The notes under the pieces: model-generated
What the model was told of the DNA's origin: nothing
Databases searched by the model: none
Seen by the model: the letters and a program-made list of their open reading frames with translations, nothing else
Source: Paramacrobiotus metropolitanus
Lineage: Eukaryota > Tardigrada > Eutardigrada > Parachela > Macrobiotidae
Length of the DNA: 64,000 nt
Assembly (NCBI RefSeq): GCF_019649055.1
Contig: NW_026570227.1
Location: 248,001 to 312,000, forward strand
Reading direction: 5' to 3'
Translations under genes and position numbers: made by a program
Shown: one piece after another, positions 1-64,000 of the stretch
Layout: each line of letters starts with the position of its first letter
How positions within the stretch are numbered: the first letter of the stretch is position 1

Positions 1-1017
1 GGCCTAAATAAATAATTTAATTTGGGAAGAAATTTAAAACGATTGAAGTGAAACGAGAATCACAAAAATTACGCGTCTGCCAAAAACACGTTGAAACACG
101 TTTTCTACCTGTTTCCTCTACCTCTTCGTCTCGCGTCGCCACGGACACAGATTCCACAAATCAAGCAGAAAAACCGCGATAATAACCGGAAAACTGATCA
201 GAGAACAGCGGCATCGTGGCGGAGAAACCCGAGGAACTATGAGCAGAAGCGGAAAAAGTCGAGGAAATCAAGCACTGCCGCGAACTGCGAACAGCTGCAA
301 CAACAACACCGCAACCGAGTAATCGTAACACGGCGCAGCGATTAATTGGCGCGCGCGGGGCTAATCCGAAAAGTATTTCCGAAAGGGATGCGGGTTAGGC
401 CCGATGGCAGCAAATGTCTCGAGACAACTTGGCCCGTTGCAAAGAAAAACTCGGAGAAATGCCAAAGACGCTGGATGAATATGTTGCGCCAGCCAGCCGG
501 GATAATTTTAGACGACTGGCAGAGAAAAGGTTTATGAGAGACGCAGAACGGCCTTGACAAGACATTCATCGCGCTGCACTGACTCGAAAACAACGGCGCA
601 CATGGTGAAAATCCCTGCAAGACAGCTATTTAAGAAAGCGCTGAACAGGGAAAGTATCCATCATGCGGGAAATATCAAACAGAGTGGTACAGCGCGCTTC
701 CCTGTACGCGCCGGTTTCGCAACAAATCGCAGCCAGACAGAGGCGGGGTCAGCGCTCTGCAGCGGTATCACGAGCTATCTGCGTGCACCCCAACAAAACA
801 GTTACACCATGTGTCCACCCTAAATGCTATGCCTCGTGGCACCACTCTCCGCAATATCGCTTAACCTGATTATTCGTGAAAACTTTGGCCTGTTTTATCC
901 ATCGTGTTGATCCCGGGATTTTGGCCGTTTATCCTCATGCTCACTTCATCGATCGTGAGTTTTAATCGTTTTTTCGGGTAGTCGATTTTCTGCGCTACTG
1001 GTTGTGGCCGATTTCCC
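1..1017. other. No gene I can support
   Basis: Short open frames occur on both strands, but none shows a recognisable domain. The best coding-like stretch is on the plus strand at about 413-560: a short basic and acidic helix-like peptide bounded by in-frame stops. It could be the remains of a gene or an exon of something to the left of the window. No TATA box, splice pair or repeat was convincing. Confidence 0.4.
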
Positions 1018-4000
1018 ATGCGGACGAAGAAGCGCAAGAACGCAGCGGAGCCTGACGAGGGGTCCGCTGCGACGGTTTCACCGCAGACGCCTGCGTTCTC
1101 CGCGAAGAAATCGCGGCACGCTGTGGACCGTTCCGACCAGGATTCTTCCCGTATGGAGAGAGATCATGCTGCCTTAGAAAGCAGTGATCAGGCCGCGAAG
1201 ATTCCGCTGGCGGTGGAAGATTTCGCGGACGATGACGGTGTCAAGTTGTTCCTCGTGCAGATTCCGCCCGGTGTAAGTTAGCAGGAAATTACATTTATTT
1301 TGCAGTTTGATTTTTTACGACGCACTAATTTGTTGTCGATGATTAGATTTATTGTTGATTGAGTAGGTAATTTATTGGGAATCTTACATAAATTTCTCAG
1401 GATTTTTCGCGGCCGAAAATAAAACCGAGAAAGCGTTGGAATTTGTTAATTTCGTACTGGTTCCGGTTTCGGTTTTTTTTTATGATTTTTGCGATTATTT
1501 TAGCAGTTTTTATTTTGCTGATGTTTATGCATAATTTTATTTTTGTACGGTTTTTTCCTGCTGATCGAATATTACTATAACCATGAACGCCAGTCCGGAA
1601 AATTTTATTTGTACGAAATTCGAATTCCGACTATTCATCTTCGTTTTTAGCAGAAAACCACTTTCATGTTGTCGCACACCTTATTTCTCATTTTTATTAC
1701 TTCAAATTTCTGTTTTTAGTGTAAGTGCTTTTAAAAAAAATTAAGGCGATAAATTTTTCAAATCGCTCAATTTCACGGATAGATTGAAGGCGAATTCATT
1801 GCGCTAAGCAAGCCGAGATGGCAGTGAAGCCACTACACTACATTACTGTTAAATTCTGTATTACAGTTCACACGGGTTTTCTGAAAACCTACTGCACTGC
1901 TCATTACAAGTGTTGTAAAATTACTCAATATACGAAAGCCTCCGACATGACACTGTTGACAGTAATTATGGTGTCTTTTTTTACTGACAAGCTGCGTTTT
2001 AATAATTACACATGGTATGACAGAATATTGGTTTTCCATCAGAATAAACACAGTATTTATCGGATAAAAATAATCCAGCGCGGAAGAAGCATAACCGGAA
2101 ATTTCTGGATAAATGCCTGATAAATTTGGTAGCTTGATTCGCGCGCCGCGGTAATGGAACACGGCGTCATGTTACCGGTTTGTCGAAAGGCATTCCCGGT
2201 AAACCGAGCCGTGGTGTGTTCAGTCCGTATTCAGCGCAGCCGGAAATGCGACGTGCTACACCGCAATTAGCGCGCCGCGTCCCCGTTTTAATTGTGTTAT
2301 TGGATGGGGGATTGTTGCAGTTGGATGTGGGGCGCTTAGCGGGCCAATCGATCCCCGTGGGACGCCGCGCGGGACAGTGCCGGCGGCGCCGGGTGACGCT
2401 GGAGACGCGGGAGGGGGAGGATGTAAGGGAAACGGCCGCGCTGGATGTCAGTGTCTGCCAAGTGCCGCCGCTAACGACAGAGGGAGAGGATGGCTCGGGA
2501 CAGAGCACCGGAAGCCAGCTGGCCGATTATCTCAAGGTACCCGTGTCCCTGTGCGATTTTATCCAGTTTGTAGGCCGCGCAGCTGTTGTATCCGATAGCA
2601 GAAATGATTGTAAATACTAATTAATGTATTTAATGGAAAATATGATTATCTAACTGATATAACATTTAATGTAGTAAATTAATCTTATTAATTTTAATAA
2701 ACTGCAGGGTATTATTCCGTGTGCGTTTCTAATGTAGCATGTTTAATTTAGTCAGTTAATTTAATGCATTAATAAATTTTTGTTAATTTTTATTGGTACG
2801 CTGTTTTGGGTTTTTTCCTGCCTGTGCATTTTATTACATTTGTTTGATAATTCGTTTAATTCTGTTTGTACTGTGAATGGTTATCTGCAGAAGAGTCATA
2901 ACAATTATTTGTAAATTTTTGCGGCAGGTTCATTGAACCGTGACAGGTTCTTATATGCGGTATACGACTAGAATCAGTCGTAGCATATATGAAACTGTAG
3001 TTTCGGTTTTTGGTCTTCGATATCCGTGTGTAAACAAAAGTAATTTTTGGCGCCCGTAGAGTACGGAAGGGTCCGGCCGGTTGAAGGAAGCGGTGGGGCC
3101 TAACAGTCATGTGACATGAGTCATGTGACATGCGTCGAGTAACGATGCGTGAAACTTGTAGATGGCGTTGTTAGCTCGGCATCTCTGTTAGGTTTCATTA
3201 TGTGCTCCTACATTATGTAGGAGCACCTGTATCGCACGTACATTTATGCAGTAGCACAATGCATCGGTTTCATCGGTTCTTGGAGGAGAAAAACGGAACT
3301 GTAGTTCCAAACAAACGTAATCCAATATGCTCCTGCAATGTGCTCCTACATACAGAGGGTGGTTTCGCAATATGCTTCCAGCAAGGGAAAAAATTTCCAA
3401 AAATTTCTCTTTCTATTCTTTTTATTTGTTTGCTAAACAGTCTTGTGGGACAAAGTGTGCCTAATTGTTCAGAATGATTTGTGGAGTTCGAGCGATCAAC
3501 ATGGCATGAAAAACCGATTGAAGAACAAGGTGCCGTGTGCTGGCGTTATAAACAATTTGTAAAAGTCACAGAAAACTCGCCGAGAGTTTGATGAGCAAAG
3601 GGATTGTTATTTCTCATACTAGGATGAATAAGCTTTTAAAACTATATGGGCCCGAGAGCGAAGGGAGTGGTTCGCCTGTAAAACGCCTACGAAATCAGTG
3701 CCCACCCAAAGTTCCCACAAAGTCCCTCATCGCCGACGTCAAGAGGGCTATCTTAATACCGAATCCACCGTCTCAGAGACAGTTGGCATGGAAATTTAGG
3801 ACATCCCAGTACAGGATATCGAAGATTATTCATCGTAATCTTGAAGCGAAAGTACGTGAAAAAGGCAAAATACATGCACTGTCAAATAAGCAGGCAGAAC
3901 AGGGTGCTTCTCGTGGTCCCCGATTTGCCAAATTTCCGAACCAGCGAAATTTGCCCTACGTCATTTTAATCGACGCAGCATTAGTCTATCTTTATTATAC

Positions 4001-6911
4001 GGGCTAGCGAAGAAAGATCTGCAACGAGTTTAAAGGACCCGAAAATTCCGAAAATTGGATGAAATTTTGGAAAGTTAAAAAACCACAAGGTGTTAGGTTT
4101 ATCGCCAAAATTTTTTATCGTCCCCCAACAGTGATCCGGTTCATTTCTCCCACTGCTAAAATAACCGCCGATTTCTACATTCAAAACGTGTCCAAGCCGT
4201 TAATGCGAGAAGACTTCCACCGTCTTTGTCCAGGTGAAGAAAGGAAGGTAGTACTGCATCAGGACCCCGTTCCCGCCCATACTCCCAAAAAAACCTGCCA
4301 GAGGCTAGCTTCTCGCGGCATCCGATACATTCCGAAGGGCATGTGGCCGAGCAACTCCCCGGACTTTGCATCCATGGATTTTGGAACGAATAGGATTTTT
4401 AAAAGAATTTTGTATCACAAGCATGCAACGTCGATTCGCAGTTTGTTAACAGTTGCTCGCCCATCTTTGTCTAGAATTTCAATTACCCTGAGCCACAAAA
4501 TAATTCGTTCCTGGCGTTATCGTGTGGAGTTGATGGCAGAGAAGAAGGGCTTTCAGATAGAGCAAATATTAAAATAAAGTATATGCGGCGGAGATTATAA
4601 TTAATTTATGAATAAAGTGGAAGCATATTGCGAAATCACCCTCTGTATGTAGGAGCACTTTAATGTAGGAGTACATTGCAGGAGTATATTGTATGTGGAG
4701 ATTATAAGGGGTAGGAATATAAAGTGCTGAATAGAGAATTTCATAATATAGTAAATTATATTAAAGGTGATATGTTTGACGAAAAGTGATAATGAAGAAA
4801 GGGTGTACTAATCCAGTGTAGCGAAGAAAGGGTCTACATTGAATTTGGGTGAAGATAAAGGGATTTTTAGTGTAGTATGGTATAAATATATTCGGCTTTC
4901 TGGTTGTTCTTATTTGAGTGTTTAATGACGTGTTACAGGAAGTGGAGTGTGTTGCGGGTTGTAGATAGTGATGGATTATTGTGGAAAATTCAAGAACTTT
5001 CGAGAAAGTTGATTGCTTAATGGAGCAGACTATTATGTTTTGCTCTGATAGTCTTGGATGTGTAGGAACAGGTGGTTTGTATATGGGAAGTAGGTTGGTA
5101 GGTACATTAAAAGGTTGTTCGAGAAAATGTATAGTTTAATTGGTTTATTGACTGGATTTTTTGAGTTCGGTGGGTATAGAAGTTGAGGAATCTTGTGTTT
5201 GAGTTATTATGGAGTGGACAAAGTATATAGATGAGCAAAATGTTTTTCTTGTTGGTTATTTTTTGGTGGCCGGTGTGGATTTGTGGATACTTACTGATTC
5301 AGGTTGCTGTCTTTTGTTTGGCTCTGGTAAGGCTTTTTAGGTTGAGTATGGTTTAGTAAGTTTTCTTTCATACATATTTTCGTTTAAGAATTCTTTTTTT
5401 AATAAAATAATGGAAGGTGGTTGTGTTTGTAAGAAATACATGCGTGAGTATATGCGTGATTATAGAAAGAAATGCAAAATCGAAACTGATGGTAATTGTA
5501 GCAGGGAGGATAATATGGGAAGTGGTGATGATGTTAGATATGAGAATGTAAAAGTTAAAAAACAAAAATGTAATCGGAATACTAAAGGTAGTGCGTTTTC
5601 TGGTATGTTTGGAAAAAGTTATTGGACAATTTTTGTAAAGGGAACGTGCTAAACGACATTTGCGGAGTATGGTAATGTGTAATGGTTGTCCGGATCTTTT
5701 CTTAAGCATTACTTAACGATTTTGTCCTGAAGTGTTGCGTTTTGTTGACCCTGTTAAGTTTACATTTTCGTTTTTTAACTTCACATTTTCATGTCTAACA
5801 TCCTCGCTACTTCATTATCTTCCTTGTTACAACTACCATCAGTTTCCGTTTTGCGGTTTTTTCTCTATAATCACGCACATACTGACGCATGTATTTCGTA
5901 TTTCTTGCGATCACAACCAGTTTCCATTATTTTATTAAAAAAAACAATACTTAAAAGTAACTATCTATGAAAGCAAACTTACTAAAGTATACTCAACCTA
6001 AAAAGACCAAAGCCAAACAAAACACAACAACCTGAATCAGTACGCTTCCGAAAATCTAAACCGGCCACCAGAAAATAACCAACAAGAAAAACATTCTCCT
6101 CACTGCATATACTTCGTCAAATCCATAATAACTCAAACACAACGTTCCTCAACTTCTACTATACCCACCGAACTAAAAAAAATCCAGTCAACAAACCAAT
6201 CAAACCAAACATTCTCTCGAACAACCTTTTAATGTACGTCCCAGCCTACATCCCAATATACAAACCACCTGTTACTACACATCTAAGACTATCAGTGCAA
6301 AACATAATAGTTCGCAAAACATAAACATAAATTCTTTCCCCTACTATTATTATTCCTTTTATATACACAAATCCGAAATTATTTTAAATCCCAGTATTCC
6401 TCTTTCTTATCACGTACCTGCCGCTACACAATCGAGAGATTGTCCACGTAGTGTATTAATGTATCGCTGGCTTTTTCTTTCTATTTTTTGCCTTTTTCTC
6501 AATAAATCACAGTAAATTTTAATTTATATTTTGGTAAGAGAATGATGATCATTCTCGATTAATTTTGTCCGCGTTTTGATGGTGTGTAGTCTGTTCTCTT
6601 GCAGAAATGGACCGTGGCCCTGCCCAGCCGATCGCAGCCGGGATACACGATGTGTAAGTCGTCGCATGTGCCACTACAGTTCGCGCAGTGGTTTCTTAGG
6701 TCGGCATATTTTTTTAGGTTTCTTTATTCTAAATATGGTTAAAAATGAAAAAGCGGTATAATTCATGGGAGACGAGAAATGTGGCTGTTTAATGCTGATT
6801 TAAACAACGGAATCTGGTTCTGTTTTCGCAGTGCCGCGACGCTTGGACGGACTGGTGACGATCTCGCGCAGTATTGCCCTGCCGCCGGTCTCCCTGGATG
6901 TCACGCCATAA
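1018..6911 (+). CDS. RPA34/POLR1G-like RNA polymerase I subunit, 4 exons
   Basis: Exons by my model are 1018-1272, 2321-2536, 6605-6653 and 6832-6911 (600 nt, 199 aa). All junctions are GT-AG and keep frame (phases 0, 0, 1). Exon 1 begins with a basic NLS-like start (RTKKRK) and a low-complexity acidic stretch, and ends in VKLFLVQIPPG. Exon 2 continues LDVGRLAGQSIPVG. Together these resemble the start of the dimerisation domain of RPA34 (human POLR1G has LWLIQAP there, followed by a FNG turn and a LSG turn). The end (RLDGLVTISRSIALPP) also fits the family. In that family the protein pairs with RPA49 on RNA polymerase I in the nucleolus. It lacks the long Lys-rich tail of vertebrate proteins. 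Intron 2 is 4068 bp and carries a nested transposon. Identification rests on remembered family patterns and is moderate; the exon chain is firmer than the name. Confidence 0.5.
3353..4645 (+). mobile_element. Mariner-type transposon, 1293 bp
   Basis: Terminal inverted repeats of 28 bp (3353-3380 and 4618-4645) start CAGAGGGTGGTTTCGC and differ at one position. A TA target duplication lies at 3351-3352 and 4646-4647. Length, TIR and TA site fit the Tc1/mariner superfamily. The insert sits in the left half of the long-inverted-repeat element; the other copy of that element lacks it, which gives an empty site. Confidence 0.9.
3588..4577 (+). pseudogene. Broken mariner transposase
   Basis: Two open frames, 3588-4007 and 4059-4577, cover the transposase and lie in different frames, with a break near 4007-4059. 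The first part has a helix-turn-helix-like region and ends in a beta-strand motif (VILIDAA) at the place of the first catalytic Asp. The second part has HQDPVPAHT with the second catalytic Asp, then WPSNSPDFASMDF. Exactly 37 residues separate the second Asp from the Asp of MDF, a DD37D spacing typical of the maT/mariner group. The frame break means this copy is probably dead but could still be mobilised in trans through its good ends. Confidence 0.8.
5028..6320. repeat. Foldback arms inside the long-inverted-repeat element
   Basis: The stretch around 5028-5690 is repeated as reverse complement around 5710-6320. Examples are GGTTGTTCGAGAAAATG near 5112 against CATTCTCTCGAACAACC near 6210, and the GCGTGAGTATATGCGTGATT region near 5440 against its mirror near 5870. 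Arms are AT-rich and imperfect. The other copy of the element has the same hairpin architecture. Confidence 0.8.
5410..5652 (+). CDS. Small Lys/Cys-rich ORF of the long-inverted-repeat element
   Basis: 80 residues starting MEGGCVCKKYMREYMRDYRKK, followed by a Lys-rich stretch. The same ORF is found in the second copy of the element (27515-27772, minus strand) with mostly conservative differences, and a degraded mirror image lies in the opposite arm at about 5850-5940. The basic KYMREYMRDYRKK motif looks nucleic-acid-binding; similar Y-R-Y basic helices occur in several transposon proteins. No function is assigned. Conservation of the frame between the two copies is the main argument that it is or was translated. 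Confidence 0.4.
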   Translation: MEGGCVCKKYMREYMRDYRKKCKIETDGNCSREDNMGSGDDVRYENVKVKKQKCNRNTKGSAFSGMFGKSYWTIFVKGTC

Positions 6912-8158
6912 TGTGCATACCGTCGCCAGTTGTGTTGTTGTTGATTCTGTGATTATTGGTTAACATCGGTTGGTTTCTTCATTTCTTGCTGACAACGTGG
7001 GACTTGTTTTTCCCATCGGTGCCTGATACTGACTCGTGCTCATCAGGGAATTAAATAGCGAAAATTGCAGAAAAATAAAAAAACAAAATAATATGCAGAT
7101 AAATACTGATGAATATTATAAGAAAATCTATTAAATACAACACAAACACTAGAAGTACTTTACTGTAAATAAAAATGCAACTACCATGCAAAATTTGGGG
7201 AAAATACTATAATAAATAAGTAAATAAAGTACCATGCATAAATAAATACTGCAAGTACTGTTGAATAAAAAATGTAAGTAGGTACGATAAAAACCACAAA
7301 GAAACCTTGAAAAAAAAATAAACAAAATACCGTACTATACATAAATAACCACGGTAAACTGTGAAGTACTCTAAAAATAAAAACTCCAAATGCCATACAA
7401 CATAAAAAAATAAGCAATTATCTATACTAGGAATGAATAAGCACTGCAAGTACCATAAATGAAAAATGGAGGTGCTATAAAAAAAGTAAAAACATTTTAG
7501 AAGAAGTACAAATAAAAGATTATAAACAAGTACTGTACTTTACATAATATGAATGGACGTTGTACGCACTACAAATGAAAAAATTTAATGTAAGTAATTG
7601 TATAAATACCGAGTAAGCGAAATATTCTGATATTCACCTGCCATTAATTGGGCAAAATTATGTGATATGCCGGAACGTACGGCTACATTGTTCAGATGTT
7701 GTTAGTATTGTACAGCGGAAGCCGTAATAAAGAATAATATATGAAAGACAGTCAAATAAACGGAGGCCGTGTACTGTACGTTACAAGAGCGCCGGATGAG
7801 TAAGCGCACGAGATGCACAGTATCATGTACATAGTGAGAAATATATCCGCCGGTCCACCACCGGCCGCCGGGGCGCTGCGCGGGGATTAGGCGTTCGTGC
7901 ATGGTCGTTAGTGGCCCGGTGTGGGGTGATACACATTGTCCAAGCGCCCTAGCGCGCCATTAAGACCGCTTCCGAACAATGGATGCGCCGTTTACTCAGT
8001 GGGTCACACGCTGTCGACTTAACACCGGCATCGCGGTGCACTAGCCACCATCCGACTCTTTCACTGTCTCATTTTCAACACCCGACCATTGTTTCTTTCC
8101 TTCACCCTCATTCGCGTGCTGTACTGTATATTTTTCGTTTTTTGAATCACACTGTGCG
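6912..8158. other. Intergenic, AT-rich with degenerate GTAC-containing repeats
   Basis: No coding frame is convincing. Between about 7080 and 7640 the sequence is very A-rich and repeats variations of AAATAC, GCAAGTACTG and AAAGTACC. It looks like a decayed minisatellite. The last 150 bp before 8159 should hold the promoter of the next gene. Confidence 0.5.
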
Positions 8159-11100
8159 ATGGATCTATCGTTTACCGTACTGATGCACATATTCCCGGCA
8201 AAACTTATCTTTCTGGCGTTTTTCGGGATGATGGGTGTCCGTGGGCAGTTGGCCGGCAGCGATGCGTGCACGTGTAATCCGGAGGATGCCGAAACCGGTA
8301 ACACGCCTTGTACATAATTTTATGGCGCCGCTATAATTCTTAATATTTATAAAAGAGAAATTTCAAGTATTTTCTTCTCGGCTACGGTTTGCAATGGTAG
8401 CATGGCGCGTGATAGCACGCTGTTAGAGTACAAAAATTGTCAATATCGTAGTGCAGTGGCAATGAAAAACACTATTACGAGCTGCAGTGCGACAATCATG
8501 TATACCTCGTACTAATTTTCTATGACGCTTAAATAACTTTCTAATACCATTCGGATAATATTGATCACTTTTACTGTTACATATGCAGCAGATATGCTGC
8601 AAAGTTAATAAATGATTAATAAAAATATTACTTATATATATACGAATAGAAAAATCATTATCTTCATACAATTATAGGCCGTGTGTGTGCCAATAACGCA
8701 CAGACGTACGAGAGCGCCTGCGATTTCCGCTTGAAACAAGGACTGCGAGCCGGTAAGGTGTTGTCTTCTAATTCGATTATAAATTATGATATAAAAACCT
8801 TTTAATGGCACGTTATTAATTATTAATTTTGGGTTGTAATTTTTGTTCGTTGTGTTTTTCCAGATATCGGGATTCGTTGTGTGGGCGCGTATGTCTGCTA
8901 GTGTCTGCCATTAGCAAAGCGAAATTATGTTTAGTGCCAGCGCCATTCGTATTTTGCAGGTGCCCGTGCGATGACACACTACTGGCGCTGGGCATTGACT
9001 GCGCCGCCGCTGCCGCTACGCCGCCCGCCCCGGGTGCCGCGCTGGAGTTCTGCGCGACGAACGGCGCCACCTACACCAATGAGAATCTCTTCATGGTACA
9101 TATTTTATTTTATTCGTTCCCGTGTCCCTAATATTTTGAAAAAAATTAATTCATTAACGTACAACCAGTGGCATTAAATTAAAAGCGCCAAGAAAATAAA
9201 TATCATAAATTCAAAGAAATCATCATAAATGATTAAATAAAAATCAAATGAAATAACATAAATGAAATTATACTTAATAAAGTTTACATATAAATAAAAA
9301 TATTTAATTATTAACTAATAATAATAAATTCATTTAATAAATATTTTAACCTGATTAATTTGTGGGTTTGGTAGCTTTGGTCCATTATTTTGGTCGAGTT
9401 TATTACAACAAAAAATTGTGCCGATGAATTATGTATTACATAATTATACGAGTAGTAAATGAGTGAAAAATTGAAAACAAAACTGAATCGATACACCATA
9501 TAATTATTTTGCAGAAAAAATAATTACATAAAAAAAATAGATTAAAAATATAATGGCTACTTACTGACCACTGTAATTATAAAGCGTATACGACATTTTA
9601 CAGTGCGACCAAATTCCCGATCCAGGTAAGTGGTGACCTTCCTTTGGCCCATATACGTTATTTAATTAAATGAAGCCGCTGATTGTATATAAATAATGTA
9701 GCGTTGGCCATCGCCTGTCCCGGTCCGTGTCCGTGCCAGTTAGCCGAATGCCCGCAGCCCTTCAACCGCCCCACCACGCCCCGCCCCTTTTCCCGTAACA
9801 CCACCGCCGCCGCCAAGACCTTCACCATCCCCATCGCCAACAATTCCCTGCAGTATGCCGCATCACCGCTTAATGTACTACCGGCACTTTCCTCCATGAA
9901 CCCGGCTAATCAGGCGCCCGGCTGGAACGCCTTCGGACCGGCCACGCCCCCGCCGTATGGCGCCACTGCCAACGACCAACGGCCGCCCGAGCAACGACCG
10001 CTGCCGGCACCGCCCATTCGCAACGGGCCTAACGGCTACCCGGGAGCGGCCGGTAAAACAAACCAAAAAATCTCAGTTAAAAACTGAATTAGTTTTTAAT
10101 TTAAAAATTTACAGATAAATGAACCTGGCGGAAGCAAAAAAGCATTAGCTGAAATACGAATAAAAGTAATTACTAACAATAAAATAAAATAGTATCCGCA
10201 ACGGCCAAGGCTAACACATGTCAATAAAAACTGGATAGATCGTTTTAAATTTATTGCATTATAAATCCTTATTGCTGAATTAAAAGCGAAATATAGGGTA
10301 TATAGAAATAAGTAATAATACTTAACTGACCAAAAAACTATAATGAAAAATAAATCGTTTTAAAATTATAAAGAACTGTGGTGGAACTAAATTAAATTAT
10401 GGATGCTAGAACAGGTAGCCATAATACAAAACAGCAACGAAATAACAATTAAAAATCTACCAGTTAGAAAATAATAGTTTGTAAATGGGAAAAATCAGGA
10501 ATGTGTGTAGATGAACTAAATTAGACAAGTAACTAAATAAGCAGTAGTCAAAAACAGTAACTATTAATAACAATTCCAAGAATGCCAGCAAGAATTTAAA
10601 TGACTTAAAATTTCCAGAATTATAATTCCAGAAAATTTCAAGAATTATTATTTACCTGTGCTAAAACATTAAATGAAAATTATAGCCCAAAAATAATTTT
10701 TTGCGATTATCAAGACGTTATAAATCGTTATCAACTGCAATTACGGGAGTCTAATTTGTTCACTGTAAACTAAAGTTAAAACATGTGGCAAATAAGTCAT
10801 ACTTTCACAGCGATTAAATAAGCTGGATTACATTATTGTAGGCGACAATGTGGCACCCATGTACAGCGCCCCGCCCACCACTTCCGGTCAGCAGCGTGAG
10901 CTCCACCGCCCGAACAGCCTCAACAGCAATAATAATAATAATAATAATAATAACAATAATAACAACGCCCTGATGGCCATGGGCAGCGCCAACTACAACC
11001 CGTTAGTGGAGGCGCTGCGGACGGTGCCCTTCCGGCTATTCCGGCACCTGTACATCCTGATCACGGTGGCGGGCGAGGGCATGAAGCAGATCCCCCTGCA

Positions 11101-11290
11101 GATCGCCAAGAACATGCAGGCCCGCCTGCCGCCCTACGTCCGCGAGATCCCCATGGAGATGGCCAAGTCCGTGTCCGAGGCGCTGAACATCCACTTCAAC
11201 AGCTTGAGTCAGCAGGTCAAGGACACCGTCGAGCAGGTGCGCCAGCTCCTCGAGGACGGCGGCGCCGGCGTCGGCGATGGACGGAGATGA
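8159..11290 (+). CDS. Secreted two-Kazal protein with Pro-rich linker and helical C-terminus, 7 exons
   Basis: Exons are 8159-8297, 8678-8752, 8864-8888, 8960-9095, 9604-9625, 9702-10052 and 10842-11290 (1197 nt, 398 aa). Every junction keeps frame. Residues 1-33 form a signal peptide (hydrophobic core IFLAFFGMMGV). Kazal domain 1 spans about 37-80 (CTC, then VCANNAQTYESAC, then IRCVGAC). Kazal domain 2 follows (CPCDD, then FCATNGATYTNENLFMC, ending ACPGPCPC). Kazal domains usually block serine proteases; the reactive loops here are not standard, so inhibition is not assured. Next come a Pro/Ala/Asn-rich linker, a run of 13 Asn, and about 95 residues of predicted amphipathic helix (NPLVEALRTVPFRLFRHLY to the C-terminus). 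The protein is likely extracellular. Partial paralogues lie at 16340, 18085, 20287 and 30234. The combination is not one I know. The exon 6 acceptor has a weak pyrimidine tract. Confidence 0.75.
10928..10966 (+). repeat. AAT microsatellite coding for poly-Asn
   Basis: Thirteen Asn codons, mostly AAT with some AAC, lie in frame in the last exon of the Kazal gene. The paralogous exon at 30234 has only seven, so the tract changes length by codon units. Confidence 0.9.
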
Positions 11291-12608
11291 AATTAATTTT
11301 AAAGTGTTGGTTTAATGTGTTTTTGGACGGTGTTCTATTTGGCTTAACAGTATTTATTATTTTTGGTAAGAGAGCGAAGCGAATAAAATATCGTTCGTAT
11401 TAGATCGCCACCATATCTACATAACGCTGAATTATGTTTATACACAGATTATATTTATTTTATATACAAATTATGTTTACGTCATTGAAATATATTTACT
11501 TCTACACTGGACTTCAAAATGGTGCTACACAATATTATACACACACACTGACCACACATACTTCTGCGCATAGTGCTATACGGCTGTGAATTTCATATCT
11601 TTATGATGTCGATCTACTGTATGTACTCGTATCTGTACATTTAAAAATGTAACCCTTGTTTGTACTGTTTTTGCGTTTACTTTCTTTCAGTTGTTTTAAT
11701 GAGCAATAGCCATGAAAATAATAAAAAATGCAAGCGCGGACACACTGATTCATAGTTAAAAGTTAAACGTTAAAAAAACAGCCAACATCTCTATCACAGC
11801 ACAGCGGAAGCAAAGCACAGCGGAAGTACCACCAAAGCAGCAGCATTTCCCTTATATTAATGACAGCCAAACGAAAAAGTTGCTTGATAAAAGCAGATAA
11901 AGGCAGTACTCTGTAACTCGCTTCTCCAGTTTGTCACGAATTTTGCCGCTCATTAAATTATTTCATTATGCGCCGGTCACCCGCTCGACGCACAACTTAC
12001 ACTGACAACGGTCGGCCAATTAATTAAAATAACTGCCGCCATATGATCGCGAGAGGAAAACTGCCCACTAAATTTCACCGTGTTCCGGGGCATGGGAACT
12101 ACTGGTTTCTCTACACGCTGCACGTATGCCTATACGCGAACGGAAATGCGTTATGCACAATAGCTAAAAATATTGATAAAGTACCATTATATAATTAACA
12201 GTCAGCGCTGTTAGAAAATGACGTATTAGAAAGCAATACGCATATACAGTAATTAAGTAAACGCCGGCGGTGGGAAATCGATGCAATCAACTAGTGATAT
12301 ATCCGCTGGCGTTCCCCCCTTGTGTATCAAAAATATTCCTCCAGTTTTAGCGTTTTTTATGCGCACAGCCACATCCGTATCGTGCTGCAGGCGCAGCCGC
12401 TTGTGCTCATCTCATGGACTTGGACCATGTAAACATCGGTGCACGGATATACGGGCAGGTTAAATTGGACTTGGGTTGTATCCGTGTAGGCAACCGACAA
12501 CGTGTGTGTGACACGTTTCATGCAGGACGGGGATGTACAGCTTGCTGTTAGAATAATATGTAGACCACGAGTACGGCATGTACAGTAGATGGGCAGTTTT
12601 TCCGGGGA
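11291..12608. other. Intergenic, no gene seen
   Basis: AT-rich sequence between the Kazal gene and the first Cys-rich peptide gene. Short open frames near 12281-12690 lack domains and overlap the promoter of the next gene. The last 120 bp are conserved with 21480-21660 in front of the second Cys-rich peptide gene. Confidence 0.5.
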
Positions 12609-12616
12609 TATATAAA
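12609..12616 (+). promoter_or_regulatory. TATA box of Cys-rich peptide gene A
   Basis: TATATAAA, followed by CCGCACAATTCCGTA, 113 bp before the ATG. The same block (GGGCAGTTTTTCCGG, TATATAAA, CCGCAAAATTCCGTA) precedes gene B, so this is a conserved core promoter. Confidence 0.75.
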
Positions 12617-12728
12617 CCGCACAATTCCGTAGCAATTTTCAGTTCGAAGACCTTTTCTTTAGCGGAATTTATTATCCAGAAAATTCTCATCTATAGAACC
12701 GGCTACGTTTTTTCCTAAAGGTTGCAAA

Positions 12729-13656
12729 ATGCGCGCCGTTAAATTTGCCTCATGTCCGCTGTCGATCGTCCTGGTACTGGCCACCGTCGCAGCCACCATC
12801 GGTCATTAACCATTGCTTTTCTGCTACACCACTGTTTTGTGGTATTCCATAATTAAATAGCTGTCGTTGGTTGAAAGGTAAACTTGTACTGATTAGTTCC
12901 AGTTTGTCATTCTGCCCTGCAAAGGTCACTTTAGTCCATTATCATGGTATAATTATGTTTAGTCATTAGTTGTAATAGTCTCACTGTTAATTTTGTGCGT
13001 TATTCGATCTATACTTATCCATTATTTTGTACACTTTAATTCGTATTTAATGTAGCATCAGTGGCATATGTTAATTATTTTATATTATTTGCTTAGTTTT
13101 CCATATTTAGGCCAATATTTAGTTATTTTATGTTAGAGAAAATACAGCAGCTGTATTGGGAACACTGAATACGCGTCCTAGGATCACGAATAACGGTTGA
13201 TTTTTTACTGTTTAAATTTGAATCATGTTCATTAGCTGCCATATCAGCGCAGGCAATTCATGTATTATTACTGTTACTAGTAACTGTCTATTACTAGCTA
13301 AATTTACTTTATAACTGTCTGTTCATTTTTTCTACGGTACTTCAATCATCAGCATAAGGTGTTTGTCTGCAGGCATTCAGGAGAAGCCGGTCGGTTTGGA
13401 TATCAACACCCATGGCGGCGCGGCGGGGGGTTACGTGAATCCGCTGGAACTGGAGCACATGAACGGTCCGCATGTGTCGTCGGTCCGTGGCAAACGTGGA
13501 TGGGGTGATGTGGTCGAGATGGCGGTGCAGGCGGGGCGCAACTACGCCTGCCAGAACCGGTGCTCCTGCGGATGGGGAAGCTGCTGCCCCACCGGATGGG
13601 GCGCCAGCAACTGCTGCGCCAACGGCTACACCCACGTCTGCTGCCGGGAATGCTGA
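12729..13656 (+). CDS. Secreted ten-cysteine peptide A, 2 exons
   Basis: Exons are 12729-12801 and 13373-13656 (118 aa, phase 1 junction). Residues 1-24 are a signal peptide. A propeptide follows and ends at the dibasic site VRGKR. The mature part would start GWGDVVEM and carries ten Cys in the order C-x3-C-x-C-x4-CC-x8-CC-x7-CC-x2-C, ending at the stop. The double-Cys pattern with CSCGWGSCCP resembles half of a granulin fold or a disulfide-rich knot, but I cannot place it in a named family. Processing would be by a furin/prohormone convertase. Likely roles are an extracellular signal or a defence peptide; this is inference. Gene B (21661-22346) is a close paralogue. Compared with B, the signal peptide has a one-base deletion and a four-base insertion that cancel out. 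Confidence 0.75.
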
Positions 13657-13967
13657 GCGGGCCCTCTGATGCGCCGCGAAACGGCGATTGACTAATGACT
13701 ACCACGTCCATATACTCATAACCACTATACATCTTATTATCTTTTTACGGGGTAAATACTCGTATACACGTATACATGTTGTTAACAACCTCTTTTATAG
13801 TGTTTCTGGCTTAGCTGCTTAATGCAGTTTGACATATTTAGTATGGTTCTGAACTAAATATTCAGTTTACCATAATTATGTATATCATTAATATCGTAGA
13901 GCTTGCGTAATATTATAGTAATAACGTGGTAGTCAGTTTTGCCATCAAGTTGTCTGCTTATACTGCC

Positions 13968-13973
13968 AATAAA
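13968..13973 (+). promoter_or_regulatory. Polyadenylation signal of peptide gene A
   Basis: AATAAA 312 bp after the stop codon. The surrounding sequence (GCCAATAAAAGACTACGT) is conserved at the same place after gene B. Confidence 0.6.
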
Positions 13974-16154
13974 AGACTACGTGTCCTGTTCGTGATTTCC
14001 CCGATTATCAACGCTCATACTTAACGATAATTCTGACTGTAGCTTTGCATCTGCACACAAACATAAATCTACTATAGGTAAATATTAATCTAATAAATAT
14101 CTAGAATAATAGTAAGAAGGCGTTTTGATTTTATTCGCGAATGGAAGACGCCATGTCGTACGCGTCCAGCTCGCTTAACACGGTGTACCCACGCGATACC
14201 GCTTCGTGACCTTTCCTTATAACATCAGCGAGCAGCCGGCAGCAGCGCACCTCACGCTATACAAATTAAAGGGAATTCCAGAAGCAACTTTTCCTAATTT
14301 ATATCTCGCGCCACGAATGTAATCAGCCGGCCATCTACAGTATACCGGTGGTTTTATCAACAATAATAACCATTAAGCATGTACAGATAGTGAAGCTAAA
14401 CGCAGACCTTGCTTAACGGCGATCCGGCTGCAAAACAAATTCCAAGAAACTGTTAAAGGTTGTTGACGCACTACCTCGCGGTTTTGTCATTGCTTTCCTA
14501 TTTATGTTTTGGGAAGGTCAAAAACTATGTCCGGTATTCTTTTTCCCTTACAACGTGACTGATAAGAGAAATGGCCTGTTCTTAATGCTCTTAGAAGGAA
14601 GGTTTACTGTACCTACACCTGCACAAGAAAATCCGGAAAATTAATGAAAAATGCTGTGGTCTTTGATCTAACTTCTTATTAACTTCTGTCTATAGTGCGC
14701 TAGAGTTGGCCAAAGTAGAACCTTTTATTGACGGAAAGAATGCTGAGTGGTGAATTACAGAAAAAAGGAAATCTGCGAAAATCTGCATCCTGTACGAATT
14801 CATAGTGTTTCGGCAACACAGAAATAGTCAGGGCATGAGCATTTTATACAATGACTGCTTAAGGGAAATGGCCCTGTACATGGTGTCAAAAATGGCATAC
14901 ACACGCCAAAACTTTCGATACAATGCGAAACAAAGCGATGCGGTGCGAATGCGATACGATTAATTTTAAAGTTTCGGTTAGAACTTCAAATGATTTTAAA
15001 TTTACAAACCATATCATAAAATATAGGGGGAATTTCTGCTGAGGCCAGCACTCCCTGTACTTGATGCCGTCACCCGCCTGGAGCTAGTGCGACGTTACGG
15101 CAATATATACGGTTAAATCAGGCGCGGTACATAAGCACCATGTTTAGCCACAAAGTAAAACTCCAGCCGACTGACGGCAGCAAGCACAGGGAGTGCTTGC
15201 CTGAGCAGTTGAATTCCCCTTATGGCTTATATAAGTCACTGGAGTAACTGGAATACTGTAACATAGTAACCAACACATGCGATACCTACCTATCTGTATC
15301 ATTTAAATTGATTTTTTGCCACGCCTACTAGATCATTGCCGATGAAAGTATTTTTTAAAGTGTTCTCCATTCCTATTCTGTCTTAAAAAAATGGAATTTT
15401 TCTGAGGGGAAATGCGGTAACCGCGCCCTGGACAGATTTGTATTAAATTACATATTAGACGATATTACATGCAATCTCTTGTGCAGTATTGGCCGACGTA
15501 GTGGCGTGACTGACTGTTATGTCGCTGAGCAAACATAAATAAAAAATATTCGAGGTGTAATCTCTTAAGAGTTATATAGGTTCCTAACCTAAATTGGATA
15601 TTCTTAGCACAAAGACCATCGGAAAAGCTTCCCACAAATAAGCCGTGGGCCATACGATGTTATATTCTGATAATCTTGTTGGCCACCAAAAGTGCCAGCA
15701 GTGACTATCTGTAGTACTACTGTACTAGTATCTTTTAAAACCGGGCTCTATACCGTAAAGTACTATTTGAAATTAGACCTACTCAATAGTTTCCCAGTTG
15801 AACAAGCGAGCCCTGTCTTTAAGTGTTAACGAAACCGATGCCAAGATAATACGATACTCGTATATAAGATAATGTCTACATACCTTCGCGATACTAACCG
15901 GAAATGGCTACAAAGGTCATCAAGCCAGGACAACTAAAAGCACGCCGAATTCTAAGCAGCGTGCTTGGTTTTCATTTTGAACGCTTGGTTTAAACGTTCC
16001 GCTTGGTTTAAACGTTCTGGAACAGAACTCAGTAGGGTAGGTTTTAGATCAAGAGCATGTAGTATATCAATAACTTTCAGCATACGTAGTTACTCGTATC
16101 AGCAGAATTCTGCAGTGGTCAGTTCGCTATGAAATTCCCGTAAGCGTCCGACAG
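13974..16154. other. Intergenic, one MITE, no gene seen
   Basis: About 13974-14260 is still similar to the sequence after peptide gene B (22790-22880), marking the right edge of the duplicated unit. The rest is AT-rich. A TA-flanked MITE lies at 15026-15220. No coding frame is convincing. Confidence 0.5.
15026..15220. mobile_element. MITE with AGGGGAATT ends
   Basis: Inverted ends GGGGGAATTTCTGCTGAGGC (left) and the complement of GCCTGAGCAGTTGAATTCCC (right) pair, and both continue into CAGCACTCCCTGT or its near complement. TA dinucleotides flank both sides (15024-15025, 15221-15222). There is no coding capacity. Confidence 0.6.
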
Positions 16155-16643
16155 ACAAACTTCCAATACAGAGCCGGGTACAAGGAGAAGCTACGCGCGC
16201 TGCTCGATGCTCTGTGTGATGTGTGCGATGCCCGAAAGAGGGAAAGTGCAGGGGGCGACCATGACAGTGGTACAAGCCTATCCGGCGAATACAGTATGGA
16301 CTATTATGGTTATACCCCTCCTAATAGGAACTATTGGCCCGGCCCGTGTCCGTGCCAGTTAGCCGACTGCCTGAGCCATTCAACCGCCCCACCACCCCGC
16401 GCCTCTTCCCGCGTAAACACCAACGCCGCCGCCAAGATCTGCACCATCCCCATCGCCAACAATTCCCTGCAGTATGCCGCATCACCGCTTAATGTACTAC
16501 CGGCACTTTCCTCCATGAACCCGGCTAATCAGGCGCCCGGTTGGAACGCCTTCGGACCGGCCACGCCCCCACCGTATGACGCCACTCCCAACGAGCAGCG
16601 ACCGTCCCGAATAACTTCCGTTGCCGGCACCGCCCATTCGTAG
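16155..16643 (+). pseudogene. Kazal-family exon 6 copy joined to a receptor-tail-like segment
   Basis: From about 16338 the sequence matches exon 6 of the Kazal gene (PGPCPCQLADC, then IPIANNSLQYAASPLNVLP). In front of it, in the same frame from 16155, is a different sequence: TNFQYRAGYKEKLRALL, then an acidic and Ser-rich stretch. That segment looks like helix 8 and the start of the cytoplasmic tail of a class A GPCR, preceded by a CAG acceptor. The exon 6 part loses frame near 16600 and stops at 16641-16643, short of its GT donor. This is a broken chimera made during duplication. The receptor assignment is a guess from the amphipathic pattern. Confidence 0.6.
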
Positions 16644-16800
16644 CGGCTACCCGGGGCGGCAGGTAACAACAGAATGCTAAGATATTCCAATTCAACAAAG
16701 AATTACTTTTAAATTTTCAAATGATAAGTCTTATAGGTAAACTGAGTGAAAATAATACCACAAATGAACAATAATAATTCATCAATTAATTACAGGATGA

Positions 16801-16997
16801 CACTATAGCCACCCCACACACCCCCCGTTTTCTATAGCCATCCCATTTCCACACCCCGTTAATTACAGGCACTCTTTTTATTAATTAGTTATTTTCTTTT
16901 GAGACGGTCTTAATAAGACCCCTAGCTGCATTCTGTAGGTACCGTTTTAACTAATTGTAAAAGAGTGTGCCTGTAATTAACGGGGGTGGCTATAGTG
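16801..16997. mobile_element. MITE with CACTATAGCCACCC ends
   Basis: 197 bp. The outer ends CACTATAGCCACCC and GGGTGGCTATAGTG are inverted repeats, and inner blocks (CCCCGTTAATTACAGGCACT and its complement) extend the pairing. No clear target duplication was found. Confidence 0.65.
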
Positions 16998-17172
16998 ATT
17001 TCCTCAGTTATAACTACAATTATAACGTGAAAAATCACAAATAAAATGAAGCAGGTCATTGCTGTTGAAAATCGTTCTGCCTAAACTAACTGTACTGCCT
17101 TTAAATATACGATTAAATACACTGTAAGAATTACATATTATTGTTGTACAGATAACCGGCTATGTTTATTCA

Positions 17173-17724
17173 AATACTGTATCCGCTCGCACATCTTGAA
17201 CCACAGAGTCCGTGTACGGGAAAAACACGCATTCAATATACACACTCTAACCGGGCAAAATGCACGACTACGAAATATTCCTCATTTGGTTTCAAGATGA
17301 ACAGTTCTTCTTGTGAATTTGTTTATTAAATCAAGTCTTTTCATTTAAATGGCAATTCACTCTGGAAAAAAAAGGTTCTGTAGCTGAAAGCTCGCATTGT
17401 TCGGTGGTTCATCGCCATCAAGAATGTTGACGCGGAACGTACCTCCCCTCAGGGGCACCCCAAAACCACAACAAAATCCGTTTGTAGCTCGTGCTTACGC
17501 CAAAGCTGTATGTTAATGGCTGCTTTCGAGCCTAAACATGATAAAATTGTTAGAGCTCTAATTTTTTTCATTATTCAAGAAGTTCTCCAGTCCAGATGTT
17601 GTAAGACATCAGAAATTTATCAAATCGCGAATCGCGCGTTTGGCCCGGTTAGAGTGTGTATATTGAATGCGCGTTTTTCCCGTACACACACTCTGTGGTC
17701 CAAGATGTGCGAGCGAATACAGTA
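17173..17724. mobile_element. Foldback element with about 100-bp arms
   Basis: Arms at 17173-17265 and 17635-17724 pair along their length, for example CCGCTCGCACATCTTG with CAAGATGTGCGAGCG, and ACACACTCTAACCGGGC with its complement. The middle 370 bp has a frame with a weak helix-turn-helix look (KARIVRWFIAIKNVD), perhaps the rest of a mariner-type transposase. It lies in what was the last intron of the second Kazal copy. Confidence 0.7.
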
Positions 17725-18084
17725 CTATCTTCGACTACATTATTCCAAAAATCCATGTATTTGTAATGTGCAAAATCTCTAATGCAGCACAAGTATGGTT
17801 GAAATAATGGGAAATTACTTTCCAGTTTTATCGAATGTACGTACCTCTTACTTTATTGTTATTTACCCACTTTTCTGCAAAATTTAATGTAGATAGAAGC
17901 ATACCATACGGTTAGCTGGATACTAACGAGTAATAAAAGAACAACGGAAATAGTTACTCGTGATCTTAGGAGGCGTATTTTTCTGCATAATTTGTTCATA
18001 TTAACGCAGAATAAATCATACCTTACTGCAGTTACGCAAGCGATGTACAGATGCAGCGGTGAGATAAAACGTTTCTTTTTGTAG

Positions 18085-18435
18085 GTGCCAATGCGGCTGT
18101 CCATGTACAGAGTACAGCGCACCATGTACACTGTACAGTCCCATGTATTGCGCAGCTTAGTGGAGGCGCTGCGGACGGTCCCCTTTCGGTTATTCCGGCA
18201 CCTGTACATCCTGATCACGGTGGCGGGCGAGGGCATGAAGCAGATCCCCCTGCAGATCGCCAAGAACATGCAGGCCCGCCTTCCGCCCTACGTCCGCGAG
18301 ATCCCCATGGAAATGGCCAAGTCCGTGTCCGAGGCGCTGAACATCCACTTCAACAGCTTGAGTCAGCAGGTCAAGGACACCGTCGAGCAGGTGCGCCAGC
18401 GGCCGGACCTCGGGGAGGCGGAACCAAGAAGGTAG
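18085..18435 (+). pseudogene. Kazal-family last-exon copy, truncated and frame-shifted
   Basis: From 18157 the sequence is nearly identical to the helical C-terminal exon of the Kazal gene (LVEALRTVPFRLFRHLY and onward). The start is rearranged: the acceptor and first bases are conserved (TAG then GTGCCAATG) but the reading frame set by that acceptor does not enter the helix frame. The Asn run is gone and the last residues are replaced after QVRQ. The helix frame itself is open back to an ATG at 18088. It is likely dead with the chimeric exon at 16155. Confidence 0.65.
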
Positions 18436-20286
18436 TGGAGAAAATTAATGGAAACAATATTGTTGTTGTCACGGGCCAGAAGCGCCAAGGTACCGTACAC
18501 ACATTTTAGAAGAAGCAGCAGTGACATGTTTATTTTAGTTTTATAATATCCATATTTACAGAACCTTCAGCGTTTTAATGTTTCTTAATTTTTGATCTAT
18601 CATCTATGCCCATAAAGGTATCTGCATGAGGCTTCCGCTCTTGTTGTTAAGATCCTCCTATAAAGACTTTTACGTACTGTAATGTGCGCCACCGCACACA
18701 ATTGTTTATACATATTGTGACCACATAAAGCACTGTAAATTTTAGAAATTAAATAACAAACAACAATTATAGAACAATTTTAGAAATTCATAAAACAACA
18801 ATTTAGAAACAGTCTTTTAATTGGAGCTCGTTTAGGCATTCTGCCGTGCTTGAAATGTATAGGCGGAACTGCCACATAGAATCTAGTGGCCACTGGCCAT
18901 CGTAGAAAGCGCTTGCAGTGCGCTGATTATGCACTAGCCGTATCATTACGTGTTGAATATTTCCGGACTGGCTTGTACATAATTGTTGCCACGACGGAAG
19001 GAGCGGAAAAGTAGAATGAGCTTTTTGTTTTACCAGCTGTCTGTATCTCGAAATCGACAGATTTTATGACTACTAAATAATAAGTTACACTTCAACTCAT
19101 TAATGGTTTCTCACGAGTCACGGTCATCGTTCGTGGTACCAGATACTAATATGATAATATTATACGTAATGTTATGAAAAAGCCACACTATAATGACACT
19201 TAATCTTTATTTCGATTCGAAAATATCACGGCAATAACCAGTATACGCTGCTACTCCGAAATTAAGCCAGGAAGTATTAAGCCAGATTATCATTGTGTTC
19301 ATATGTAATACTCGATGTGAATTTCTGGAATACTGCGCTGTTCGGACATATACTAACATAGTTTTAACGCTCAAACAAAACACTTTTATTGGCAATTTTA
19401 ATTTATGTGTAACACTTCCGTTTGCATTTTTCGTTTTCGATTAATACGACTAACTGCATGTTGGCTCGGCTGCACAGCACAAATAATGTTTTGCTTAATA
19501 TACTCGTATATTCATATTTATTATCCTTAATGTTTTTGAAAACATTGTATGAGCATCTTGTATGTTATTATTTATTCAGTATAATGTGGTACATGCAGTG
19601 GCATGCGGTCTGGAAAGGTCATGTTAGGAGTCAAAAGTGCCAACGGCAACTTAAACTTTAAAGGTTCACCATAATAACAATAAACCGCGTGCGATGACAA
19701 TCTGCCGCTCGTGGCAAAATTCAAGATGCGCGATTAATGTGAATTACGCCCATTTTTGTACTGGAATTTTCGATATTTTAACGTTGAACAGTTTGACGCT
19801 GTAAAGCAAGTAAAGGTGCTGTGCGACTGCAAAAAAGTAATAGGAGAATATGCATGGAGAAACATAAACTCAATTTAATATTCGTAGCCGCTAGATAACA
19901 GGAGAACGGCAGGCATCTCCCTGAACCTGGGAAAATGAAAATTCCTAATTTTATTTTGGAATTTTTAGAAAATGTCGGGATCTGCCAAAATACTCCGCGC
20001 CTGGCAAATTTTTGAGCCGAGCTACAACTGTGACCAATCATAGCTTTCGTTTTGTGCCGACAGCACGATCATTTTCGACTTCCGGTTGCATTTTGCTCTG
20101 GAGCAATCGCACTAGGTAGAATGTTGTAATTTCAGCCACCCAGTCTGGCGTGCAGGACAGCCTCGTGTCTGTCGTGTGCGTGTGTGAATGATATGCATGA
20201 CAGATTTGCATAATTATATCACAGATTCAGAGCAACTAGGGTAGTTATAAGAATTACATGTGATTCCTTTTTCACTACTTCCTTAG
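18436..20286. other. Intergenic, no gene seen
   Basis: AT-rich sequence with a few short frames (19207-19661, 19778-20041) that show no domain, no signal peptide with partner exons and no paralogue in the window. Confidence 0.4.
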
Positions 20287-20513
20287 GCCCTTCACCATCC
20301 CCATCGCCAACAATTCCCTGCAGTATGCCACTTCGCCGCTCAACGTCTTGCCGTCGCTATCCTCCATGAACCCGGCTAATCAGGCGCCGGGCTGGAACGC
20401 GTTTGGCTCGGCCACGCCACCGCCGTATGGCGCTGCTCCCAACGACCAATGGACGCCCGAGCAACGACCGCTGCAGGCACCGCCCCTTCGTAACGGCTAC
20501 CCCGGAGCGGCCG
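20287..20513 (+). pseudogene. Kazal-family exon 6 copy (3' part) with intact donor
   Basis: Matches the 3' two-thirds of exon 6 of the Kazal gene (FTIPIANNSLQYATSPLNVL, then Pro-rich). It begins right after a usable acceptor (CTTCCTTAG) and ends at a GT donor in the same phase 1 as the functional gene. No Kazal exons are found upstream. It could be a remnant, or an alternative exon that splices to the phase-compatible last exon at 30234, with peptide gene B and a transposon in the intron between. Confidence 0.55.
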
Positions 20514-20640
20514 GTAACAAACTAATCTGCCATTACTAACACAACAAATCCCAGTTAAACTTTAAATCCCTTCATAATTCTGAAATTACACATGGCTTCT
20601 TAACTTACAGAATAGTCACTAAAATAATAATTGTGATGTA

Positions 20641-20771
20641 CTGTGACCTTGCGGTTGGCAACGGTATGGTTGCCAATCTAGATGTACGTTCGCAGGTCAC
20701 TATTTGACCATCTTTTAAAAAGGCAACTAATGTCTACGAATACGGGTAACATTAGTACACCAAGGTCACAG
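20641..20771. mobile_element. MITE with CTGTGACCTTG ends
   Basis: CTGTGACCTTG at the left and CAAGGTCACAG at the right, each flanked by TA (20639-20640, 20772-20773). The inverted match extends outward into GATG and CATC. 131 bp without coding capacity. Confidence 0.6.
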
Positions 20772-21513
20772 TACATCACTACAGTGCGAAAGAATTATTA
20801 CAACAAACAATTATCAATCACTACAGTGCTCGTAATGATACTAAGTTACTAACGATTTTGGAAGTTTTTTCAATGTTTAAATTCAATCATTTTAATTAGA
20901 TTAAATTTGCGCAGGCTTCTTGTCATAGAGTACAGGCTGTTGCCGAATAAAAAATCTTCTATTATTGAGACAATACCATAAAAAGCCTTAGTTACAATTT
21001 GATTGTTTTTAAGTTTACAAAATTACAAAATATAAATCATTGTGGTTGATTTAAATGAAAAAATTATTATTTAAGTAAAATAGCAGGAATAATCTCAAAG
21101 CTCTCAAAGTTGTCGCTGTCGCAAAGCTCAAAGTACTGACTGACGGGCAAACATAGTAAATGCGAGAAAAAAGATAAAAATTGCCTACTGAATTTCACTG
21201 CATGCGGTGACTGTGAATAATACTGGTTTTTCTACTGTGAATTACTGAATTTCAATGCTGATACGCTGGCGAAGGTACTCCGTGGCTCGTTTTTCGCCGG
21301 TTTCTTGTTGCATCATCTGTCGAAATTCCGTTATCGTGCGGGCAGCTTCCTATCAACGTTTATCTATTTTAGGATCTATCTATTGGCGATCAGTGGTTAT
21401 TCGTGGTGGTACTGGTGTTTACCTGTTTATCAGTGGATTATAATCTGTGCATAACGCGCTTTCTTATCGCGCATAGTCGTTCAGTACTGCATATGGGCAG
21501 TTTTTCCGGTGAT

Positions 21514-21521
21514 ATATAAAC
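21514..21521 (+). promoter_or_regulatory. TATA box of Cys-rich peptide gene B
   Basis: TATATAAA 140 bp before the ATG, in the same conserved block as in front of gene A. The 5' leader here is longer by a short duplicated motif containing TTTGATCTAG. Confidence 0.75.
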
Positions 21522-21660
21522 CGCAAAATTCCGTAATATTTTTTTAATCAGAAGACTTTTTCTTCAGCATTTATTATCCATACAATTTTGATCTACAGCT
21601 ATTATTTGATCTAGTACTAAAGCATTTGATCTAGCTACATTTTTTCCTAAAGAGTTGAAA

Positions 21661-22346
21661 ATGCGTGCTGTTAAATTTGCGCTCATGTCCGCCGTCGTTC
21701 TGGCTCTGGCCACCTCCACAGCAACCATCGGTCAGTAACACTGATTAATTTTGCTTCACAAATGTTTTATAAATTGTAATAGTGTAGTTAATTCAGTTTG
21801 TCATTCGATCAAGCAAAGGTCACTTTTGCCCACTATTACCATTATTTTGTACGCTGTAGCTTGTAATTATTTATCAAAATCGCTTTGAAAGCAGTAACGA
21901 GCGACTAACGATTTATTGATAATTAATGTGACATTATAATTAGTGGCAAAATTAATGTTTAATGTTTCGCCCTGATTATTTGAGTTTTTGTACTGTATTA
22001 AATTTTTAAATTAATCTATTCATTTTTATCTTGTCCAGTCATGACCATAAGGTATTTGTCTGCAGGTGTTCAGGAAGAACCGGCCGGTTTGGATGTCAAC
22101 ACCCCTGGCGGCGCGGCTGGGGGTTACGTGAATCCACTGGAGCTGGAGCACATGAAAGTTCACTATGTGTCGGTCCGCGCCAAACGTGATTTGGGAGGTG
22201 TGCTCGAATTGGCGGCGCAGGCGGGACAAAACTACGCCTGCGAGGAGCGGTGCTCCTGCGGATGGGGAAGCTGCTGTCCCAGCGGATATGACGCCAGCTT
22301 CTGCTGCGACAAGGGCTACACCCACGTCTGCTGCAGCGGTTGCTGA
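21661..22346 (+). CDS. Secreted ten-cysteine peptide B, 2 exons
   Basis: Exons are 21661-21730 and 22066-22346 (116 aa, phase 1 junction). Layout is the same as gene A: signal peptide (VVLALATSTAT), a propeptide with conserved LELEHMK, a dibasic site VRAKR, then a mature part with the same ten-Cys order. CSCGWGSCCP and GYTHVCC are shared with A. The residues between cysteines and the start of the mature peptide differ, which suggests divergence in function or target. The intron is 335 bp against 571 bp in A. The gene may lie inside an intron between the exons at 20287 and 30234. Function unknown; an extracellular signal or defence peptide is the likely class. Confidence 0.75.
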
Positions 22347-22650
22347 GGGAAACAACTACTGACTACCACCATATACTCCATAATATACTCGTATCCGTAT
22401 GTATTCGACGACGGATGAAAGGCGATTACCTTTCCAAAGGGCAAATATACCGTTTACATGTTGTTCTTAGTTTACTTGCTTAATGCATTATGCATGACAT
22501 ATTTACTGTAGGATGGTTCTGAACTACATATTCAGTTTTCCATAATTACGTATACCGGTAATATCAATAACACACACAATAACAATGTGGTAGTCAGTTT
22601 CGCCATCGAGTTGCCTGCTTATATTTTATTGTTAGTGTGTAGCAGTTGTC

Positions 22651-22656
22651 AATAAA
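22651..22656 (+). promoter_or_regulatory. Polyadenylation signal of peptide gene B
   Basis: AATAAA 305 bp after the stop, in the same conserved context as after gene A. Confidence 0.6.
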
Positions 22657-23669
22657 AGAATACGTATCCTGGTCGTAACTTCCGCATTTATCAACCTCGA
22701 AACATGGTTATGAATACTACAGTACATTGTCGCTTTGTGCCTGTACGCAAACCTACATTAACCTTCTGCAGACATCATTACTGTATACTCGCATCTCGCT
22801 TAACACGGAGCATATCCACGCGACCTTTCCGCGCTTTGTGACCTTTCCCTACATCAGCAAGCGACCGCAGCGCCTCTGACGTTATAATTATGTTATTCCA
22901 TCCAATCAAAATGTCATTTTCGAAATGTCCGTAAAACCAAGTGTCCCGCGATGACCTGTCGCGTAGCCATTTTTAACTGTTTAAATTTAATTCATTTTCA
23001 CTAGTGTGACCGTGGATGCTGTTATAATATTATGTCAGTTCGATCACGATGGTTAGTGCCGCATATAGGTCAAGAACGCGATTTGACGGGCTGCGCCAGC
23101 AGGTCAGGGACACGATATGGTTATGTAATCGGCCGATGTACTTTGTAGTTTGTACTTCGTTTGCGACTGGAAATTCCAGCTTGCTGCGTACAATCGCAAT
23201 AAACGGTAGCCGCAACTATTATGCAGCTAACTTCCATATATCCATTAGATATTCTTTTAATCCTTATTTCTATAGAATAGAACAAAATACAGTACAAGGA
23301 AAGTTAATCATAAACTGATATCACAATGACACGAACCGTATATGTATAACAAAATTCACAAGAGTAGACACGAGATACCAACATAGTACAAATTTGCCAA
23401 TGACTAAACTATCAAAAAGCTTGCACATTCGTTCCAACAATGTCATGTAAATGGGAAGCGTGAAGCCTGGTGGATTTTTACAATTGCGTTTATGCCAGTG
23501 AAAAAAAAACCTGTATTACTTCATTAGGAAGCGCAATAAACGCTGCATCAGAGCTAGCCGCTCCATAATACGAGTAATTATTACAAAACGCTGCTGCAGT
23601 TTTACAGTACATTTCTTATAAATGAATTAAGGGAAGTGACACGGTATAACAAATCTGCCAAATACAAAG

Positions 23670-23850
23670 TTTTTGCCAGATATTCACAGCTGATTCGTAT
23701 CAGATCACTGATACAAAGACTAGATACAATACTTGTAAAATATTGTACAATCGCTGACGAATGATATCACTGTGATATCATTCGTCAGCGATTGTACAAT
23801 ATTTTGCAAGTATCATCATTTACGAATTAGCTGTGAATATCTGCCAAAAA
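23670..23850. repeat. Near-perfect palindrome / foldback MITE
   Basis: The centre is GATATCACTGTGATATC at about 23767. The arms ATTGTACAATCGCTGACG and their complement are perfect, and pairing resumes outside with GCCAGATATTCACAGCT near 23675 and its mirror near 23840. About 20 extra bases in the left arm break the pairing. Confidence 0.75.
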
Positions 23851-24251
23851 CAGCTGGTTTATGATGAGAATACTTACGGAGAATGCCGCTTATTATCAAC
23901 TATAGACTCTATACTGAAGCCGTTCGTTTAACCACAGAGCTACGCCCCCATTATCAATTTTCAATCAGACTGCTCAAGGTGCATTGAAATTATTACTAGG
24001 ATTAGAGTTAAAGTTTTATTAAATCACGTGGTTCTTTCCTTGATTTCAGATGTACAAGTGTTGGTCGCGCTAGCGCGCTCCCAGTTGTGTTTTAGGTATG
24101 GAATTTCAATTTAAAAATTAGGAATGTGGAAATCAGTGGCCTATTTTTACGAGGGTATAATATTGTTTGAAAACGTAGATTTTTACATAGAATTGGTAAA
24201 CGTAGACCATTCTAGTGCTTTCTGGGGTGTCCAACCATTTCTGCATATGTA

Positions 24252-24396
24252 CAAGCTTGTCCGGTAATTTCCTACGTAAAGGTACAAACAGCACATATTT
24301 AGCGCTGAGTTTGCACTATGGCAATTGCCACTACACTACGTCGTAAAATTGTGTGTTTCGCTGTATTGATTCGTAAGAAATTACGGGACAAGCTTG
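24252..24396. mobile_element. MITE with CAAGCTTGTCC ends, TA-flanked
   Basis: Left CAAGCTTGTCCGGTAATTTC and the complement at the right pair for about 25 bp. TA lies on both sides (24250-24251, 24397-24398). Similar ends occur at 56178-56338. Confidence 0.6.
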
Positions 24397-26598
24397 TAAA
24401 TCTGAATATACAGACATTCCGGTTTACCGCTGTACGAGAAAATAACCCAGTGATGCTAAAAATTACTTAAGAAATTTAATGATGCTAGTGATGATCCTGA
24501 AACCTATTAACGAGGTTAACGAGATTAAGAAAACTAATAACCTGAAAAAAAGAAAAAGGAAGTTTGGAGAAAAAGTATAAAAAAACGTCTAAATTTAGAA
24601 CGTTTTCTTGCAATTGCGTCGTCCAAAAAGCAATGATGAACACCTAAATTAACCACACATCAGACGGGCCACTAGTACTGATGCTCCTATGTTAATACTA
24701 AGAATAGATATGATTGCGACAGCTACCTAAATTAGTTGTGCTCTTGTATTACTGTAATCAGAACTTTTTACCAAATTTAAGAATTTTTTTCAGACGTAGA
24801 AATGCTAAAATATAGAGGTTTTGGCCCCGCTGCGCGTGGCCAGTTTTTGAAATATTTGGAAATTTTTAGAATTTTTTTAAAATGTTAATTTCAAAATTTT
24901 AAGGTATTTCAATAAATATTTACAAACTGAGCTTGGAAAACAGAATATTTTTAAATGCTTAGAAATATTTGAAAATTTTAAAATTTTATATGAGTGTGAT
25001 GCCTTCGCGATTCCTGAAGTCCCGTACTTATGAACATCAAACTTTATTAATTATTTTAAGTATCTTGCGTGTTGCTAAGTACTTTGAATTCATAATGCAT
25101 ATAGAAAAATTTGCTGCTATTGTTGACCTTTCCAGAACTTTCACACGTTCCTCAATGTCACAATACTAAATTTCAAAAATTTTTTCTGAAGCTTAGACCG
25201 TTCAAATCTTTCACAACCACTTATGTAGTCATGTGCTACTACAGCTTCCTGCTACCTTACTTACTATTTACTAATCTTCCAAAACTTTTACTTACTGTTA
25301 CTTACTATTAACCCAAAATTTTTCAAATACTTACTATTACTTACTATTGCCATTTTTCCCAATCAATTACTTGCTGATTATACTAAATAAATTTATTTTA
25401 ATTTTTAATTTAATGTTATCATCATATTTGGGACACTTGTGGATTTCATGAAGGAATCAAAATGTACTGTATTTTACTGTATGCGAATCTATGGTCTGTA
25501 AAGGCAAAATCTAGCAGTACAAATGTATTGCACAATCGGCTTGCCAGGCTGCTGTTGAACTGCAGTGTTTCAAATTCCTATACGTAACGTAACCGCAGTT
25601 TCGGGTTGGCGGTACATTGCGTTTACGTGAACAACAATACCACCCGTCTGTTAAGGCGCCAACTTTAGTATGCAACGCCGTTAACCCTCCAGCGGGCGGT
25701 ACCCGAAGGAGTGCGAGTTTCCTTATGAAAATCAGCATTTCCCGATGAAAAAATTCAATTAAGAAAGGGAATTTTTTGTGAGCCTCTGTTGACCATAGGT
25801 CAGCGATGGTTACTATGTCGCCTGCAGAACGCCAATGCCCATGGACGATGCCGTTCATTACGAAAATCTTTTCGTAGACGATTTCTTAACATTTTCGTTA
25901 AAACAACTAACCATGGTAAAAGACATGTCGTTTTCTTTAAAGAAGCGAAACGTTTGTTATAATGCGTATGTGTTACGCAAACGAATACCAAACCAATACC
26001 AGCAGGCATTGTTTTTGTACCGTTGCAGTACTAGTAATGAAATTTAGCGTTGCAGATTGCACGAACGGTTAAGACGCAGCATGGACTATTTTCTGTTTCT
26101 TCGTCGCTATTATTCGTGTTCGCATTTCTTATGTAAATGTGCGTACGTACCAACAACAAGATTTAGTGCAGAACACCTAAGAATAGCAACATGTACCAGA
26201 AGACAGAAGTACTTTAAAGACTGTTTAAATGCAGTCTGTATTCTGTATTGTACAATACATATAGTATGCGGTAGCCGCTTCCCATGTCCGAGCGAGCCCG
26301 ATGACAGCCGACTGTGTTGTACGACTAGCGGCAGACAGTAAAAGATACAAGAAGGCGCTTCCTCGAAGAACCGGGCTTCCTACTTTTTCCTCCGGCAGTC
26401 GTGTAAGCTGGTAGCTGCTGCTAACCCGTCCCAAACTTTTGATACACCAATCAAACCGCTCAAACCTACGGCTGCTTTAATACGCGTCGTTACGTCACGC
26501 TTCTTATGCGACTGCCGCTTGCGCGGCGCGTAAAGCAGCAACTGATATATCCAGTTATTAAACTGCATACACTGATAACAATCTCATACTGTAAAATT

Positions 26599-28947
26599 AT
26601 ACACTGCGTGGACAACCTTTCGATTGTGTAGCGGCAGGTACGGGATAAGAAAGGAATACTGGGATTTAAAATAATTTCGGATTTGTGTATATAAAAGGAA
26701 TAATGATAGTAGGGGAAAGAATTTTGTGAGTGTACAGTATGAAGGACATGAGAGGTTGTGGGTGTTTCTTTACTACAGTTGAGACCTTGAAAATTGCACG
26801 TTTAGTCTGTAACTTTCCATAGGTTTACATAGTCATTTTGGTGGTAGTAATTTGTGTAGTAGTAATTTGTGTAGTTGTTTGCTTAATGGAGCTAACTATT
26901 ATGTTCTGCACTGATAGTCTTGGATGTGTAGTAACAGGTGGTTTGTATATGGGATTTAGGCAGGGACGTACATTAAAAGGTTGTTCGAGAGAATTTTTGG
27001 TTAAACTGGTTTGCTGACTGGATTTATTTAGTTCGGTGGGTATATTAGAAGTTGAGGAACGTTGTGTTTGAGTTATTATGGATTTGACAAAGTATATGCA
27101 GTGAGGAGAATGTTTTTCTGTTTGTTATTTTCTGGTGGCCGGTTTAGATTTTCGGAAGCGTACTGATTCAGGTTGTTGTGTTTCGTTTGGTTTTTTTTGG
27201 TTGAGTATAGTTTAGTAAGTTTGCTTTCATAGATAGCTTCTTTTAAGTATTGTTTTTTTTTAATAAAATAATGGAAACTGGTTGTGATCGCAAGAAATAC
27301 ATGCGTGAGTATGTGCGTGATTATAGAAAAAAAACGCAAAACGGAAACTGATGGTAATTGTAGCAAGGAAGATAATGAAGTAGTGATGATGCTAGACATG
27401 AAAATGTGAAGTTAAAAAACAAAAATGTAAACTGAACAGGGTTAGCAAAACACAACAATTCAGGACAAAATCGTAAAGTAGTGCTTAAGAAAAGATCCGG
27501 ACAACCATTACATATTACCATACTCCGCAAATGTCGTTTAGCACGTTCCCTTTACAAAAATTGTCCAATAATTGTCCAAAAATCCTCCAATAATTTTTTC
27601 CATACATACCAGAAAATGCACCACCTTCAGTATTCCAATTACATTTTTGTTTTTTAACTTTTACCTTCTCATATCTAAAATCATCACCACTTCGCACATT
27701 ATCCTCCCTGCTACAATTACCATCAGTTTCGATTTTGCATTTATTTCTATAATCACGCATATACTCACGCATGTATTTCTTACGATCACAACCACCTTCA
27801 AGTATTTTATTAAAAAAAGAATTCTTAAACGAAAATAATGTATGAAAGAAAACTTACTAAACCATACTCAACCTAAAAAGACTTACCAAAGCCAAACAAA
27901 AGACAGCAACCTGAATCAGTAAGTATCCACAAATCCACACCGGCCACCAAAAATAACAAACAAGAAAAACATTTTGCTCACTCCATATACTTCGTCCACT
28001 CTATAATAGCTCAAACGCAAGATTCCTCAACTTCTTATGTACCCCCCGAACTCAAAAAATCCAGTCAACAAACAAATTAAACTATACATTTTCTCAAACA
28101 ACCTTTTAATGTACCTACCAACCTACTTCCTATATACAAACCACCTGTTCCTACACATCCAAGACTATCAGAGTAAAACATAATAGTCTGCTCCATTAAG
28201 CAATCAACTTTCTCGAAATTTCTTGAATTTTCCACAATAATCCATCACTATCTACAACCCTCAACACACTCCACTTCCTGTAACACTTCATTAAACACTC
28301 AAATACGAACAACCAGAAAGTCGAATACATTTCTACCATACTATAGTAAAACTCCCACTACCTTCACCCTAATTTAACATTCACCCTTTCTCCATTATCA
28401 CTTTCCGTCAAACATATCACTTTTAATATAATTTACTATATTATTAAACTCTCTATTCAGCACTTTATATTCCTACCCTTATAATCTCCACATTAAGTAA
28501 TATCTTGCAGTGTATCCTACTGTATGTGGAGCACATTGCCTGAAATATGGATACGTTGTTTGGATGCTATAATTCCGTTTTTCTCCACCAAGAACCGATG
28601 GGAAACCGATGCAATGTGCTCCTGCATAATGTACGAGCACATTGCAAGGTGCTCCACATAATGTAGGAGCACATAATGTAATCTAAAAGATGCCGAGCTA
28701 ACAACGCTATCTACAAGTTTCACGCATCGTTACTCGCCTCATGTCACATGACTCATGTCACATGACTGTTAGGCCCGCTTCCTTCAACCGGCCGGATCCT
28801 TCCGTACTCTACGGGCATAAAAATTACTTTTGTTTACACGGATATCGAAGACCAAAACCGAAACTACAGTTTCCTATATGCTACGACTGATTCTAGTCGT
28901 ATACCGCATATAAGAACCTGTCACGGTTCAATGAACCTGCCGCAAAA
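26599..28947 (-). mobile_element. Long-inverted-repeat element, copy 2 (inverted, no mariner)
   Basis: Reverse complement of 2917-6457, from GTGTAT at the low end to the GCGGCAGGTT region at the high end. It keeps the internal hairpin arms, the Lys-rich ORF and the mirrored GTGCTCCTACA motifs. At the place where copy 1 carries the mariner there is only a short stretch with CCACATACAG, an empty site. No target duplication could be confirmed. Confidence 0.75.
27515..27772 (-). CDS. Small Lys-rich ORF of element copy 2
   Basis: 85 residues containing MREYMRDYRNKCK followed by the same Lys-rich stretch as the ORF at 5410. An in-frame extension upstream would include the KKYMREY start. Function unknown; see the copy 1 entry. 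Confidence 0.35.
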   Translation of the reverse strand: MREYMRDYRNKCKIETDGNCSREDNVRSGDDFRYEKVKVKKQKCNWNTEGGAFSGMYGKNYWRIFGQLLDNFCKGNVLNDICGVW

Positions 28948-30233
28948 GTTAGCTGGAGCGAGGTGCAGCTTCTGCACAAAAAATATGCCGATATGCGCAT
29001 GTGTTTGGACCGGAAGTTAGGAACATGGCATCGGTTAGTTGACCAGACCCGTATATGTACGCTTCACCACAGAAAAAACATGTACGGTGCACTGTGTTTT
29101 GTTTGACTCCAGCGATTCATTTCGATGATTCCACTACTTCGATTTCACTACTTCGATGTTTTTTTTTGCATTCCCGACACTTTCACAAAATGCGTTCGTA
29201 TGTACCGTACCCAGAGACACGGTATCTTCTGCGTTGTTTGAAAACTTGATAATTTATCATTAACCTGGTGTACTATAAGAAACCGGAAGTGTCGCACACG
29301 CTGGTTTAGTTCTGTTATGTTCTGTTGTTCAATGTTATACAAGCTGGTTGCTTATGTATATACCACACGGTACATTCACGATAATTATTAGTAAGTTACT
29401 GCACCTAAACATGTGATTAAAAAGGCTATTGGTGACCTGGAGGCTGGATGCACCGTACACTCACACACAGTAGATCAGTTAGTAAGACAATGGTCACAGT
29501 TCACAAGTAGATGACACATCATGAGTGTATATTATATTGGTAATATAACTTCTAAGAATATCAAAATTACTAAATATATAACAATTAACAAATTAATTAA
29601 ATAAATATGTTTAACTGAGGGATGTTTTAACCTCATTACTCATTACCGTGTTCGAATTTATTACAGCAAAACTTGTACCGACGAATAAATATAAAAAAGA
29701 ATAAAAAATTTCTGTTATATAATCTGTTAAATATAGGTAAAAGAATTATTAACTAAAAGTGAACAAAAATTATTATTGTTTAATCGGCCGGAGCGTAGCG
29801 AAGCTCCTCTATATTCAGTACCAATGCAAAAATGTGTCTGTGTCGGGTACGGAAGTTCGTTACGGAAGTAATTTAAGAGACAGCAAAAATAATAAGTAAT
29901 GCAAATTTCGCCTTAGCAACGCTCCAGTCTGCCAATGCACGTCAAAGTGCATTTTTATATAGTAAAACGATAATTGCAATGAATTTAGAAAATTTCAGTT
30001 CAGAATATTTTATAAGTTGGCACAAATTATAAAATTTTCAGCGGAAGTAAATATAAATAATATGTAAAAAGGAATAATAAAAATAATAATGTCTGAACAG
30101 GAATAAAAATTTATTTTCCACTGAAATGTTGTTAATTTATTTTATCCGCAGTAGAACTAACCAGTAAAAAGTATAGGATTATCCAAAAATAGATCGACGA
30201 TCCGCGCGATAAAAATAAAGGGAACTGTAGTAG
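28948..30233. other. Gene-poor; remnant of a Kazal-gene intron
   Basis: About 29570-29710 resembles intron 4 of the Kazal gene (9320-9440), sharing TTTATTACA.CAAAA and the following TTGT.CCGA.GAAT. Exons 5 and 6 are missing between this and the last-exon copy at 30234, so the copy has an internal deletion. Confidence 0.5.
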
Positions 30234-30664
30234 GCGAAAATGTGGCGCCCATGTACAGCACCCCGCCAACCACTTCCGGTCAGCAGCGGGAGCTCCACCG
30301 CCCGAACAGCCTCAACAGCAATAATAATAATAATAATAACGCCCTGATGGCGATGGGCAGCGCCAACTACAACCCGTTAGTGGAGGCGCTGCGGACGGTG
30401 CCCTTCCGGCTGTTCCGGCACCTGTACATCCTGATCACGGTGGCCGGCGAGGGCATGAAGCAGATCCCCCTGCAGATCGCCAAGAACATGCAGGCCCGCC
30501 TGCCGCCCTACGTCCGCGAGATCCCCATGGAGATGGCCAAGTCCGTGTCGGAGGCGTTGAACATCCATTTCAACAGCTTGAGCCAGCAGGTCAAGGACAC
30601 CGTCGAGCAGGTGCGCCAGCTGCTGGAGGACGGCGGCGCCGGGGTCGGCGATGGACGGAGATAA
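30234..30664 (+). CDS. Kazal-family last exon, intact orphan copy
   Basis: 142 full codons encode the same C-terminal module as 10842-11290: VAPMYSTPPTTSGQ, seven Asn, then the amphipathic helix module, ending at TAA. The acceptor (GTAGTAG) and its phase 1 entry are conserved, the frame is open, and the protein is almost unchanged from the functional copy, with several silent changes. That suggests selection or very recent copying. Upstream coding exons are not adjacent. The nearest phase-compatible exon is at 20287. It may be a 3' exon of a gene with a 9.7-kb intron, or a silent copy feeding gene conversion. Confidence 0.5.
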
Positions 30665-32426
30665 CGTGTGCATTTAGCGGTGATTTAGTTTGTTTGACCG
30701 GTGTTTGTCTTTGGCTGCAGTATTTATTTTAATTATTTGAGAAGAAATTTATGCAGTATATCACTGTATATGGAAAAAAATAGAGTATCTGTAGATGTTG
30801 GCTGGTGGCGAGCGGTTAGTCCACTCTTTCGCATGGCAATATTCACATGGCTAGTACTGCTACGTAGATAACACATACCCGTATTTTCGCAATAATTCGG
30901 TCACTTTTAATTGCAGTGTTTTATTAAATTATTATTGTTAGCTTTCGATATTTCTATACCGTAAGATCCGATATTAACGCTCTAGGTCTTTATTTTTTCG
31001 TGACCTACAGGAGGGGGCGTTTAAAACCGCACGGGGCGTTAATTTCAGGGTCGTGGGAGCGTTAACATCGGATTTTACGGTATATCGATACACGGCAAAA
31101 AAAAACAACTCAAAGTATAAGCACTTTTTAAGAGATTTACATCAGTATGTTTTTTATTGTTTTCGCTCTCACTGGCACCAATTCCTAAATGCTGCGCGCT
31201 ACATGAATAACTGTTGGTTGCAAAATTTGTTTTTAACCTTGTACCTTCACAGGCTTCACTGCTCTGTACTTGCGCACTAATTAAAGAGTAAAGCAAATGG
31301 AAATTGTTGAAATTTGTTTAGGTGGAAGACCTCTCCATTTGCATCGCACCCGCCCTAGTTAATTTCTGTTATTTATTGTTTGTTTTAAAGAGAGTGATTG
31401 ATGTTTACATTATAAATATGGTTTGCGATTCTGGAGCCAGGTATTTACTACCACACCTTCGTTAGGAAATATTCTAACACACCTGATAACCAATAATTAT
31501 GAGAACGTTATCGTACAATTACGTGTCCAAGATGTGTATGTCAACGTCAATAATCGAAGTTCAGATACGTACTGATGATTTCTGATACATAACGACGATA
31601 CTGGTGAGTGGTGCGTGCCTCGAGGGGTCATTAAACCAGCTCAACAGCAAGCTACTTAGGGTCATTAGAAAAGCATTCTGGCAACCGGATGCTGCACGCA
31701 TTTAACAATGTATATAAATCATTTGGTTACAAAATGTCATTACACAGTAAAAAAGGGCGTTTTGCAAGTTCTCGTTACGTGTACACGAATTTACAATTGT
31801 TAGTACCTGTAACGTAAAGGTACATGCAGAAATCTAATACCCGTACCGATTTACCACAAAGACAAAATTTATTTCCCTCTGGTTTCAAGGTAATCATAAA
31901 GAAGAATTTAGAGCAATATAAAGAATTTAGAGCGATATTTAGCTTGCATCAGAAATTTAGAAGCCTAGAGAGTTAGAGAGTGTAAAAATGTAACATGCCG
32001 CGCCGTATTACGGAGCTGGCCGTAACCCGTTAACTTGTATTTTGCGCTGTGCTGCCGCGCCAGAAATTACGGTCACGCTAGTGGCGGCATCGTTCGGGCA
32101 AGGGAAAAACGCAATAGATTTAATTTCAGATGTTTTAATAAACTGTTTGCACACAAATACCTGTTCCCTTGGATTTTATTTTGCACCAAAAGTTTTAAGG
32201 CCAGCATATTCCTCTATTACCGCGACTACAGCCTAAAGGTATACAGATAATAACATCATCAAGTAATCATCTAACGCTTAATGACGTGTCTCTTTCTTAT
32301 AAGCTGAAAAAGTTAAAAGATGTAAGCAACACTTCGAAAAATCTTTAAATGTGCTCCCAGAACGCAATACAATGCAGATAGGGTCACATATCTGTACTCC
32401 CGGGCCTGAGTCCCGGCTAGTCACTA
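30665..32426. other. Gene-poor stretch
   Basis: Contains the small MITE at 30959-31080. A frame at about 32050-32236 (FGQGKNAIDLISDVLINCL) reads like part of a ligand-binding receptor domain but has no partner exons that I could find. Nothing else is supported. Confidence 0.4.
30959..31080. mobile_element. MITE with CCGTAAAATCC ends, short copy
   Basis: Ends CCGTAAGATCCGATATTAAC and the complement of GTTAACATCGGATTTTACGG, with TA on both sides (30957-30958, 31081-31082). The interior has the GGGGGCGTTTAAAACCGC motif also found in the copy at 37150. Confidence 0.7.
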
Positions 32427-33112
32427 AGGGATTTGGCCCGGTACATAGCACCGAATTTGCATACATCCACGGCAACTTTCGCTGTCGCGCACTCCCAAAC
32501 ACTTTTTTCCATTGCTTTATGATATTTTGTACTTTGTAGCCAAAGGATTCGTAAACATAGGCGAAGAAACCGTTTGTGCGCGCAACATCCGGTTCGGGAG
32601 TTATTAGTGAAATAAAATTGCAAAAGTTTAAACGCGCGGAGGTGTACCAAAAGTCTCATTATGAACCGATGCTCTTCAAATTTTGCACGAAAACGCACAT
32701 TATCATGAAGATCGTTTTGGTACCGAACCAGCTTTCTACCATTTTTTTCAAATTTTAAAATAATTTTTTAAATTTTTGAAATTTATTTTAAAATTTGAAA
32801 AAAATGGTAGAAAGCTGGTTCGGTGCCAAAACGATCTTCATAGTAATGTGTATTTTCATGCAAAATCTGAAGAGCATCGGTTCATAGTGGGACTTTTGGT
32901 GCACCTCCGCGCGTTTAAACTTTTGGAATTTTATTTCACTAATAACTCCCGAACAGGATGTTGCGCGCGCAAACGGATTTCACGCCTACGTATATAAATC
33001 CTTTGGCTACAAAATGTCATAAAGCAATGCATAAAAATGTATAGGAGTGCGCGACAGCGAAAGTTCCCTTGTATGTACCCGACTTTGGTGCTATGTACCG
33101 GGCCAAATCCCT
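32427..33112. mobile_element. Long foldback element X, copy 1
   Basis: Arms pair across the whole element: AGGGATTTGGCCCGGTACAT at the left with the complement at the right, inner blocks GCGCGCAACATCCGGTT and CGGTGCTCTTCAGATTTTGC region, and an AT-rich centre near 32765. TA flanks both sides (32425-32426, 33113-33114). No ORF is shared with a transposase. Belongs with 38267-38980. Confidence 0.75.
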
Positions 33113-34041
33113 TAACAAAAAGCTACGAACTTCGATTTAAGAAACAGCTAGAATCTGCCGTTTGGTGTAGCCCCCAGAAACTCAGTAAAATATTCAAAAG
33201 CAGAATCAAAAATTCAAAGTTTTCTTATCAAATTTTGAAAATCAAATCCTTCAAGCAGCCATAGCGGCGGCGAAACTGTAAGTAGTAATGTTAAGAACGG
33301 TTGTCCATACTGTCCAGATACCTGACAGTAGCTGGAATGAGCTACTGATAAAAATATTCGGAAGTATGAATAAAGACACTTCAAGAATCATACTTTAATA
33401 ACCTAATTGTACAAAGTTCAACGTACTTGGAGAAATGGTGATGGATGAGGACGTTGCTCTTTTTAGACTGGAATATCATCTATCACTGATTGTACAGTTA
33501 TAGACAGCATTCCAGCATAAACAAAACATAGTAATACACTGTTCAGGATTGCGTTGTTAACATTTTCCTTCTGTGCATTATAGCATAACGTACAGATACA
33601 TGTATCAAGCATATATCAGCATCCGACGAAGGGCCCACCGAAGAACTCCGCAACTAGAATCGCATGCAAAAGGTAGGAATTACAGCTTCGGCAGCTAAAA
33701 TGCGTACTGGTGTTGACGCTGCAGGCGACTAGCGCTGCAACCGGTTTCTGTCCAATAACTGCCTTATATAACTGCAGTAAACCGTGCTATGAAATAATCG
33801 CGGTAGAGTCGGTCAAGTTCGAGTGCACGAATAACAGTCAACCGATATGTACTGGGAATAAACCACTCCTGTACCATCACCGTTTAACCACGCTAACGGA
33901 AACATCCGTTAATTCCGGAAACTTAGCCGAAGCTAAGCTATTCTACGACATGTATCATCATCATAGACTCATAGTCCAGCGAGCAAATAACATTGTTATA
34001 AGTTTTTTTATATTTATGAAAAACGGTAAATAATAGCAGTC
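33113..34041. other. Upstream region of the DUF1264 gene
   Basis: No gene of its own. About 33835-34040 is conserved with 44130-44330 in front of the decayed paralogue (ACTGGGAATAAACC, then CCATCACCGTT), so it probably contains the promoter and leader. No clear TATA box. Confidence 0.5.
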
Positions 34042-35727
34042 ATGGATGCTTCGTTACCGGGCGGCAGTCGGGTGGATCAGACGCCGGGCGATGGGAAATC
34101 ATGGACGGTAGTTACTAGTAATACCAGCTATTTTTTCTCGATCTGCCGAACGTATGATGGCTGTTTTTCCAGACCACGTTCAAAGAGTTGGGAATGCAGG
34201 CGACACAGAATTTCGATCCGCTAAAGCAGTTCAAGGCACACTTCTGCGGATTCGCATTCTACAAGTAAGTGTAACTGCCAGTGTCCTTTCTGTCTGTATT
34301 ACCTAAATGCGACATGAGAAACAGCTGATATACTCACTGTACAGTGGGCAACCGAACCGGCAAGTGGAGTTGCACCACTACGTGGCAGCCATCAACGACG
34401 ACGTCTTCCAGTGCGCCGTCTTCGACTCCCCGGACGCCGGCGCCCGGCTGATCGGCATCGAGTACGTGGTCACCGAGAAGATCTTCTGCATGCTGGACGA
34501 GGAAGAGCAGAAGTTCTGGCATAACCACGCGTTTGACGTCAAATCCGGTACAAACATCGTTAATCGCGAATTTCAGTTACCTATTTACCGTACTCTAGGT
34601 TTCTAAGACACAATGATGGACTAAAAAATTAAGAGCATTAAGGGTATTCGAAACTGAAAAAGCGACGGAATACGCGGCGAATGCATGGAGGCGCGAAAGC
34701 TGAGTGAGCGCGCTGGAGATAAGATAACGGGCGCATGTACGTGCCGTTGTATGAAGATTCACGCCATACGCGGCCAGAAAAGCTACTCCGGAGTAGCTAT
34801 TCTGGCCGCGAATCGCGGGAAACGGCGATTTCTCTCATACAGCGTCACGTACACGCGCGCGTTATCTTATCTCCTGCGCGCTCACTCAGCTTTCGCGCCT
34901 CAATGCATGCATTGAGGCGCGAAAGCTGAGTGAGTATGCAGTCGCTTTTTCAGTTTCGAATACCACCATTATTCAGCCAGTCGGTCCGCGGTTCCAAATT
35001 TAATAATAAAATCAACAAGGTGTGCAACAGAAAGCATCTGTCGATTCAGTATGCGTTCAACGAAGTATTTAAGTACTTTTTTTAGTCACATTGATCATTG
35101 GCTATTTAGCAGGCAAGAGTCTCGTCTGTTATCGGAGTTAACCAGACTACCAAGCAGAGTCTGTAGGACTGTGCATATAACTTGGCCCAAAAAAGGGGAA
35201 AACGGCCAGTCGGTCCGCGGTTCGAAACATTTTAATAAGATCATCAACCTGAGAAGCGCTTGTTTTTGCAATACGCGTTAAAACGGAGCATCTACGCTTT
35301 TTATTCTTAAACAGGCAGCTTCATCGCGCCGGGGCTTCCATGGGCCCTGGAGAAAAAGGTCATGGCCGACATGATGCCAACGTACGGGAAAACGTTCATC
35401 CTGTGGCAGACGGATCGCGGCGATAAACTGCCGTTGGGTGCGCTGGTTTAAATGCTTCTCGTATAAACGAAATAACGAAGGTTAGTGCACGCTTTAGGAC
35501 CCCCACAGCTGATGATGACCGCCAACGCCGACGGGCAGTGGCAGGACAAGCTGTTCCGGACACGGGAGCAGCGCCGCGGGGCGCACTACAAGTTCGCCGA
35601 CATTCTGACCAACCGCGAGGAGATGGTGATGCCGCCCATCCATCCCGGCTGCGATCAGTGGGCGACGGATCTGCTGGCGCTGCAGTGCAAGATGGAGCGC
35701 GTCATCAGCGAGGATTACAAGGACTGA
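34042..35727 (+). CDS. DUF1264 / oil-body-associated-protein-like, 5 exons
   Basis: Exons are 34042-34107, 34173-34264, 34345-34547, 35315-35437 and 35498-35727 (714 nt, 237 aa). All junctions are GT-AG and in phase. The protein reads KQFKAHFCGFAFY, GQPNRQVELHHYVAAINDD, VFQCAVFDSP, ARLIGIEYVVTE, then FILWQTDRGDKLPLG and GPPQLMMTANADGQ. These are the conserved blocks of the DUF1264 family, whose plant members (OBAP1) sit on seed oil bodies. The family is known mainly from plants, fungi and bacteria. No signal peptide or membrane segment is seen, so it is likely cytosolic or lipid-droplet-linked. Intron 3 (767 bp) holds a hairpin MITE. A broken paralogue is at 44330-45573. No function in animals is known to me. 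Confidence 0.8.
34643..34964. mobile_element. Hairpin MITE in intron 3 of the DUF1264 gene
   Basis: TIRs GGTATTCGAAACTGAAAAAG (34643) and the complement at 34945-34964 continue to GCGAC and GTCGC. Inside is a second, almost perfect hairpin from GGAGGCGCGAAAGCTGAGTG (34687) to its mirror near 34900, with a centre CTCCGGAG at about 34788. The sequence GAGGCGCGAAAGCTGAGTGA is then repeated once more at 34913. Confidence 0.75.
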
Positions 35728-36199
35728 ATTCTAATCTGAACTGGGAATTACAGTTGTATGAAATTATGTACTGTTCAATTCGTATTTGTAAATTACAACC
35801 ATAAGCTCGTAAATCATTTCTAAATTCCGAATACAATTGGTCTATATTTCTGAATAACTAGTTGAAGCGGCGTGATCTTTACCGGTTAATAATAAAGTAT
35901 CTGGCACTCAGAATATGTATTGCATTTACCGATTTTTATGTCTCCTAGTCGAAAACAGGCTGGAACTGAACAGGTCAGATGGGAATTACGACTATAATGC
36001 CAGAATTAAAAAATGAAAATCAGCCATTCGGTCACAAACGTAAGAAGACAATCATCTAACGGTTTGCAAGTGCAAGTTGTGCAAACACAAGAACATCATT
36101 CAAATTATGTAAACTGCCAGAGTTCAAATAGAGAGGCGCTGTTTTGCACAATCCGCATTAAAATCAAGTATCTGCTTAATATTGTGCAGCCTTATAATA
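35728..36199. other. Short intergenic gap
   Basis: AT-rich, no coding frame. It separates the DUF1264 gene from a P-loop family fragment transcribed toward it. Confidence 0.5.
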
Positions 36200-36860
36200 T
36201 TACAGTCGTGTTTCAAGCAAGTCTTTGATACCCGCAACGCTCATGAAGCACAGCCGGTTCTTTTCGTACTTGGTTTCCAAGACACAAATGAACCGGAAGA
36301 GCGCCTCCATGCTGGCTTCGTTCTCCATGCCGACGGTGAAGACTGCGCCCAGTCTATCCATCAGAAACTGGAACAGCCGAATCGCGGCTTCGTGGCGTTT
36401 GTTAACCAGCAAGTCGATGCTGTCGTGGTGCGTGATGGGCGTGCCCAGATGGAACTGCTTGATGTCCTCGTAAACCGACAGATTGTACACCAGATCCAGA
36501 TCCTCCACCGGTTGCACGCGTCGCACCTTCTGCTCGCTCTCCACTAAATGGATGCGCTGCCGGCCGCCGTGGACCGGCTCGAGATTCCGCCAGAAATCGC
36601 TGGACATGATGACGATCATCGGGTTGTTGACGCCCAACAGACCGAGAGAAGTGATGGGCAGATCGATGCGGTCGTTGCCGAAGAAATGAGATCCTTGGGA
36701 TTTCCTTCGTTGGTCATCGAGACGAGTAACTCGAGCATCTCCTCCGGAGTCCATCCACGCAGTCCGATTGAGTCCACAAAGTCGCTGACTTGGATGATAT
36801 CCACGGTTCCATCTGTCGTTAACATCCTAACACCGAAAAGCCTAAAGCGAAAATTTTTAA
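36200..36860 (-). pseudogene. P-loop/coiled-coil family, C-terminal fragment
   Basis: Corresponds to about the last 190 residues of the intact gene at 58796-59929. It shares DGTVDIIQV..FVDSIGL.GWT, LGLLGVNNPM, VIMSS.FW.NLEP, TPITHHD, and MEALFRFI.V.E.KYEK. A one-base deletion near 36687 shifts the frame just before the FGNDRI block. The part with the Walker A motif and coiled coil is missing; a TTAG acceptor-like site sits right before the preserved start, so it may once have been a separate exon. Clearly diverged from the intact copy and probably dead. Confidence 0.75.
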
Positions 36861-37149
36861 CATAAACTGTAAAGATTCCGTATGCCTAATCGTTGGGTAA
36901 GAAAAAATTAATATTCTACAACCAGAGATTTGCGGAACCACAAGAATCTGCGCTGTTCCCGGAAGGCAGGTAGGGCCAGTTACAAACTAGTTGTGCAATA
37001 ATGATTATAAGTAATAAATAATATAATACTCGTACAATCGCATGTACGTGTACTCTATAATTCGCATCAGTGCTTCTACTGTAGTCTGTAAGTAATTTCC
37101 CAATGAACACCACATAAACACAACATGCATTCTAAATTAAAATCGGATA

Positions 37150-37479
37150 CCGTAAAACCTGATATTAACCCCCGCCCCTCCCCCACAATCAACGCCCCGG
37201 GACGTTTTAAACGCCTACGCTAGCCATCTACCACGGTGCATATTAGGCTCATTAGCTAAATCATCCTTTTCTGTCTTGATAGTTACATAGTACTAGTACA
37301 TATGTACCTTGATGCTTGTAATAAAAATCCCATTAAAACTGGGGCATCAAAGCGCGTTAATAATTTAAAATATTAGACGCCCCCCGTAATAAACGCCCCC
37401 TGAGGTTATAAGCGCCCCCCACCCCCCGCCTGAAGCTCTCAAAAAAAATGACCCAGGGCGTTAATATTGGATTTTACGG
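37150..37479. mobile_element. MITE with CCGTAAAATCC ends, long copy
   Basis: Ends CCGTAAAACCTGATATTAAC and the complement of GTTAATATTGGATTTTACGG, with TA on both sides (37148-37149, 37480-37481). Interior is rich in C runs and repeats CGCCCC motifs in both directions. Same family as 30959-31080. Confidence 0.75.
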
Positions 37480-37860
37480 TACTTATTATCCGAAAAACTT
37501 GAATTTGCTCTTAACATTGGTAATGTTTAAACCATTGTCCGTGACTGATTTGCTAGTCAATTCTTGTGGTACAGTACAGTCTGCGCTTAGCGCTGGTGCA
37601 GCGAAATTTGGTATGGATATACTGCACTCTTCTGCACATTAGTCATTAGTCACTGTAGGTTGTAGAATGCAGATTAAGACGATATCTTTGGTGCTTCAGT
37701 TATCAGCTTGCACATCAAGTTCATGTTAACAGAGGAAAGCGGCATTCGCTGCTTGGAACATTAAAGCATAACAGACTTTGAAATTCACAGTAAGCGTGCT
37801 CGAACCTAATAATTTACAAGCAACTTTAAACTTTTGTCCTGATTCAAAAACTTTGCTGCG

Positions 37861-40797
37861 ATGGGGAACAGCAATTCCGTTACGGACGACACAGTGCAGC
37901 ACATTGGCCGTACTATGCAGTATCGCTACTCTCATGTAGATGATTTCATTGGAAAGGGTTCCTACGGCATTGTCTACAAAGCGAAAGTTGTCAAGCGTGG
38001 TGATTATGCTGGGGACGATTTTGTTGCTGTTAAAGTGATGCAGATCTGTATTACTTCCGAAGCACTTGCTGACCACGACAATTTGGAGGAAGCCGTGAGA
38101 AAATTAAAGAAACTTATTGCGCTCTCTCACGAAAATCTTGTAAAGTATCATAAAATTTCAATCACAAAAGTTCGCGTCGGAGCCACCGTCGAGCTAGCAA
38201 TGGACTACCATGAAGGTAAGGCAACTTTTGACCTGAGAATTCTTCTAAACGCATTAGTTTGGCTTAAGGAAAATTGCCCGGTATATGGCGCTTAAAGTGG
38301 TATACAATACTACTACACATACGCTAAAACTTTCGCTTTCGTGTACTCTGATTTCCAGAATCACTTTTTTGTAATACTCGTACTTTATGTGGTGCAAATT
38401 GATTTGTATACATTGTTTTGAAAACCGTGTGCGCGCGCAACATCCGGTTGCCGAGATATGGCGAACAAAAATGCACAAGTTTAAATGCATTGTCGCGTAT
38501 CAAAGTCTGGATATTACCCGATCTTGTTGAAACTTTGCGATAAAGACAAATGGCCTTATATTCGAAAGTGAACTAATTTGAGATTCATAGTACTTTCCCA
38601 TAATTTTTAAATGGATTTTTAATTTTTTGAAATGTGGTTTAAATTCGAAAAAAAATGCTATGAATCTGATAATAATGGTGCCATTTCGACTTTAAGGGTA
38701 TGTGTCTTTTACCGCAAAGTTTCAAGAAGTTCGGGTAATAACCAGACATTCGATACGCGACAACGCATTTAAATTTGTCACCCATTTTATTTCGCCATAT
38801 CTCGGCAATCGAATGTTGCGCGCGCAAACGGATTGCAGAGCAACGTATACAAATCAATTCTGCTTTAACGACATAAAGTATTACAAAAAAGTGATTCAGA
38901 GTGCCCGGAAGTGAAAGTTTAAGCGTATGTATAGTAGTATTGTATACCATTTTAAGCACCATATACCGGGCGATTTCCCTTACCTACTACAAAGAAAATA
39001 TTTCAGGGGACCTCGGGAAGTTTTTGCGGGAAGCCAGGCACAACCGCGCCCTCTTGAGAAGTTATATGAAAGTTTCCCAGCTTGTGACGTGTATAGCCCG
39101 AGGACTGGAGTTCCTCCATGCGAATCTCATAATTCATGGAGATCTTAAACCAGGAAACGTTCTTGTGGCGATCTCGGAGCGCGGTCGCAGGAATTTGTTG
39201 ATCAGTGACCTAGATGACATCGTTCACATGCAAGGTAATGCAACATGTTCGGCAGACCTTGCGCAATTACGCGGCACCAAGCGCTACATGTCGCCGGAAA
39301 TGCTGAGAAAATTTTCCCAAATATCAACCGAATCACCGGGTCGGAAGACTGACATCTGGAGTCTTGGTTGCATAATTCTGGAGATGGCCGAGATATCCTG
39401 TGGTGTTCAGAGGAAACAGCTCGTGAAAGACGGGGATGTTGTTGAAGATGATCTTACCGATGACCAGTACGTCATCAAGATTATAGACGGTTACGTGCCC
39501 TTTGTTAGCAACGACATTGCAGGGGAATTAGCTAGTCCTATCCGGAAATGTCTGCAGCCAGTGGCTGCAGAAAGAATATGCGCGAAAGAAGTAGGGCTTG
39601 CGCTTTCGAAAAAACAAGTTATATTACTTTTTAATGACCGCTCTGAATTTGACCGCACTTTTTTGATATTGTTCGATCCTGTGACTGGTTGCTTCAAGAT
39701 TGAAAAATTTGATAATGCCCCAGCATCCTTACGCAACCGCAGAAGCGAAATCAGAATACATCACGGTCAACTAGGAGAGGTAGAAAGGATATTCGAAGTC
39801 TGTTCAAATTCCTCCAACGGTAGACGCACTGGCGCGTCTAGGGGGTCGCCAGAGCAGCCATGGCCCCCCGTAACCTGGACGAGATCGAGAGAATACCCTT
39901 TTGTGATCGGGACCCTTTCGTGTGAGTTCTCTGGCTCCCCCTCCGAAACCCGCCTACATTCGCCACAGGGTAGACTTTCGATCTTTTTTCTTTGGAATCT
40001 GAGCAAAGAAACATGGCGCGAGATAATACTTCCTTCGGACGTGTGCCTTGCAAAAAGGCTGATCTTGATTAACAACAAGTGTTATTACTGGAACTGGGAT
40101 GCCCACTTTATGAAAATGGACATAAAATCTGGCACAACTGCTGCTCTGGATAATGGTACAACAGCAATGAGGTAAGTAAAACGCTATAAAAACTGATCTT
40201 CTTTTACAGTGGACGCACTGGGTTTGGGTTCTATCGTATTTTTTCTACAGGGTTGAATTAGGTTCGTCCACTGCATTAGCAATAACAAAATGTGGCGAGC
40301 ACATATATTATGCTACTGCGTCGACATTGTGCGGGTACGATACGATGGCCGACAAATGGGAAGAACCGCGCAAACTGCCCGAGTGGCGAACAAAGTTTGC
40401 AATGGGCGTGGTAAACGGCTACATTTACATTATCAGTGGGCGTAGCTATATGCGGGGCAGCTATATGGCCATTGCTGACTGCATCCGTCTGCAAGTGGGT
40501 ACTGGCTCGTGGGAAGAGATACAACCACTGGGACGGCCGAGGTATGACCATTCTGCCTGCATTGTCCACGACCGAATATTCGTTTGCGGGGGCAAGCATT
40601 CTGAAACAGAGCACGCGCTGGAAATCGAGGTTTACGACACGACACTTTGCACAGGATGGTCGACCGTCGCACTGCTGCCAAAAGACATGCAGCTCTTGTC
40701 ACAGCTGGCGTCAGAATGCACTGATTATTGTGGCATAGGCGCCATGACGCTAGCTCTGGATGACGATATTGATCCGAATACCGCTCGTACTCAATGA
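37861..40797 (+). CDS. Protein kinase-Kelch fusion, 3 exons
   Basis: Exons are 37861-38215, 39007-40171 and 40251-40797 (2067 nt, 688 aa), with phases 1 and 2 kept. The N-terminal half is a kinase: glycine loop GKGSYG at 31-36, VAVK Lys at 58, catalytic loop IIHGDLKPGNVLV with Asp 164, SDLDD in place of DFG (Asp 186), YMSPE in place of APE, and DIWSLGCIILEM. The HRD Arg is Gly here. The main ATP- and metal-binding residues are present, so activity is possible. The C-terminal half has Kelch-type blades, for example YDTMADKWEEPRKLPEW, VVNGYIYIISG and YDHSACIVHDRIFVCGG. MGNSNS at the start allows N-myristoylation. Intron 1 carries foldback element X copy 2. A kinase joined to Kelch repeats is uncommon; it suggests a kinase with its own substrate adaptor. 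An open frame runs about 180 nt past the stop in another frame, so the C-terminus is not certain. Confidence 0.8.
38267..38980. mobile_element. Long foldback element X, copy 2
   Basis: Inverted ends AGGAAAATTGCCCGGTATAT and ATATACCGGGCGATTTCCCT (outermost right) with TA on both sides (38265-38266, 38981-38982). Arms pair through GTGGTATACAATACTACTA and the GCGCGCAACAT core shared with copy 1. It lies wholly in intron 1 of the kinase-Kelch gene. Confidence 0.75.
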
Positions 40798-41379
40798 ATT
40801 TTTTCAGTACCGCATTCCAGCTTTTTGTTGTAGAAGGTTTGTGAACTGTAGATTAAGTGACACACTTGCAACAGTTGCACTGCAGTGTGCAGCTGATTCC
40901 ATCACTGCGTGTCAACTGTCAAATCGATTCTTTGACGAGCTCTACTCATCCATGAAGAGACTGGATTATCGAGGAGCCTAGACAGTGGACCGGCACTTAG
41001 TTTATAAAATAATACGTTTCCTAATTTTTTTAAGATAACAATAGACGTGTAGTTACTAGTTAATTACTAGAAGTAGTACAAGTTCGCACATACGCATAAT
41101 TAATTACAAAGTTTAAGAGAGATGATCATCTGCTACACCTATAGCTACGGCTAAAGTTATCTGCATAAAGTTTTATAAACAGCCGACCCTGTACATTTTA
41201 TATTACATTGTGCGAACTGACGGACGCGCATGCGTTCTAGTCAGGAATCAATACGTAGATCCCACGATACTGTGGAGTAAATTAACAGATTCCACAGCAC
41301 TGTGGATTGTATCACACCGTACATAAACTACTAGATATGGACGACTTCGTACACGTTAAATTTTTGGAGGCATGTTTTT

Positions 41380-41625
41380 TTGCTTGTACCCACAGTATCC
41401 CACCGTATCCCACGGTATCCTCTACCTATCACATGTATCCTTGCAGTTTTTTGACTTTTGTTCGATTGTTGCCGTATCCCTCCGTATGTCTGCAGTATTC
41501 TCTATGTATCCCACATAAACCCCGTTAGAAACCTAAGAAACCTAAGAAAACCTGAGAACCCTAAGAAAACACGTACATTAACGGGATACATGGAGATACG
41601 CAAAGGATACTGTGGGATACGCTAA
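41380..41625. repeat. Mirrored GTATCC/GGATAC minisatellite, block 1
   Basis: The left part repeats CAGTATCCCACCGTATCCCA-like units on the plus strand; the right part has the same units in complement (GGATACTGTGGGATACGC). A small CCTAAGAAA repeat lies between at about 41530-41570. The block can fold back. Confidence 0.7.
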
Positions 41626-42109
41626 TAAAAAGAATAACCACATTAACAGTATTTGCAATACGTGCAGAATTTACACTAAGTGATGTAGCCAGTGTTATAG
41701 GTAAAATATTGTTGCATAATTATATGACCATCGTTTACAATAGAGCAGCTAGTTATTAATTACTGCCCTTTAATTATTGTCATCACATAATAAGGATCAA
41801 TGCACTAGTTGCATATGATTCATCATTGTATGCTTATTTTCTATTGTCACACCCGAGCCACACCCCATTGTTAAATGACGCTCTAGATCTTTCTTCATTG
41901 TTCTAATGCTGATTTGATCTTCTGTTCCTGATGCTTAGAGTATATAAGCAGCACTGCGATGCTGCCAGAAAATGCGCTCTGTTCATTTGGACTTTCCATC
42001 AGTAAAGAGTTGCCACTAGCTGCTGTTTTGTTGCGACTATGGTTGGCTAGTATTAATGCCATCTTCCACTATTCCCCACCATCCCGGATAGTTATATAGC
42101 CACATTTAT

Positions 42110-42385
42110 ACTCGTAACACCAGCATCCCACAGTATCCTGTACGTATCGTTCATGTATCCTGCTGAATGCAGGTTTAAAGGCCATCACTAACTGCAGTAT
42201 CCCAACGTATCTTAACGTATCCTTACTGTATCCGTAGAGTATCCGGATAGCACTTACATTTCGGACGCACATGAGATTTACGGTGGGATACTGCAGTATC
42301 TAAATCAATGTAGAAAAGTTGGGGAATACATGAAGGATACGCAGAGGATATTGTGGAATACGGTGGGATACTGTGGATACAACGA
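42110..42385. repeat. Mirrored GTATCC/GGATAC minisatellite, block 2
   Basis: Same organisation as block 1: GTATCC units at 42120-42245, then GGATAC units at 42282-42382. The two blocks share unit sequence and polarity, so they are likely copies of one foldback element. Confidence 0.7.
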
Positions 42386-42950
42386 AAAACACATGCCGGA
42401 AAAAATTAACGTGTACTAACCGTGCCATAGATGTAGATTAAATTACGGCTCAGATAACTGGACATATCAGCCCTGCGTGATCGTCATTACGAAAACCATT
42501 GTAGGCCAATTAGAACCCCATTGCACGTGACCCAACCGAATCACCACAACACCAAGCACTGACCAACTTTTTTTAAATCATATTGTTACATAGTTGCGTC
42601 TAACGGTAAGGGAAACACTTACGGAATAAGCAAGAAATACTTGCCTATAATGGCATCAGCCAGTACACATAATGATATGCCTGCGTGGTTTACACTGATT
42701 AAATCTTTTAGACACTAATTAATTAGTTTACACTAATTAAATTAAAAATAACTATGGTTAGAAATATTAATATAACCAACCTTTTGAAACGCCACTTTTT
42801 TATTGCGTAATAACGGTAATATGAGTGCAATCCAAGAGGATACAAAGTTCAACATTAATAAACACTACTCGTATGCTGCATAAAAACCGGCCTGTGCACT
42901 CTGCAGCTGGTGCAAATTTAAGGAAACTTCGTCAAAATAGCAGTAATGCG

Positions 42951-43200
42951 TTAATTTATACAAAAGATCGTCAACTCGTTTTGTGGAGCAAGGATATCGA
43001 TGATATATCGCTTTACACTTTTCGCCAAATGGAATCGACAGAAGGCCGGTTGTATCTGCACCTCCACCTCTCGCTGCTTCCGGTATTCCTCCTCACGGCG
43101 CTGCATGGCTGCCTCGTGGGAGCACTTAATAGCGCCCACGTCCACCGAGGGTCGCGAACGGCGTCCACCCGTGCTGGACGGATGGAAGAATGAGTGCAGT
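42951..43200 (-). pseudogene. P-loop/coiled-coil family, N-terminal fragment
   Basis: The minus strand reads SVDVGAIK, then MQRREEEYRKQRE, which matches REVDVGAITR and ARREQEYQTQRQ at the N-terminus of the intact gene at 58796. After that the similarity ends. It is a fragment without the P-loop. Confidence 0.65.
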
Positions 43201-43662
43201 CAGTCACAACTGACATACCAAATAATGGCGTTCATTTGTGAACTGTACCGGACCGCCCGGTGTCTTCTTGCGCTACACTGCTTTCTGTTGATAGCCGTTT
43301 GTACAATACAACGCTTGCTACAAGCCCGGCTCAACATTTTTAGACCGCTGTAAGCGCGACGCAGTGAATAGCGCACGGTAAGGCTGGATTTTATCTACTC
43401 TTCATTGGATGCACTGGCGTAGAGCACCTTGTACGGCTCAAGCCCACGTTTCTCAAATATCCCGCTTACTTACAACGGTCTAAAAATCTGGAGCCGGACT
43501 TGTACATTGGAGTCGGTGCGCTGACCGATAGGATGTGAGATAAAGCGTTAACAGGAAACCGTGGTAATATCACATTTATTAACGGATGCCGATAAGAATG
43601 CCAGGCTGGGCGCCGATGCACTCTGACTAATCACGCTCGCTCAGCCGGCGTTTTATGGCATA

Positions 43663-44060
43663 TTACACACCGATTATCGACAGCTGGAAAGCGAGCCAAA
43701 TTTGGGATGAATGCGAGAATGGTGCGGCAGGTCGCAGATTGTAAGCCATGAGGCCAACAATTTCCACAGCTGCTCGGCGTCCATCCGCACCGCTTGACGC
43801 AATCCACGAAGCGTCGGCATGCTCGACGTTCGCGCCCCACAGCAGCATGGAAGCCGTCGGCTGAATCGGCAAACGTTGACCGTGAACAGTGGCGATCGGG
43901 ATCCACCGGTCATTGATAAGGGGCGCTGCAGTTCCTCGGTGGCCTTTCGCAGCTGCTCCTCGGTGTTCGCCAGCGCCTGCGTTAACCGCTTCACCTGTGC
44001 TACGTTGTGCAGCTGTTCGACATATCCATATGTTCATGGGGATGCACACGCTGCATGTGT
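43663..44060 (-). pseudogene. P-loop/coiled-coil family, middle fragment
   Basis: The minus strand reads VEQLHNVAQVKRLTQALANT, then EEQLRKATEELQRPL, matching the end of the coiled coil (QVQKVNDQLQRPI) of the intact gene. A shifted frame then reads RLPIQPTASMLLWG in the place of LPIRQTDSLLLLG, but the Walker A Gly-Lys-Ser is lost. On the minus strand this middle piece lies upstream of the N-terminal piece at 42951-43200, so the fragments are scrambled or come from two copies. Confidence 0.65.
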
Positions 44061-44329
44061 GCTGCTTTCTCGTACACAAACTCTGTGATGCTACTTAATC
44101 GAGCCGCTACAGTAAATGAATACAGTACCACTTTACACAGCCGATACGTACTGGGAATAAACCGCTCCCTTACCATCACCGTTCAACCAAGCTAAAGGAA
44201 ACGTCCGCCAATGTAGGAAACTCGAGTGGAACTCAGTTATTCTACTATCATCATTATAGTCAAGCGAGAAATAACATCGTTATGAGGTTTTTTATATTTG
44301 TTTATCAAGTTAGGTAAATAACAGCAGTC

Positions 44330-45573
44330 ATGGATGCTTCGTTACCGGGTGGGAGTCGGGTGGATCGGACGCCGGGCCGATGGGAGATCGTGAACGATAG
44401 TTAATGGTAACTTAATACCTGCTATTGTTTCTCGAGTTATTGAACGTGCGATGGCTACCTATTTTTCCAGACCAGTTGGGAAGGCAGGCGACACAGAACT
44501 TCGACTCACTCAAACAGTTTAAAGCCCACTTTTGCGGGTTTGCGTTCTACAAGTAGGCTCAGTTAACAGTACCTTTGCCTATTCGCTTTATATGAGAAAT
44601 AAAAAGCAGTTGATGTTATACAGTGGACAACCGAACCGGCAAGTGGAGCTGCACCATTACGTGGCGGCCATCAACGACGACGTCTTCCAGTGCGCCGTCT
44701 TCGACTCCCCGAACGCCGGCGCCCGGCTTATCGGCATCGAGTACGTGGTCACCGAGAAGATCTGCAAGCTGGACGAGGAAGAGCAGAAGTTCTGGCACAA
44801 CCATGCTTTTGATGTCAAATCAGGTAATAAAAACAGACAGTTTATGAACTCCGGACAGTTTTGAAAGTTTAGTTTATGAACTCCTTTAACTGTACGCTTT
44901 TGACGTATGAGGTACAATGTAGGAGTGAAAACCAGTGACATTTAATTTAGTAAGCTAGATTCTCGTTCATTATCGGAATTGACCAAGCTATGATGTACCT
45001 ATGACCAAAGATAATGGAATGTGCCGGTTGGTCCGCGGTTCAAAAAATTTTATACAGAGAAACTCTACAAACACATTTTATGCCGTAAGCCATCATAGAA
45101 ACGTTTGTTGACGCACTATGCGTTAAAACAAAGCACTTACGTTTTTTTGCTCTTATATAGGCAGTTTCATCGCGCGTGGGCTCCCGTGGGCGCTGGAGAA
45201 AAAGGTCATGGCCGACATGATGCCGACGTACGGGAAGACGTTCATCCTGTGGCAGACGGATCGCGGCGATAAACTGCCTTTGGGTGGGATGGTCTAAACG
45301 ATCCTCGTGTGAATGGAATAACAAAGGCTAATGTACATTTTAGGGCCCCCGCAACTGATGATGACCGCCAACGCCGACGGTCAATGGCAGGACAAGCTCT
45401 TCCGGACACGGGAGCAGCGCCGTGGAGCGCACTACAAGTTCGCCGACATTCTGACCAACCGCGAGGAGATGGTGATGCCGCCTATCCATCCCGGCTGCGA
45501 CCAGTGGGCGACGGATTTATAAGCGCTGCAATGCAAGATGGAGCACGTCATTAGCGAGGATTACAAAGAGTGA
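44330..45573 (+). pseudogene. DUF1264 family paralogue, decayed
   Basis: Copy of the gene at 34042 with the same five-exon layout (44330-44395, 44471-44552, 44624-44823, 45161-45283, 45344-45573). Lesions: an extra base in exon 1 shifts the frame and the first GT donor has become GA; exon 2 lacks 12 bases; a CTG codon of exon 5 is now TAA at 45520-45522. Exons 3 and 4 remain almost unchanged at protein level (HHYVAAINDDVFQ). The intron MITE of the other copy is absent here. Probably recently silenced. Confidence 0.8.
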
Positions 45574-45723
45574 TTAAGGTTGAACTTGGATTGGAGTTTC
45601 GTTACACCATGTAGAATTCGTGTATGTAGAAAACAACCATATATGCTTGTCACAAGCTTGACAAGCCGCTTGTGAATCCTTATTATATTTCGAATATTAC
45701 TGTTGCATATTGTTTAAAGCAGC

Positions 45724-45763
45724 TTAAAGCTGGATGTCTGTATCGCTTCTGCTTTCATTTTGC
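45724..45763. repeat. 40-bp direct repeat flanking the retrotransposon, left
   Basis: Identical to 50434-50473. It starts TTAAAGCTGGATGTCTG and ends TTTCATTTTGC. The retrotransposon lies exactly between the two copies, overlapping each by a few bases (TTAAA and GC). Confidence 0.85.
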
Positions 45764-45875
45764 GTTTGCGGGAAGAACGGGTCGACGGCGCGGCGGCATA
45801 CGCGAGATCGAAGGTGCAGGTGATGACCTCACCGGTTCGAGTCTCCGATATCCCCACTTCCGCCCGACTGCCCCC
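45762..45875 (-). repeat. Split direct repeat B2
   Basis: 114 bp, the same sequence as 46219-46332. It carries a GGTTCGAGTCTCC motif that looks like a Pol III B box but has no tRNA fold around it. Confidence 0.8.
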
Positions 45876-45950
45876 GTTTATTGCATTGAGTAACATAACA
45901 GTTGCGAAAGCAATAACAACAAAGTCCACCATGTAGGGTGGGCGGGTGGT

Positions 45951-46176
45951 AAACGAAAACGGTAGAGGAATAAATCGGCAAACTGAACGTATCAGATCGT
46001 CAGCACGACTGATCAGAAGGCGAGCAACAGAAAAATCGGGCCGTGTGCACGGCCGGCGGCAACATTAAACGTTCTCATGCGCAACAAAGAAAGTGGGCCG
46101 AGCCGACGTTTAACAAAGCAGTACAGGGAATTTGCCACGAATTTAACTGCACTTAGCTTGCTAACTGTTCTTTAAA
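45951..46176 (-). repeat. Split direct repeat A2
   Basis: 226 bp, the same sequence as 50213-50438 by eye. It contains the palindromic GCCGTGTGCACGGC. Confidence 0.85.
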
Positions 46177-46218
46177 TTCTTGTGGAAATTCCGTACACTC
46201 GAGCGGCAGCGGAGTTGG

Positions 46219-46332
46219 GCGTTTGCGGGAAGAACGGGTCGACGGCGCGGCGGCATACGCGAGATCGAAGGTGCAGGTGATGACCTCACCGGTTCGAGTC
46301 TCCGATATCCCCACTTCCGCCCGACTGCCCCC
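46219..46332 (-). repeat. Split direct repeat B1
   Basis: Follows directly after the recombinase ORF on the coding strand; matches 45762-45875. Confidence 0.8.
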
Positions 46333-46339
46333 AAACAAT

Positions 46340-46948
46340 CTATCCGGTCCGGTAAGGATTCAGTGGCACGGGTGGCCCAGCGTGGCGAATGTAGCGGGTG
46401 TAACAGTTGCTCCGCCAGCGTCCGGCCAGTTGGATGGCATGGTCAGGCACGTTATTGGCCGCGGCCGTAGTTGCCGCACCAATGCGGAAACTGTGCGTGC
46501 TGATCCGGTCTCTCTCCGGGTGATCCGTGAGAAGGCGAAAGAGGCACTTCTCCACGTCTGCCCTTGTCACGAACTTGCCGTCTTCGCGCTGCAACAGCGG
46601 CCGCTCGTTCGCAGGCTCGGGCACGCGAGCACGGTAATTCCGGTAAGCCTGCACGGGGCAGACTGAACGTCCAGTCGCCGTCAGCGCGACAGAACTACCC
46701 TGCCCCGTCTGGTCCGTCTTTGTGAGCTTCAGCTGCACCGTTAGGCGGTGGCCAACATCCACTATGTCCCCCCATAACAAAGTCCGCCGTGGGTCAAAAC
46801 GGTTAGTAGCGGCTGCTGTTATTTCTCCAATGCGGAAGAAGCCGAAGAACAGGAAAGTGAACGTCGTCCAGTACAGTGACTGTTCGTACTCTGATATGCG
46901 GGCCACTCTCAAAGCGTCCTTCAGATATCGCATGTGCGCCAGTGTCAC
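46340..46948 (-). CDS. Tyrosine recombinase, catalytic part
   Basis: 202 residues. Catalytic signatures: FRIGE with the first Arg, HSFR with His and second Arg, GRW, and YTRYI with the Tyr nucleophile. This is the catalytic domain that inserts the circular DNA form of DIRS-superfamily elements. The frame starts a few bases inside the preceding frame (46945-47253), which holds the N-terminal arm-binding domain. The two are one protein split by a one-base shift around CAAAAGACC at about 46970, so this copy is either disabled or uses frameshifting. Confidence 0.85.
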   Translation of the reverse strand: MTLAHMRYLKDALRVARISEYEQSLYWTTFTFLFFGFFRIGEITAAATNRFDPRRTLLWGDIVDVGHRLTVQLKLTKTDQTGQGSSVALTATGRSVCPVQAYRNYRARVPEPANERPLLQREDGKFVTRADVEKCLFRLLTDHPERDRISTHSFRIGAATTAAANNVPDHAIQLAGRWRSNCYTRYIRHAGPPVPLNPYRTG

Positions 46949-47253
46949 CGGGAGCCGCCGGTCTTTTGTGGCGCTGCCAGACGGCGATAGCCTTCCAGAG
47001 CCCTAAGAACGGTGTCGTTGTCCGTGGGGCTTGCTTCATTAAATTCACGGTGGCGATTCCGGATGCCGGCAAGGTAAACCGTGGCTGTCCGATAACATTT
47101 ACTATCTGCGTATAATTTCGCTACAAATTCCGCAACAGTTGCCGGCTTAGCGGGCAGGGATGCCTCCGATCTAACCGCGCAATATTGCTGGAACTTGTTG
47201 AATGCAGCATTGTACGTGGCTCGGGTAGATTCAGCAATATGAGCCTGTAGCAA
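46945..47253 (-). CDS. Tyrosine recombinase, N-terminal SAM-like part
   Basis: About 100 residues (IAESTRATYNAAFNKFQQYC, then a helical run to LRALEGYRRL). This is the usual core-binding domain of phage-integrase-type enzymes. It follows the RT stop within a few bases, in another frame; the open frame extends upstream (ELNELLQ), overlapping the RT end, as expected if both come from one transcript. Confidence 0.8.
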   Translation of the reverse strand: MLQAHIAESTRATYNAAFNKFQQYCAVRSEASLPAKPATVAEFVAKLYADSKCYRTATVYLAGIRNRHREFNEASPTDNDTVLRALEGYRRLAAPQKTGGSR

Positions 47254-47258
47254 CTCAT

Positions 47259-58060: not shown

Positions 58061-58795
58061 GATCATGCAACATAAGAAATTGCGATTGCGGGGCAACATT
58101 TGCGCAAGTGCAGCAATCCTGCACGAACTGCGATTGCTCAACCCACACCAGCGCAACCGGTTTTGTTTTTTGCCGCTCGAAACCATTACACCCGCCCGGT
58201 GTGGCAGCGCAACGTGGTTTTTGTCTTGCATACTCCTTAAAATCCCCGTTCTTTTTCTTTTCGATTTCGTTACGAAAAGTGGCTTTACCTTCAAATTTCA
58301 AGTTGAAGCACGAAGAACAAATCTTAAGAAACAATTTTATGTTTGAAAGGCGCTTTTTGCAAAGCCGGCGCATACTGTAATGGTCATTTAATGGAAGTCG
58401 GATAATAAACCCACGTACGTGCGCGGTACGGACGCCTTAACCGAGTGCGTTTGCGGATGTACCGTACGACGGCACGAGTACAGTATCTAACCGTAGTCAA
58501 GCGCGTAGGCTTTAACACGGTTTAACACAGTGCTGAAGTTGAATGACAAATTATTGAGGAAGAGCTTTGTCTGGTTACCCCGCCAATCAGCATCCCGCGA
58601 ACACGGAAAAAAACCGGCATGAATCAGCTGTGTGTTCGGCTCTCTGGTATCTATGCTATGCAGGCGGCGCCACTGTGCGCGCGATAATTACCACGCAGCC
58701 ACGCACAGCCATGCCAATTCAGTCCGAGTCTCTCGCATACGGTAAAGCTCAAATCAACGCTAAATCAGGAGCCATCCACTGTCGAACGAACCTGC

Positions 58796-59929
58796 ATGGA
58801 AAAAATAGTTTCACTGATACTTCCCGTTGCCATCGACGCTATTCGATCAATCATGGGCGGAGGGGGTTCGAGAGAGGTAGATGTGGGGGCTATCACGCGT
58901 CCCCTGCAAGAAGAAATGGCACGCCGCGAACAGGAATACCAAACGCAACGCCAGCGCGACAACGAGTTCTTCCAGCAGCGCTTCCAACAGCTGACGAGCA
59001 CCAACGCGGCCGAACGACAGCGTCTGCAGCAGGATTTCCAGCGCGAAAAAGAACATCGCGACCGTGAACGTCAAGCCGAACAGAAGCGTCACGATGAGGA
59101 ACTACAGCAACTGCGACAGGCGATGAAAGTCAGCCAGGAGGAGGTGCAGAAGGTCAACGATCAACTGCAGCGTCCCATCAAGGATCGCGAGGAGAAGATG
59201 GAATTCGTCAACAATCTGAAATTGCCGATTCGCCAGACGGATTCCCTGTTGTTGCTGGGTCCGAAAGGACTGGGAAAAAGCACCTTCTTGTGGTTGCTGA
59301 ACAAAGGACCCAAGCCGGAACAGTCACTCTTGGACGGGACGGTGGAATTCCTGCATGTCAACGGATTCGTGGACTCCATCGGACTGAACGGATGGACGCA
59401 GGAGGAACTGCTGAAACTGCTGGTCTTGATGATCTACGACGGGATCCCCAAGGACCTCATCATCTTCGCCAACGACCGCATCTATCAGCCCATCTTGACG
59501 CTGGGTCTGCTGGGCGTCAATAACCCCATGAGCGTCATAATGTCCAGTGTGTTCTGGAATAACCTCGAGCCGGAGGACGGTAATGAACCTCTGATTCACC
59601 TGAAGGACGACGACAAGGGCGTACGTCGCGTGGATCACTTGGGCCGCGTGTACAATCTGAAGGTGTATGAGAAGATCATGAAGCACCAGTTAGGTACCTT
59701 GCCCATCACCCATCATGACGACCTGGAAGAACTGGTGGAGAAGCGAGAAAAAGCCGGGATTCAGCCGTTCCGCTTTATGATGGACGACCTGGGGCAGCAG
59801 TTCCACGTGGAGATGGACAACTCGCCCAACATGGAGGCGCTCTTCCGCTTCATCTACATCTACGAGAAGAAGTACGCGAAGGATCGACTGAAATTCATGA
59901 ATAACGCCTCGCTGCAGGACTTCAAATGA
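58796..59929 (+). CDS. P-loop NTPase with coiled coil, intact single-exon gene
   Basis: 377 residues, no intron. Residues 1-20 are hydrophobic (IVSLILPVAIDAI), followed by GGGGS. Residues about 35-130 are a charged coiled coil (QQRFQQLTSTNAAERQRLQQ). Walker A is GPKGLGKST at 155-163. Candidate switch motifs follow: DGTVEFLHV, FVDSIGLNGW, and FANDR at the place of the NKxD guanine motif of GTPases. The C-terminal 180 residues contain conserved TLPITHHDDLEELVEK and MEALFRFIYIYEKKY. The P-loop and the later blocks suggest a GTPase-like fold, but I cannot place it in a named family. Broken relatives lie at 36200, 42951 and 43663, so the family has expanded locally. Possibly membrane-linked through its N-terminus. 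Confidence 0.75.
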   Translation: MEKIVSLILPVAIDAIRSIMGGGGSREVDVGAITRPLQEEMARREQEYQTQRQRDNEFFQQRFQQLTSTNAAERQRLQQDFQREKEHRDRERQAEQKRHDEELQQLRQAMKVSQEEVQKVNDQLQRPIKDREEKMEFVNNLKLPIRQTDSLLLLGPKGLGKSTFLWLLNKGPKPEQSLLDGTVEFLHVNGFVDSIGLNGWTQEELLKLLVLMIYDGIPKDLIIFANDRIYQPILTLGLLGVNNPMSVIMSSVFWNNLEPEDGNEPLIHLKDDDKGVRRVDHLGRVYNLKVYEKIMKHQLGTLPITHHDDLEELVEKREKAGIQPFRFMMDDLGQQFHVEMDNSPNMEALFRFIYIYEKKYAKDRLKFMNNASLQDFK

Positions 59930-61449
59930 GCTCATTGGTTCGTTGTGAATTTATGGCTATGGTATGTGTATAGGTGCGTGAATGAGGTTTACGGTTCCTT
60001 GTGTCCCGTACTTTCTTCTTATCTTATATTGAACATTTTCATCCTCCTATCGTTCATCATTTTGAGTTGTAACCATGTACTGAACCCATGTTATGTTTGA
60101 GTGTTCTGCCTCACTTTACAGCTCAAAAGAACCTTGAGTCGAATGTTTCTTCCTTTTGATTTGATTGAAATGAGTGACACAACGGTGTTGAATATTTGGG
60201 TTTCATGGAAAGTTTAAGCAGTAAAAGTGTGTTTGCGTAGATCACGCTTCGAGCAGGTCGCCCGCAAAATGATATCTTCGCAATATCGCCATACTTTTAT
60301 TCAGCAACTGAATAACAGCCGATGCACGTACACTTCCGAATACATGCGCTAATGGGCACCAATTAAAATTATTTAAATGTAGCCGTTAAAAAACAGTATA
60401 TATTGAACTCTTCCGTTGATGAAATGTTACGGCTCCAGGAATATTGGCGTCAGCGTGTCAGTATGGAAATTCAGCCTCCGTTCAGGGAACAGCTCCACCG
60501 GGAGCATATTTAGATCAGTTGTTCTCTGTTCTTAGACCTCCGGAGACTGTTTTCTGCTGATTAAGCGTACTGCGTTGTGATATTAATTGTTATTCTATAA
60601 GCTGAAGTGTTAATGCAACAGAAGAAATAAGTGTTACACTTACAATCGCTTGTGTTCGGCACAATCATCGTCGATGAACGAAGTATCAGTTATACTTTAT
60701 GTCTAGCGACATCACTTGCATGGTACTGTATGAAACCGCAAAGAACCTTCCGTACAACCCAATCACTTTTACAACTTGCGTCCTGCACTTTCTATCCGTG
60801 GCAATTTTACGAAGAAGAGGAAGCGGCTTTAGCGCCAAATGAAGAACATAACATACAGCTCGTTATTACGGATGATTACACGTGTTATTTTGGCATAATC
60901 CTCAGTTGCCGTTGATGATCTGTACAGAAATAATATGCGACTAATGCAACTCGAGGAATGGGATTACACAAGACGATAACGCTGCCGGATGCACAGCATG
61001 ATGAGAAGGAAGCGCAGCGTGATGCGCGACAGGTTCTCCCAGCGCAGACCGTGCAGACCATCGCTGCACCACTGCTTCTCGCGGTACTGAGAGGACGGAC
61101 GTGGATCCGCGGTCTGTCGCACACAACACCTACCAACAATTATATTATGTAGTGCTATCACATTTCCATTACTTAGCTAAGCTGCATCCCCTAATTAAAT
61201 GTCCACAACTAAATTTCCTACGTAGCATCTTCAGATTCGGCACTAATTTTGCGCTGCACTTATTTCTCGCTTCTATTAGGGCAGGAACAACAATGTCGAC
61301 CGTTGATCGATTTTCAACGGAAAGAATCTTTCCGAAAGACTCTATTTGAGAAATAGATTTTAAAAGCTTTTTTTAAATTGCGAATTTCACCGACATTTCA
61401 AAAACGGCCCAAAACTATTTGAATTTCAACCCCCAATATCCGTTACTGG
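59930..61449. other. Gene-poor stretch
   Basis: A minus-strand frame at 60964-61161 (WENLSRITLRFLLIMLCIRQ) could be an exon of a membrane protein, but no partner exon or domain was found. Nothing else is supported. Confidence 0.4.
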
Positions 61450-63444
61450 TTATTGTGTAGAGTGCCCTCTTACTCTGCAGGCGGCGTCTTGATGCGCCGC
61501 TCGGCTCCAGTCAACCGCGTTGGGCGTCAACCACGCCTCCAGTGCCCGCAGCTGGGCGGCACTGGGCACCGGCAGCGCCGCCTCCCACGTATCCTACACC
61601 GCGACCGCCCAGTACGTATTCCGCGGCAGTCGTACCCGGGGCATCTTGAAGTCGATCTGAAGCGGGCGGCCCTTATGGGATCGCGGGCGCAAGTCGAAGC
61701 GCACCGTGCAGCCGACCAGGTGGACGGCCTCGCACGGCAGCCCGCGACACGACGCGATGAAATCATCCAGACGAAGCGGACGGTGCGTCCCGGCGGGGGG
61801 ATGGTGCATCTCGCAGCGCGCTCTGGGTTTCATGGCATCCGTGAGGCGGTTTATCTCCGTGAACATGTCCGCTATACCCACGATGTACAGATCCGCCAAA
61901 CGGATCCCGGGAAGGGTCCGCGTCACGTAGTGCATCATGTCGCACATAGCCAGGACGTCCCGGAAGCGGAGACGGCTGTGGCGGTCATGGAGGATCAAGT
62001 GGTGGGTGGTGGGGCGCAGGCAGTGGACGATGGGCGCGGTGAGGGTGTAGTGGAGATCCGGCTGCTGTCCACCGGGAACGCCCGTCTCAATAAGCAGAGT
62101 GCTGGTTAAAGCCGGCTTGTCCAGGATAGCGTCGCACGCGGAACACACCACGCGCAGCCGGGTGTGCGTCAGCGTATCCAGATGGGCCAACACCTCCTGC
62201 CACACACATCCACCGCCACGGTACACCATTCTTCCGGCGTCCCGCGTTTAACAAGAGCCGGCGCGACAAGCTGGCATTTGTGCAGAATGCTCGGAAGGTG
62301 TTGGATCAGCTCGCTGTGCAGCATCTAATTTCACCAAAAAGTAATGTCTCAAAATGTGCTTCACTGGAGATCTGAGGCTTCACGCGAAAACTGACATTTA
62401 TGCTCATTTCAAATGAGTCGTTTCGAATGCTGGGTCAAATGACTCATTTGACCCAGCTTATGTACGGTACAAGTCAACTTCTTGAACTAGTTTGCTTCCC
62501 AATAAAATTTCTAGCAATTTCCACAAGTGTATTTAGGTAAGTGAATTCACTATCATCTGGTTTCTGGTGCCAATGCTCTTCCCGTCGAAGCGAATTAAAC
62601 TCGCCTAAAGATTTCGTAAGGATATTACTCCCCAACCTCTGATTACAGGTAGTATAGTTTACTCTGTTTGTATGGGTAAACTAACAACTCTGGCTAATCA
62701 GTAAACACAAACTAACCAGAGACGTTGACGAACCTGTGCGGCGGCATGGGATCGTGCGATTGAGACGTCTTCCTCCACTTCCACGGCATACCGCAGCTGT
62801 CCGTCCGCGACATCAACACCCAGCACTGGGCTGTTAAACTGGAACTGGAAGTTCGCCCCGGGCTCCTTCAACACTTGCAGCAGGTGGACGGCCGTCGCGC
62901 CCTGACAACTGGCCGGCAGTGGCAGACTGCACTGGACAATGCATCCCGTTCCAGTTGCCCGCGGCAGCGTCACCAACCACAACGCACGGTCATGGTTAGA
63001 GTGGTCGGTCCACCAGGCATCCGGCACTGGCCAGCGAACGCGTTCCAACGGAACCAGGTCCGTCCAGGGGCGGCTGTCATCCCGGCTCCGGACGATGTTG
63101 ACCTCGTAAATGAGATGCCGCGATAACGGTTTCGCCAGCATGGATTCCGGACTCGGATTGATCATTTCACCGGGCAACCAGCGCCATGCTCCGCCTGGGT
63201 ACTCCCGGCGCAGTACTTCCACGGGGAGGCTGGTCCACGGTTCCTCTCCCGACATCATGATTATGAAATGGAAAGGGTATAAGCGCTGGGAGAGGGAGAC
63301 CTTGGCGAAGGGGATGAGTTCCCGTCGTCGGTTGGGACACAGATCGATGTACAACCCGTCCTCCGTCACGTCAACTACGCGGCCGTACAGCAGGGTCTGG
63401 CCGTCGCCCACCACGTTAATTTAACGGTTCCATATCTCCAACAT
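61450..63444 (-). pseudogene. F-box-like lineage-family gene with in-frame stops
   Basis: The first part (63444-62698) reads MLEIWNR, a TAA at 63421-63423, then GDGQTLLYGRVVDVTEDGLY and a beta-rich domain ending VEEDVSIARSHAAAQ before a possible donor. The second part begins after an ATTAG acceptor near 62328 (MLHSELIQHLPSILHKCQLV), shifts frame near 62200, and continues as an F-box-like helix set (WQEVLAHLDTLTHTRLRVVC) and a repeat-rich C-terminal domain. A TAG at 61594-61596 interrupts it; the same frame then goes on for 47 clearly coding codons (WEAALPVPSAAQLRALEAWL) to a TAA at 61450. F-box proteins usually recruit substrates to SCF ubiquitin ligases. Three lesions in one gene argue for a pseudogene, though the sequence is otherwise well kept. 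Confidence 0.6.
62429..62457. repeat. 29-bp palindrome
   Basis: GCTGGGTCAAATGA, one central base, and its exact complement. It lies in the intron of the F-box-like gene. Preceded by a second short palindrome (CATTTCAAATG). Confidence 0.7.
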
Positions 63445-64000
63445 GGCTAATCTGACGATGGGTTGGTCTGTGATCTACCAAGGAACAACACTGCATTTAC
63501 AGTGACAAACCCAGTGCAACACCTACAAATGGGGAACCTTCGAGATACAACATATCTGTACAGTGACATGGGGCGTCAACAAGGACGCAGGGAATTTCGT
63601 TAAAGTTACACACCATATAAATGGGAACAAACAAGGTGGAACGCAGCGAAACGGAGTTCTCCAGCGAGAAACAGAACCCACTGCCATTGGTAACTGCACG
63701 ATGAGCACGCAGCAGTGCAGCACTTCAACGAGTTCTCAATCTGTACGTACGCGCTTTTACCGACTGAAGGACTTACCTCCCACTCTACACAACAGCAACC
63801 TCATCTTAGAAAGAACCCAGCATGTCGTTAAATAATTACAGCTTTTCTACTTCCAAGGACTGCGATGTTAGTAACAGTCAGTTTAAAAATTGGCTAAGGC
63901 TATTTAGCCCCAGTACTGCCTAATGGGGGCGGAACAGCTGGTTGGCTATTTTGCCCCAGTCTGGGGTTGGATAACCTATTAGCTATTTTACCCCAGTTCT
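63445..64000. other. Right end of the window, tandem GGCTATTTTGCCCCAG repeat
   Basis: No gene seen. Near the end a unit like GGCTATTTTGCCCCAGT occurs three times (about 63898, 63946, 63981), 35-50 bp apart. The repeat probably continues beyond the window. Confidence 0.5.

What the first reader, a model, noticed from the sequence alone, without database searches (positions are those of the whole stretch)
34042..35727. DUF1264/oil-body-associated-type protein in an animal
The five-exon gene keeps the main blocks of a family known mainly from plants, fungi and bacteria. In plants the protein is linked to oil bodies of desiccation-tolerant seeds, which is suggestive for a tardigrade. Introns show it is a resident gene, but its origin could be ancient transfer.
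Basis: partly seen in the sequence, partly recalled or inferred. Interest (0 to 1): 0.75.

Follow-up and report, generated by a model that had tools for sequence, protein, structure and literature searches.

The report
Seed-oil-body-type gene in a tardigrade
This animal genome, which looks like that of a water bear, carries a tandem pair of genes for a protein family best known from the oil droplets of plant seeds and from bacteria; selection has preserved them, but where they came from and whether they act in drying is not yet shown.

Summary
Window 34042-35727 (+) encodes a five-exon, 237-aa protein with GT-AG introns that matches Pfam DUF1264 (PF06884) at 202 bits. It looks damaged at first, but with slightly shifted, inferred splice sites its frame stays open to a stop that removes only the last 17 residues. 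Between the copies dN is 0.024 and dS 0.436, so both were long under purifying selection. The genome fits the tardigrade Paramacrobiotus metropolitanus. The protein has no lipobox, unlike 71 of 80 bacterial relatives. In a tree it lies outside 91 bacterial rows, on a branch so long that its place is unsafe. No plant, fungal or other animal sequence could be compared, so transfer versus inheritance is unresolved. Codon bias resembles that of actin-family exons and hints at strong expression, with caveats. The lipid-droplet role is carried over from plant OBAP1 by inference; a bacterial relative's predicted fold matched no solved structure. Verdict: a real new member of a known family with an interesting, untested link to drying.

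The parts
34042..34107 (+). copy 1 exon 1 (aa 1-22)
   Evidence: G16 conserved with bacteria
34173..34264 (+). copy 1 exon 2
34345..34547 (+). copy 1 exon 3, core of DUF1264
   Evidence: (104.3 bits for this stretch alone)
35315..35437 (+). copy 1 exon 4
35498..35727 (+). copy 1 exon 5 with stop
44330..44389 (+). copy 2 exon 1, using a shifted donor (GTGAAC)
   Evidence: splice site inferred, no transcript seen
44476..44552 (+). copy 2 exon 2, using a shifted acceptor
   Evidence: splice site inferred
44624..44823 (+). copy 2 exon 3
45161..45283 (+). copy 2 exon 4
45344..45522 (+). copy 2 exon 5, ending at a TAA (45520-45522) at the codon homologous to residue 221 of copy 1

Best explanation
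A resident, selectively maintained tandem pair of DUF1264/OBAP genes in a tardigrade (most likely Paramacrobiotus metropolitanus). Each encodes a soluble protein without export signal, 237 residues for copy 1 and 212 for copy 2 under the inferred splicing. Shown: gene structure of copy 1, family, duplication, purifying selection between the copies, absence of a lipobox or hydrophobic stretch, codon bias. Inferred: the protein is cytosolic and works like plant OBAP1, attaching peripherally to the surface of lipid droplets (probably through partner proteins) and keeping them small and separate; it is abundant, perhaps in preparation for drying. Its origin is most likely old (an old acquisition, or a eukaryotic family kept here and lost elsewhere) rather than a recent transfer from the bacteria sampled.
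For: DUF1264 202.2 bits; copy 2 189.1 bits. NG86 dN 0.024 and dS 0.436 over 212 codons, 203 of 212 residues identical. 45 of 61 columns conserved at 95% or more in 92 bacterial proteins are kept. No lipobox in the tardigrade protein, maximum KD19 1.07; 71 of 80 bacterial proteins have a loose lipobox-like motif, shuffled mean 11.7. Plant OBAPs lack hydrophobic motifs and are 210-247 aa in the table seen (PMC11876164, passages). GC3 0.82 against introns 0.40-0.46; 8 actin-family exons 0.58-1.00, 12 kinase exons 0.47-0.76. Lipid droplets are seen in hydrated and dried cells of another tardigrade (PMC11156355, passages).
Against: No transcript, localisation or drying data were reachable. The protein changes 16 of the 61 columns, including H50, H149 and T150, each invariant in all 92 bacterial proteins, so a shared activity is not assured. 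Bacterial members look largely exported, so lipid droplets cannot be the family's general site, though only 16 of 80 have a strongly hydrophobic N-terminal stretch. PMC11876164 (passage) says the lack of hydrophobic motifs argues against an important structural role of OBAPs. Six tubulin exons have GC3 of only 0.46-0.65, so high GC3 is not a firm sign of expression and could be a relic of a GC-rich donor. Copy 2 needs shifted splice sites, lacks 17 C-terminal residues and may have lost its function recently. The tree branch of 5.54 makes the tardigrade position prone to artefact.
Confidence: 0.5

Rival explanations
1. Horizontal transfer from a non-animal eukaryote (fungus, moss, alga or oomycete) into the Paramacrobiotus or tardigrade lineage, followed by duplication. 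It could be one of the 112 genes that Hara et al. classed as transferred after the split from Hypsibioidea.
For: The protein lies outside the bacterial sample and lacks the lipobox common in bacteria. Hara et al. report 112 such genes, over-represented among genes differing between their 0 h and 2 d samples (PMC8277472, passages). PF06884 appears in a table in the section on yeasts and filamentous fungi (PMC2409186, passage) and a DUF1264 gene is expressed in the fungus Beauveria bassiana (PMC10545715, passage). Precedent: a hemerythrin linked to oil bodies and dehydration in moss groups with tardigrade and fungal homologues, and tardigrades reportedly got theirs from fungi (PMC5908804, passages).
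Against: No eukaryotic relative could be compared; table S4 with the 112 genes could not be read, so membership is unknown. The copies already differ by dS about 0.44, so a transfer before the duplication is not very recent.
Confidence: 0.4
2. Vertical inheritance: an ancient eukaryotic DUF1264 family lost in most animals and kept in this lineage.
For: The family occurs in plants, algae and fungi (passages); four introns with normal splice sites; long separate branch.
Against: I recall few or no animal members of the family, but could not test this.
Confidence: 0.35
3. Ancient transfer from bacteria, with loss of the signal sequence and gain of introns.
For: Bacterial relatives reach 46% identity, the best in Verrucomicrobiota; the gene is widespread in bacteria (555 of 597 pattern matches, a capped list) and present on 45 of 72,556 plasmid records.
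Against: Outside all 91 bacterial rows of the tree, though on a very long branch; patchy in Verrucomicrobiota, 4 of 288 genomes, the centre genome included.
Confidence: 0.2
4. The protein is a general stress or redox protein, not a lipid-droplet protein.
For: In 4 of 12 plasmid loci looked at (of 45 records) the bacterial gene lies near general-stress, DUF892, ferritin-like or manganese-catalase genes, and in 2 of 12 near sulfur-handling genes. H64, E92, W111, H112 and H114 are invariant in 92 of 92 bacterial proteins and kept here and could form a site.
Against: In 138 neighbouring ORFs of 38 other loci no family is in more than 4; Mn catalase 2, Ferritin_2 2 (only 25 of 168 families were shown and there was no background control, so this is inconclusive). 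No solved fold supports an enzyme.
Confidence: 0.3

Closest known systems
Plant OBAP1/OBAP2 (oil body associated proteins, DUF1264)
   Same: Same Pfam family by name; similar length (210-247 aa in the table seen); no hydrophobic anchor.
   Different: Animal host; no oil-body or seed-maturation evidence; subfamily not determinable because no plant sequence was available.
Bacterial 'OBAP family protein' (PF06884), e.g. L018 and the plasmid loci
   Same: About 31-46% identity depending on the aligner and the row; 45 of 61 near-invariant columns kept.
   Different: 71 of 80 bacterial ones have a lipobox-like motif; the bacterial ones were read as single open frames without introns; the tardigrade pair is outside their tree.
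[quoted passage not shown]
   Same: Same genome, by inference; multiple copies; non-animal-type family.
   Different: Their transfer was tested by trees with eukaryotes; that of DUF1264 is untested.
Tardigrade hemerythrin, reportedly from fungi, related to an oil-body-linked moss gene (PMC5908804, passages)
   Same: A family with an oil-body and dehydration link in plants, found in tardigrades.
   Different: Unrelated protein family; donor supported by a tree there, not here.

Membership tests
DUF1264 (Pfam PF06884) | score above the curated cut-off of 25 bits over most of the model | tested here: met
   202.2 bits, model 1-161 of 171; copy 2 189.1 bits
DUF1264 (Pfam PF06884) | conserved residues of the family | tested here: met
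   45 of 61 columns at 95% or more in 92 bacterial proteins kept, 16 changed
Plant-type OBAP | soluble protein without hydrophobic motif or export signal | tested here: met
   maximum KD19 1.07; no lipobox; no dedicated signal-peptide predictor was run
Plant-type OBAP | localisation on the oil-body surface | not testable with these tools
   needs imaging or droplet proteomics
Plant-type OBAP | groups with plant subfamily 1 or 2 in a tree | not testable with these tools
   no plant sequences in the collections searched
Bacterial OBAP with lipoprotein signal | N-terminal lipobox | tested here: not met
   none in the tardigrade protein against 71 of 80 bacterial proteins, shuffled mean 11.7
Horizontally transferred gene | nests inside a non-animal clade with support | tested here: inconclusive
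   outside all 91 bacterial rows on a branch of 5.54; eukaryotes not sampled
Resident animal gene, not contamination | spliceosomal introns, among other eukaryotic genes and host repeats on a long contig | tested here: met
   introns; contig C7 of 2,892,721 bases; kinase and Kelch ORFs between the copies; a repeat of this genome in intron 3

The most novel reading that the evidence does not exclude
A drying-tolerant animal took over a seed-type oil-body protein by horizontal transfer, duplicated it, and uses it at high abundance to keep lipid droplets from fusing during anhydrobiosis, a convergence with desiccation-tolerant seeds.
Probability: 0.18. Interest if true: 0.75.

Novelty: new member of a known kind. 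Interest (0 to 1): 0.42.

Why it matters
Lipid-droplet integrity during drying is, as far as I recall, a little-studied side of anhydrobiosis; most attention goes to disordered proteins and trehalose. A seed-type droplet protein kept as two copies under strong selection in a tardigrade gives a concrete gene to test. If it was transferred, it would join TPS-TPP and hemerythrin as genes of non-animal type kept in tardigrades.

Tried and rejected
A single-protein scan of genome contigs found no relative because its patterns were strict; the alignment-based scan then worked. Viral contigs gave no relative (one DNA pattern gave 6 stretches that tblastn showed to be chance). No phage record matched, no PHROG, no PDB sequence at E up to 1, no NCBIfam model at E up to 1.

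Copy 2 was first taken for a pseudogene (note); the codon comparison and the splice-site check reversed this. The end that I noted (45535) was wrong, and one search ran ten bases past the stop; one search gives 45522 and GC3 0.783 (0.778 before).

Fold: the AlphaFold model of the bacterial relative L018 (mean pLDDT 85.4) gave no Foldseek match at E 0.001 or better and a best VIA Z of 2.9 among 994 chains; this neither shows a new fold nor excludes known ones.

Bacterial neighbourhood: a stress-island link in 4 of 12 plasmid loci could not be generalised. In one search a script chose 160 ORFs at 40 of the 80 loci and printed 150; I gave 138 from 38 loci. One search showed 25 of 168 families; no control was run.

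Codon bias: GC3 was read for 8 of 32 actin, 6 of 27 tubulin and 12 of 136 kinase matches, the best-scoring ones; the 8 actin exons come from 6 contigs; 3 of 6 tubulin and 5 of 12 kinase stretches hold stops.

Literature: searches (40 of 50 papers listed; 1 of 1; 20 of 1,152; 15 of 15; 8 of 167; 10 of 37) listed no paper whose title or abstract start reports DUF1264/OBAP in an animal; the one with a beetle in its title concerns a fungal gene. The library is open-access only. The main OBAP1 paper is not held; what I say of it beyond quoted passages is recalled.

Full report
What is there. Five exons at 34042-34107, 34173-34264, 34345-34547, 35315-35437 and 35498-35727 join in frame to 237 codons plus a stop, and all four introns are GT..AG. 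Intron phases are 0, 2, 1, 1. The protein (27.1 kDa, pI 5.4) matches one Pfam family, DUF1264, with 202.2 bits against a cut-off of 25.

Which genome. The window is bases 248001-312000 of contig C7 (2,892,721 bases) in an assembly of 169,799,020 bases in 533 contigs. The published Paramacrobiotus sp. TYO assembly has 170,483,395 bases in 684 scaffolds and 43.46% GC (PMC8277472, passages); the window has 43.4% GC. That paper describes three TPS-TPP genes; I find TPS-domain matches on three contigs, 7 matches in all. The scaffold numbers differ. I take the source to be this tardigrade, P. metropolitanus, by inference (the equation of strain TYO with that name is recalled).

A second copy. The family search listed four exon matches, two of them 10 kb downstream. 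The copies share their exon layout. Copy 2 has a one-base gain in exon 1, a changed donor, a ten-base loss in exon 2, a three-base loss in exon 3 and a TAA near its end. The first two length changes together keep the frame. With a donor seven bases upstream and an acceptor five bases downstream, both with the usual GT and AG, the product is a 212-residue protein with 189.1 bits to DUF1264. These splice sites are inferred; no transcript was available. Over 212 aligned codons 203 residues are identical; NG86 gives dN 0.024 and dS 0.436, LWL85 0.024 and 0.378, YN00 0.022 and 0.510. A ratio near 0.05 means that neither copy can have drifted freely for most of the time since the duplication; a recent loss of function in copy 2 remains possible.

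Relatives. tblastn finds 45 plasmid records of 72,556 and no phage record. In that phylum 4 of 288 genomes have a match, the genome of L018 included. A maximum-likelihood tree of 93 rows (two tardigrade copies and 91 bacterial rows; L007 of the plasmid set was left out and rows over 275 aa were cut to their last 262) puts the tardigrade pair outside all bacteria on a branch of 5.54. The root is a midpoint, no eukaryote is included, and so long a branch can be misplaced, so this argues only weakly, against a recent donor among the bacteria sampled.

Protein features. Of 80 bacterial relatives 71 have a loose lipobox-like motif in the first 75 residues (shuffled mean 11.7) and 48 a strict one, but only 16 of 80 have a strongly hydrophobic 19-residue stretch starting before residue 60. 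The tardigrade protein has no such motif and a maximum hydropathy of 1.07. Of 61 columns conserved at 95% or more in 92 bacterial proteins, 45 are kept, including H63, H64, E92, W111, H112, H114 and K146; 16 differ, including H50 to A and H149 to I. The predicted fold of relative L018 (pLDDT 85.4) has no significant match among solved structures.

Codon bias. Copy 1 has GC3 0.82 and copy 2 0.78, while their introns have 0.35-0.46 GC and two flanking stretches 0.36-0.41. Eight actin-family exons range from 0.58 to 1.00, six tubulin exons from 0.46 to 0.65, twelve kinase exons from 0.47 to 0.76; three other ORFs of the window have 0.49-0.61. This fits strong expression, but the tubulin values speak against a simple rule and a GC-rich ancestor is an alternative.

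Function. In plants the family is linked to oil bodies. Passages say that OBAPs lack hydrophobic motifs, that their role is poorly understood and perhaps not structural, and that OBAP1 is needed to keep oil-body structure and for germination (PMC11876164); that obap1a mutants have few, big, irregular oil bodies (PMC11478449; related passage in PMC6366027). A DUF1264 protein is listed among spots that changed in aged rapeseed (PMC4340179, passage). Lipid droplets persist in dried cells of the tardigrade Ramazzottius varieornatus (PMC11156355, passages). Carrying the plant role over to this tardigrade is inference. Bacterial neighbourhoods hint at stress biology in 4 of 12 plasmid loci; a survey of 138 neighbours at 38 other loci was inconclusive.

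Origin. Hara et al. counted 112 genes acquired after the split from Hypsibioidea and found them enriched among genes differing between their 0 h and 2 d samples (PMC8277472, passages). Whether DUF1264 is among them could not be read. There is a precedent for a family linked to oil bodies and dehydration: hemerythrin, reportedly taken by tardigrades from fungi (PMC5908804, passages). Transfer from a eukaryote, ancient transfer from bacteria, and inheritance with loss elsewhere all remain open.

Verdict. The finding is real and a little richer than described (two maintained copies). Its excitement rests on two untested claims, foreign origin and a role in drying, so I rate it moderate.

Noticed in passing
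window 34643-34964: A foldback repeat (outer arms 31 nt, 94% complementary; inner arms 74 nt, 92%) sits in intron 3 of copy 1 and recurs in the genome (24 matches listed, self and opposite-strand matches included): MITE-like.
   Followed up: partly
   Followed up: partly
window 36241-36813 and 59333-59900: Two stretches 69% alike in opposite orientation, the first with a 208-aa open frame and no Pfam match.
   Followed up: no
window 38895-40794: A protein-kinase ORF followed by a Kelch-repeat ORF between the two DUF1264 copies.
   Followed up: no
L015 and L016: In Azospirillum and Pseudomonas fluorescens plasmids the DUF1264 gene lies among sulfur-handling genes (YeeE/YedE, TauE, ArsR, MBL-fold, Dsb or rhodanese genes). 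Together with L013, whose neighbours are not of that kind, they form a distinct long-branched group.
   Followed up: no
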